This document shows, piece after piece, positions 1 through 64,000 of a stretch of 64,000 nucleotides of DNA. Source of the DNA: Siphonodentalium dalli (lineage: Eukaryota; Mollusca; Scaphopoda; Gadilida; Siphonodentaliidae). The stretch lies in the NCBI GenBank assembly GCA_032622095.1, contig CP136069.1, forward strand, positions 48,522,194 to 48,586,193. Reading direction: 5' to 3'. Position numbers and translations under genes: made by a program. A model generated the notes under the pieces. It saw only the letters and a list, made by a program, of their open reading frames with translations, was not told where the DNA came from and did no database searches. Positions within the stretch are counted from its first letter, which is position 1. Each line of letters starts with the position of its first letter.

Positions 1-1168
1 TGGCATTAATTGGAGCACCTACCACATAAATTCAGCATTTTTCGATAACAGCAGACATTATGGACGCCATCTTTGATTCTGAATTTTCCCATGAGCGGAT
101 TTTGGATGTTGTTTGTTGTGTTTTTCCGCGTCGAAAGACACCAAAATCAGCTTGTATCTAATTTCTTCCGGGTTCAACACTCCCATGACCACACTTTATT
201 TCAACCAGGTTTTTTCATGGTATGCTCTTTGTGATTACATTACACTGATACTAAGAATATATTCAAGCACACTGATATTTCCTGCCAATATATATATAGC
301 GCAAATCATTTATGACCAAGCACAAATCAGTTTCGATGCAAGATTCAGCGCAAATGAGCAATACATATGCAAAAGCCCATCCATATAACGATAAATCGCA
401 GTTTAAATTGTGTCATGTCATGATATATTAGAATATGAAATTCTTCGAAAAGATGAGAAATTTATGTAATAAAATCTATATCTTGCGAGGTCAGCGTTGC
501 ATTAAATATACTGGTAGTGTCAGACTGCACGTATTGCTTAAGCCTTCCACGCACACTCACTGCGATTTTTGTCAAGTAGGACTGTAGCAATACATTATCT
601 CATGATATGATATGTATCGTGATTCAGTGGACGTATCGTGATGCAGTAGACGTATTGGAAATATCCTAATATTACTGTAATATTGTGTGCGTTCCACTTA
701 AAAGTTGAATTCAATGAGATTTGGCATAAGAAACAAATGATACGTACCGCGAGTTGTGCTCGTGATGGGATATGCATACCTTGGTTTACGTACTTCACTG
801 AATACACTCAATATATTAGTATTCAAACGATATTCCACTGGGCGAACGTAACATTAAACTAAGATTATCGAGCATTCCAAGCACATCGATTGTGAATTGT
901 ATCATTTCAGACAACACAAGGTCTGAGCAACGCACACAATAAATATGCACTGCTTTATTCGGGCATAAACAATATGGAAATGATTCTGCCAACAAAGGCC
1001 ACTGCATGCAATTCGTTTATAACAATGAGCTGATATCATGTTTATGAAAATAACTGACTTTACTTGGTTGGTTGAACAGCTAAGCTGAGTGTTTCACATC
1101 ACTTTAAGACTAAAACAATATAGAACATTCAACCCGTAGTGACGAATAGTGGCCTACCTCATAACATA
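1..1168. other. Intergenic, no gene recognised
   Basis: AT-rich DNA with no convincing exon. From about 590 to 830 there are scattered CGATAC/ATCGTGA-type motifs that recur at 9110-9480, so part of this is probably old dispersed repeat. I see nothing else supportable. Confidence 0.5.
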
Positions 1169-1599
1169 TGTGACCCGCCATATCAAATCCAGTCGTAAGT
1201 CGGGATTTTTTTACCCTGTGCCAATGCATTCTCTTATATATATATATATAAGAGAATGCATTGGCCTAACAATTTTTTACAATTTTAATAATTGTTGTAT
1301 TCTTTAACAATTTTATAATTTTACCCATACAGAGCCCCAGACAAACATGAGCACACGACACTCTTCTATATGATTCTATATATGTGTGGGGGCTCCCTGC
1401 AGGGTAATGGATGTTTTTTATTTTATGTCCTAAAAAATGTAAGAAACATTTATTTAAAAAAATGATAAAAAATTGTTAGGCCAATGCATTCTCTTATATA
1501 TGCGAGGCGACCCATGGTCGACTCGCATATATAAGAGAATGCATTGGCACATGGTAAAAAAATCCCGACTTACGACTGGATTTGATATGGCGGGTCACA
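1169..1599. mobile_element. TA-flanked TIR element carrying two internal palindromes
   Basis: The ends begin TGTGACCCGCCATATC and the reverse complement of the right end is the same, with TIRs of about 75 bp. Both sides are flanked by TA (1167-1168 and 1600-1601), as expected for a Tc1/mariner-class nonautonomous element. Each TIR runs into a near-perfect palindrome built on CCAATGCATTCTCTTATATA (about 1222-1264 and 1481-1548). Between them is an AT-rich spacer of about 215 bp with no ORF. The left palindrome lacks the central GTCGAC/TAGGTCG loop that the right one keeps. Confidence 0.8.
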
Positions 1600-1773
1600 T
1601 ATGTTGTCCCGTGGCTAATTTTACATATTGAACGTAACATTTATATTTAGTTGGACAATAGTGTTGGTAGTGTTGTTTTACTGTTGCCACGCATAAAGTA
1701 ACTGTTCATGTACAAACTACATGTACATCAACATGTGAGAATAAGCACATCGCGATAAATCATGATAGGATTC

Positions 1774-2275
1774 TTAAAGGCACGTGAGGTCTTAGTTGTC
1801 GAAAATATTCATATTTGTTCCAATCACCGTAAACAGAAAAATATTAAAACGCATACAGTTTCGTTCATATATACCATGACCATCACGTAAACAGCATGTT
1901 ATCACATATACCTACTATATTTTACCTAAGAAAGAGCCTGATTGTGTTACATAAGACAGCACAGTGCTACTGGCTAATCACACACAAATGGCATAAACGC
2001 TCTTTATTAGTTCCTTATCAGGAATTCACCAACACAGAACGCTCTTTATGTTTACCATCATAATATAAACAAACACCAGAAAAGTTACTTTTTATGCCTT
2101 TGTTTACATAACAATGGTCAAACAGATGACAATAACATACTGTTTGTGCGATATTTCTTATTTGTATACGGACAAAGTCTGTCTACATTTTGATGTTCTT
2201 TCTGTCTGTGGCGGTTTTTGACGGGTGTAAATATTTTCACAGGATACCCACCGCCAAGGCCAACCGTACCTTTAA
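1774..2275. mobile_element. TTAA-flanked MITE, family T1, copy 1
   Basis: The left end reads TTAA-AGGCACG and the right end, reversed, TTAA-AGGTACGG. A diverged, colinear copy lies at 47990-48524, also bounded by TTAA, which fixes the ends. TTAA target duplication is typical of piggyBac-class elements. No transposase is encoded, so this is nonautonomous. Confidence 0.72.
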
Positions 2276-3479
2276 TTAAGAATGTATCGCGATTAATCGT
2301 TATATCCATGTCGTGTCAAAGCAGGGCATATTGTAGACAGCATAATGGCACTTTTCAGGTACAAACTACAATGTATCAAAATGTGGGAATAAGCATATCG
2401 CGATACATAATGACACGATTCATAAGTAAGAATATGATACATGTACATGTAGCGAAAAATTTTGTTTCTTCAAATGTTGGTTGAAATATTTTACAACTAT
2501 TGTACGAGGATGGTGAGTTGACATGTTATTAAAAATCGATGTCGCGGCCAATGTCAACTGTTCTGCTCTGGGGTTAATATTTTTTGTTTACAGTAAACAT
2601 ACATCTGTTTTAATTTTCACAGCGTTTTTTGTACTAATTATAATTTTCCCGCCTGTATTGTTCCACTAAGCAGTAGGCATGCGCGTTCAATACAGCGCAT
2701 TTGATTGGCTAGAGAAATCCAGAGCAGACAGCTAGAATACTACTTTATATGGTCGATATCATAGTTACGAGAGTGAGTAGATGGGCGCCCGGGATGGTCG
2801 AAAAGATCGAGTGATCTTCTCCTTAACCCCATAGTTACGAAGATCATTTCCCGCCTTATTGTATTGCGTCAAAGATGAAAGGTTGGAGTGTACACTTCAT
2901 TTAAATAAACGGAAACATATGATTTATTCCGACTGAACTTTGCAAGTGCGCAACGCAATTTGTTACAGTAACGGAAACATTAATTAAATTTCATGAGAAT
3001 ACCGCTGTCAAATTTATCAATGTATTAAGATAGGGAAGGGGAGATAAATCGTATGCGGCATAGTGTATCATGTATGTGACCAAACCATGCAAAGGCCAGA
3101 TACACGAAGCTTGCACATGTAGTATACGCCCGCGCGTATCCACAACATGCACTCAACAAATACGCAAGAAAAGTGTATGTGTATTGTTCCATCGTACGTG
3201 TATATCATCGATTAACCACGGCCTATTGTTTCGTGGTTGTTTGAAACGATCATCAATTTCTATCACCGGCTTCAAGAATGTTAGCAATTGATGAAACAGT
3301 GGGGTACCTTGTACCTCAGACCAACCGCAACGGTACACGTAGTGTGCGCCTTGGTTTGTATGCTGCCATTTATATAGTACTAGCAGGTTAGCCCGCGACT
3401 GGCGGCAATCGTCCCATGGCTTTGTTCGAAACAGCAATTGCAACAGCTTCCGAGACACGTGCGCTGCATTTGCACCAAA
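2276..3479. other. Intergenic, no gene recognised
   Basis: Apart from the hairpin at 2788-2830, nothing here matches a gene or another repeat in the window. Two overlapping ORFs on opposite strands at 3070-3497 have no family resemblance and look like chance. Confidence 0.45.
2788..2830. other. Conserved hairpin motif, copy 1
   Basis: The motif reads CCCGGGATGGTCGAA, then a stem with loop GAGT, then CCCC. A second copy at 62907-62949 differs at several sites but keeps the fold: two stem pairs change on both sides together (C-G to T-A and T-A to A-T), while one outer pair is lost here. This suggests a structured RNA element or the end of an unrecognised retroposon. Confidence 0.5.
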
Positions 3480-5150
3480 TTTCGTTGAAATCAGCAAGAT
3501 TTACCCGATTTGACCTTGAATTGACAGTTTTGAAGGTCAAAGTCAGGTCCTGATTTGACCCGTCCAAAACGCTCCCCGGACAAAAGTAGCCCTAGGTATA
3601 AAATTTCTTAGAAATCCGTCAGTTTGACCCTATTTGACCTTGAATTGATCATATTTTTAAATATTTTCATTCCTTAGCAGTTTAGCAGCATAGCACTGAT
3701 ATAATTGAGTTTGATACGCCCTTTTCTTGATTCAGTTGCACTTAGCACTTAGCCCCTCAAAATATGAGTACCAAAATTTTTTTTACCACGTTTCTTGCCA
3801 TATCTACATAATTCAGTTTGAAACTCTCTTTTTAAATATTTTCATTCCTTAGCAGTTTAGCAGCAGAGCACTGCTAGAATTCTGTTTGAAACTCTCTTTT
3901 TTAATATTTTCATTCCTTAGCAGCATAGCACTGCTAGAATTCTGTTTGAAACTCTCTTTTTTAATATTTTCATTCCTTAGCAGTTTAGCAGCATAGCACT
4001 GCTAGAATTCAGTTTGAGACTCTCTTCTTTAATATGTTCATTCCTTAGCAGTTTAGCAGCAGAGCACTGCTAGAATTCAGTTTGAAACTCTTTTTTAATA
4101 TTTTCATTCCTTAGCAGTTTAGCAGCATAGCACTGCTAGAATTTTGTTTGAAACTCTCTTTTTTAATATTTTCATTCCTTAGCAGTTTAGCAGCAGAGCA
4201 TTGCTAGAATTCTGTTTGAAACTCTCATTTTTAATATTTTCATTCCTTAGCAGTTTAGCAGCATAGCACTGCTAGAATTCAGTTTGAAACTCTCTTTTTT
4301 TATATTTTCATTCCTTAGCAGTTTAGCAGCGTAGCACTACTAGAATTGAGTTTGAAACTCTCTTTTTTAATAATTTCATTCCTTAGCAGTTTAGCAGCAG
4401 AGCACTGCTAGAATTCTGTTTGAAACTCTCTTTTTTAATATTTTCATTCCTTAGCAGTTTAGCAGCAGAGCACTGCTAGAATTCTGTTTGAAACTCTCAT
4501 TTTTAATATTTTCATTCCTTAGCAGTTTAACAGCATAGCACTGCTAGAATTCTGTTTGAAACTCTCTTTTTTAATATTTTCATTCCTTAGCAGTTTAGCA
4601 GCAGAGCACTGCTAGAATTCTGTTTGAAACTCTCATTTTTAATATTTTCATTCCTTAGCAGTTTAACAGCATAGCACTGCTAGAATTCAGCTTGAAACTC
4701 TTTTTTTTTTAATATTTTCATTCCTTAGCAGTTTAGCAGCGTAGCACTACTAGAATTCAGTTTGAAACCCTCTTTTTTAATAATTTCATTCCTTAGCAGT
4801 TTAGCAGCAGAGCACTGCTAGAATTCAGTTTGAAACTCTCTTTTTTAATATTTTCATTCCTTAGCAGTTTAGCAGCATAGCACTGCTAGAATTGAGTTTG
4901 ATACGCCCTTTTCTTGATTCAGTTGCACTTAGCACTTAGCACTTAGCCCCTCAAAATATGAGTACCAAAACAAATTTGACCACGTTTCTTGTCATATCTA
5001 ATTTTGAAGGTCACGGTCAGGTATGTGTCACGATTTGACCCGTCCGTGACACTTCCCGGACAAAAGTACCCCTATGTAGCAAGTTTGGGCTCAATCGGTT
5101 GACCCGTCCCGAGTTGACCATTTTGCTCCCAGATATAATTTTTAGCAGTG
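3480..5150. mobile_element. Pearl-like element (TTGACC core family) with an expanded satellite inside
   Basis: Core units at 3490-3655 and 4990-5130 share the blocks 'gaccttgaattgac', 'tttgacccgtcc' and 'ccccggacaaaagta'. The same blocks recur at 19595-20040 ahead of a CAGA-type run. Between the two core blocks lies the 68-bp satellite (separate entry), itself flanked by two copies of a block of about 100 bp (3700-3790 and 4885-4985). I infer one element whose centre has been expanded. Confidence 0.5.
3655..4905. repeat. 68-bp tandem satellite, about 17 copies
   Basis: Each unit contains CATTCCTTAGCAGTTTAGCA, GCACTGCTAGAATTC and TTTGAAACTCTC. The period is about 68 bp from about 3835 to 4900, with a first partial unit near 3660. 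Units differ by a few bases; most keep the GAATTC and the TAGCAGTGCT-type inverted pairing. The array is noncoding, with stops in every frame. Confidence 0.93.
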
Positions 5151-5449
5151 TATCGAAGATAATATTTAACATAGGATTTGCCATTCAAATCGATGTCGAC
5201 AAAACTCTTATTTAAAAAAATTTTAAGCTGATACGTCGTGTGTCTGCGTGTAATACTTATATATTCTTAAAATAACAGAGTTCAACACGTAATTATGTTT
5301 TTGATGAAAGAAATTAATTTTTTTCGATGCTAAATTTCGAGCGATAACGTTGCGTTGAATTGTAAACAAACGCTCTTTTATAGCGACGCGTCATATACAA
5401 ACGCTCATTAAATTATTACGTGATTAACCCCACACAGTGTCGTTTTTTG

Positions 5450-7070
5450 TGACTGAGAGTGGAGAACGGGTGCTCTGAGCTTCTCCAAAACGCCGCGACG
5501 ACCATTCCCGTGGGATTTTACCCTTAGATGGGAAGTTTGGTCTCGATCGGTGCAGCCGTTTTCGATTCTATAAAGTACACACATATATAATTATATACGG
5601 AGTTCTCAAAATATATAGGAGACTAGCCGATGAGCCCGACGTTGTCCGGGCTATTCAAAAACCAAATTTCAAGTCGATAGCTCCACCCGTTTCCGAGATC
5701 TGGTCTGCGCATGCGCGAAGCTGGCGTCGCACGGGCTCGGCGACCCGATAAAATTCGTATCCGGGGCAAGGTACATTCACATAGCAAATTTCAAGTCGAT
5801 AGCTCCACCCGTTTCCGAGATCTCGTCTGCGCATGCGCGAAGCGGGCGCCGCACGGGCTCGCCAATACGACAACATCGACCGCCTGGTCAAACTACACAC
5901 ACGTACCAAGTTTCGTTCCGATCGGTCGAGAATCGTAGATTTGTATAAATGACAGACAGACAAACAGACAGAGGTCTTCAAAATATATATGAGACTAGCC
6001 GATGAGCCCGACGTTGTCCGGGCTATTAAAAAACCAAATTTCAAGTCGATAGCTCTACCCAACCCGACGTTGTCCGGGCTATTCAAAAACCAAATTTCAA
6101 GTCGATAGCTCTACCCGTTCCGAGATCTGGTCTGCGCATGCGCGAAGCTGGCGTCGCACGCGCTCGGCGACCCGATAAAATTCATAGCAAATTTCAAGTC
6201 GATAGCTCCACCCGTTTCCGATATCTCGTCTGCGCATGCGCGAAGCTGGCGTCGCACGGGCTCGGCGACCCGATAAAATTCGTATCCGGGGCAAGGTACA
6301 TTCACATAGCAAATTTCAAGTCGATAGCTCCACCCGTTTCCGAGATCTCGTCTGCGCATGCGCGAAGCGGGCGCCGCACGGGCTCGCCAATACGACAACA
6401 TCGACCGCCTGGTCAAACTACACACACGTACCAAGTTTCGTTCCGATCGGTCGAGAATCGTAGATTTGTATAAATGACAGACAGACAAACAGACAGAGGT
6501 CTTCAAAATATATATGAGACTAGCCGATGAGCCCGACGTTGTCCGGGCTATTAAAAAACCAAATTTCAAGTCGATAGCTCTACCCAACCCGACGTTGTCC
6601 GGGCTATTCAAAAACCAAATTTCAAGTCGATAGCTCTACCCGTTCCGAGATCTGGTCTGCGCATGCGCGAAGCTGGCGTCGCACGCGCTCGGCGACCCGA
6701 TAAAATTCATAGCAAATTTCAAGTCGATAGCTCCACCCGTTTCCGATATCTCGTCTGCGCATGCGCGAAGCTGGCGTCGCACGGGCTCGGCGACCCGATC
6801 AAATTCGTATCCGGGGCAAGATACATTCACGTAGCAAATTTCAAGTCGTTAGCTCCACCCGTTTCGGAGATATCGTCTGCGCATGCGCGAAGCGGGCGCC
6901 GCACGGGCTCGCCAATACGACAACGTCGACCGTCTGGTCAAACTACACACACGTACCAAGTTTCGTCCCGATCGGTCGAGAATCGTAGATTTGTATAAAT
7001 GACAGACAAACAGACAGACAAACAGACATACAGACAGACAGAGGTCTTCAAAATATATATATATGAGATA
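5450..7070 (+). mobile_element. Pearl/Helentron-associated-like array (GC-rich core family)
   Basis: Head-to-tail elements. A 5' block with a GCCCGACGTTGTCCGGGC hairpin is followed by core repeats of about 100-123 bp ('aaatttcaagtcgatagctc' to 'ggctcggcgacccgata'). Then come a unit with 'caagtttcgt-ccgatcggtcgagaatcgtag', a run of CAGA/CAAA tetranucleotides and 'tcttcaaaatatatatgaga'. 5450-5620 holds the tail of a different, adjoining element. Long open frames here are read-through of the repeat, not genes. The core GC content is far above its surroundings, and each unit carries GCGCATGCGC. Confidence 0.8.
5740..6789. repeat. Exact or near-exact 525-bp tandem duplication
   Basis: The segment around 5740-6264 reappears 525 bases later at 6265-6789. 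5941-6190 and 6466-6715 appear identical by eye, including the odd internal junction 'ctctacccaacccgacg'. Divergence between other pearl copies is much higher, so this duplication is recent or an assembly artefact. Confidence 0.85.
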
Positions 7071-7548
7071 TCCGGCAACTATATATATATAGGCGTTACA
7101 GTCAATGGACACGTATTTGTGATAATCACGTAGTATATAAGACAAACAGTGTGTTACCAACTGATACGGACGCCACAGATATACCGGCAATGTTTTTTCG
7201 TTTCAAAAGAACGAACAAGTTGTGTTCGTTGTATACACGAGCTTCGTGCATCTCGTTTATAATTCGTAGCCAAGCAGTCTCGCTTTCCTGGATGTTTGGC
7301 GTCATTCTGTATGCATCTGTCTGGTGTTCTCGGACATTTTGCTGTCCCGTCTTCACAAAATCACAACTGGAAATCGAAAATGTTCTATTCTGTTTCTGAA
7401 TCCGATCTTACCAGTGGTGACAGATTGCATTGACCAAGTACAAGAGTGGCGGACGTAGAATCACCTGTGGCAGTCTGAAGTATTAACTCTTCGTCACATT
7501 CGTCAATGTGTCATTGAGTCATGACCAACTGATGACATGATTGAATTT
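7071..7548. other. Intergenic, no gene recognised
   Basis: Opposite-strand ORFs at 7126-7399 overlap each other and match no family I know. I see nothing else supportable. Confidence 0.4.
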
Positions 7549-8045
7549 GAAAGTGAGTGACTGAGGTGGAAAATGAACTGAATAGATGAGCCGAATTATA
7601 ATGGAATGAATTGACGTTGTTTGCAGGCTGTGTCATGTCTCGCGAGATGAGTTCCGAAGCCGCGAATCAAGTACACCCATTTATTAATGACGCTGCAGCG
7701 TAACGTTACTGTTAGGTCGTTACGTCGAACATGTCATATTCCCACCAATGCCAGCTATCTGGAAAAGAAACAACCGTATCCATGATGAAATGATGTGAAA
7801 CGAGTGAGTGACTGACTGACTCACTGAGTTGAGTCAATTCAAAGTGGAAAATGAACTGAACAGATGTGCCGACATACTCATAAAGTTCAATGGAATGGAC
7901 GTTGCTGGCCGACTATTGATTATTGACATGAGATCAGTTCCGAAGATTGCCTGAGTTGCGAGAATAGAGTACACAATGCATTCATTAATGACGTTTTTTG
8001 ATTGTGACGTCGATCAGTTATATTCACCAGCTACCTGGATAAGAA
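7549..8045. repeat. Direct duplication, two copies
   Basis: Copy 1 (about 7549-7770) and copy 2 (about 7805-8045) share in order 'gtggaaaatgaactgaa', 'gagatgagttccgaag' or 'gagatcagttccgaag', 'aagtacaccc/agtacacaatg', 'attaatgacg' and 'ccagctatctgga/ccagctacctgga'. They are diverged, with indels. Confidence 0.7.
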
Positions 8046-9619
8046 AGACCAGAAAATTCTAAGAGTAAGACTTAATCCAGCACATACAGAGTCATTATGT
8101 AACCCTCCACACTGGTATATCTATTGCGACCATGAATCTGTGATGGCTTAATGACATGTCGGTATTAGAGATGTACATTCATCAACACTGACAACAGTAG
8201 CATACACCCTACATGCACATGCAGTTTGGTCATGAACGTAGAGCATACCCTTACATTATAGTATTGGAAGCAGAAATGTGCGAAGGCGACCATGTTGACA
8301 CGAATAGAACCATCTTATTAGTATACGATTGTACATGGCAAAGACATATTTGCCGGATTCGTCATCTCAGGTTTAAACCTGGTCTACGTAAACCTCTAGG
8401 TTTAAACCGTCGTGAGTCAGCTAAATCCGTTGTTTAAACCCAATACCACAGGTCTAAGTGACGCATTCGTCATCTTTGGTTTAAACCTGGTCCAGCTAGA
8501 CCAGCGGTTTAGCAGTAGTGTCTCTGTATCGTCGAGATAATTAATGGCACTTTCCTAATGCGGACCGCCTCGTTTTATTGATTGCGAAAATCAATAATAA
8601 CGACAGCGAGCATATTTTGATTGGAAATTTATATGCGAGAAGCACTCACACCTATAAAGTGTGTGGGGATAAGTTTTTGTCAATTTCGATATTGTTTTTG
8701 TGTTTTATAAGCTTAAACCGACAAGTCAAGTGGTATACATCACAGCGAATGCTAGCAGTTATGCGGTATCCACCAGTATAATATTTTAACCGCGGTAATA
8801 CAGTAATACCGCATCGTTATTTTTGTTTTACGACAGCCGTACACCACACTAATTTTGTTCATGACCGGCTTACACCCAGTTAAATTTTCATGTTTGTGAC
8901 CGCTATGCATCATATTCATTCTGTTCTGTTTGATCTAGAAATTTCGAAACACGTAAGCTTTCGACGTGCGACACCATATACATACGGTCCGGGAGGTGGA
9001 GCCTCACGCCACGCCAGAAAAACACGATATCTCTGGTGTGTTTATACTGACGACTTAAACAAATTTAATTCGAATAAACGTCGCATGAAGAATGTAGTCT
9101 AACCGTGACAGCGAGATAGTGCCGCAGTGTAACGCGATACAATTGGTCATGCTACGATATCAATAACGAATTCACGATACATGAGCAGCGATACGATACA
9201 TATCATGATACACTAAATTCCCAAAACAATACCACCCGAATTATTAGAACTCACATTGTTATTGTTATAACTGGAGAAAGAATGTTTAATTGTTAGCTAG
9301 ATGAGCGACAGATACACATACATAGACATGTAAACTTGAGAGAAAATTGCAGGTTTTGCCCATGTACACATGCCCATCTTCAGATATTACATGATTTCCT
9401 GTATCGTGAATTCGCGATAAACATGACATGATACGATGCACACGACATGATACGATACATTGAATTCAAGATGAATTGTTACAGCCGTCGGTATAATTAA
9501 CTTATAATTATCGCAAGAATGTGGTCAATTACCGCGGTAATACCGGTGGTCAACCTTGTCAAGGAGGGTCAATTAGTTAGAACATATAGTTGTAATACAA
9601 CAGAGGTTCTAGATTTCCT
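8046..9619. other. Intergenic with old repeat remnants
   Basis: 8365-8520 contains several GGTTTAAACCTGG palindromic motifs, like those near the ends of the elements at 35850 and 48532. ACCGCGGTAATAC-type motifs face each other near 8790 and 9530, and CGATAC/CATGATA motifs fill 9110-9480. These may be relics of a TIR element of about 770 bp, but I could not define its ends. No exon is evident. Confidence 0.35.
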
Positions 9620-10010
9620 TTAACCCTTTACCCAACAAACCGGCCAAATAAAGCTTCAACAGCCTAAAATATCTTCGGTCTGCCTCAATAGAACCATACA
9701 AATATGGATATCATTGGAACCGGCTCCTTGACCACATTGTGATAGTTACAGTTATGCCCTGTGCCAATGCATTCTCTTATATATGCGAGTCGACCATAGG
9801 TCGCCTGGTATATATAAGAGAATGCATTGGCCTAAAATAAATCCTTTTTTTAACACTTTTTACCATTTTTTCTTACATTCTTTAACAATTTTATAATTTT
9901 TAATGTGTTAAGCCAATGCATTCTCTTATATATGTGAGGCGACCTATGGTCGACTCGCATATATAAGAGAATGCATTGGCACAGGGTCGTTCTGTTGGGT
10001 AAAGGGTTAA
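9620..10010 (+). mobile_element. TTAA-flanked palindromic MITE, family T2, copy 1
   Basis: TIRs read TTAA-CCCTTTACCCAAC, with TTAA at both ends (9620-9623 and 10007-10010). The CCCTTT terminus plus TTAA fits piggyBac-class elements. Inside are two palindromes of about 68 bp (9763-9830 and 9912-9981) around a short AT-rich spacer. Compared with the copy at 33978 it has an internal deletion between the palindromes. There is no ORF. Confidence 0.85.
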
Positions 10011-10424
10011 CAAATGTGAATGAATTCAACTGCAATACTAGGAGTTTATCTTCATCTCTCCAAAAAGGGCAAGCCTGAATCGTATGTTTCATTTGGTTGA
10101 AATTATTATACATTAGGCCTGAACAAATTGATGTTTCCGGCAACCCGCCCACCCCTAGTCCAGAATCTGCCCTACAAGTTGTATCGACACCGTGAACAAT
10201 TTAAACAAACGCAATAACGGAAACAAAACAAAAATAACCTTTACCGATATCTGATTGTAGTAAAACTGCTCATCAGTCACGGTTCTACATTATTTACACT
10301 GAAATTTGGGGTTTGGCTGCTCTCTTGTATATACAGGCCAGGTCAACAACTAGGTTTTTATTATAATTGCTGCCAGGCATATTTATCCGTTCCAATAAAT
10401 ACCCACAATAATGTACTTATTATA

Positions 10425-11005
10425 CCACCGCAACGAAGTTGTGGGGTTATACTGGATTCAGCTTGTCCGCCCGTCCGTCGTCCGTGGACACACATTTGTC
10501 CGGAGTTTTTCTCAGTCGTTTTTTAATCATTTTCCGTGAAACTTTGCACAATCATCAATCACCATGGGAACCTGTGCACAGTCATCAATCACCATGGGAA
10601 CCTGGCACCTGCGATTATTACTTGTTTGGTGGAGTTATCGATTTAGAACATTTTCGCAATATGTTAATATTTTGTCCGAGCTTTTATTCTTACATTTTGA
10701 GGTTTTTTTTTTAACTTGGCACAGCTATTTAGTACTATGTGAATCTATGCGCCTGCGGTTGTGACATCTGTCCGACTTGTTTTGGTGGTGTTATCCCCCT
10801 TTTTCGATTAAGAACATTTTCGCAACATGTTTAATTTTGTCCGAGCTTTTATTCCTACATTCTTCGGTCAGAAGGTTTAGGATTAGGGTTAGAGGTTAGG
10901 GTTGTGCATCTGCAATGGAAATCTGTTATTTCATTATTTTAACTTAATGTTTACTGTCATGTGAAACATGTTAGTGCAGTCCCATTGGGACAGTCACACC
11001 TCTTG
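10425..11005 (+). repeat. Dispersed repeat starting 'ccgcaacgaagttg'
   Basis: The block 'ccaccgcaacgaagttgtggggttatactgg' (quoted in part: 'cgcaacgaagttgtgg') followed by 'gtccgtccg-gtccgtgga' resembles a repeat common in molluscan genomes. It ends with 'cccattgggacagtcacac'. An internal 25-bp direct repeat 'catcaatcaccatgggaacc' lies at 10554-10603. Class unknown; I give it as a repeat, not a gene. The family resemblance is from memory. Confidence 0.45.
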
Positions 11006-11367
11006 TTGTGTTATGTTATACATGTACTTGTCATCTATTGTACTATTATCAAAGTAAAACTGAAAAACATATTTAATTAATTTTCCAGCTATAGAATGGT
11101 AGCAATCGACATACCACACAATGAACTACCAACCCCTACAGGGCGGAGCGGACCTTCATATTTGGTGAATTTAACCCCCTGGAGTGTCGCGCATCTTCCT
11201 ATTGGAAGTGGTTAAATCAGCATAGAAGAAAGTCATACTAGTAATGACCCCCACCAAAATTGTACAAATTATCACCCCTCTTTGGTTTTTGGAATATAAG
11301 CGAGATCACGCACTGAGTCGCCGCCAAATTGGATTCATCCTGTCCCAGCTCCGCAAGTTAAGTGCTA

Positions 11368-11519
11368 CAGGTCAAAGTTCTGGAGGTGCATTCCACAATG
11401 AACACTTGAATATTCATGATTCCATATATGGAATTCACGAATGTTCAACAGTTCCATATATTGAATCATAAATATTCAACAGTTCCATATATGGAATGCA
11501 CCTCCAGAACTTTGACATG
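11368..11519. mobile_element. 152-bp TA-flanked MITE
   Basis: TIRs CAGGTCAAAGTTCTGGAGG and, reversed at the right end, CATGTCAAAGTTCTGGAGG, with TA at both sides (11366-11367 and 11520-11521). The interior repeats 'tccatatatggaat' and 'attcaacagttccatat', so the whole unit folds into one long hairpin. Tc1/mariner-type by its target site. Confidence 0.8.
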
Positions 11520-11523
11520 TAGT

Positions 11524-12160
11524 ACACCGCGGAACGGGGGTGGGGGGGGGGGCTGGATGAATCCAACATGATTGATTCGGTTACAATTAACTAAAATTGT
11601 GTAGGAGGAAAACGAGGTAACCCAATTTAGTTAGTATGCATTTAGTCACCAAATGTTTAGTCAGAAAAGTTTGACCCAATAGTTTAGTTATGAATTGACT
11701 AAAAATTAGTTAGTCAAGATTTAGCCACGCGTAACTGAACTTTATTAACGCCCCCGGTGTATACTGTTCTACAGATTTTAGAAAGCTGTGGTTCGCTGGG
11801 CATTTTATAAATATATAATGGGTTTTTCCGGTTGTGACAATTCGCAGTAGGTCGCTCTCTGCGGACTATTCGCGGAAGTCCCCTACAATTGTCGAAATAT
11901 GTTGATTTTAGTTAGGGAACGGGTGCGTATATGTCAATTGATACGTATTTAAAAAAAATAACGACACGGTCATCATAACAGTGGTTTGTTCTATCAATCA
12001 TATCATAATCATCATCGTCGATCATCATCATCATCCTCATCATAATACGGAACAAGTCTTGCGACTTTTCGTCCCAATAACATTATTTGCAATGCTTGTT
12101 TACAAATATATGTATCGTCATTCGATATTTACTTGTGAGTCACTTGAGCATAGTCTATGT
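11524..12160. other. Intergenic with simple repeats
   Basis: A G-run at 11535-11550, degenerate TTTAGTTA motifs around 11620-11730 and an imperfect CAT run near 12000-12045. No gene recognised. Confidence 0.45.
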
Positions 12161-12162
12161 AA

Positions 12163-12720
12163 CTATATTTTGAATTGATCGAGTGTTGGAGCCTCAACAG
12201 CGAAGTCTAGCAGAGAGTTCCAGCTATTTACCACTCTCTGCGTGATGAAATATGTTTCCTACGGCCTTGTTAATACTGGGCATCTGTAGCTTTTTATTAT
12301 GTCATCTTATTCTTCTTGATGAATGTCTTTCTAATAGGTCACAGGCATTGATATTGTTATGACCATTCAACCAGTTTATATACCTCGATTAGATCTCTAA
12401 ATATTCGATATTTTAAAGACATCAGATTGAGTCTTATCATTCGGTCTCGGTAGCATAGAGTTTTGATTTGACGAACTAGTTGCGTTGCTTTTCTTTGTAT
12501 TTTCTCTAACACAATTCTTTGGTAGTAGTGATGTGGGCTCCATGCAGAGTTACAATATTCGATGATAGGTCTGACCATGCTTATGTAGAGCGATCGTAAA
12601 GTGTCGATGTCCAAGTTCGTGAAAGTTCTATTGACTATGCCGATGATTTGAGAAGCTTTATTGTTTTAGGATATTGTAGGAAGACTAATATGGACGTGTT
12701 AAATTGAGCTATATCGATGT
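12163..12720 (-). pseudogene. Non-LTR retrotransposon reverse-transcriptase C-terminus, decayed (CR1/L2-like)
   Basis: The minus-strand frame over 12357-12672 reads 'KASQIIGIVNRTF', then 'SMVRPIIEYCNSAWSPH', then 'LEKIQRKATQLV' and 'LMSLKYRIFRDLIEVYKL'. This is the thumb/C-terminal signature of CR1/Jockey-group LINE reverse transcriptases. Beyond a frameshift near 12357, the reading continues as 'NINACDLLERHSSRRIR', and after another as 'FITQRVVNSWNSLLD' up to a stop at 12163-12165. The catalytic part with the YADD box is missing, so this is a 5'-truncated, dead insertion. At least two frameshifts and further stops are visible. Function in life would be target-primed reverse transcription; here there is none. 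The exact LINE clade is uncertain. Confidence 0.85.
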
Positions 12721-13494
12721 GATTTCTCGCAGGACAACACATTTCGGGTTTCGTGGGGTGTGTATTCGCTGGGTGTCTTATAGTTGCAGTATGTAACTAT
12801 TATGACCGCGTTAATTGCTTTCGATGTTTAGGTATGAACAATGGCTGGGCCATGCACTCTTGGCGGGAACACAATGCCTCCGATTTTTGATCCGAATTTA
12901 GAAGCTTTCTGGTTTGGTAAATGAGAAACCTGCAGTAATAAGCCGTAGTTTTTTGTAATAATTTGAAGGATTAGTTGTTTTAATGGAATTTTGAGGCGGT
13001 GTGGTGCATTCATGTAACCAATATATTTTATATTATAATTTATATTTATGGCTAATAATATGATCTTGAAGGCGTTACCATTACTTATTATGGTTTTCTT
13101 GTTTAGAGTGTGTATGTGAGCCACCAATGCCTCCCATGAAGTGATAGTTTCCATCTAGTTGTTTCTCGATTACTGAGAACGAACATATAGTAGTAGTATT
13201 GTGTTCCAATATGATGTGCTGTATTTATGGTAAAATAAAAAACACCCGGGTGTGATACTTTTAATGATAGCTACGTTCTGTCGGATTAGCATGTGTTATC
13301 GAGCGACCAGATTCGTAATTTGACAGTCAGAGCAATGAACAAGTTCAAAATCATAAAACCCTCCGAGTAATCATTCAATGGACCATCTACTGCGACAACA
13401 TAATAATAGTCATTCCATAATATCGGACGGGATTATCGAAGAACACGACCACATGGGGCCTATGGCAAGCCAAACCGCTATTTAATATTAATTT

Positions 13495-13870
13495 TACTTA
13501 AGTAAAATAAAATTACAATTTATTTTACTTTGTGAAATAAAATCATATTTTATTTTACTTAAAATCATATTTTATTTTACTTAAGTAAAATAACGGTCAT
13601 TTTTTATTTCACTTAAGTAAAAAACAATTTCACTTAAGTAAAAATAATCATGTTTTAACTTAAGTACAATTCTTTTTTACTTAAGTAATATAAAATGGCC
13701 ATTTTATTTCACTTAAGTAAAATTAGTGTGCGTTTTAATTTTACTTAAGTAAAATAAAACCACGTAGATGGCGCTTTATTTCAATTAAGTAAAATAAAAT
13801 GTAACTTAATTTTACTTAAGTAAAATAAAATGTCATTTTATTTCACATAAAGTGTCATTTTATTTTACTT
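13495..13870. repeat. Palindromic TTTTACTTAAGTAAAA minisatellite
   Basis: At least ten imperfect units of TTTTACTTAAGTAAAATAAA, separated by spacers of 5-25 bp. Each unit is its own inverted repeat. The motif also forms the inner edge of the host element's TIR, so the array probably grew from the terminus. Confidence 0.85.
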
Positions 13871-14136
13871 AAAGACATATTATGTACTTGTTCGGGTGCG
13901 TGCAACTGATAAGTTAGTATTCAGCCGCTATGGTAACTGGAGGAATGTAACATTCTACTAACATCGCCGAAAATTTGAAGCAAATCGACCGTACCACTCC
14001 ATAGAAAACATCGTCTGAACTACGCTCAATTGTAAATATTTACTTCTCGATTCGGGACGCAACTATTGGTGATAAACTAATGAAAACGATTACGCCACTA
14101 AGAGTCACTGCATTTAATTAATATACAACAATGACG

Positions 14137-15047
14137 TAGGGATCTGCGAATCGGGAATTTTGCATCGAATCGAATATCGATATCGAATCTCCTTTCTGAT
14201 ATCGACATCGAATCGAATCTCTAATCGAATCTGCTAGTGATTGACATTGTTTACCAGTGTTTATTTCGATGTCTCATGACGAAAAACTGCAAAATTCACA
14301 AGATACTATATAACAATGTCAATCTCCTTAAACATCCATTGGAACTTGTGTTTTCTTTAGGAAAATCATGACATAGCAAGTCACTCTCATTCTCATGAAG
14401 AGGGGGTCCCAGAAAACAGACATAAATTACAAGTGTTAAATGTTTTCAACAAGATTCAACGGATGGTGCAACGCGCTCGATTTCCAGGGAAACGGAAACT
14501 GAAAGCGGGAAATTCTGCCGGCAGTGTCGCAGATAACTGGTCGCACATAATGACGTAATTTAAGAACGTAATATACCGATTGTTCTAAGGTTTCTGTTCA
14601 TTCCAATCTATGTTTTGTCGCGCATAACCGCGGCTGACATTGAATTGGATATCTGAAGTTCTAAACATAAGGCAATCAATTGAGTTCCGCATCTATAGGG
14701 ATCACGCACCGTGTAGACAATTTATATAGTGTGATACAGATTACATATATATATGCGGCGAATGATCACCGTCACGGGTTGCGATCGAAGCACTTAATTT
14801 ACATAATGCACGTCTATTCTGAAAGGCATACATTACATTGCTTACGTTGGCTAACTTGTCAAACTTATGGTTCAATTTTTGTGATTTCAGGTCATTTGTC
14901 ATGTGTTATCTATACGTAAATAACGAGACTACACCAAAGTAACACCGATTCGAAAATATCCGAATCGGACGACCGATTCGGTGTGGATCTCGTATCGGGT
15001 GCCCGATATCGACATTGAATCGAATCTCGAATATTCGCAGATCCCTA
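14137..15047. mobile_element. Nonautonomous hAT-like element with 8-bp target duplication
   Basis: Ends TAGGGATCTGCGAAT and its exact inverse. Flanked by CAATGACG (14129-14136) and CAATGATG (15048-15055), an 8-bp duplication with one mismatch. The TIR start fits the hAT consensus (pyrimidine-A-purine-N-G). Subterminal regions are rich in ATCGAATCGAAT-type motifs on both sides. No transposase ORF; the ORFs inside are short and unrecognised. The uninterrupted counterpart of the target is at 40593-40957. Confidence 0.87.
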
Positions 15048-15207
15048 CAATGATGGTGTGTGTTGTCAACTTGGATATGATAATTGTAAGACATAACAAC
15101 TTTGAGCAAGATATTCTCCATTTATATTTGATCACCCTATCGGAGTGTTTCACATCACTTTAAGTAAAATTAATATTAAATAGCGGTTTGGCTTGTCATA
15201 GGGGCCA

Positions 15208-15900
15208 TTGGCAAAGTGTGTTGGGTTGAGAGTACAGTCACATGGGCAAGCACGATAAGCGGAACACGCATACATCGGACAAACGGCAAGCGCGTGCTGA
15301 TTGAGTATATTGTCACCCGAGAAGCACGATAAGGGCACACGTTGAATTAACTTATCAGCGATTAAGGCTTAACACAACCGTTATTGCATTCGAAGTTCCA
15401 GCTTGCCCACACGCCCACCCTGACAAACTTGTCGAGCCTCACCCGTCCGCCCTATCATGGGCGTTATAGGCATATCAAATATATGTCGCCCGTTTACATT
15501 AGTCTAGTTTGTTAGTGACAGGGCAAGGTCGAATCGCGACAGAGGATGTTTAAAAACGTTTTGAATGTTGTCAACCTAGCAACAATTCCAATGACCGACT
15601 CTTATAAAAATGGTCCATTCGTTTACTTACAAAAAGGGGTCGGTAATAAACAGTGTTCTCAATTAACATAAACATGGACGTTTTGTGGATTTTCGCAATG
15701 CTTGTGTAATACGAACTATGGTGACATCGAGCAGTGTCCGTGTTTTCGCCAACGCTGCTTTCACAGACCTGCGGCCAACGCTTGCGGCTATCGGGTTATA
15801 GGTGAAACGTTTCAAACCATACATATAGCACTGGGGCAAGATCGATGGCGCATTTAAACTCAACCGATTTCAAATTTTTTTTTTATAATCTGATGCGTTT
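15208..15900. other. Intergenic, no gene recognised
   Basis: I see nothing supportable here apart from a short T-run near 15875. Confidence 0.45.
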
Positions 15901-15905
15901 AACTG

Positions 15906-16285
15906 CGCATATGTGATATGGCAAAGGGTGATATCACCCTTCCATGACCACTATTTTACGCGGTTAAAACTTCGAAACGGGATTACATCATGGATATATT
16001 GTACAATGAATTTATATGTGAAATGGCAAAGGGTGATATCACCCTTCCATGACCACTATTTTACGCGATTAAAACTTCAAAACGGGATTACATCATGGAA
16101 ATATTGTACAATGAATTTATATGTGACATAGCCAAGAGTGAAATCACGCTTCCAACTCCACATTTTACGCGATATAATAGCATGTTTAACAAAATATTTA
16201 ATTGTAATCTACGGCCTTTTATTTGTGATCTGGCTAAGGGTGAAATCACTCTTACAAAACCACATTTCCACGCGATAGAATAACC
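15906..16285 (+). repeat. Tandem repeat of about 109 bp, four copies
   Basis: Units start near 15906, 16015, 16122 and 16221 with 'tatgtgatatggcaaaggg' or variants. They contain the small palindrome GGGTGATATCACCC (decayed in units 3 and 4) and 'ttttacgcg-t-aaa'. The first two units are nearly identical; the last two are diverged. An open frame crosses the units, but its period of 36 residues only mirrors the DNA repeat. Confidence 0.88.
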
Positions 16286-17750
16286 TTATTCCGACGTCTC
16301 TGTATAATAAAATATTTAAAGTAAATAAGTGATCAAGGCAAGCTATGTCTAAATTTATTGCGCACATATATGTAATCTTTGTTACAATTTCATCAATTAT
16401 GTGGTATTCAGAATAAATTTTGGCATGTGTCGATCACGCTGCGAATTGATGAAAGAATGAATCTGCAACATAAATTGTGAAATACCTTTATTTCATATTC
16501 ACATATGTGATAACTTACCCTTGGTAAAATTTATAATTAGAAAGGGAATTTAAAAACTGAAATGATGTGGCGATCATGTTCTAACCCAAGCAAATATAAC
16601 CCCACCAACCCCCCCCCCCCCCCCCGCCACACGAACACCCCCTCCTACCCGCCTTGGTCCCTCCTTGGCTACATTACTGTCCACAACATTAATCTACCAT
16701 TGCAAACGATGCCTTAGTTTAGACAGAACATGCGAAAACAAACGTATTTGTATATACATACATGTAATCCGTCTAAATAGTGAATACTCGCCTCAGTTAG
16801 TCTCATTCACACGTCTGCACAGCAGCGTTGTTCAGAGACAAAGAAAGCTATCTCCGGCCGCAAGCTTGTTATCTGATACAGGTCTCACATCATGAGCATG
16901 CACGCCGTGGATGCGCTCCTGGTAATAATTAAATTATGGGCTAAGAATGAAACCCGCGGCCGGCGCCGGTTACAGAAATAAGCGAAATTAATACAGGACA
17001 TCTACAAGTTATTCGGTATATGTACATCGCCGGGCCAACATTTACATTCTCTATTTATTTCGGCCAATTTGGCCGTTTACTTCATGGCTGTTTTTCATCT
17101 GACGTGTGTGTCGGGATAAACGATGTGGAGGATTTATGTAAATGTTAGCCCAAACTACATTTCCAAGTAACGATGGTTTTGTTGTTTATTTTGAGGAATA
17201 ACACCGCGTCAGATGAATTCAGCCCAAATATATTAACAGTTGTCGTGTCAAACATTCGCAGTAGGTTAGCGTTATTTAGTATTTGTGGATGTCCTTTAAC
17301 ATGGGGAAAATAGACTACTGCGCTTGAACGAGCATGTGAATTTGTCGTTTTTAATGTATAGCAACTTGATAATCAATAACAGAGGCATTCTCTGTCAAAT
17401 AAGGTCGCTCTATTTACGATACCAATTGGGGAACTTAAATTACGCGTAAAATAGCGTAAACGTATACCTGCTGCAAATAGAGAAGGTGCCGGAATCGGCG
17501 TACTCGCCCCAGGGCTAACTCGCCCCAAATCGACGTGTGCCAACTCGGAATAAAAGGCCATCTCGGAATAAAAGATGTATACGGGTGTTATATGGCGTTT
17601 GGTCCGTTGTTTCTCAATGAATATTATTGAAATTTGGTGTATATGTCCGGGCTGGGACATGGAATACAACAACGTTTGAATTGTTTTTAAATTTACAAAT
17701 TTGTTGATTTTATTCTTCTTTTTTTCGTTCTGAAACACACTATAAAGTGT
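16286..17750. other. Intergenic, no gene recognised
   Basis: Contains a long C homopolymer at 16609-16625. A 132-aa minus-strand ORF at 17373-17771 has no recognisable domain and I do not call it. Confidence 0.4.
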
Positions 17751-18065
17751 AAATAATATAATAACGAACACGAGACATACATAATTTATAAACTGTTAAC
17801 AAAAGATATCAAATTCAATACAAGACAAAGATGACTCAGTGGGGTTTATAAAGTGAACATAAAAACATTGAGGTAAGAATCTTTTTAAGGAATGCAACTT
17901 TATTCAATGATAATAAACACATAAATTAAAATAACAAACATGAGACATACATGATTTATAAACTGTTAAACAAACGATATCAAACTCAATACATGACAAA
18001 GCTGACTCAGTGAAGTTTATAAAGTGAACATAAAAATATTAAGGTAAGAATCTTTTTAAGCATTA
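17750..18065. repeat. Direct duplication of about 140 bp
   Basis: 17762-17885 ('gagacatacataatttataa' to 'gtaagaatctttttaag') recurs at 17940-18061 with few changes. Confidence 0.85.
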
Positions 18066-18079
18066 CTAAACCGTTTAGC

Positions 18080-19430
18080 ACAGTCCACTTCACTCATCCG
18101 ATCATCACCAAACTTCATATTTATCTTGATATTGATCTATCAGATGAGAGCTATCAAATATTTTTTTAATTTTATAGGAAAAAATGGTCGCCAGCGGCCA
18201 TATTGCATTTACGTTATATGTTATCGCGTCATGTCGATATCTAGTATTACTTAGACTTTTCACCTTTCCAGATTCATAATTGCTCCATTGACTGTAACAG
18301 ATGGAATTATTCCCCTCTTCGGATAGAGTGTCACTGAAACTTTATTTTGTCAGACTGTCTGTATAGTCACTGATTATATATGGCAATAATCTGTTTTATA
18401 TTTTATATTTACATGCAGTGCTGTTTTTATACAACAATTCTAATCCCCCCTAGATCATCATGTGCTCGACCATACATCGCGCGAGGACCTGGTTGAATTA
18501 AGGGGGGTTTTATGGATAACTTCTGTCCTCAAGCTAGATTATACTTATGACATTTAATGGCATGTTTCTAACGTGGAGGGTTAGATATGCTTGAGACACC
18601 ACCACTCTTCAATTCACACCAAGTTCTCAGCTGTCATATTCGGATATTAGAACCCATGGCCATGATATATGGTTTATTTGTGTATACTAGTAATATTGTT
18701 ATTTTCAGTACCTTTATATACCAGTACTTTGTATAACAATGCATATAAATTAATCCATGTATACATGTATATTGATTCAACGGATTCAGTGGTTTTGTCC
18801 ATCAGTCTATCAAATTTGCGGGGAAAACATGGCCACAAGCAGTACACCCTGCTAAATTTCGAATTTGAATCAATTGGCACACCCTGCAGCCAGCTTTTAT
18901 TGGAGAACTGTTTCTCATGTGGATATTTTGGGTCACCGCTAGATGTGAGCCATATTTTGTTCTCAAACTGTCCTTGTGAAGACACCACTGCCAGCGGTGA
19001 TCTTGAATTTTACTATTTTTATGGCTAAATAATTTGGTTGATGCTACAGACGACACCCATTGTCCGATCGTCACCAGATTCCACAATGATCTTCTGGATA
19101 ACCAGGGTGAGAGTAATCTAATTTTCCCGAATTTCGTTAAAAAACATTACCACAGGCAGCAATTTGGTATCTTACTGTTTGATCCTCTTTTGCATGACTG
19201 AATTGTTTAGCAACTGTACAGACATATCCCTCATCTAATAGTCACCAAACTTCATATTGATCTTCGGGCTGACAACTAGATGGGAGCTATCGAATGCTTT
19301 GAAATTTTTTGGAAAACATTGTCGCCAGCAGTCATCTTCTATTTTGTTTTTATATACATGTATATCTCTTCATTCGGATAGCCAATATTACGTAGGTACT
19401 TCAACTTTCCGCATTCCTGTCATCATTTGA
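18080..19430. repeat. Degenerate repeats of about 200 bp, about four copies
   Basis: Blocks near 18100-18290, 18800-19010, 19050-19170 and 19240-19420 share 'caccaaacttcatatt-atctt', 'gagctatcaaat' or 'gagctatcgaat', 'ggaaaa-atggtcgccagc' and 'ggccatattg-att'. The shared order suggests one diverged tandem or nested repeat family. Overlapping ORFs on both strands at 18669-19086 are by-products. Confidence 0.55.
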
Positions 19431-19594
19431 AATATAAAAATTTACCTGATACATGCACCCTTCAAAATTTGTTTCGTCGTATCTATTTTAATGACCCGTA
19501 TGGTAATATTGATACATATATATTTGTCAAACATTTCTTTGTACAATATACAGGTATTTAGTTTGTAACTAAATCTAGAAATATATAATAGTAG

Positions 19595-20090
19595 TTGGTG
19601 GACCCGACTTCGTCCGGGATGTTCCCCTCTGATTTTCGGAGAATTGCGCGATTTAACCTTGAATTGACCATTTTAAAGGTGAACGTCATGTCGGGTCACC
19701 ATTTGACCCCTCCAAAACACTCCCCGGACAAAAGTCACGACAAAAGTAGCCGTCGAAATCCGCCCGGCTTTACCCGATTTGACCTTGAATTGACAATTTT
19801 GAATGTCAAGATCAGGTCAGGGTCATGATTTGACCCACCCGAAACACTCCTGGGTCAAAAGTAACAGTAGGTATTAAATTTCGTTGAAATACTTCCGTTT
19901 TACCAGATTTGACCTTGAATTGATCTTTTTGAATGTCAAAGTCAGGTCGGGATCAAGATTTGACCCGTCCAAAATACTCCCTGGAAATAATTTCCCATAG
20001 GTATCAAATTTCGTCAAATCTGTCCGGCAGTTTTCCCGGCCATACATTTAGCTAACAGACAAACAGACAGACAAATGTCCAAAATATATA
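19595..20090 (+). mobile_element. Pearl-like element (TTGACC core family)
   Basis: The 5' hairpin block 'ggacccgacttcgtccggga' is followed by three core units of about 130 bp ('gaccttgaattgac', 'tttgacccgtcc', 'aaaac-ctcc-gg'). Then come 'acagacaaacagacagacaa' and the AT-rich tail 'caaaatatatattaaacta'. This is the same architecture as the GC-rich family at 5.6 kb, but the core sequence is different. Confidence 0.78.
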
Positions 20091-20475
20091 TTAAACTAGC
20101 TGATGTACTCGACTTCGTTCGGGCTATTTAGGGATTTTTTTGTGATCGCCTCCATCTGGACAGTACCCAGTATATACAGCGTCTGGCCAAACTATTGTTC
20201 AATTGGTCCAGAAACATGCTTATATCAGCACGTTCGAGAACATGGTCCCACGTGAAATTGGACCCGTCCATATTGCTCCCGGGATCGAAGTAGTCCTACA
20301 CACAAATTTTTAGTCGGATTGGTCAAGGTCCAGAAACATGCCTATGCGCGAGGTCAAGTTGACACGTTAAATACCAAATCCGAGTCGGATCAGTCGAGCA
20401 GTGTTAGAGTCTATAACACATACACACATGCATACACACATACATACAGACAGGTGTTCCAAAATGTATAATCGA
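20091..20475 (+). mobile_element. Pearl-like element, third core type, directly abutting
   Basis: Begins 'agctgatgtactcgacttcg', immediately after the tail of the preceding element. It has two degenerate core units ('tcagtcggat-ggtcaa', 'gtccagaaacatgc') and ends with an ACACATACATACAGACAG run and 'tccaaaatgtata'. Confidence 0.65.
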
Positions 20476-21285
20476 TAGCTACAACAATTCTATGGTAGAT
20501 AGTTCACGGCCGACCTGATGCATGCATCTTAGTTTTCTTGTTTAGTATGATACCTGATTTGGTATAGCTGAATGTCTGCATACAGAGCGGTGTCGACAAA
20601 ATTGTCAGGGGCGTTTTGAATGTGTGTGTGGGGTGGTGGGTGGGGTGATGCGGACAGAGAACGCTACAGGAGTATGTGGGGATGTGACACCCCCCCCCAC
20701 AATTTTTGCCTCAATTTTCAACATTTGGAAATTATGAGGTCAAAAATCGAAATTTTGGAAATTTCAGACCAGGTAGAATTTGGTAGGAATTTTAATGTTT
20801 TAGTTGGCAAATTTGACTCCTATGTGGGTGACTAGTTTAAATGTTTTGGAATTTCGGGATTATTCAGTCGGAAAATCTACAGAATTTCCGAAATTTGGAA
20901 AATTTAGGACAATTTCTGCAAAGTTGATTGGAAAATTTAGCCCCAATTGGGGGGGGGGGAGGGGTGTGCAGTTGGAATATCAGAATTGGCAACCCCATTC
21001 CCCATTCCTGACCTCAAATATGCTTTATTTGTAATCATTTTAATTCATTTACGTGAGAAACACGACATGTGTCTATAGAGGTATAACATCTATATCACAT
21101 TTATCTGTAGGGCGTTTTTGTCAGGATACCTGATGCGAAAGGTCTTCAGTCATGGGCTTTTTGTGGGTAAACGTTGTCAGTATGTCATTTGACTGAATAG
21201 TGTTAAAGTGACATCAAATGTTTACCACATTGCTATAAATGTTCGCTGGCGACATAATAGCTATACTGACCCCCGGCACTGTTCC
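20476..21285. other. Intergenic, no gene recognised
   Basis: Low-complexity: AATTTTGGAAATTTC-type motifs at 20700-20930, and G/C homopolymers near 20690 and 20950. Confidence 0.45.
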
Positions 21286-21290
21286 AAGAA

Positions 21291-21465
21291 AGGCGAATTT
21301 AATATGTATAAATGCATGCATAAATTCAGGGTCCTAAATTTATGCAACATTTATGCGAGATTTAAAAGTATAAATGAGAGATTTATATGTTTGTATAAAG
21401 GCGAATTTAATATGTATAAATGCATGCATAAATTCAGGGTCCTAAATTTATGCAACATTTATATT
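21291..21465 (+). repeat. Direct repeat of 65 bp, two copies
   Basis: 'aaaggcgaatttaatatg' to 'tttatgcaacatttat' occurs at about 21290-21353 and 21397-21461 without visible differences, 106 bp apart. Confidence 0.9.
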
Positions 21466-21525
21466 TAATAAATCTCGCTTTTCATGCAGTGATGCGGCAG
21501 CCGCAACCCCAGTGATATATAGCAC

Positions 21526-21791
21526 TTAACCCTTTGATGACTGAAGCTTCGTGATTTTTTTGCGGAAACCCTGTGCCAATGTATTCCCATATTTATTCCA
21601 GCCGCCCATAGGGCGCCTCTCATATATAAGAGAATGCATTGGCCTAACTATATCTACCTTGATCTTGTAAGTCAGAGTGTATTCTCGTATACATGCGTGG
21701 CTCCCAATGTGATACTCTCATATATAATAGAATGCACTGGCACGGATATTTTAATGCTGCGCCAGCGCAGCTCCCTTCGTGAAAGTGTTAA
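21526..21791. mobile_element. TTAA-flanked palindromic MITE, family T3
   Basis: TTAA at 21526-21529 and 21788-21791, with ends TTAACCCTTTGATGACTGAAG and, reversed, TTAACACTTTCACGAAG. Two decayed copies of the CCAATG-type palindrome lie inside. A fragment of the same right end is at 62172-62245. Confidence 0.65.
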
Positions 21792-22501
21792 AGATCGTTC
21801 CTATGCTATACGTATGTTCGTCGTATTGTATTTAACAAATAAGGTGTATTAGTCTGATAACCGGATAATTGACTTAGGAATGTTTGACTAAGGTGGTGCT
21901 ACAACGGATGTGACTAGCGATGTGCACCAAACTATATGATGCAAACACCCAAATATCAGACAATCTAAGAACAATTGAATACACATCTTGGTATTTTAAT
22001 TTGAACACAGGCGCGGTATGATATATGTACATGTATTTATCATATACAGACTAACACATAACATTTCTTTCGAAGCATTTGGTCGTCGCGGCCTTTATCA
22101 ATGGTATAACGATATAATATAATATACATAGTTGCAGATTTTATACATACGCATACATAATACAACAGTTAGCGCCTTATTGAACATGTAAATAACGTTA
22201 CAGGAAGTGAGTAGCGTCGGTTTACGCCCATAATGGCGACGTACGCCCTAGTAACACAACACGTCCCCAGTGCTGACTCTAGAATTGATTCCGTTGGGAA
22301 ACATGATTCTCAATTTTTCCCACACATCAGTCTTCTTTAATCAACCGCGACAGTTTTGATCAGCTGACGATATAATATATATGCTGAAGCATCGCTCTTC
22401 AATGGTGGGAAATAGTTCAGATAGTAAGTTAAACAGCCTATGGTCGTTTGTTGAACTTACTATCTTAACTACTCGTCAATGAGTATTTGGTATATAAATT
22501 G
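21792..22501. other. Intergenic with one small hairpin
   Basis: An imperfect inverted repeat at 22411-22474 ('tagttcagatagtaagtt' facing 'aacttactatcttaacta') could be a tiny MITE. Nothing else recognised. Confidence 0.5.
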
Positions 22502-22964
22502 TTAACCCTTAACCCAACAGAACGGCCCTATGCCAATGCATTATCTTATATATGCGAGTCGACCATAGGTCGCCTCGCATATATAAGAGAATGCATTGGC
22601 TTAACACATATTAAAAATGATAAAATTGTCAAAGAATGTAGAAAAATATTATAAAAATTGTTAAAAAATGTAAGAAAAAAACATAAAATTGTTAAATAAT
22701 GTAAGAAAAAATGGTAAAAAGTGTTAAAAAAGAAATTTTTAGGCCAATGCATTCTCTTATATATGCGAGCCGACCTATGGTCGACTCGCATATATAAGAG
22801 AAAGCATTGGTACAGGGCATAACTGTAGCCATCACAATGTGGTCAATGAACCGGTTCCAATGATATAAATATTTGTATGGTGTTATTGAGACAGACCGAA
22901 GATATTTTAGGCGGTTGAAGCTTTATTTGAGCGTTTTTGGCCGTTTTGTTGGGTAAATGGTTAA
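22502..22964 (-). mobile_element. TTAA-flanked palindromic MITE, family T2, copy 2
   Basis: Same family as 9620 and 33978, in the opposite orientation. TTAA at 22502-22505 and 22961-22964. Palindromes at 22533-22601 and 22741-22812 enclose a spacer of 'aaaaattgttaaaaaatgta'-type repeats. The right flank block holds 'ccaatgatat-aatatttgta', as in the other copies. Confidence 0.87.
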
Positions 22965-23790
22965 ATTGTACAACGTAGACCATGAGTCTGAATTATTTTC
23001 ACATAGCACTATCACTTCGTATTCCCTGCAACTTCGCCTTTGTGTTAGTTTATCTTGTTCGCTTTGAACTGGGTTCAAAGATGGACTACTTGTCTAGATG
23101 GGTGACTGAATGTCTTGTCATAAACTGACTTTCACTGTTAATGGGTTCTGGATCAAAGTCACCACTCATATAAATGCTGAATAAGATCGCCCCCCGCGTG
23201 ATTGCGACACACTACGCTACCATTATCTTCACCCATAAATACTAACGAGGTGTATAAACTGAGCGCTGAATAGTTCCATCATTAACGCGTTAAAGCTTGT
23301 ACAATTGATGTGATTCTAGAATATCTTTTGTTAACATTTACATAAGTAGTTTCCGAGTATTTCCGAGTGCAGGATAACATGATCAATATATTGTTCAAAT
23401 GATGTCCGCCAATGACTGTTGCCACAGTCTACCACAGTAACGCTTTTAAGTGTGGTGGGTTAATATGGTGGATATTGGTGACAATTGGTTATCGTAATTA
23501 CTGTAATATACATAGCTAATTACTGAATGTTGTTTGCTCAATTATGCCAACCCCTACCCGCGTATCTGTCGGTCCACTCATGGATTTTCTGCCTGAACTC
23601 ACTAACCTGTCACGTCTCGCAATCGAATGACCTCCACTTAACACGTACGTAGTATTATATTTCCCACACCCCCCCCCCCATGTATTTTAATACACAGACT
23701 ATGTTTATGAATGGACGATTGCTAAACAAAAACTTATTTTTATATAATTTATGGTCTCCAATATGACAAACATTGCCTATATCCGCACCA
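22965..23790. other. Intergenic, no gene recognised
   Basis: Contains a C homopolymer near 23670. I see nothing supportable. Confidence 0.45.
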
Positions 23791-24305
23791 GAAGTCTCAT
23801 ATATATTTTGAAGACCTCTGTTTGTCTGTCTGTCTGTCTGTCTGTATGTCATTTATACAAATCTACGATTCTCGACCGATCGGGACGAAACTTGGTACGT
23901 GTGTGTAGTTTGACCAGGCGGTCGTCGTTGTCGTATTGGCGAGCCCGTGCGTCGCCCGTGCAGCGCATGCGCAGACGAGATCTCGGAAACGGGTGGAGCT
24001 ATCGACTTGAAATTTGCTATGTGAATGTATCTTGCCCCAGATACGAATTTTATCGGGTCGCCGAGCCCGTGCGACGCCAGCTTCGCGCATGCGCAGACCA
24101 TATCTCGGAAACGGGTGGAGCTATCGACTTGAAATTTGGTATGTGAATGTATCTTTCCCCGGATACGAATTTTATCGGATCGCCGAGCCCGTGCGACGCC
24201 AGCTTCGCGCATGCGCAGACCAGATCTAGGAAACGGGTAGAGCTATCGACTTGAAATTTGTTTTTTGAATAGCCCGGACAACGTCGGGCTCATCGGCTAG
24301 TTTAT
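23790..24305 (-). mobile_element. Pearl/Helentron-associated-like element (GC-rich core family)
   Basis: Minus-strand copy of the family at 5.6 kb. Read on the minus strand: the GCCCGACGTTGTCCGGGC hairpin near 24270-24290, three core units, the unit with the 'gatcggtcgagaatcgtag' block, a GACAGACAGACAGACAAACA run (23818-23850) and 'cttcaaaatatatatgaga'. Each core unit carries GCGCATGCGC. Confidence 0.83.
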
Positions 24306-24934
24306 ATATATAGTGTTAAATAACAGACTGGTGATGGGTCCTCAGATTTCTTGAAATGGCAAGGTAATATGTCACCATTCCAGCTGGAAGTGGTTGAGGT
24401 TATCTCTCCGTGAAATTTAACGTGTTAACAGATCCAGGTAGACTCATCGGGAGAGTAAGGCAGTCAGCAAGATAACTATCTGTGGAATAGTAATATGACG
24501 AATCACGAAGGTGTGCCATAATAAACTGGCTCACCTACTATGTCATCGCTACTGTGGAACATGTGACAGCCACCAATGTTGGAACTTGAAATAAAATGAT
24601 TTTCCATATGGGATTATGTTACAACCCAATTGTAGCTATCAGCAGCCGGATTTCGCTTTCGTTCAGATTTTGACTTTTTCACGAAGATCTACAAACCTAT
24701 ATCATTGTATATATTTTATGTATATGTTTATGTATATATGTTCTGCATTGTGCTACATTAAATGGTAGCTTATGCAATAAAGCCCCCGTGTAATGGTTGG
24801 TACATGCTCCGCGTCCACTCCCTATAACAAATAGTTTGGAGAAAACCTACCCAACTTGGCGGTAACGATTATAATTTCCACATTCACTATCTAGTTCCAA
24901 TACTGCAAACTTTTGTGGACATATTTTGATTACA
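24306..24934. other. Intergenic, no gene recognised
   Basis: I see nothing supportable. Confidence 0.45.
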
Positions 24935-26225
24935 ACCACCCCAACAATTTTATGTCACAATGTTCAACCGTGGAAATGTCATGTCTGTCACAATATTAAT
25001 TTGACATTTGACATCGCAATCGCATATAGGTTGACATTGTTCTCATTGGTTGATGTTCCAACCAGCAATTTGTGAGGAAGTATAAGTAGTTATCTACTTT
25101 TGGTCAACATTTTGGTCATCAGCTGAAAATATTCCAATCTTTGGGTATTGCCAATAGCTAGAAAGTATGAGGTTACCAGTTGGAACGTTCCAAGCGGCGC
25201 AAATTTTATTTCGCGAACGTGGGAGATTGGTTCGTTAAGGAGGAAGCAGTGGGAAATTGCATGGTGAACACACCAATGGAGGCACTATAGCCACGTCCCT
25301 GTTCGGGCGAAGAAATAAACTGTGTCACTGGTGTCACTATATGTCATTAAATGTAAGTTATACATTCAGTTATCGTGCGTGTCTGAATTAATGTCCAAAT
25401 CCGCAGAATGACCGCAGTGACCCACTTTAGTCTTATGGACATGCTTCCTCCGCTTTATATTGTCATCTGTCACGTCACCACATCGTACATCGTATACGTA
25501 AATTCAATATGCCGCTGACCACGGGGTCAATAGGCTATGACAAAAGTTCGTAGTCTCTTCTGGTATGCATCCTTTTAAACTCATGAACAAACTAATGCAG
25601 AACATGAGGGTCACTAGGCGACGGAATCACACGTCCGGTTTTATGAAGTCGCCAATGACCGGAACATGTTGCCTTTCGACCTCCTGTCACGATTTTTAGG
25701 AACGAAATATTTACATGTAGTCACGTACACCAAGTACGTAGCTACGCCGGGTTCATCTCACCATCACATAATTTGGAAAGATGGGTAGGACATGTAATAC
25801 ACAAAATGCATATCTACAGGTTCCATGCATGTATGTAGCTCGAGGGTCTCCATTAGGGCGGGTATCCACCTTGAAACTTACAACTGCACCTCCTTGCTTA
25901 AGACCAAACTCCCATGTTCGCGAAATTCCATTTGGGCCCCATTGTGTTGGAACTTTCCAACTGGTATCTCAAACGTTGCTACTGTTGGAAATTTGACACC
26001 ACCACTGAGGTTGGATAAATTCCAACCTGTGGCTACTTCTGACCGAAAGTAGAACATACGTTGTTGTTGGTCTAGACAACATATTCCCCATTAATTAATG
26101 CTTTAAAGTTCAAACAAGTCGAAACATTTCAACCTAAATATGGTTTTAAATGTTCAAGTAGTGTTGTGTCAGGCATGACATTTCCAAGTGTTGAAACGTT
26201 TGATAAAATTTGAAGTGTTAGACAC
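24935..26225. mobile_element. Old element with long, degenerate terminal inverted repeats
   Basis: The left arm (24940-25200) and the reverse complement of the right arm (25945-26220) share, in order, 'ggaaatgtcatg-ctg-cacaa', 'aggttga-at', 'tctactttyggtca' and 'ccagttggaa-gttccaa'. The exact ends and target duplication could not be set. The interior has overlapping short ORFs with no known domain. Confidence 0.5.
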
Positions 26226-29200
26226 TACCAACGATACAAAGGAACGCTCTTATTTTTCGATGGATTTGTCGGCCCCCTTTGGATTTCCGGAACCGGACCG
26301 GGCAGCGGGCATAATTTGAGGTTTCAACTCGCGAAAATCAACAAAGTGCTACAGATCTACAAGTTTTACGTTGGAATCGAGAACAAAACGAGCATATTTG
26401 ATAAGCTATGTATTATTTGTCACTTTTTTAAACTAACACCATGACAAAGATCGGTTCCCTGCTACGCTGGACGGATTGCCGCCACAGGTGCACAGCATGT
26501 ACGGAAATCACTACGTTGTGTTTTTCTGTTTAATACTTCTGTGGGTTATAATTAATTCACTCGGCATTATTCCTGAGAAACCAAACTGACCGTATTCATT
26601 TGGAAATTGGCTAGATTAAACCACAGTGAATTGTAACTGGCAAACACTTACATACAAGATGTTAGAATTAATTACGAAAATATACGTCATGGCAGCGGTC
26701 AGACTGGACTCTGTCTTCCAGCATGAACGAACGCATGACACTCTTTATAAGAGACATAATTTGTGATTTGTGCTGGCCTGACAAGCATTAAAAGGGTGCC
26801 AAAATGTCCGCGTTTGGTATAGAACAAGAACAATGTAATTTCTTACCTCGGATCATTTTCTTAATATTGGCCGTATATACACCATACGATACGCGGAACA
26901 ATTTTATAACACTCGACTCTTTTACTAGATTTACTAGTTTTACTCAGGGACGTGGCTAAAGGGTCACTGGTTGATTTCCACCTTGAATTTTCCAACTGCA
27001 CGCCCCCTTGAACCTTGCGATATTGTATTTGCACCACCACCCACCGACTCTCGGCTTAAAATTCCACAATAATGTTATTTTAAATTAATTAGTGGTCTGT
27101 ATTGGCCATCAGGGAGGCAAGATGACACAAATGAGAACATATGGAAATCTGAACCTACAACTGATGACCTGTTCAGTCTAAACTTTGTACTCATGTCACT
27201 GCTGCAAAGATAGATGTTTAAATGCTGCTAACTTCAATTACCATCCAATCGTGTCTATTCTGGTGATAAATGATATAACGCAATTGAATTTAGTTGAATA
27301 GATTCCATTCATCCACCGTTTAAATTAAACAATGACATTGTATATCAAATTGTCACCTTAACAATATGTACGATTATCCTTCGGCGAGATGAATTATCCG
27401 CAGGTGATATATGTCACGAAACCTCAACGTTTCATCCATCATTTGATGATTACTATATAGAGGGGCTTTATCCAGTGACAAAGCAGATTCCAATTTAGCG
27501 TCAGCTACATCATCGTTCCAAATAAAACAAAAACTATGAGGTGATCGGCATTTAAAACTATAACCTCCCCCGAGTGCTAGCTTAGCTCTCGATCTTACTG
27601 TTAGCTATACGTTTTAACCATCGCAAGTTTACTAGTATTCACGCTGAGCCGAAATATATTTCGGCCAATTGTTGACCTGATTCTGATTTTTTGTGTTTGT
27701 AAAATTAAACAAAACGTTGGCCAAATTAAATCCTCAACTTCTGGTCTCACAACTTATGAATAATTGTATTCTATTTAAAATGTTACATGCTGCATAAGCA
27801 TGTCCATACCCTCAAATACCGCGTATAGACTTCATTAATCCCACCAGTTTTACATGGCAATATACCACTACCCACCATCCACCATTCAGCCTCACAAAAG
27901 ACAAAGGATTCATGAGTGTTAAACCTCATCATTGTTGTATTGCATTTGGTGACCCATTTTTGATACTGCACCTAATCAGTTAGAAGATGATCATACTACA
28001 TTTTTTGCTCAAGTCGCTCCCGTCCAAAGTGTTTTTGACTTAGATTTCCGATTGTGTGGTAAAATATCTTTGGCCAATTTGGACTATGACAGCGTGAACC
28101 CTCAAGTTGCCGTAGACAACAATATGGTGCCAGAATGTGAACGGACACATGCATATAAAATGCATCTTTACCACAACGTGAGGAGTAAAATATATGTATT
28201 TACACCTGTAACTGTGCTGCATAAAATTGCCCAGCCAATAGCATGCAATGATCTCTCAAAAATAAAGCATGCAGTTATTTGAAGGAAAATGTCAGTATCA
28301 CGGTCACGTGTGGAACTACACCAATCTCACTTCTCAAGTCGTTAGCTTTGGTAAAGTTGCATTGCATACTATGCGTGATTACGTTCATATTCTGGCCCAT
28401 ATGTTTTTTTAACACGACATGTAATTAAACTACGAGTGTGTGAGTGTACCTTTATTCGTGAAACTACATTTGGGGGAGCTAGGTTTTTGTATGCCTTGCG
28501 AGTTGTATGTTGCATAACTTCGTTTTCATTTAGACTCATTTGATGGTGTATTGATCGTAGTTTCTATTGATACCAAATATTGGCCATACGGTTCAATAAT
28601 AGTTATGTGGCTGTTTGACTGAATCGATGAATACTTTTTGCAATGTTTGCCGTCGCGACGGCATGTAATGATCGAATCGGGCGACAAATGGATATTAATA
28701 TGGTCAAGCGACCATCCGCCAAACGACAGAACCACCGGTTTGCCTTTGTGTATGAACTTATATCTTCTACATTCAACAGTAAATGGAATGGTGTCATATC
28801 AGATGTCAATTGTTAGGTACATGAGTACCGTTGGATAATTATAAATTATTTTAATTTCGGGGCCTGTTCATTTTGGAATAGTTCAGCCTCAACAACATAT
28901 GACCACATACATTCGGTGACCGGGTGACACCCCGCCTCATCTGGTGCCTAGACTAACATGAATATGCAACAATCCCATTGACGAGCATCGCAGTATTTCC
29001 AACCATATGCACAAACTCCAGGCAGAGTTATCCCGCATCGCTCCGCTGAGATACCACTGCCATAAGGACATTTGGTAAGGTTTTCTAACATGATCTTAGT
29101 TCTTATGTTTTAGGATTAAAATTGTCTAGGCTCAGTTCGTATCGTTCTTATCAATACCGAAAGAATTACCATTATTGCAAACTTTTGGTGGTCAAAATAC

Positions 29201-30340
29201 GATAATAGGTGACTAAATGTAGTTCCGACGATACGTAAAAATAGATGTATCGGTCCGCAATTACCGCAGTGATCTATCGCAGTGATAACGTATAGGGCGC
29301 TGCATGGAGTTTGAAGTTATACATAGTATGCTAGGAATTTGGTGGGAAAGCCTTACACACAACCTGACTGCATGACACGAAATTCACTATGTGCTCTGGC
29401 AATTAGTGTTTTTTTTTTTTTTTTACAAATGTTGCTGAACATCCCAAACGTATACATGTAAGTGAACTAGACATGCATATGAGACTGGTAATTGGGAGAA
29501 CAGTGAGGAACACGTGCAAAACATACTTATACAATTATCCCATCCCCTAATAGATGAATAAGTTCACGAAAACAGGAGGAATAATTGCAAATTAATACAC
29601 AAAACCAGCACTCAGTTCGGAACCGAATTGGGAGAATAAAGGTTCAGTTTGATCTTCTTTGGGTAAGTTGAAGGGAATTGCACTGTAAAATAATGTTATC
29701 TGTGGTTATATTTTACGGCTCAGCCCGTTGTCCCGAAAACCAGCACATTATCTGCTTATAATAGAACTTGTTTATGTGCATAATCTGATTAGAATCGATA
29801 ATTTGCTCTGAAAATGAGAATAATTTAGTTTCCATTATCGAGTCATAATGAGGCGATTCTAAGCAGATTATGTGCGGACAATGGCGGTATGGTTGGTTAT
29901 GTAACATGTTATTGACTCAACCAGAACTATGTCACACGTAAACTTATGCTTGCGAAAGAGGAACAACACAATCAGAAACTGAAGACAGCTAAGAAATATA
30001 TTAAGAATGCATGTGAATACATTAATGCATACGTGTAGCAACATACTCTATGGAAATTGTGATTGATCTATATCGGGTACAACTAAACTCATGTACTTGA
30101 CACACTTTTAGGAGAAATGCGGAAAGTATTGTCACATCACCACTCACAGTTACCATATGTATATCTACAAAGCACTTACTGTTTTGACGATCCAATATGC
30201 AATGCATGTGGCGGACGAAACGACGAGAACCCAAACGAAACTTACAAATACTATACGTACTGCCCATTGGATTTGAGTCGGATTAGTTAATTACTTTTAC
30301 GCGATGCCAATATCCATAACACTTGATAGCAAACATTAAG
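26226..30340. other. Largely unique intergenic DNA
   Basis: About 4 kb with no recognised exon, repeat or RNA gene, apart from a T homopolymer at 29409-29424 and a weak inverted pair around 29740 and 29860. Small ORFs on both strands overlap each other and are not called. Confidence 0.4.
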
Positions 30341-30344
30341 TGGT

Positions 30345-30700
30345 CCTGCTAATGTGATATGATGTTGGTGGGTCCCTCTGAATTAATATGGTGTTGGTGG
30401 ATCCTGCTGAATTGCTATGATGTCGGTGGATCCTGCTGAATTGCTATGGTGTTGGTGGATCCTGCTGGATTACTGTGATGTTGTTGGGTTCTGCTAAATT
30501 ACTATGATGTTGGTGGGTCTCGATGAATTACTATGATGCTCGTGTGTCTCGCTAAATGTATATAATGGTGGCGGGTCCTGCTGCATTACTATATTGGTGG
30601 GTTCTGTTGAATTGATATGATATTGGGTGGGTCCTGCTGAATTGCTATGGCGCTGGTGGGTCCTGCTAAATTGCTGTGACCCTGGTGGGTCCTGGCACGT
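30345..30700. repeat. Minisatellite, unit about 30-33 bp, about 11 copies
   Basis: Units read GGTGGGTCCTGCTGAATT followed by 'gctatgatgttg' or variants. Unit length and sequence drift along the array. A second array lies at 31130-31262. Confidence 0.9.
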
Positions 30701-31129
30701 AGAACACTGTCGCGAGCAGATAATTGACACATCTGCTTCATTCCTTCTGGTGGTGACCAGGTCGATGAGAGGATATAATAGGAGATGACTTATAAAACAC
30801 AACTCCGACCATACGCGTGTGAGATAATGACAGCTTAGCAATATATGTTTTTTTGTATATGCTTTAAAGCCCAGAATGCCTCGCCTTTGCATAACATCGT
30901 ATACAGGTCTAACGCAAATGTTCAATTGGTGCTTACCTGATCTTCCAAACAACATAGATTCCATTTACCATTTCTGGAAAAATTTTCACACAAAGCATTC
31001 GGAGCTTCCATCACATTCAATATTCCTGATATTTGTTCTCAAAACCCACATCACTATTTATACAGTCGTCTGTGTATATTATTGTAATATATTCAATCTC
31101 TCCTTAGAAGGAGGCAATAAAGACATATG

Positions 31130-31262
31130 TGGTACTGGTGGGCCTTGCTGAATTGATATGGTGCTGGTGGGTCCTGGTGAATTGTTATGATGCTGGTGGG
31201 TCATGCTCAAGTGCTATGATGCTGGTTTGTCCTGCTGAATTGCTATGGAGCTGGTGGGGCAA
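31130..31262. repeat. Second array of the same minisatellite
   Basis: Four units of GGTGGGTCCTGGTGAATT-type, separated from the first array by about 430 bp of unrelated sequence. Two reversed, decayed units ('gaattcagcaggacactc') sit at 31558-31620. Confidence 0.85.
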
Positions 31263-32817
31263 ATTGGTGCTGCTAAAAACTGTGCAGTCTTCTAAATTTG
31301 TAATGTTTGAATGATTTGGCTGATCTCAACAAACGACTGGAACCACTTTATGGGACCAACATTGAACAGACGTAAACTATTTTAATATTGGTCACTTTGG
31401 CTATTGCAAACCGACCGTATCCATGATGTCTATTTGTGCCATCATGCATTCAGCCATTATCACATATTATAAGACATGTTCTTGAATGTTCATATACACT
31501 GGAATTTACCTCGAATTTATAAAAAGATTATTTTTATCAACATAAATTTGCTCTACCAGCATCATATGAATTCAGCAGGACACTCAAACATCATAGCACA
31601 TTAGCGGAACCACTCAACCAGCGGTGGACCGACCGATCATCGTTACCAGTAAGATACACTAAGTTCAGACTGCGATATACTGACCTAATTACCCGGAGGA
31701 CATTGATGGTCACTCGCACATACACGTAGTAAGTCACTTAGGGTAATGTTTGTTCGACGGAATTATTATCGTAATTTGTCACAATCACATCGCTTTTCAA
31801 CATTAGATACGTATTCACACTTTGAGACGACCTTTTGTCATCCGATAATTAAAGTTGTTTAACATCGTGGTTGTTATGCATATGTACATGTAAGCCCGTC
31901 CGAACTACAAACAAACTTCAGCGATGTGTGCTGTATACTATGCGTCCGTACTGAGTATACGGAGTACTATGAACCTACTTAAGTGCAATAACAGTCGGCC
32001 ATCGTTCATAACGGGAACTCTGAATTAAGTGTCAATGGTACTTAAAAAATTGAGAATTATTTTCATTGAACAATTAAATATCATGGTATGGAATGTTAAC
32101 AACAGTAGTAAATTCGATGAACAAATAATTGATCAAAACTATTTTAATATATATTTGGTGTTGAATTTTGTGGGGAAGATTAACGCCTTGTCGCAATATA
32201 AAAGGGAAACTGTTGCGGTGACACCGATAAAAGAAAATCTGTGCAGTTTTGTGGGACACAACACGGTACATAAGCTCAATTTATATAGACACATTTAGCT
32301 ATTCGGTAACGTACAACACATTCGCAACTACACCCATTGGAGCTGCGGCAGCTGTCTGTACTTGTGCCCACTACATGTACATTTGGCATGTTTGCAATGT
32401 CTTGTTAACAACAGTTTGAATAACGGGTGTGGCTACCTCTTTTGAAAGATCGGTAGCGAATCAAGATATCAAATTTCAGTTCATCCATCGCTGAGATATT
32501 TGTGCGTAAAGACAGAACACCTCTATTATCTACAGTTGCTCTGTAACACTAGTGGTGGTCTTAGCAATACCATACGCGTTGTATGACATGTTTATAGACC
32601 AATACATATCTCGCTAATAGCAAGATGTGAAGACGATTGGTTGCCAATGATGTAATTATATATCAATTGGGTTAAATTACTAGTTTGACTGCACTGATTT
32701 GTGTATGCCATTGCACTTCACCGGTAAAAAACAACAAAGTCAATTTCATATGTCGGCACAAGAAAGACACGCGGTCATTAGCTAGTCTTTGATTAACAAT
32801 GTTTCAATGGGTAGATG
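31263..32817. other. Intergenic, no gene recognised
   Basis: Apart from the reversed minisatellite units near 31558-31620, I see nothing supportable. Confidence 0.4.
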
Positions 32818-33087
32818 TCCTTAGTGACTGATCTCCAGTCTTCGGGAACATAACAGGTATATAGGACAAATATATACAGACACATATACATTATGTCCGG
32901 CCAAACTGTCCAGAGCAGAGTTCTATTGAAACACAAGTTTACTGATAGTGTGGAACGATGGGTTATTAAAATGCATTAATTATTAATTAACTGGGAAAAC
33001 AAGATTTCTCATTATCAACGCAAAATAAATTGCCTTAGTGACTGATCTCCAGTCTTCGGGGACATAACAGGTACATAGGACAAATGT
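32816..33087. repeat. 53-bp direct repeat, 216 bp apart
   Basis: 'ccttagtgactgatctccag' to 'cataggacaaat' at 32818-32870 recurs at 33034-33086 with two or three changes. Confidence 0.88.
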
Positions 33088-33977
33088 TACGTATCCACAG
33101 ATGCGTATCATGACAATTCATTGTACCGGAAGCCCAATTACACCTGGTGAACTAGCAGAAAAATATGCACGCGAAGATATAGTGCACTATTCTGTTCTCA
33201 GTTTGTGACATTATATCGTATGTTTATTAGATAAATACGAATTACATATTCTATTTATCGTATAACAATGTCCAAAACTATATATTTCAAGATTATAATT
33301 GCGAGAATTTCGGCATCGCGTTGATTGACGCGCACGAATTTGACCTGCATTTAGTTAGAGACACGGCTCGGCCCCGGCTGCCATTCAGCCAATCAGAACA
33401 CACTTTTTGTCAACAAACCAATCAAATTATCGGAAGGTGATATGAACTAGTAGTTCATATGAAATGGATTTATGACATACTGTACAAAGTAAATAATGAT
33501 TGAGTCATATGATAAAATAGTTTATCAAACCATCATTTAATAAAATATTCTCAGTTAAGAACCGCGTTGTGTTGTGCCTATTTACTGGGCATCTGTATAT
33601 TCTTGGTATCATAGAGTGTTCTACTGCCGTGCTATCGCATTTCATTTCTAACAGCAACTTTAGAAAACAAAATATTAATATATCAGGACCAGGAACCGAC
33701 TTCACTATAATGTAATACCTAAACCGTCACTTCATAGTTTCGAATAGCTCAAAGTTCTATCTGTAACTCATGCATTTTGTGGTCCAAATATTTGTTGCAG
33801 GAATTAGTGTACTTATTAGTAAAAGGAAGTATGTGTATTTTACGGACATCCATTCAATTGTTGAGGCATGTTAGATGTTCAAAATTGGGGCACAATCGAT
33901 ACCTATTAATTTTTTAACGTGCATTTTGAATGTCCACATACACTATGTTACCCATCAGACAGACTTGTATATATGTT
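33088..33977. other. Intergenic, no gene recognised
   Basis: I see nothing supportable. Confidence 0.4.
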
Positions 33978-34435
33978 TTAACCCTTTACCCAACAAAACA
34001 CCCAGAAAAAATAGCTGCAACAGCCTAAATTATCTTGGGTCTGTCTCAATAGAACCATACAAATATGGATATCATTGGAACCGGCTCATTGACCACATTG
34101 TGATAGTTACAGTTATGCCCTGTTCCAATGCATCCTCTTATATATGCGAGTCGACCATAGGTCGCCTCGCATATATAAGAGAATTATTGGCCTAAAACAA
34201 TTTCATTTTTTAACACTTTTTACCATGTTTTCTTACATTCTTTAACAATTTTATAATTTTTTCTTACATTTTTTAACAATTTTTATAATATTTTTCTACA
34301 ATCTTTGACAATTTTATCATTTTTAATATGTGTTAAGCCAATGCATTCTCTTATATATGCGAGGCGACCTATGGTCGACTCGCATATATAAGAGAATGCA
34401 TTGGCACAGGGCCGTTTCGTTGGGTAAAGGGTTAA
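33978..34435 (+). mobile_element. TTAA-flanked palindromic MITE, family T2, copy 3
   Basis: TTAA at 33978-33981 and 34432-34435, with ends TTAACCCTTTACCCAACA. It is colinear with the copy at 9620 but keeps the full AT-rich spacer between the two palindromes (34121-34191 and 34337-34406). Confidence 0.88.
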
Positions 34436-34645
34436 ACAAATTTAAAATCCAAACCGTTTTGGATTAAACACTTGATTGGTGACATACATGTATATTCATG
34501 GCCTTGTGATTGCCGATCTTCGTACTTTTGGTCTCAGTATACTTGTCTTCAACTTCGTTTTACACGCGCATATCACGTGTTTTATAACATCGGATACCAA
34601 CGAACAAGGGTGCAACCGCGCAATAATCACACCGCACCAACAAAT

Positions 34646-34683
<38 letters not shown>

Positions 34684-35849
34684 ATTTATCTCTCTCACTC
34701 TCCTGGACAGTATGATCTAAAGCCCCATCTGCAGTTTTGATGAATTGCGATAAGATTTTATTGGTCGATCTATACGTTTAATACATTATACGGATTCCAC
34801 GCGATGATTGATTTTTGATTGATTTTCTTTTATTTGTATGATTTATATTGTGACGACATAAATTATGGACATGTGTATGATACGTATTGTACAAGAGCAG
34901 CATGATCATGTTTGATCGTCTTCATGCTGCCCCTGAATGAAGATAACTTAACATAATGGATGGCGGATGAATTTAAAGACGTGTTCGCTGTGACGTAGAC
35001 TTCTCCAAGTGATATGATTTTTGAAAGTATGTTAGTTTTGTTCAGCCTGGAACGATAGAGTGTTCCATGTTAGTTGATTAGTACACAATCATAGAGAACA
35101 TTATCTCACTGATGTGACAAAATTAAAACAGCAACACTTTTATTTGGCTTGATATATGAAATTAGCCAACATATCACCCAGTATCACCATCCAAATTGGT
35201 TCATATTGTACCTAAATATTCACATATGTTCATTTGTGATTGATTTGATTATGAGATAAGCCTATAGTGAGTGTATACCCGTTATTCCATTGAATGGCGT
35301 GGGCCGCAATGAAAACACATTAAAAAGCGCGTGCATCTGGAAAGTTGATGAAAAAAGGTAGATTAAATAATGCCAATATAGGCGTATTGCACATGGAAAT
35401 AGTCCCATATTAGACTGTTTAAAAAAACGCGTGTTAAGTCCATATTATATCGTATATTGAGGTTATATAATGTCAATATGAACGTATTTCGCTCATTAAG
35501 ATACGCTCGTTATGTGCTAATTTTCACGAGACCAGGCTGGCATAACGCCTGATGCGACAAATCAGTTGTTAGCCGACCATAATTAAGACTAAACTATATC
35601 AGTGTGGGCTGAATCTATATAGTCAACATTTGACACAGCTGGTTTGATCATCAAACAAGCATCAGTGTGCAGTCACACGTGTTGCATAAATCCTGGCAAC
35701 ATATTTAAAAAAAATTGTTTTGATCTATCTGGTGAAAGATCTTGAATTTCATGTATCCTCATCTTCATTGTATGCGAAATCTGATCAGCTATTAAGAGGA
35801 GACTAAACAATAGATTTTAAGACATTTGCGAGGCTGCAAATAATATTTT
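34436..35849. other. Intergenic with a CT microsatellite
   Basis: A pure CT run occupies about 34648-34681, followed by imperfect TCTC repeats to about 34703. The remaining DNA shows no gene. Confidence 0.5.
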
Positions 35850-37281
35850 GGTCCGAATCGGCGTCTCCAGTTTAGACCTATAGTTTAATCTTCTAGTTTA
35901 AACCGGGTTTTAGTAGTAAAACCAACTTTTACTCGACCGCGGGGACGACATGGATTTGGTCGATTGCGTTACAATTGTTCATTTGCAACGATAGGAGACG
36001 TGGTCTGTCTGTTTACTATGGCTAATTGTCAATGAATGGTCGGGTTACGCGCCCGGTTGTCGCTAAATAATCTCCTAATCAAGCGAATAACCTGTGCGCT
36101 TTGACAAATCACGACGAATTCACGGTCTGTTGTATAGTGGTTAATTATTATCTAATATCATGGACGAACATGACTTTTGGAATTTATTTCCTATTCCTTA
36201 TTCACAAAACTATCTTTTTTTGGCTCCTGCCGTCAATTTGGACAAAATCCTTACCGGTCTCGAAAATGGTCCATATTTCATGTTCTCCCCTCGGGATGGT
36301 AACCCTCCCGCCCCGGATGTTAGGGTGGGATATTTATAGGGCTTATTTGGGCCACCAACCCATACTACCAATTGGCCGAAATCCTTAACGTTCTCGAAAA
36401 TGGTCCATACTCAATTTCACTCTGAGTGTGGTACCCACCCCGGTGAGGGCTGGGGTGTTTCTAGTGTGTATTTGGGCGGGGCATCAACCCATGTCGTCAC
36501 ATTGACCGAAAGAGACATTTTTGTGAATAAGAAATCTGTTCCAAAAGTCATGTTCGTGTCGAACGTGTCAAACGGATTAGTCCGATCCCTTCATGCTCTC
36601 TGTCGCCATAGCGATCTCAGAAACGAGCGAATCGCAAAAACCTATATAGCAAGAAAACATCCATCACAGTAGCCTATTTGTTAGAAGTTATCTCATAAGT
36701 ACCGACAGAGCCTCCTCGAATTCCACTAAGACTCTCCTATATGGATATAAACTGAACATAGAAATTGAGTGACCAACGCCCGAGCATAAACGCCAGCCCC
36801 AATTCAAAAGAAATACTCCCATATACGCAAATAACACAACATCAATACTGGGCGAAAATAAATCGACCGAATAATAAAACCCACCAAACTAGGTTTTAGT
36901 AACACCTTGGATAGGGTGGTTTTACTTTGCTGTTTTTTCAAAGTATATTTAAAAGTATATTTTCGAGACGAGACGTATGGTACGGATAAACAAGATATTG
37001 ATAATCGTCTCCTATATCGCCAATTCACCACAAACAATTAGCGTTATTATCATAACTTTATCACGCCAATAAAACCAAGTTTTAATTGAGATCGAATTCC
37101 AAAAACTAAAACTGAGTTTATCACAAAACTGGGTTTAACTACACTAAAACCTAGTTGTACCTATAGTTCTACTACGGCAAAAACAACTGTTACTCCTACT
37201 AAAACCTAGTTTAAACTATAGTAAAACCAGGTCTAGAATAAAACCTACATGTAGTCAAAACCAGGGATGCCGATTCGGACC
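35850..37281. mobile_element. Long-TIR element ending GGTCCGAATCGGC, copy A (1.43 kb)
   Basis: Ends GGTCCGAATCGGCGTCTCC and, reversed, GGTCCGAATCGGCATCCC, flanked by TTT on both sides (3-bp target duplication; a T-run makes the exact length uncertain). Subterminal zones are packed with AAAACCTAGTTTAAAC-type motifs. The arms stay inverted as far as the block 'aacatgacttttgg'. The centre (36240-36510) holds about two 170-bp units of the array expanded in copy B. No transposase. The superfamily is unknown to me. Confidence 0.85.
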
Positions 37282-38486
37282 TTTATGTTTGTCCTTTCAG
37301 GTCTCAAGAACTGCTGACCTGTTTAATAACTATAAACACAACAGTACAATCACCAAATACAAGTAAATTATTATCTTGGCTCTATGAAATGATTTTTTAT
37401 TTGCGTCATAATGTTGCGTTAAAAACTATAACTGTATGTTATAACATATCCATGTATTATAATGAAGAATAACGCAGCCACAACGATTTGAGCCCAAATG
37501 AAATTAGTGCAGGCTAGTCTAACCAAGGAGGGAACCATCGACCGACAAGAAGGCACGGCAGTATGTATATCTGGTCAGCTGGGGATTTGGCTGTGGACGT
37601 ATGCCCTAATACTCATGTCAGTCGAAAGTGTTATTTTCAAGTATATTATATAGACAACTATGTATGGGTGGTTGTCTTTCTACATGCAAATCCATTTCCA
37701 AATATTTTGGCAAAACGTGAGTCTCACTCTTAAGGAAAATGTTCAATATTTAGCACAATATGTGTTTAACGAATATGGAATCAATGTGTATGCTATTGAG
37801 TCGGGATATCGATCTATTAATATCGATATGTCCACATTGGCTAACTTTTATGAATATTGGCTAACATTGTTCAGTATATGCAAATTGACATAGAGCATAT
37901 GCACGTATATGGACCTGGTATATGTTTTACCAGAATTGTGTTGCGTGTGCCGCTATAGATGCAGATACATGTATGGTTGTATTCAATTGTGATAAACCGC
38001 CAGGTCAGCAATACAATTTAAGGAGTATGCCTGCACCCCAATGCAGTAGAATTCGCACCTTTGATTAAGACGGGTCGTTAAGTAACTGTGCGTGATTAAT
38101 ACGGAATTAATACTCATTACACGCTATGAACTAAACGCCTAATTATAAGAAGGTCAACGTACTTGATCAAGAACCAGAAAAGAGACAGATCTGTCATAAA
38201 ACTTTCAGACTGAATGAGCCAATGGTAGATGCCTGTACTCGCATTGTCACAGAATGGCGACCAGCATGATCAATCATTTCCGGGAGAAATGGTCAATATA
38301 TACGAGGCTACCACCAACAGAAAGCACAGATCAGCGAAATCAGGCAGCAAGTATGTTCTTCAAACGTGAATTCCTGTTGGTAAGTTTGTTTCATTCTTGT
38401 AATTCTTCTTTGGTTTCGAGATCAACCTACGATTATTTTAATCGAACGATCATCCTCAACTCAATAGCCTTCTACTATCCTTGTTT
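37282..38486. other. Intergenic, no gene recognised
   Basis: I see nothing supportable. Confidence 0.4.
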
Positions 38487-38488
38487 TA

Positions 38489-38629
38489 CAGTAATGCCCT
38501 AAATAATCGACTCCTTAATTAACCACAGCAGAATTATGGGTAATTTTTCAGGATTTAGTTGGAAATATGGCTGAATAATCACCCATAATTCTGATGTGGT
38601 TAAGGAGTCTATTATTTAGGGCATTACTG
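38489..38629. mobile_element. 141-bp TA-flanked MITE
   Basis: TIRs of about 55 bp starting CAGTAATGCCCTAAATAAT, TA at 38487-38488 and 38630-38631, and a loop of about 30 bp. This is Tc1/mariner-type by terminus (CAGT) and target. Confidence 0.9.
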
Positions 38630-38631
38630 TA

Positions 38632-39978
38632 CTTCCAATGCCGTTACACGTGCATATTGTCCGTATCATATACAAAACGCCTTTGTGACTTCCAAACCTT
38701 TAAACGGACATGGCACACATTCAAGCTTCCAAATTATGTCTACGTAAACGGGAAGGATGTACAAGATGCACGTAGGTTGACACAAAATACACGAACAATT
38801 GATATACGGGCTTCATATGCTCTGAAAAAAAAATACTTCCAGTGATCACAGCTGTTGTAAATTGTTCGCTCAGAAGTGAAACAAACGATGTTGATTTCTA
38901 CCTTAGTAAGAATAAACTAACACGTAACTCTCTGTTCTGCTCCATGTCGTGCAAATTGTTGTTTTGTTTTAGGACCCAAACATCGTGGTCAATGTTGTAT
39001 GGCTTGTTGTGATTTAGAATGGTAATCTCGTAGAATGGTAGTTCCAGTATATATCGACCTATTTCTATACCGGGCAAAATTCAAAAGTGAATATTATTTA
39101 CTGCATTTTTGGAGCGCAAACCACCAAGTGGCGTTAAGGTTAATTGCGAGAATATCATTATATGAGAGCAACCTCTAGATCATGTCATGGATCTCGACTC
39201 TGGCTTCGCCCGTAGATATCATACTCTAAAGTTCAATATTTGAGAATTATTGATGTTTTGAAAGGGAAGTTTATAAAATTGAAAGCAAACAAAACAATGC
39301 AGGCTGTGTAGTTAATATAATGTTCCTTAACAAGGTAGAGTCGAATTTGCGTAGCGTCGCACACAGTCATGGAATTTCTCCCAGGTAATCAATCCATTAT
39401 GTATAACAGACGCCATTCAAATGATTCAATCTCAGAGCACAATCCCATTGTTACAATCGTGCCCTGATTTCTGGTAAAGTACACCAATTCCCAAGGCTGG
39501 CGAAGGAATGGTTCAATGATTATCCCATTGTTAGGCACCCGCAACTCATAACAAACAAATCGCACGGGCGCTTCAAAGTGGGAACAGTCCGTGTTGTTTC
39601 GGACATATCTATTCACATTCAGTTCATGTTAATCATGTTTTTGGGCGTGGCTAACCGGCTATCGTGTCCAATCGCGGCCATCGCACGGCACATTTCCAGT
39701 TTATTGCATTATGTGTGATCAATTGTGCTCTAAGTCGGTCAGAGCACGCGAAATGTTCTTTACCAGAATAAATCTCGTCTCCGACTCGATTGATTATGGC
39801 AAAGAACAATTCGCGTGCTCTAGCCATTACTTATATTCCATGTGTTGTTGTTTTCAATTTTGTAAAGTTACCCGTCATAACAGGTCATAACATTTCCCAG
39901 ATTTTGAGGGGAATGAATACGATCTATACGTTCGCAAGTTAGATTAGAGATTCGCTGCATGTGCAATATTCGCGCCCT
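38632..39978. other. Intergenic with small repeats
   Basis: 39741-39821 is a small inverted repeat ('agagcacgcgaa-tgttcttt' facing its inverse). 38960-39135 shares blocks ('aggacccaaacatcgtg', 'ttttggagcgcaaaccac') with 54405-54430 and 59260-59345, so it is dispersed repeat. No gene recognised. Confidence 0.5.
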
Positions 39979-40459
39979 TTAACCATTTGATTGCCAGGTC
40001 CTATTTTTGTATCAACCCATATACCCTGTGCCAATGCATTCTCTTATATATGCGAGTCGACCATAGGTCGCCTCGCATATATAAGAGAATGCATTGGCCT
40101 AACAATTTTTCATTATTTTTTACAATTTTTTACAATTTTTATAATTTTTTCTTATATTCTTTAACTCTTTCAGTATTGTGTAGGTTTAGTGCCAGGGAAT
40201 CTTACGTTTTTCATGGGCATCAAAATTATTACTATGAATACTTGGTGATAGTTTTGAGTTATAACATGCCCCTAAGGCTTTATCCAGTTTGTTTTTAAAT
40301 TAACTATAGCATGCTTAAGCATACCCACAAAAACAAATTCAACAACAACAAAGAAATCTAAACAAAATGTTTTTTGTTTTTGTTTTTTTGTTTTAGGGCC
40401 GATTTTACAGACCGTAAATTAGGGCCGATGAGATCGGCCCCTGGCACTGAAAGGATTAA
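39979..40459. mobile_element. TTAA-flanked element with one internal palindrome, family T4
   Basis: TTAA at 39979-39982 and 40456-40459, with ends TTAACCATTTGATTGCCAGG and, reversed, TTAATCCTTTCAGTGCCAGG. One complete 71-bp CCAATGCATTC palindrome sits at 40029-40099. A second hairpin, GGGCCGATGAGATCGGCCC, lies at 40424-40442. Confidence 0.6.
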
Positions 40460-40592
40460 ACGAGCCTTATTTGAGTCACGCGAATATTTCGTATGTACTT
40501 GAAAGCATAATTATGCTATCTGATAGTGTCTCAAGGTTTAGTGTCGTGTCCTTCGTAAATGTTGATACCAATACTAAGTAAAGGCGTTAAAG

Positions 40593-40957
40593 TTATGTGA
40601 AACACTCCGATAAGGTGATAAAATAGAAATGGAGAATAATCTTTCCCAAAGTTGTTATTTTTACGATTATCAATCTGAATTGACAATACGCACCGCTATA
40701 TATTAATTAAATGCAACGACACTCGATGGCGAAATCATTTTTGTTAGTTTATCGATGATAGTTGCGTCCCGAATCGAGATGTTAATATTTACAATTGAGC
40801 GCAGTTCAGACGATGTTTTCTATGGAGTGGTATGGCCGATTTCTTTGATATTCTCGGTAATGTTAGTAGAATGCTACATTCTCTCAGTTGGCATAGCGCC
40901 TGCGTTCTGATTTATCAGTTTTTCATGCACTCGAACATGTCCAACATATGTCTTTGT
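40593..40957 (+). repeat. Uninterrupted inverted counterpart of the 13.9-15.2 kb element body
   Basis: Reverse complement of 13870-14128 joined to 15056-15150: shared blocks include 'gttgcgtcccgaatcgaga' and 'gacgatgttttctatggag'. It lacks the hAT-like insertion and the TTAAGTAAAA satellite. Confidence 0.85.
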
Positions 40958-42006
40958 GTAGCTGTATTTACACGTTTAAAACTGATTGTTGCATTAGTGT
41001 TGCCTTCTCGCAATTGTATCAGGTGCTGGTCCATGGATTCTTGTATAGTATTGAAATGGCGTAACAACCCATTAAATACACATTTAGATTTATGTTATCT
41101 GCTAAATAATGTTGTGTGGGTATTTAGCATGTCATAATCTAGATAATTGTTGCAATCATCTCTGTTATCGATTCCATATGTTATGGAACATCCCATACAT
41201 GTACATAATATAATAATAATAATAATAATTCACACAATGTAGTACACTATACACAATGGGTGTGCAATGGGGATCGGGGCACAAGTTATTTTTCACGTAG
41301 AAAACACTCATCTCCCCTGGGAATAATGACACACATTTAAATTTGGTGTGGAGTGTTCAATAATGGTACAATAAGTGAATTTAAATTGTATAACATATTG
41401 GTTCAGGCGATAGGGTATAGTATTGGAGCAGCGTAAATGATTCTGTTTTCTGTATGTTGTTTCACATGTGATTTATATAGAGGATCTCCAACGAGTTATG
41501 CCAACATAACGAGTTGAAGATCTTGTATATCACATGAAAACAACTAGAACATTACGCCTTTTTAGCAAAACAAAATCCTTAAAAGAAGCTTAAAAATCAT
41601 ACATTTACATCGTTGGCTGAGACGCTTCACAACAGTATACGGCAGTATTGCGCGCTCAGGCTGGTGACGGAAAATATAGCCCCCCCCATTTGCCTTTTTA
41701 TTTTTGTATCAATTTCGTTAGCGCAACGAAGTTTGTCAAGATTTTAACTTTATTGAACAAATCATTTTTCATTGTCTGTTGTCGGTGCCATGCGCTGGCT
41801 TCTCGAAATAGTATTAATAGCCTGAATCAATGTAAACTCATCATTGTTGACGCGATGCCGTTGGCGGGAAGCACGCATGCATATAAGGATATATGTAATG
41901 GTTTTTTAATGATATAATAGTGGTTGCATGTGATATATGAACATGTAACATACGCTTTCAGAAACTTGTTATAGACATACAAGTAAAATAGTATTCATTA
42001 TTCAAG
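40958..42006. other. Upstream region of the glycine-rich gene
   Basis: The start codon and first exon of the gene at 42007 should lie here or further upstream, but I could not choose one. Contents: an AAT microsatellite (about 41205-41229) and a hairpin MITE at 41456-41544 ('gttgtttcacatgtgat' facing 'atcacatgaaaacaac', loop only a few bases). Confidence 0.45.
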
Positions 42007-45000
42007 GTGGCGCTTGTGTGTCTTCTACCATTGACGTCTGCAGGATTTGGATTTGGCGGCGGCCCATTTGGTTGTCCGGTGAGTACATTATACTATACTA
42101 TGGAAGTACATAGTTATAATTATATAGACACATGTGCCTACTTTGATACTCTGTGGGCATTCATCATTTTCTCTAATAAACTAACGTTACCCATTTTACG
42201 CCATACTTAGCATAATTGCAATTTGAGGATGCTGTCTGGAGTGCGTTCTGACCGTTCATGTGAACAAAATGGTCGTTAGACCTATTTTGTGCTATCCCCG
42301 ATGTTATTTTTTGGTCACCTGATAGTGCCGGCCAACCTCTTTACATAGCTGGCTATAGAGTAAAACCCTTGATATTTATACTTACATATAAATTTGCCAT
42401 AAGTACATGTATTATACGTGTAATTCAAATGTACAATCTGCACATTATTCACTATATATAGTAGATAGCCGATGAGCCCGACGTTGTCCGGGCTATTCAA
42501 AAACCAAATTTGTAGTCGATAGCTCTACCCGTTTCCGAGATCTGGTCTGCGCATGCGCGAAGCTGGAGTCGCACGGGCTCTGCGACCCGATAAAATTCGT
42601 ATCCGGGGCAAGATACATTCACATACCAAATTTCAAGTCGATAGCTCCACCCGTTTCCGAGATCTCGTCTGCGCATGCGCGAAGCTTGTGTCGCACGGGC
42701 TCGGCGACCCGATAAAATTCGTATCCGGGGCAAGATACATTCACAGAGCAAATTTCAAGTCGATAGCTCCACCCGTTTCCGAGATCTCGTCTGCGCATGC
42801 GCGAAACGGGCGCCGCACGATGAGCCCGACGTTGTCCGAGCTATTCAAAAACCAAATTTCAAGTCGATAGCTCCACCCGTTTCCGAGATCTCGTCTGCGC
42901 ATGCGCGAAGCTGGCGTCGCACGGGCTCGGCGACCCGATAAAATTTGTACCCGGCGCAAGATACATTCACATGCCAAATTTCAAGTCGATAGCTCCACCC
43001 GTTTCCGATATCTCGTCTGCGCATGCGCTGCACGGGCGTCGCACGGGCTCGCCAATACGACAACGACGACCGCCTGGTCAAACTACACACACGTACCAAG
43101 TTTCGTCCCGATCGGTCGAGAATCGTAGATTTGTATCAATGAAATACAGACAGACAGACAGACAAACAGAGGTCTTCAAAATATATATGAGATTTGAAAA
43201 CTCATACATTTAATGCTTATCGCTATTAAAATTCGTAGATATTCGTTTATTGTCCTACGTCTACCCAAATTGGAACAATGAATCTTTTATGAATGTTCAT
43301 ATAATTACTATTTACGAGGACAACTTAAGCAACAAGGGTCGTAGATTGAAAATATGATACGCATCACAAACAGACAACAACAAAGTGCAACCGTCGGTTC
43401 GATGTTGTTTGACAGACATATAATTTTGTTACTGAATTGTCACTCTATATAGTTTGTTTTTGTTTTTAAAGTTTGTTTTTGAAATACTCAATTCAATTTC
43501 AAGTTAAGATATCAGTACGAAATATGTGACTTATATGAATAATATATGCAAGGGTGTGTTGTACGCACAGACTATTGTGCGTGTAGTATAACTCAACTTA
43601 AGTTTCATCCCAATATTTTGCAGGGTGGCCCACCGTGTATGGGCTTTCCAGGCGGCCCAGGTTTTGGCGGACCAGGTTTCGGTTTTCGTAAGTATATATA
43701 TTCAACCTAAAGAATTCACATACTCACTAGACCGCAAAACTATCGAAAGAGTATATTTCGCTTACATATTATGACCAGTGTTAGAGTATGCCTCTCCGGT
43801 ATGGGATAACTGCACTCAATTAGGTGAGCTGATTGAGAGAGAAAAATCAGTTTGAGGCTGCAAGAATAGCATCGGGATGAACAAGAAGTATAAACGGCAT
43901 TGATATTTTTGCTGACCTTGCCTGGGAAGTGCTAAGTGAAAGGAGAAGAAACTTCAAACTTCATCATTCTATAAAATGTTTTATCTTTACAATACAATTA
44001 ATCACCAACATAATTTTCGAATAACTGACTTAACCCCAATTTTCCGGCAAACCATCGATTCAATGCTCATTCCCGCCCGCGACAATACGCCATTGGAATC
44101 AGTTATCTTATGAACTGAGAAAATCTGAAACTTTAAATACTAACTGAATTCTGATTTGCGTCGAAGACAAAAGAACGTTCGCCATTATATCTATTGCACA
44201 TGTAAACAGCGTTTCAGGACTCTTAGTTGCCGATGACGGTGTCATGTGAGGCTCATGCATTGGAAATGGTACAAAGCGCCGTCCGACTATGGCGAGACTG
44301 ATTCTAACCGTGATTCGGGATCCACTCAAAGGGGTGGTAATCTTATTCCTTTATCTGGAACTGTTCGTCGGGACTCGTTGCTTTCATGGACAGGGGTGAA
44401 TTTTGGGGCATGTCTATCCCCCGACATCGACATTAGTTGGAAATTTTACACCACATGTAGCATTTAATTGTTCTAATTGTCTGAAATGGCCATCCGTTGG
44501 ATTTGTTTTAACTTGGGGGTGGGTATGATGAAGGTTTTCAACAGTTTAAAGGTACAGTTGAGGTGCGAGCTGGAAAGATCCCACGTAAACGAGTGCATGC
44601 AAAATGGACTTCTGCAATCATTGAAGTTTGGTCTTGTTCAAGGGTGGGGGTGCAGTTGGACATTTTTAGGTGGACACCCGCCCCAACTGGGATCCTCTTC
44701 CAACGTATATAGTGGGTTCTATATGCAATGGTACGGTTTTATGGTGAAATTAACACCCTGTTCGGTCTTTTCTCAACCATCAAAACCGACGATGTCATGA
44801 TATGGCTGAAACGACAATATGTACGCCGGGGGTTAATCGTGGTGAATACATACATGGTGGATTATTTATATACGAACAATATGCACGGACATATTTATTA
44901 ATGTGAGAGCAAGAAAAATGAACCCCGTGCCACTGTAATATATAATAAAGAGTATGATTTATTAATATGGATGTATTTAATGGGCGACTGTCTTTACATA

Positions 45001-45795
45001 TGAATTTCATGCTGGAATTAATTTTGAGTGTCACCCGTCAATCGCTAAGAAATCAAATCTAGGACGCACGTTGACTTGATCGTGTCGTGACGGGTGGCGG
45101 GTTTCGTGTGCCAGTGTATTATGTTATATATGCGAGTCTCCCATAGGAAGCCTCGGATATATATGAGAATGCACTGGCTTACAAGGTCAATGTAAATAGT
45201 GTTAGACCAATTTATTCTCCTACATATGCGAGGCTCCCTATGACAGACTCGTATAGATAAGATAATGCTTTGGTACAGGGTTTTAGGAAGCTTTGTGCTA
45301 TATCGCCCCATTTCCTAAATGAAATAATTATATAATCATAGCATTGGTCAAAGTAATGCAGAAAAAAGATTAACATTTAGAAAGTTCAGGCTGAATCAGA
45401 GGCTGACATATATTTCCGATAGTTCAATTTTCCAACAATATTTAGCAGAAAGTATGTGAATTCCAAGAGACAGATATTCACGAACATATAAGCCACCAAT
45501 TTTCGGATGCAATGCAATAACATGCATGTGCTTTTTAATTGTATTGTTACAAGTAATGTTGGTTTATCTTATTTTATTTTGTTTTCTATCTATATTTATC
45601 TTTTTGTATTTAGAAGTTCGTATTAAGTGATCATGCCACTTTACATTCACAGCATTCAGGCGCTTTGGCCGTAGATTTGGTAGATTTGGTGGCCGGTTCG
45701 GACGCGGGTTCGGCTTCGGTGGTCCCGGCTTCGGTGGTCCCGGCTTCGGTGGTCCAGGATTCGGTGGTCCAGGATACGGGCCGTGGACGGACTAG
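42007..45795 (+). CDS. Secreted cationic glycine-rich protein, three exons seen, 5' exon missing
   Basis: Exons at 42007-42078, 43624-43687 and 45653-45795 (stop TAG). Donors are GTGAGT and GTAAGT, acceptors CAAG, GCAG and ACAG, and the phases agree (0 then 1). Exon 1 as seen encodes the end of a signal peptide ending LPLTSA before GFGFGGG. It has no ATG between an upstream in-frame stop and the acceptor, so at least one earlier exon carries the start. The mature part is about 80 residues. It has two cysteines (GCP, PPC), then an arginine block (FRRFGRRFGRFGGRFGRG), then four GGPGF repeats and PGYGPWTD. Composition resembles secreted glycine-rich proteins such as shell-matrix components or glycine-rich antimicrobial peptides. 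The role is inference. Exon 3 and the UTR have an inverted relative at 61.7 kb, which supports the frame and the last acceptor. Confidence 0.82.
42450..43195 (+). mobile_element. Pearl/Helentron-associated-like element in intron 1 of the glycine-rich gene
   Basis: Hairpin block at 42470-42497, core repeats with five GCGCATGCGC sites (about 42550-43028), a second truncated hairpin block at 42820-42843, then the 'gatcggtcgagaatcgtag' unit, a CAGACAGACAGACAAACAGA run (43147-43170) and 'ttcaaaatatatatgaga'. The nested hairpin block shows one element end joined inside another. Confidence 0.82.
43735..44130 (+). pseudogene. LINE reverse-transcriptase C-terminal fragment in intron 2
   Basis: The plus strand reads 'PVLEYASPVWDNC' (43770-43815). 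After a frameshift it continues as 'QFEAARIASG', a stop, 'TRSINGIDIFADLAWEVLSERRRNFKL' and finally 'FPPATIRHWNQLS'. This matches the C-terminal region of RTE/CR1-type reverse transcriptases ('EAARIVTG-TRS' and 'W--L--RR--' motifs, and the terminal 'S-W--L'). Several TGA/TAA stops and a frameshift are present, and the catalytic half is absent. It is a dead 5'-truncated insertion and differs in sequence from the fragment at 12.2 kb, so it belongs to another LINE family. It lies between exons 2 and 3 of the glycine-rich gene and would be spliced out. Confidence 0.8.
45107..45280. mobile_element. Decayed pair of CCAATG-type palindromes in the region downstream of intron 2's LINE
   Basis: 'gtgccagtgtattatgttat' and its imperfect inverse form one palindrome (45107-45177). 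A second, more mutated one follows at 45208-45275. The layout is that of the TTAA-flanked palindromic elements, but the outer ends are lost. Confidence 0.65.
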
Positions 45796-46105
45796 TGACT
45801 ACCTCTTTAATGTGGTCAATCAACGAGTGGAGTTCGAAGACAAGGCGGAAATATCATATCGTAGCGCAGCGGTACGCCATCCATTCCCACGCAAGATACT
45901 CGTGGCGGTGCAGTTCTGCTAACTTCTGGAACACCCAACAGGAAGCACGTTGTTGACATAAGACTTTTGAAATCATGCTGCCTGCTGCTAAAACACGGAC
46001 AACGGACCTATCACTGGGCATATTACAAGACAACAGCTCTAGCCTAGATCAATGCGGGTTTAAGTAGTACCCTATTGTTAAATAAATACTATTTGAAACA
46101 AATGT
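45796..46105 (+). other. 3' UTR and poly(A) signal of the glycine-rich gene
   Basis: AATAAA at 46081-46086 is followed by 'tactatttgaaacaaatgttcagtaa'. Both the body of the UTR and this end are recognisable, inverted, at 60700-61719, so the transcript end is conserved between paralogues. Confidence 0.7.
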
Positions 46106-47989
46106 TCAGTAACTATATGACCTACCCGTCCATAGTGTGAATGTTCAGATTGATGTGACCGACTGGTGCGTCGAGGCCAGCGCCCGGACGCTGTCTCGGT
46201 TGAGATAGTTTCTGACCGTGTGGTTCGGATACTTGTGTACCAACACATGGGCTTGTATAACTCGCTCCGCTGTCCCCTTCCACACAGCCCATATGCGCCG
46301 TCCCTGCATATACATGCCTGGTTTACGTAATGGTAGTATACTGGACACAATGGAAATGATGCAATTTCCCCAGATTTACCATCGCTAGACTAACAAACAA
46401 ATGTAACCCATTTATCAGACTAATGGCATCGATGTATGCATGGATGGATCGGCGAAGGATTCCTCTTTATAATAGTACCACCAACGCAACTCATCTCCAT
46501 TTATATTCGTATAACATTTAATTTATTTTTAAATACCGAATATTTCCCCCAAATGGCGTCACACATCCCAGTTAGTATTACTCGAATATGTCCGTCATTT
46601 ATACGAAAATCCACCGCCATCGAGCCTTGTCAAATAAAAATTCCATAAAACACGTTATAATCTGATTAAACTTAGGCATTAACAAAACTCAGCGGGGTCA
46701 GCGGAGCGCGTTACAATTCTATACGAAGTTTATTAAGTCGTCCACTAAATTCGATTCCAATCTGGCTAAAGCTCGGCTCGAATCGAATTTAGTGCATTCG
46801 GTTAATATATTTCGGATTTATTGCGACTCAGTAGAGATCCTATGTGTATTATCTATACTGCCGTTTGGGAAACGCCATCTACATAAAAGCCGATCTCCGG
46901 ACTTTATGCTTGCCTGAAAACATTTCAAAAGTGTTAAAACTTTCCATTTTGAAAGTCGATATCTCGCCAACTGAAAATCGTCACCTGCGCAATCTAATTA
47001 TGTTCTCACATGAACACATACAAATGGTATATCAGTGTTATGGTTTGTAACCATACCGTGGATCATTGAAGATGGATTATCTCTTTAGATAATAAATTTG
47101 AACTAGTTGCGTGGGTATAAAATAATAAATATGAACTGAAGACCCCTGTCCGGAAAGGATTCTATCAATTAATATTGATTTTATTTCGAATATTTTATTG
47201 GGACCGCAATGATCTTGTCCACGACGAAACAACGTGCACCTCCTTAAAAGGGAATCCAGTTCACAGAGAGTTGGGAAGCCTATCAGTCTGAACATGAATT
47301 CGAATATTGACATATAATGCATCTGCCATATTTGGAACATCACAACGAATTCCTGCGAAATTTTATCTGAGACCATACGATGGTACTGGCGTATATATTT
47401 AGAATCACATGGAAATTAGATTTAGTCATGAGGTAGAAATCTCTTAACTTAAAATTTCTCACAGCACCGCCCTGAGCCAGATCGATATTCATGTCCGGTA
47501 ACATTAAATTTGCGATCTGACACTGAATAAATGAACGTTTGTTGCCAAGTCACTAAATATTGAGAAACAATCACAAACATATTTACATTATGTGCACATT
47601 CATACACCAATTAATGTATATGTGTTATACAGATGAATATACAACATATAACTATTATATTAATACAAACGTATCAGAGAAGGGCCATTTAACAACTAGT
47701 TTGGCTATTTTGATGAATAAACCTAAACGTTTAGTAGGCTCAAAAGAGTGTGTTGAATAGTTAGAGCAGACCACGAAACTTGTTCTCCTAGTAATGTTTG
47801 GTGCATGATGTAGATCGGGCGGATAAATTTTAACTCAATGTATAAACTTAAAATTGGTATTCATCACCATCACCATATTTACATATTATCTGTACTGGAA
47901 TTCTGTGATTTGATTTTGTAATCTTTAGAAGATATTAGCAAAAAGTGACTATAGGTAAAACAGCAAGGTCGTAATATTCATCTCCAGTT
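46106..47989. other. Intergenic, no gene recognised
   Basis: A small inverted repeat at 46743-46794 ('cactaaattcgattc' facing its inverse) is the only structure I can support. Confidence 0.45.
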
Positions 47990-48524
47990 TAAAGGCACGG
48001 GTGGCGTTCGTTGCAGAAATACTTATATTTGTTCAAATCGCCATCAACAGAAGGAACACCAAATTATATACAGTTCCACTCATATGCCAAACATAATCAG
48101 CGCGTAAATATTATATTGTCGTCAAGACGTACGCTGGTGTACTTAAACAGGAGACTACTCGTGTTACAGAAGTTGTGCTTCTGTTTACATAACGCAGCGC
48201 AATTCTATTGGTTAATCACACACAAAAGTTATAAACGCTCTTTATTAATTCCATATTAGGAAAATAGGAAAACAGTAACAAATAACGCTCTTTATGTTTA
48301 CCATATCCGGATCTAAACAAAAGCCAGGAAAAGTTACTTTTTTGGTTTTTGTTTACATAACAAAGGGGAAAAGGTTGACAATAACATACTGTTTATTCAA
48401 TATTTCTGACTGGCATAAGAACAAAGTCTGTCTATATTTTACTGTTCTTTCTGTTTATGACGGATTTTGACGGAGATGAATATTTTAACAGCATACCCAC
48501 CGCCAAGACTTCCGGTATCTTTAA
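47990..48524. mobile_element. TTAA-flanked MITE, family T1, copy 2
   Basis: Colinear with 1774-2275: shared blocks 'aacgctctttat', 'gacaataacatactgttt', 'acaaagtctgtcta' and 'ataccc-ccgccaag'. TTAA at both ends. The right end lies only seven bases from the start of the next element. Confidence 0.75.
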
Positions 48525-48531
48525 ACCTCCA

Positions 48532-51121
48532 GGTCCGAATCGGCATCTCCAGTTTAAACCTAGTTTAAACTACTAGTTTAAACTGGGTTTTAGTAGTAAA
48601 ACCAAGTTTTTTCTCCACCGCTGGGACGACATATATTTGGTCGATTGCGCTACCTGTGGACCGCACTTGTCCAATTGCAAGGATAGGAGGCGTGGTCTGT
48701 CTGCTTATTATCGCTACTTGTCAATACATTGTCCGGTTACGCGACCTGCATGTTGTCGCTATCTAATCTCCTAACCAGGCGAATAATCCGTGCGCTTTGA
48801 GAAATCACGACGAATTCACGGTTTGTTGCATAGCGGTTAGATATTATCTAATATCATGGACGAACATGACTTTTGGAACTCAAAACTATCTCTTGAGGGC
48901 ATGGGGGGGGGGGGGGCGCCACAAATACCCAACATAAACACCACCACACCGGGCGAACCATCCGGACGGGTGAAAATGTGGTATATATATGTACCATTTT
49001 CGAGAACGGGAAGGATTTCGGCGAATTTGACGGCATAAATGGGTGGCCCGACCAAAATACGCGATAGAAACATCACCCCTTACCCCGGGATAACTGGGGT
49101 ATGGACCATTTTCGAGAACGGTATGGATTTAGGCTAATTAATTTGGCAGCAGGAGTGGGTGGCCCGATCAAAATACACAATAAAACACCCCCCACACCCA
49201 CCCATCACCCGGGGGTGCCACCCGAGGAGGTGGAAATTGGATACGCCCAAATATCGAATAGAAACACCCAAGCCCTCACCCCCCGGGGAAGGGTATCTCA
49301 AATAACCCCTATAAACACCCAACCCCTCACATCCGGGCGGGGGTGGGTGGGTTACCACCCGAGGGGTGAAGATGGGATATGAACCATGTCCGAGAACGGT
49401 AAGGATTTCGGCCAATTTGACGACAGTGTTGTGTGGCCCGCTCCAAATATCCCCTAGAAACACCATACACTCATCCCTGGAGGGTACCAACCTGCTGGGG
49501 TTAAAATGGGGTATGGAGCATTTTATTCATTATTCGCAAAAAACATGCATCTGTCGGTCAATATTACGGCATGTGTAGGTGGCCCGCCCCAAATACCCCA
49601 TGGAAACACCCCTACCCCTCACCCGGGTGTCGGCATGGGGTATGGACCGTTATCGAGAACGGTAAGGATTTCGGCCAATATGACGGCATTGGTGGGCGGC
49701 CCGCCCTCAAATATAGTCCACAGAAACACCCCCACCCTCACCGCGGGTGGTTCTACCAGAGAGGGTGAAAATGGGGTATGGACCCCGGGGTGCGGGTTGG
49801 GGTGTTTCTATGGGGGGGGGGGCATTTGGGATGCGACACCCACCGTTCTCGAAAATGGTCCATATCCCATTTCACCCCCCTCGGGGTGGTACCCCCTGGT
49901 GAGGGTGTTTCTAGGGGTAGTTGGAGCAGGATACCCACTCCTGTCGTCAAATTGAACGAAATCCTTACCGTTCTCGAAAATGGTCCATACCCCATTTTCA
50001 CCTCCTGGGGTGGTTCCCCCAGGATTGAGGGGTGGGCTGTTTCTATGGGACATTTGAGCGGGCCATCCATCCATGCCGTCAAATTGGCCAAAATCCTTAC
50101 CGGTCTCGAAAATGGTCCATATCTCATGTTCACCCCTCGGTGGTACGACACTGGTACCTCCCCCGGATGTGAGGGGTGGGGTGTTTCTATGGGTTATTTG
50201 TGGCGGGCCACCCACCCATACCATAAAATTGGCTGAAATCCTTACAGTTCTCCAAAATAGTCCATACTCCATTCCCCGTCAGGGTGGCCGTTACCCCCCC
50301 CCCCCCCCCCCCCCGGCGAGGGCTGGGTGTCTGGGCGGGCCAACAACCCATGCGCCAAATTATTTGTGAATAAGGAATCAGTTTCAAAAGTCATGTTCGT
50401 GTCTAACGTGTCAAACTGATCAGTTCGATCCATCCATGCTCTCAGTTGCCAAAGTGACATCCGAACGAGCGAATTGCAAACAGACATATATAGCAAGAAA
50501 TCATCCATCACACTGGCACATATTTTGTTAGAATTTATCTTATAAGTACCGACATCGCCTCCCCGAATTCCACTAAGACTCTCCTGCATGTACATTGAAT
50601 GACAAACGCCCGCGCATAAACGCCTCCCCCAATTCAAAATAAACACTCCCATATACGCGAAGAAACAACATCAATATACTGGGCGAAAAAAATCGACCGA
50701 ATAATTAAATAAAAAAACTAGGTTTTAGTCAAACCTGGGGTGGGGTGGTTTAACTTTGAATGTTTTTTCAAAGTATATTTAAAGGTATATTTTCGAAATG
50801 AGACGTATGGTACGTATACATCATATATACCGAAGGTTATACTGATGATATTATAGCCAATCACCACAAACAATTAGTAATATTACCATAACTTTATCAC
50901 GTCAATAAAACCTAGTTTTTAATTGAGATCGAATTCCACAAACTAAAACTGAGTTTATCACAAAACTGGGTTTAACTACAGTAAAACCCAGTTTTACTCC
51001 CATAAAAACTAGTTTTACTACAGGAAAACCAAGTTTTACTCCTACTTAAACCTAGTTTAAACTGGAGTTAAACCTGGTCTAGGACAAAACCTAGTCTAAA
51101 CCAGAGATGCCGATTCGGACC
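48532..51121. mobile_element. Long-TIR element ending GGTCCGAATCGGC, copy B (2.59 kb)
   Basis: Ends GGTCCGAATCGGCATCTC and its inverse, flanked by CCA on both sides (48529-48531 and 51122-51124). The arms match copy A at 35850-37281, including 'gaacatgacttttggaa' and the AAAACCTAGTTTAAAC motifs. The centre is a greatly expanded array with an orientation switch (separate entry). No transposase ORF. Because TTT and CCA differ between copies, the 3-bp duplications support real mobility. Confidence 0.87.
48890..50370. repeat. GC-rich tandem array of about 170-bp units with an internal inversion
   Basis: From about 48890 to 49790 about five units read 'ggtatggaccattttcgaga', 'acggtaaggatttcggcca', 'gtgggtggcccg' and 'aaacacccc'. 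From about 49800 to 50370 about four units read the reverse complement ('ctcgaaaatggtccatac', 'gggtgtttctatggg'). The switch point lies near 49790-49815, next to a G homopolymer. All the long ORFs here on both strands are shadows of the repeat. Confidence 0.88.
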
Positions 51122-51211
51122 CCAGAGTTTAAAACCGAGTTTAAACCTACATTAACGGTTCAGTTAAATCGTGGTCTCTGTGGGCGTTTATGGTCGTTAG
51201 TTCTGTCTTTT

Positions 51212-51305
51212 GCAGACTGAGGTCCCCGTAGGGTGAATGCAGTGATGATAGCCCACACAACGAGATAGCAAAACCGAATTCACTCTCTGGGGACCTCATT
51301 CTGCT
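51212..51305. mobile_element. 94-bp MITE, copy 1
   Basis: TIRs GCAGACTGAGGTCCCC and, reversed, GCAGAATGAGGTCCCC. Two further copies lie at 51487-51578 and 52227-52303, within the duplicated segment. Confidence 0.78.
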
Positions 51306-51336
51306 TAAGCCTCATCTTCTGGAAAGTATCCAGTGT

Positions 51337-52815
51337 TTTAGTTACTTTTCCCCTTCTGTTCAGTTTCTATATCCCCTATATTTGCAGAAGATAATATGCA
51401 TAATCGAGGAGCCCAATGTGTGATCATCAACTTCAACTGAGGAAATTCAGTCTGATCCTAGATCTCCCATAGCAGTCGAGGTCTAAGCAGAACGGGGTCC
51501 CAGAGGGTGAATTATGTGATGATAGGCCGCTGTGCGGGATAGCGTTACAAAATTAACCCTCTGGAGACCTAATTATGCAGGCCTGATTATAGAACCCGGT
51601 CACCATTTGACTGACCACTATATTCGGTCAGATTAGTGCATGCAGTCGAACTACCCAGCGAATTCAACGCAGGCTGGTTTTTATAGTTTGTTCACACGCC
51701 TACAATCAGCGCGGACTCGTCAGCGTGTCTTCGTGCGAGTAGGTTCATATTGGAGCCCATATTGGACTTTTACCTGTTATTCCGTTTTACAAGAGTGTAC
51801 ACCGGATCCCGGAAACAAGTACTACATCTATCCTAACTGCTGCATTGTTCAATATGATACTCCTATGGTTGAATATATTCAAAAAAACTAACACTATCAA
51901 AATAATTTCAGCCTATTCCTGGTCTGAAGTATCAAACTGTTATCCAACTGTTGAACACAATATTTTGACGGTCGTGTAATTAAGTGACAAAAGCCACCCA
52001 ATGTCGCCAGTCAACACATGCACGACTTTGGTTTTCTTGGTATACAGCAATTCCACAAACAAGTATTTATCGAACTATTTAGTTACTTGTCCCCTTCTGT
52101 TCAGTTTCTATATCCCCTATATTTGCAGAATATAAAATGCATAATCGAGGTGCCCAATGGGTGATCATCAACTTCAACTGAGGAATTAAATCTTATCCCA
52201 GGTCTCTCGCAGCAGTCGAGGTCTAAGCAGAATGGGGTCCCCAGAGGGTGAATTTTGCGAATCTATGCCGCTGTAAATTAACCCTCTTGGGTCCTCATTA
52301 TGCAAATAACAGACACACTATTTGCTGGCCTGATTATAGAACTCGGCCGCCTGTTCAGTGACTACTATGTTCCGTAAGATTAGTGCATGCAGTCGAACTA
52401 CACAGTCATACAGCGAATTCAACGGTATATTAGTTCTTGGCAAGCCTACAATCAGCGTGGACTCGTCATCATATCATCGTGCAAGTTGGTTCGTATTGGA
52501 CCTAATAGTTCGAAAAGGTTCATATCGGAATTATTTGATTCTGAAAACACATTATAAAGGTATACATCTAGTCCCGGAAATACCAATTTGTCCGAAAATG
52601 TCCAACCAGTACTACATCTATCCTGACTGCTGCATTGTTAAACCTGATACTCTTATGGTTGGATATATTCAACAAACTAACACTATCAAAATAATGTCAA
52701 CTTATTCCTGGTCTGAAATATCAAACTGTTGAAAAAATATTTTGACGATCGTGCAATTAAGTGATAAAAGTCACCCAATGTCGCCAGTGTCCACATATGC
52801 CTGACTTTGGTTTTC
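51337..52815 (+). repeat. Segmental tandem duplication, period about 740 bp
   Basis: 51337-52060 and 52077-52815 are colinear: shared blocks include 'ccccttctgttcagtttcta', 'gtgatcatcaacttcaactg', 'gattagtgcatgcagtcgaa', 'tactacatctatcct-actgctgcattgtt' (quoted in part) and 'gactttggttttcttgg'. Both carry the small MITE (51487-51578 and 52227-52303). Divergence is moderate, with indels. Confidence 0.88.
51790..51894 (+). other. Possible decayed exon, duplicated at 52600-52732
   Basis: Copy 1 reads 'CTPDPGNKYYIYPNCCIV' before a stop. Copy 2 (52600-52732) reads 'YYIYPDCCIVKPDTLMVGYI' and stays open to a stop at 52730-52732. In copy 1 an extra A near 51885 shifts the frame. The 'YPDCC' ending resembles the end of single-VWC-domain secreted proteins, but upstream cysteines and a start are missing. 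I cannot assign a function; it may be a gene relic or chance. Confidence 0.25.
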
Positions 52816-54759
52816 TTGGTCTACAACAATCCCGCAATCAAAATTACGGTACACAACAGCCGGATTCCTGTTTTATGTCTAGGAAGGACAGTGCAATTGG
52901 TATCGACTAATTTCGTGATATATTTGAACAGTTTAGTACTCTACAGACTACAGTCATGTTACTTAAACTGCAAATTGAATTCAAGACATGCTGGTAAACC
53001 CAACATACAAAGAGTGGTGTCAAAATACTCATATGCTATTACATTGATGAAAAGCTGAGCCCATGTACCCAATGGTCATGCACCTTGGTCTCTTGGCAAA
53101 ATATGCATAGGCATTATATACGTGCCTTACACCATCCATATAAATTTGAACATTCACTTTTGCAGCTAAAGATTATGACATTTAAATGTGGTTTTGTTAC
53201 AAGCGGATTGAGCGTTGGCCACATAAACTCTTACTTTCATCCAAAACATCCCTAATATGTTGGCAGGCAGATAGCAAATTATTGCTGCTATGTGTCTGCA
53301 CTATATAGCTGGTGACAGACACACGAGTCTAAACAAAAGTTCACAGAAAGAATTTAGGGACGCCGTATGCAATACTTTTTTCATAGATTGGTTTCGCTTG
53401 GTGAGAATGTGTTTTCAGCCACATTGCCATATTACAACGATGTTCGGTGTGATCTTTGACATCACTAGGAGCCGAATAAAGGCCCATATTTTGATACAAA
53501 AAGTACCCAATTTTCCTCAATTTCTAATCTGAAATTTCACAATTTACCAAAGTGATTGATTTCTGTATAAGGATCCTCAAAATTTTCTTCAAATTTTGAC
53601 AATTTGAAATGATTAGTTGGTGTGTTAGTACGGTACACATCTCTCACAAATTGCGTTTCATACTTTACTGAAAATAAAGTGTCTATCAAAGTATCACGTG
53701 AATGGCGGAACTGTCCAGGCTAGTAACCGCGACTGAAATATAACAGGACGTTATAATAAATAATAAAGTGATGCACCTGGATAAGACATCGACTATATTA
53801 TGTGACCTGTTCAGTTACACACGGACGGCTGGTTGTTTTCTACATGTATGTGTAGTGTAGTGTGTCTTTATAATCTCATACCATTGTTGTCCCTTTTCCC
53901 CCATGGCTAATGCGGCATCTTAACTGTCGATATGTATAACAATTCAGACAATCCCCCACCATCAAATCTACAACGTAACGTTTTGATAATGTTACCAAAA
54001 ACGAACTATACATGCTTTGGGGTGAATCTTTTTCCGGGTTATACATTCCTGTCATGTGAAGGATTCGAGAATGAAACATCGATATATACGTCAATTAAAA
54101 CAAAATGCCCAGTTGCTTATTGTGAACGCACTACTGCAATCTGTTCAATATAGCAAACATTGTAAAGTCTAGCAATTAATACACTATTATCGCCCACCCT
54201 GCAAAGTAATCAATTTAGCCAGTGTAATTGACCTGTTGAATAGTTTGCAACTTTTGAAAACTAAAATTTGATTGTAAATTATAGAGATCTGAGAACAAAA
54301 CCAGCTGTTTTGCAATGTTCCAGACATAATAAATAAACGCTCTTTATTGCTACCACATCAATTATAGACTTTTCTGTTCCGCGCCATACGAATGAATGTT
54401 TTGTGTTTAGGACCCAAACATCGTGTTCAAACAGTGGGGGGGGGATACCAAAATGTGCAGGAAGGTATGCAGGGTGGGTGGGAGGCAAAAAACACATTTT
54501 TGACAACCTCATGCAAATGTTTTACCTAAAGACCTTTTTGTGCATGTATTTGACATGTGTAACAGTTTAAAACATATTATAACTGTGTAGACAACAACAT
54601 ATTTATGTTACTGTGAGCTCATGTGGGCCTTAGTGGCTATGGGGCGATGACAAAACTTCCTTGCCGACACCATTCGGAAAGAACCTGGCATGGACATTTT
54701 TAGTAAGAAAAAATCTGGAATCATATATTTTCAACAATATAAGTCAAAATAGACTTTTG
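52816..54759. other. Intergenic, no gene recognised
   Basis: Includes a dispersed-repeat block at 54405-54430 and a G-run near 54437. Opposite-strand ORFs at 53876-54153 overlap and have no known family. Confidence 0.4.
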
Positions 54760-56560
54760 GCCAGTGTGAATACCTCTACAATATCTATATCTATATTTGC
54801 GAATGTCTGTCTGTCTGTCTGTCTGTGTTCTATAGAAATTCACAGGGGACCATCTAGATGATGCCAAAGGGGTCTACTAGGAGTAACTTTTTACGAGAAA
54901 GATAATGGTCGGGGTTAAAATTTTCTAAAGTGACGCCGTTGTTGTCAGGGGCAGAAAGGGGGAGGGGCAGAACAAAATTTGTCGGCGATTGCCACGAAAC
55001 TTATATATAATCATCCCCATAATATGAGGAATCCAATGGTGTGTTTTAAATACGGAAAAAGTCGCGCCGTTCGCGTCAGGGGTGCCCGGAAGGGGGAGGG
55101 GCAGAATTTGTTCTGTCGCCGATTGCCACGAAACTTACATATAATCATCCCCATGATATGAAGAATCCAACTGTGTGGTTTAAATATGTCAAAAGTGGCG
55201 TCGTTCGAGTCAGGGTTGCACGAAAGGGGAGAGGGGCACCAAAATTGATAAAACTAATTTTAGCGCCGATTTCCACCAAATTGATATATATTCTTCTTCA
55301 TGATACAAGGAATCTAATTGTGCGATTTAAGAACGCCAAATTGTTGTCCAAACGATCAGAGATTGGGAGAGGGTGGGCACTAAATTTGATAATAATTGGT
55401 TTAGTCGCCAATTGCCACCACACTTATATAAAAGCATCCCCATGGTGTGAGGAGTCTAATGGTGTGGCTTATATATGTCAAATGTGGCCTCATTCGAGTC
55501 AGGGGTGTATTGAAAGGGACAGGGGCACAAAATTTATGCACAATTATTTTGGCGCCAATTTCCACCAAATTGATACACGTTCTTATCCATGATACGAGGA
55601 ATATAATCGTGTAATTTAAAGATGCCATAGTGGTGCTGTTTAGGTGAGAGATGGGGAGGGAGGGATTGGCACTAAATTTGATAACAAAAATTGTATATAA
55701 ATAGTGTATAGAGATGAGAGGGACACAAACAGATATATATATGTTTAGTGCCGATTTCCACCAGATTGATACATATTCTTCTCCGTGATACGAGGAATCT
55801 TATCGTGTGGTTTAGATACACCAAATTGGTGCCCTGTGGGTGAGAGATATGGGGACCTTCAATTTGATACGAATTTGTATACTCGCCAATGTTCACCAAT
55901 TTCATATATATGCATCTAAAATGATACAAGAAATCAAATTGTGCTGTCTGTCTGTCTTTCTGTTTGTCTGTATGTTCTATATATAACTTCACGCGATACA
56001 ATCGAGATGGCGTTCTAAGAGGGGTAACTTTTAACAAGGAAGATAATGGTGCGGGTTTAAATTTAAATTAAAATGGTGCTGTTGGTGTCAGGGGAAGAAA
56101 AGGGGGAGGTCGGCAAAATTAAAAAAATATGGTGAATTAGTTTTGTCGCCGATTTCCACCAAACGAATACATCACCTCCGCAATATGGCGTTGTTCGAGT
56201 CAGCGTTGCATCAACAATTGATTTAATAAACTATTTTTAGCCCAGATTTCCACCAAATTGATATATTATTCTTCTCTATGATACGAGGAATATCATCGTG
56301 TGATTTAGTGACGGAAAATTTCTGTCGTTTGGGTGAGAGATGTGGGTTCATAACTATTCTCATAATTTGTTTAGTTGCTTATTACCACCAAACATATATA
56401 TAATCATCGCATACATGAGTCTAATGGGCGTGGTTTAAATATGTCAAAAGAGGCAAAAGCTGATACAAATATATTTGGCACTAATTTCCAACAAATTCAT
56501 ACATGTTTTTATCTAATGATATACTATGAATTAAATCACATTTGGTGTCGTTTGCGTCAC
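54760..56560 (-). mobile_element. Pearl-like tandem array, fourth core type
   Basis: About ten degenerate units of about 140 bp with 'cgccgattgccac-aaact' or 'gccgatttccaccaaattga', 'tgatacgaggaat', 'gtgtggtttaaatatg' and 'aggggcaga'. They are introduced by TGTCTGTCTGTCTGTC runs at 54805-54828 and 55943-55972. Two tetranucleotide runs show at least two elements in the same orientation. ORFs here are repeat read-through. Confidence 0.7.
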
Positions 56561-58923
56561 AGATGGCGAGCGGATATGCACTATCATAGATAAGATTGCT
56601 ATTCGCCGATATCCACATATAAGTTATATATAGTCACCCAGGCCATCTCCATATAATTTTAAGGAGATTTGGGCGTTCACATTTCACAATCCCGACAAAT
56701 GGTAACCCACTTATAAGTCACTTGAACAATTATATCTTCTTAACTGTCATATTTATATGGGGATGGCAATCAGGACATTCACACAATGAGCTAGCAAAAA
56801 TATATACATAGAATAAGCATTAAACGTATATTTATCATTCTATTGAAGAGATACATATATTCGTGCAAATTGAGAGACCTTGAACCGTCAGATGATTGCA
56901 TATATATTATAACAAAATTGATTCTGTTCCATTCAATACAGTTTCCACAAAAAAAGTTACAATTTGTCAGGAGATATGGAAGACCTGTTCAAAAATAGTG
57001 GTCACAATGTGCAGTCATTTATAGTTTCTTCTGATATACAATAAAATGCAGTTAGTATCCTCCCAATACTGACATCTGACAAGGGGTTTAGAACAGACTC
57101 ATCGACTGACATAAACAACTCAAAATCTCGCTCTGTGTCTGGCAAATGTAGCTGATATACATGCGCAGCAACATTTCGTTGAAACTGATAAAAGTTAGCC
57201 AATATATAGCACCATGAGAACCTGGAAACATCTGTATCTTCATGGAGATATGATAGCCAGGTATCCTCGAGATCTTAGTCCAACCCACTAGATTGATTGA
57301 TACATCTCAATATGTAAAACCCAATTGTCATCTTTTATTTATGCGAACTAATGTCTTTATGATGTCCATGTGTCATATTATAACGTCTGCCGTATACGCA
57401 GTTGTAAATAAATAAATACTTCATTATTGGTGGAACGGATTAATCGCGATAAACAGAATGACAATTGACAAGGTGGGCCACTACTTATATTCCATGACTG
57501 TAATAATCATGTTTTGTGATGCTATTTGAATATACAATTTATGAGAAAACGTATAACACTTTAAGCAACAGTGTTCTCTATTCCCAACAAATATCCACAG
57601 CATACAGATGGTTTCACATCGCATTAACATGGGCAACGCCGGGTAACCCTGCTAGTTGTAAATAAAACAGTTTAGAAAGTATGACCGAAATAAATTAAGT
57701 TTTTCCTTGATGAACTTATGAAACATAAACATGAATAGCTTCAAGAAATGTAAAACTGAAATAACTATATCTTTCCTGATGAAACTAAGACCCTTAGCCT
57801 AGAACATTGTGTGCATGCAAAAAGAGCGAACTACTGTCTCAAACATTAATGCTAATATCAATGGCTATAGACAATAACTGCCATCAGCGACACCAAGTCA
57901 ATCAGTTAATAATTTGCATATCTATAAACTCAGATGACAAAATATGTTACTCCCACAACACCTAAAGTATCCAAGTCTGGTATAGTAACTGCTTATCATT
58001 TAGTGTACTAATAGTTGCCCCAGTAGACTAACAAAAGTGGTATGGAATAATACTGAGCTGACAGACTAATCAGAAAATAATTAGACATTATGGAATTGTG
58101 TGTATCATGTGTGACCTAAGCTTGCTATTATCAGCAATTGATCAAATAATAGTTCCAATTGCAGCCTGGTGAATCTCCTATCAAAATGTCAACTCAAGTT
58201 GAATTGGAGCTTAACAACTGATATATCACAGTGACTCGATGGTAAAGATTGAGTTTGTTGTCCTGTGATATTAATGCTATCAGCTAAACAGGTATTACAA
58301 CCAAATATTCAAACACATGTTTGGTTCATGTAAGACGTTAGTTTGCACGGGAAAATGATATCTCAATGGATATGTATAATTTTTTTTTGTAAAATTGGAT
58401 GCATATTATGCCTTATACTATTGAGCTAGCTAGTATATGCAGTAGCTATCAGCTTCTGAATGGTTACTATATTTGTCCACTACATCGACGCATTATATAT
58501 AATTTCCATTTAGCAGTGTGGAATTTGACCACTCGGGCTGACCTAGCATACTCTGGTCACGCACTGACCTGGAATATCTTAATACATGTATGTGGTAGAC
58601 AAAATCAGCACCTGATAAATTTAAATTTCATTAAAACATAGGTGCTAAAACTGGTTAAACCGTCATTTGGACTAAAGTTCACAGGGGTATGAGCAATATA
58701 TGTAGAGTTTTATGTGGTTTCGGACCAAAATTAGTTAAATTTGGCGGTTGGGTGTCAAAAAATAGGGAGTACAAAAATATTTTGTTTGCAGGTTTGGGGG
58801 GGGGGGTGGTTAGTCCCCAAAAATGCCAGATGCAAAAAAAAAACGGCACACCTTTTATACTACCCCCCCCCCCCCCTCGGGTTCAAATATTGCGTCTTTG
58901 TGGGACATTTAATGCCCATATCA
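56561..58923. other. Intergenic, no gene recognised
   Basis: G and C homopolymers near 58797-58806 and 58863-58878. I see nothing else supportable. Confidence 0.4.
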
Positions 58924-59244
58924 CACTAAATCCGGCCATGCGTGGGACCATCTCCGTTTATACTCAACAGCATATATGCAACAAATAAATTAATTTGAGC
59001 CATTGATTAGTTCAAAGTACACTCATGCGCTCTACGATCGACTCCAACAACATGGTATTTATAATATAAATCAGTTTATGACTCGAGTCATCAATTCATT
59101 TTAATTATAATTACCATGTTGTTTGCATCGTTCATAGAGTACATGAGTGTATTTTGCACGAATCCATGGCTCACATTAATTCATTTGTTGTACATATTGT
59201 TGAGTATAAAAAGGAGATGGTCTCATAAATTGCTGGATTTAGTG
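58924..59244. mobile_element. CACTAAATCC-ended TIR element, copy 1 (321 bp)
   Basis: The left end CACTAAATCCGGCCATG and right end reversed CACTAAATCCAGCAATT have long inverted arms ('gggaccatctccgtttatac', 'aattaccatgttg'). A second copy is at 60826-61099. The left flank here does not give a clean target duplication. Confidence 0.8.
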
Positions 59245-60424
59245 TACAGTACTCCTTTAAACAGTTATCGACCTATTTCGATACCGGTGAACATTCAAAA
59301 GCACATATTAGTAGGTATATTTTGGAGCGCAAACCACAGAACGGCTTTATTGTATACGTCGCAGCAATACTCAAGTCATATAATTATAAAGTCTTTGTGT
59401 TTATAAGTTGTTTTGGTGTAAGTTCACAATTCCACACAGGTGGCAAAATTTCCTGATAACTCTTGTTCCCACATCCGGTTGTAACTAGCAATCTGAATGG
59501 CTACAACGCCACGTTTAAATCGCCATGTCCCACGTCACCCTTGACATTGGTGTATAAGAGAACGTGCGCGTAAAACATCTGGTGTACATATGTATATGAG
59601 CACGTGAAACATCGGGGGTATGTGGATGACCCTTGAATTGGCAGTTTCAACCAATCGTGACGTTGCTCTCGCACACCGAGTTTGACGCCACCTGATGCCG
59701 GATCCTTACGTCGGCTACTGAATAATTCTTATTGGTGTGAATTATTCGGAGACCCTATGTTAAACAGACATACATTACGGAGACATGACTATTATTGTGG
59801 GGACAAAAGAGTTATCTCCGGCACAATCGTGGGGTACATGGAAATCGACATCCAGGTATTAAATATCCATATACCCCCGATGTTGCAGAAGATAACTAAT
59901 AGTATACCGGTATTCGATCCTTATTGTTAAATTCTTAAATTGGATCCTGGATTCCATTTGAGTTCTAACAAATGTTCCGGCTTCCTAGCGATAGGGGTTG
60001 GTACCTTCAAATCGGTCTTTAAACCGGAGATGAAGAATTATATATTTCACGAAACCCCTGATATATCATTAAAAAGCCATTACCATATATCCGTATCTCA
60101 CTACTTACATATCACGTGGCATCGCACCAAAAAAAAAATGACCGTGTGTCTTTAAATTGATTCAGGCGGATTAATAACATTTCGAAAATCCGCGCATGAC
60201 CCCAATACCAGACAATGGAAAATGATTGATTTGTTCATTAAACTTAAATTTCTTTGCACTAACGAAATTAAACGACACAAAAACAAAGAGGCATATTGGG
60301 GACTATATTGTCCGTTATCGGTCAACGCTGTAAATATATGCATTTTGTAACTACTTTTAAGGAATGCGAGTTGTTAAAAATACACAAAGCTCTAGTTTTG
60401 TTCGTGTGATCTACATTCGTTATG
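59245..60424. other. Intergenic with one probable small TIR element
   Basis: 59609-59883 is bounded by 'acatcgggggtatgtggat' and its near-exact inverse, so a nonautonomous element of about 275 bp is likely, though the target duplication is unclear. 59260-59345 is dispersed repeat shared with 39045-39135. No gene recognised. Confidence 0.5.
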
Positions 60425-60535
60425 TTGGGATATAAGATTTTATGAAAGTCGTTTAGTAAATTTGATTAACAACTCGTCTACGACTCGTTGTGAATCAAAT
60501 TTATCAAACTCGTATCATAAAATATTATATCCAAA
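60425..60535. mobile_element. Hairpin MITE of about 108 bp
   Basis: 'ggatataagattttatgaaa' to 'gattaacaactcg' faces an imperfect inverse with a loop of about 5 bp. Confidence 0.7.
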
Positions 60536-60689
60536 TATTATATCGTTGGAGGTCCTCTATATAGACATAGCACCGTCGCGTAACGGCGATTGTCATAAAT
60601 TATATCAACTGAGACAATGTCCGGGCGATAGACGCAACAGTTGGTAACAAAAATCCAGACTTTCATATGTTGGTGGTTGTGTAGTACAC

Positions 60690-61719
60690 GCAATTACTGA
60701 ACATTTGTTTCAAACAGTATTTATTAGATGAAAATAAATAACCATTATGTCATATAACAGTATATTTGGACATATTTAACATTAATTTAATTTTAAACCC
60801 GCGTAAAACTTTGTTAAAGGGTGTACACTAAATCCGACCATTTATGGGACCATCGCCTTTTATACTCAACATAATATATGCAACTAATGAATGAATTTGA
60901 GCCATGGGTTCGTGCATAATAGACGCATATGCTCTATGGACGATATAAAATCATTTTCGTTATAATTACCATGTTGCTTGCATCGTTCATATATCACATG
61001 AGTATATTTTGCACTAATCCAAGGCTCAAATTTATTCATGTGTTGCATATGTTATATTGAGTATAAAGGGAGATGGTCCCACAATGGGCGGATTTAGTGT
61101 ACAGTACCCCGTTAATGATGTTGTCTTGAAATACATTAGGTGTTTGGTCCGATGTCCAGTTCTTTGCGACAGGCTAACTGATCTCGAAAGTCATAATCGT
61201 CAACAACGTGTTTCATGTTTGGTGTTACATAACTGCACCGCCATACGTACCGTGTGTGCTAGCTGGTGCCACGAATTCTACTCTGGCTACGACCGTATCT
61301 ATTATAGTCCACCCATTAACACATATGAACTGTATACGTTGGTGTGCAACTGTGCATGCCGTAGCCGACACTCAATGACATGATATTGCTGCATTGTCTT
61401 CGTTGTCCCACTCGAACTCGTTCACATAACTTTTGACATATTTAACAATCATGCACTATTTAAACCCGCATTAAACTAGGTTAGAGCTGTTGTCCTGAAA
61501 TGTTCCAAGTGATAGGTCCGCTGTCTATTTCTTAGCAGCAGGAGTGTGATTTCAAAAGTCATAACTATGTCAACAACGTGCTCTTGTTTGGTATTCCAGA
61601 ACTGTACGGCCGCATGTATCTTGCATGGGAATGCACGTCGTACCAGTACGCTGCGATATGATAGTTCCACCTTGTCTTCTTATTCCACTCGTTGATTGGC
61701 TACTTCAAATAATCAGTCA
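60690..61719 (-). other. 3' UTR of the inverted paralogue, with partial internal duplication and a MITE inside
   Basis: Minus strand: 61719-61475 matches the UTR at 45796-46060 ('tcaatcaacgagtgga', 'cacgttgttgaca', 'aatgcgggttta'). 61430-61105 is a second, more diverged copy of the same UTR. After the element at 60826-61099 the end resumes with AATAAA (minus, 60725-60720) and 'tttgaaacaaatgttcagtaa'. Confidence 0.75.
60826..61099. mobile_element. CACTAAATCC-ended TIR element, copy 2 (274 bp)
   Basis: Ends CACTAAATCCG and inverse, with TA on both sides (60824-60825 and 61100-61101). The interior is shared with 58924-59244. It sits inside the 3' UTR copy of the glycine-rich paralogue. Confidence 0.85.
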
Positions 61720-61808
61720 CTAGTGCATCCAATGCCCGAATGGTCCTGAACCGAATCCGGGACCGAAACCTGGACCGAACCGGCCACCAAACATTCTAAA
61801 ACGCCATG
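61720..61808 (-). CDS. Terminal exon of a second glycine-rich protein gene (paralogue or pseudogene)
   Basis: On the minus strand an acceptor CCACAG is followed in phase 1 by an exon reading 'WRFRMFGGRFGPGFGPGFGS' and ending 'GPFGHWMH' and TAG. It aligns with the last exon at 45653-45795: same acceptor phase, same start pattern (x-F/W-R), RFGGRFG core, glycine/phenylalanine repeats and a tryptophan near the end. It has fewer GGPGF repeats (29 codons against 47) and is less basic. No matching upstream exons are visible between 61811 and 64000, so they lie beyond the window, are too diverged, or are lost. If expressed, it would be the tail of a secreted glycine-rich protein. The frame is intact, so I call it coding with moderate confidence. 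Confidence 0.65.
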
Positions 61809-61810
61809 CT

Positions 61811-62906
61811 GTGGATGGAAAACGACATATTACATAATACTATCTTCACTATGTCCCCCAAATGAACAAGAAGAAATAATACATAAAAACAACAAAACAA
61901 ACAAACATACATATACAACAGCACAGTCGACTATATGCAAAAGGACATGCATGGATTGCATGTTTGTTTTGTTTTTTTTTTGTAATTGAAACCACATTCT
62001 TGGCGCGTTCGTGAACGGTGGGTTACATGTATCATGGTTCATGTGCCTAGGCATTCGACGGATCGGACACTGTGACATCATGTTCGATACGATTGGTTGA
62101 GACTACATGCACGTGAATTATCCTGAGTACGCGTCGTTGCTACATTCTTGTCCATTGCAAGAGTTTTATGACGGGAGCTGCGCTGGTGCAGCATTAACGA
62201 TCATGTGCCAGTGCTTTATCTTATATATGCGAGTCTTCCATATGCATAAAGGGTCTTACGCCCTTCATTGTGCATTGTGTGAAGAAATATAGCAACTGTG
62301 CTAATGATATTTGGATGTTATAAGATCCGAACTAGGACTCATTATGTTGTCCAAATAGTTATATTATAATGTATTCAAAATTAGATTGATGTGAGCAATC
62401 GATTTCAAACAGCTGTGAATGATTTAAGAGGCAATTGTCAAAAATAATACATTTCCCTAATTTGGGTCGCCATTTTGCCGGCCATCAGTGTTCAAGGTGG
62501 CCAGTTGTGTTCCCATCAAAGGGAAGCCTGATGTAATGGTATACAACACTTTGGAGGGATATTCAATGTTTTATTTGATATTCACTGACACCGTTGATCA
62601 AACTAACTCAGTCGCGACCCCCATATGTTTTTATGCCTGAGATACCTTGTTGCAGCATATTGTCTATTTTCGTTTTAATCGTTTGGACATATTGCGCCAG
62701 TTCTAATGTTGGATGAAAGACCGCGCACGTAGAGACCGCCGACCCCGGTAAGCAACTGACATACTTGACCAGCTACACGAATCAGATTATACCCTCCCTT
62801 TGTGTGGAACACGACTTAGCACTCATCGGAATTAGAACCTAATTCACCATCGTTGGACGGCCTACATATACCGCCGTAATGTGGGAATGTGATTTGGGGG
62901 GCTAAC
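61811..62906. other. Intergenic with a repeat fragment
   Basis: 62172-62245 is a fragment of the TTAA-flanked palindromic family T3 ('gggagctgcgctgg', 'gtgccagtgctt', 'atatatgcgagtc'). No upstream exon of the glycine-rich paralogue was found here. Confidence 0.5.
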
Positions 62907-62949
62907 CCCGGGATGGTCGAATAGACCGAGAGGTCTATTCCGTCACCCC
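62907..62949. other. Conserved hairpin motif, copy 2
   Basis: CCCGGGATGGTC is followed by a perfect 9-bp stem GAATAGACC-GAGA-GGTCTATTC with a GNRA-type loop, then CACCCC. The relative at 2788-2830 covaries in the stem. It lies about 60 bp downstream of the stop of the 63-kb ORF, just past its possible AATAAA, so it may be part of the same element. Confidence 0.55.
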
Positions 62950-63004
62950 TCATTTTTTGAGCTTTATTATTTAAACATAAAAAAAGAAAGAAAAAAAAGA
63001 GCAT

Positions 63005-63706
63005 TTATATAACATCAAAATTATCTCTTATTGTGTTTCTTTTTTTTTGGTGGCTTTTCTTCTGAGGATGGAGTAGTTGTTGATTTGCTGTTGGCGTCGG
63101 CTCTCCGATGCGCTCTGGTAATCTCTTCTTTAGCTTCGGCGAATTGTTTTGCCGCAGCAGTGCTCTCTCTTTGGCTTTTTCCTCCTCAGAAGTCAGAGTG
63201 GAGATGGCGCTGTTGTTGTTGTTGGTACTGCTGGTCTCATTGGTCTCGGTGGAGGTAGAAGACTCCGGGCAGTTGAACTCCGGAGCTGGCTGGATCTCGT
63301 CAGTCAGCACTCCAGCGGGGGAGGGGTGGTCTGTGCGTCTCTCAGACCTCTCCCGAGCTGGGCTACCGGTAGCATCTTCGGTGGTGCACAGGCGACCAAC
63401 AGTCTTCGCGGCCGAGTGGGAGGGGGCAGCCGGCCGATCAACGGCTACCCTCTTCTGTCTCCACTCAGCCATCCGAGCTGCGTCCCTGCGTCGACGTGAA
63501 GGGGTCTTCTTCCTCCTCGTCCCTGCTCCGGTGGATACATTCCTGCCGACGGTCTTGAGCTCCTGGTGGTGTCCAGCTGCTGAAGTCCTGTACTCCACGG
63601 ATAGAGTTACGAAGCCCCCCTTAGCCTGGTGAAGATTCCAGCTAAGGGTATCCACTACGCATAGTCTACCCAAGGCCGCTAACAAAGAGCAGGGGATTAA
63701 TTCCAT
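63005..63706 (-). CDS. Hypothetical 233-aa hydrophilic protein, probably repeat-associated
   Basis: A single open frame from ATG (63704-63706) to TAA (63005-63007), with GC content well above its flanks. The N-terminal 55 residues are folded-looking ('LGRLCVVDTLSWNLHQAKGG'). Then come a basic block ('GTRRKKTPSRRRRDAARMAE', about residues 82-101), a Ser/Thr/Asn-rich acidic middle and a Lys-rich tail ('PQKKSHQKKR'). A possible AATAAA lies on the minus strand at 62968-62963. There is no transmembrane segment or signal peptide. The 'SRRRRDAARM-E' type block reminds me of multicopy hypothetical proteins in molluscan genomes that look transposon-linked; this is recollection, not a search. It could be an ORF1-like protein of a retroelement or an intronless host gene. 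Confidence 0.6.
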   Translation of the reverse strand: MELIPCSLLAALGRLCVVDTLSWNLHQAKGGFVTLSVEYRTSAAGHHQELKTVGRNVSTGAGTRRKKTPSRRRRDAARMAEWRQKRVAVDRPAAPSHSAAKTVGRLCTTEDATGSPARERSERRTDHPSPAGVLTDEIQPAPEFNCPESSTSTETNETSSTNNNNSAISTLTSEEEKAKERALLRQNNSPKLKKRLPERIGEPTPTANQQLLHPQKKSHQKKRNTIRDNFDVI

Positions 63707-64000
63707 AATCCCCTACCAAGTCAGTAAACAACTCACAGCACACCTGTCGCTCGGGCGGTTGTCCCCAAAGGGAAGACCACACGAATCACAAGCGACAGAC
63801 CGATCAATTGGAACAGCGACAGGACATATTATAAATAACACATCCTGCCCGCTCAACAAATGATCGGGGAATGATGACCGCCGTAATGCGCCCTGTCGCC
63901 TATATATATATAGATCACCTCCCCTGATTCAGGAGCGTGGTATTAATGTAATTAGGAGTTCGAACACGGTGTATGAATTTTAGCATGCAATAGTTTTCTA
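63707..64000 (-). other. Upstream region of the 63-kb ORF
   Basis: Still relatively GC-rich near the ORF (63730-63900). Inverted 'cctgtcgct' and 'agcgacagg' motifs at about 63742 and 63815 suggest local hairpins. No exon called; window ends. Confidence 0.35.

Follow-up and report, generated by a model that had tools for sequence, protein, structure and literature searches.

The window analysed here, a stretch of 64,000 nucleotides, corresponds to C9:48522194-48586193 in an assembly of 2.227 Gb and nine contigs. It holds on its plus strand a gene (g1) of four exons of 27, 72, 64 and 143 bp, which join with phases 0, 0 and 1 into a predicted protein of 101 aa. The start exon (exon 0, 38353-38379) reads MFFKREFLL and is followed by the donor GTAAGT at 38380. 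Exon 1 (42007-42078) encodes VALVCLLPLTSAGFGFGGGPFGCP, comprising the remainder of the putative signal peptide and the start of the mature chain, and lies between an acceptor ending in TTCAAG and a donor in which GTGAGT follows an exonic CCG, both common to g1 and its two paralogues, g2 and g3. Exon 2 (43624-43687) encodes GGPPCMGFPGGPGFGGPGFGF plus one nucleotide and carries the conserved GPPCMG motif; it is matched at the DNA level in g2 and g3, and its donor is GTAAGT in phase 1 in all three genes. Exon 3 (45653-45795) adds an Arg/Phe stretch and GFGGP repeats in the frame FRRFGRRFGRFGGRFGRGFGFGGPGFGG...GYGPWTD, closed by a TAG stop at 45793-45795. The 3'UTR (45796-46105) includes an AATAAA at 46081-46086, the match to g2 reaches 46084, and about 7.7 kb separates the ATG from this poly-A signal. 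The hexamer lies shortly 5' of position 46105, the end point of the first-pass annotation.

That annotation had assembled the exons of 72, 64 and 143 bp, and reading the sequence anew we found their borders, donors, acceptors, phases and joined translation all as it had given them. In trials with shifted borders, a glycine-rich reading through all three exons arose in four of 36 combinations, among which only the proposed one has GT and AG at both joints. It was also right that the last exon's longest open frame is the wrong one, as that frame (45614-45922, 102 aa) differs from the one reached through the exon chain. The competing frame runs without a stop for 102 aa in g1 and through the 64 codons inspected in g3, and g2 breaks it with two stops; such a count is not decisive by itself, and the exon chain together with the shared composition settles the frame of the last exon.

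Paralogues, start exon and conserved sequence

When 101 bp containing exon 2 were searched against the assembly, three places matched at E <= 0.001, namely the query's own locus, g2 (E 4.4e-19, 82% identity, minus strand) and g3 (E 3.9e-7, 85% identity over a shorter stretch, plus strand). All three matches lie on C9 from 48565793 to 48607060, i.e. within 42 kb, and the three genes are clustered within 50 kb on this one contig. Querying the whole genome with exon 1 of g2 likewise returned g1 at 42007-42078 (E 1.3e-19). The last exon of g2 falls inside the window on the minus strand (61808-61720), preceded by the acceptor TCCATCCACAG, and reads (P)WRFRMFGGRFGPGFGPGFGSGPFGHWMH up to its stop, with the first AATAAA 684 nt further on. 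Its other exons lie beyond the window on the same strand, at C9:48588680-48588746, 48591509-48591580 and, for the start exon, 48593082-48593108; g3 also lies beyond the window, on the plus strand.

The exons measure 27, 72, 67 and 89 bp in g2 and 27, 75, 55 and 62 bp in g3, so that each exon has the same remainder modulo three in all three genes and lengths differ by multiples of three. Every gene has four exons joined in phases 0, 0 and 1 and is free of internal stops, and the proteins measure 101, 84 and 72 aa (g1, g2 and g3, respectively). Two matching four-exon paralogues make the chain of g1 more than chance. They bear out every border of the earlier assembly, and at the level of sequence the split gene is real, intact and complete.

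We next consider copy number. Local profile scans covered 159,806 contiguous bases (C9:48492194-48651999) with profiles built from g1, g2 and g3, whose own scores therefore follow by construction. These scans gave three places each for exon 1 and exon 2, well separated from all others; in the case of exon 3, the inclusion threshold was passed at two places, g1 followed at E 0.015 and the next place at E 3.2. Genome-wide searches with exon DNA and protein queries detected no place outside the cluster. The protein query of g1 matched only its own three exons and that of g2 only the exons of g2, and the exon-2 DNA queries of g2 and g3 missed each other's gene. Since genome-wide searches miss copies this diverged, the predicted family comprises three clustered paralogues as a lower bound.

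The start exon, which the first-pass annotation had recorded as missing, is located at 38353-38379 and can be aligned in all three genes. Over the 4.2 kb that precede exon 1, candidates were listed as an ATG followed by a donor in phase 0 within 75 nt, with donors scored by a matrix drawn from general knowledge. The top-scoring candidates were MFFKREFLL (g1), MFISNEFLL (g2) and MFFTRGLLM (g3), each followed by GTAAGT; they were chosen gene by gene independently, yet ATG and donor align across all three. The exon is embedded in a conserved block on the plus strand (38072-38465), which has 73.6% identity to g2 over 420 columns (E 6.6e-72) and 70% identity to g3 over 122 columns (38266-38386). 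A whole-genome search with this block gave two scored matches, g1 and g2 themselves, and the block is probably the promoter and 5'UTR of g1. A start exon had been sought first near a TATA-like block (about 39842-39881), some 2.1 kb upstream of exon 1, where no ATG-donor candidate was listed in g1; the 38072-38465 block took its place. Matches of the TATA-like block are weak (E 0.002 for g1-g2, 0.093 for g1-g3 and 1.6e-4 for g2-g3), and it falls within intron 1 of g1 and g3, and 5' of the start exon of g2.

Conservation between the paralogues largely tracks the exons. The DNA comparison of g1 and g2 yields eight matches, of which the four strongest are the start-exon block, exon 1, exon 2 and the last exon with the 3'UTR, the latter extending over 45736-46084 (76%, E 9.7e-70). 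The remaining four are 27-39 bp long, and three of them converge on one place in g2, which gives them the appearance of a dispersed repeat; two of these three are in gene order, in intron 3. Among ten matches between g1 and g3, three correspond to exon 1, exon 2 and the start-exon block; the seven that remain, which reach up to 168 bp, look mostly like repeats, and three of these follow gene order within intron 1, one of them at 39254-39291. No DNA match links the last exon of g1 to that of g3 in this comparison, and their likeness is one of composition only.

At the protein level, the alignment of the three has 31 invariant columns, including 10 of the 21 leader residues and C-P-x-G-P-P-C-M-G. 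Over 35 conserved codons, the NG86 method gave dN/dS ratios of 0.34, 0.46 and 0.49 for the three pairs, which are not independent of one another (dN and dS of 0.18 and 0.54, 0.25 and 0.55, and 0.32 and 0.66, respectively). These values suggest mild constraint on the conserved codons, at few sites.

Intron 2 of g1 contains a repeat element of about 122-bp units (42495-43213) which is not part of the gene, and a similar repeat occurs at 5634-6998, at 23748-24260 and in the third intron of g2. Of the nine contigs, one (C3) starts with a CCCTAA array, and none was seen at the starts of the other eight or at the far end of C9. The single telomere array examined in the present genome is TTAGGG, whereas the nematode telomere repeat is TTAGGC. 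A family search placed tyrosinase at six places in the genome. At E <= 0.001 the genome gave no match to the molluscan haemocyanin beta-sandwich or to Chitin_bind_4, for which controls were also without match, nor to hemerythrin, for which 7 of 14 controls matched.

Composition of the predicted proteins

Each protein starts with Met and a hydrophobic leader core with a Kyte-Doolittle mean of 2.6-3.1. We set the leader at residues 1-21 from hydropathy and assumed a cut after residue 21, which puts a small residue at -1 in each case (TSA, TMS and TVS). Hydropathy indicates no second hydrophobic segment, the top 19-residue values being 0.46, 0.84 and 0.61 in g1, g2 and g3. In that same order, the mature chains would measure 80, 63 and 51 aa and contain 45%, 35% and 37% Gly, rising to 57%, 39% and 39% in the best 28-aa window. 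Pro amounts to about 16% in each, Phe to 21%, 17.5% and 4%, and Tyr to 1.2%, 0% and 9.8%, with Met reaching 20% in g3. A CX5C motif (CPxGPPCMG) is kept in all three, next to a tail rich in Gly and Pro that carries Phe, Met or Tyr, and the chains end in WTD, WMH and DYW. The first-pass picture of a small, two-cysteine, repeat-bearing and probably secreted protein from a split gene is supported.

Its further description as arginine-rich with GGPGF repeats fits g1 and does not extend to g2 and g3: GGPGF occurs five times in g1 and is absent from the other two, and Arg makes up 8.8% of the mature chain in g1, 4.8% in g2 and 0% in g3. The GFGGP repeats of g1 are encoded by a 15-bp unit repeated in tandem about four times (45711-45779). 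g1 has an arginine tail and the g3 sequence includes GMYGPGMYGPGYGDYW. Nor did a cationic character survive as the defining property, since the calculated mature charge runs from +5.7 in g1 through +1.9 in g2 to -2.3 in g3; the calculated pI is 11.6 for g1 and 4.1 for g3, whose mature part has neither Arg nor Lys. RFG and GGPGF are, in the aligned predictions, the variable part of the family, and the leader core and cysteine motif its shared part.

Searches of Pfam returned no match for g1 and g2, a weak YesK match below cut-off for g3 (E 0.36) and no collagen repeat, and PHROGs and NCBIfam had no match to any of the three. In the PDB, g1 retrieved only four peptidyl-prolyl isomerase chains (E 0.21-0.56), which we take as chance matches on low-complexity sequence, and the family profile retrieved none. 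In the literature searched, the exact strings GFGGPG, GGPGFGG, GPPCMG, CPGGPPC and RFGRRFGRF turned up in two papers, neither of them related as judged by title. The suggestion that the protein was not yet described agrees with the lack of a convincing Pfam, NCBIfam, PHROGs or PDB match and of a related paper for these five strings, and the three predicted genes are a so far unmatched small family of an ordinary kind.

Functional readings

We favor, with a probability of roughly 0.6, the reading that g1 belongs to a cluster of three paralogues and is an intact gene with four exons, coding for a small, probably secreted glycine-rich structural protein. Structural proteins of this description are common among animal materials. 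Silk-like structural proteins (SLSPs) were defined by McDougall, Woodcroft and Degnan in 2016 (PMC4944945), and the SilkSlider criteria are a signal peptide with an N-terminal Met, no membrane segment and Gly of at least 25% in 80 aa or at least 35% in 28 aa. Against these thresholds, g1 has 45% Gly over its 80 residues, g2 and g3 have 35% of 63 and 37% of 51 residues in chains shorter than 80 aa, all three exceed the 28-aa threshold, and none has a transmembrane segment after the leader as judged by hydropathy. As far as testable, the SLSP definition applies, which favors a small extracellular structural protein, and we infer a role as a component of a secreted matrix, gel or cuticle.

In such a role, the leader would send the chain out of an epithelial cell, and a flexible Gly/Pro tail with spaced aromatic or Met 'stickers' could allow its condensation or gelling into a material outside the cell, candidates being cuticle, a secreted sheath, periostracum, shell matrix or an adhesive. 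The paired cysteines might form a small ring or cross-link chains, and keeping the leader core and CX5C while changing tail residues in the paralogues may tune charge and stickiness. A more elaborate version, which we regard as a long shot, is a two-charge material kit, in which an ancestral CX5C glycine-rich peptide gave rise to strongly basic Phe/Arg, weakly basic and acidic Met/Tyr forms that would be co-secreted, undergo complex coacervation into one extracellular material and be locked by the cysteine pair.

The main rival is that the genes encode glycine-rich epithelial antimicrobial peptides of the C. elegans NLP/CNC-like kind, secreted, membrane-active and locally duplicated. It owes this rank to nematode antimicrobial genes, described in PMC2453101 as small, clustered and fast-diverging, the nlp-29 cluster being similar in genomic style. 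The present genes are also short, glycine-rich, clustered, diverging and probably secreted, and g1 is strongly basic. Charge is not conserved among the paralogues, however, which makes a cationic defence peptide less likely than a structural protein; the lack of positive charge in g3 argues against an antimicrobial role as the common function of the family, and the constant residues lie mainly in the leader and CPxGPPCMG rather than in a cationic pattern. We therefore consider this role unlikely.

A minor peptide of collagen-like or other extracellular-matrix type, whose Gly-Pro segments form short helices and whose CX5C pair staples chains, could account for six consecutive Gly-X-Y triplets in g2, but the longest such run is two in g1 and zero in g3, and with no Pfam collagen repeat this appears very improbable. 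An RFamide-type neuropeptide precursor, with RRFGRRFGRFGGR cut at basic sites and amidated at glycine, is suggested by RFG followed by R three times in g1 and by two RR sites in its mature part; the combination of RFG and dibasic sites is confined to g1, as g2 and g3 have no dibasic site, and the segment between the two cuts in g1 would be just two residues long, so we give the precursor hardly any credence. That open segments line up here by chance, or that g1 is a decayed pseudogene, as very short exons and low-complexity repeat sequence might suggest, is scarcely believable given two paralogues with all four exons, the same phases, no internal stop, lengths differing by threes and conservation that largely follows the exons.

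These predictions suggest that exons only 27-143 bp long, which annotation based on single frames or domains may miss, can conceal an entire family of genes for secreted proteins, and that local paralogy can recover such a family together with its start exon. Should the structural reading be true, the three charge-divergent paralogues would form a small natural series relating tail sequence to the behaviour of a glycine-rich matrix.

Comparison with known systems

Pearl oyster shematrins are a family of secreted glycine-rich shell proteins with aromatic repeats and a basic C-terminus. The three proteins described here are likewise glycine-rich, putatively secreted and furnished with aromatic residues, but differ at their C-termini, which are not basic. 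The repeat motif of abductin is FGGMGGG, and a repeat of this type occurs in none of the three. They nevertheless share a bias toward Gly and Phe or Met with abductin and the methionine-rich shell and ligament proteins covered in PMC7591529, most clearly g3 with its Met content; the methionine-rich proteins given a size there are about 45-180 kDa, in contrast to the 72-101 aa found here.

With the C. elegans nlp-29 cluster (PMC2453101), the family has glycine-rich clustered paralogues and fast divergence in common. The NLP/CNC peptides of that account are rich in both glycine and tyrosine, unlike g1 and g2, with 1.2% and 0% Tyr, and g3, with 9.8%. With respect to the SLSPs of PMC4944945, the three proteins are silk-like by sequence criteria and depart in being very short, with two of the three mature chains below the standard 80-residue window, and in their conserved CX5C motif. 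They resemble SLSPs in having no match in the libraries searched and no later hydrophobic segment, and in combining an N-terminal Met, a hydrophobic leader and a glycine content above the cut-off.

A block upstream of exon 1 and the g2 last exon

Upstream of exon 1 (the second coding exon) of g1, the four-exon gene for a small glycine-rich protein, a short block that contains a TTTTCAATnTTnTAAA-like stretch lies on the plus strand at about 39842-39881 and weakly matches blocks 5' of exon 1 in the paralogues g2 and g3. The block is positioned within intron 1 in g1 and g3, whereas it precedes the start exon in g2. The last exon of g2 occupies 61720-61808 on the minus strand, opposite to g1 and close to the end of the window, and the remaining g2 exons are located outside the window.

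Repeats

The window harbors a repeat with units of about 122 bp at three places (5634-6998, 23748-24260 and 42495-43213), which adjoins GACA or TCTG runs (7001-7042, 23817-23850 and near 43147) and occurs again in the third intron of g2. A 68-bp unit is tandemly repeated in 16 copies with 91% matches at 3810-4912. Tandem arrays of a 29-bp unit span 30342-30694 and 31130-31258, and an open frame of 156 aa, read from the minus strand at 30494-30964, overlaps the first of them.

A tyrosinase-domain open frame elsewhere in the genome

Outside the window, the same genome contains a 631-aa open frame (L041 1033-2928, in the C1:162339812 region) in which numerous GYDRxGYD-like repeats come after a tyrosinase domain; it possibly encodes another secreted material protein.
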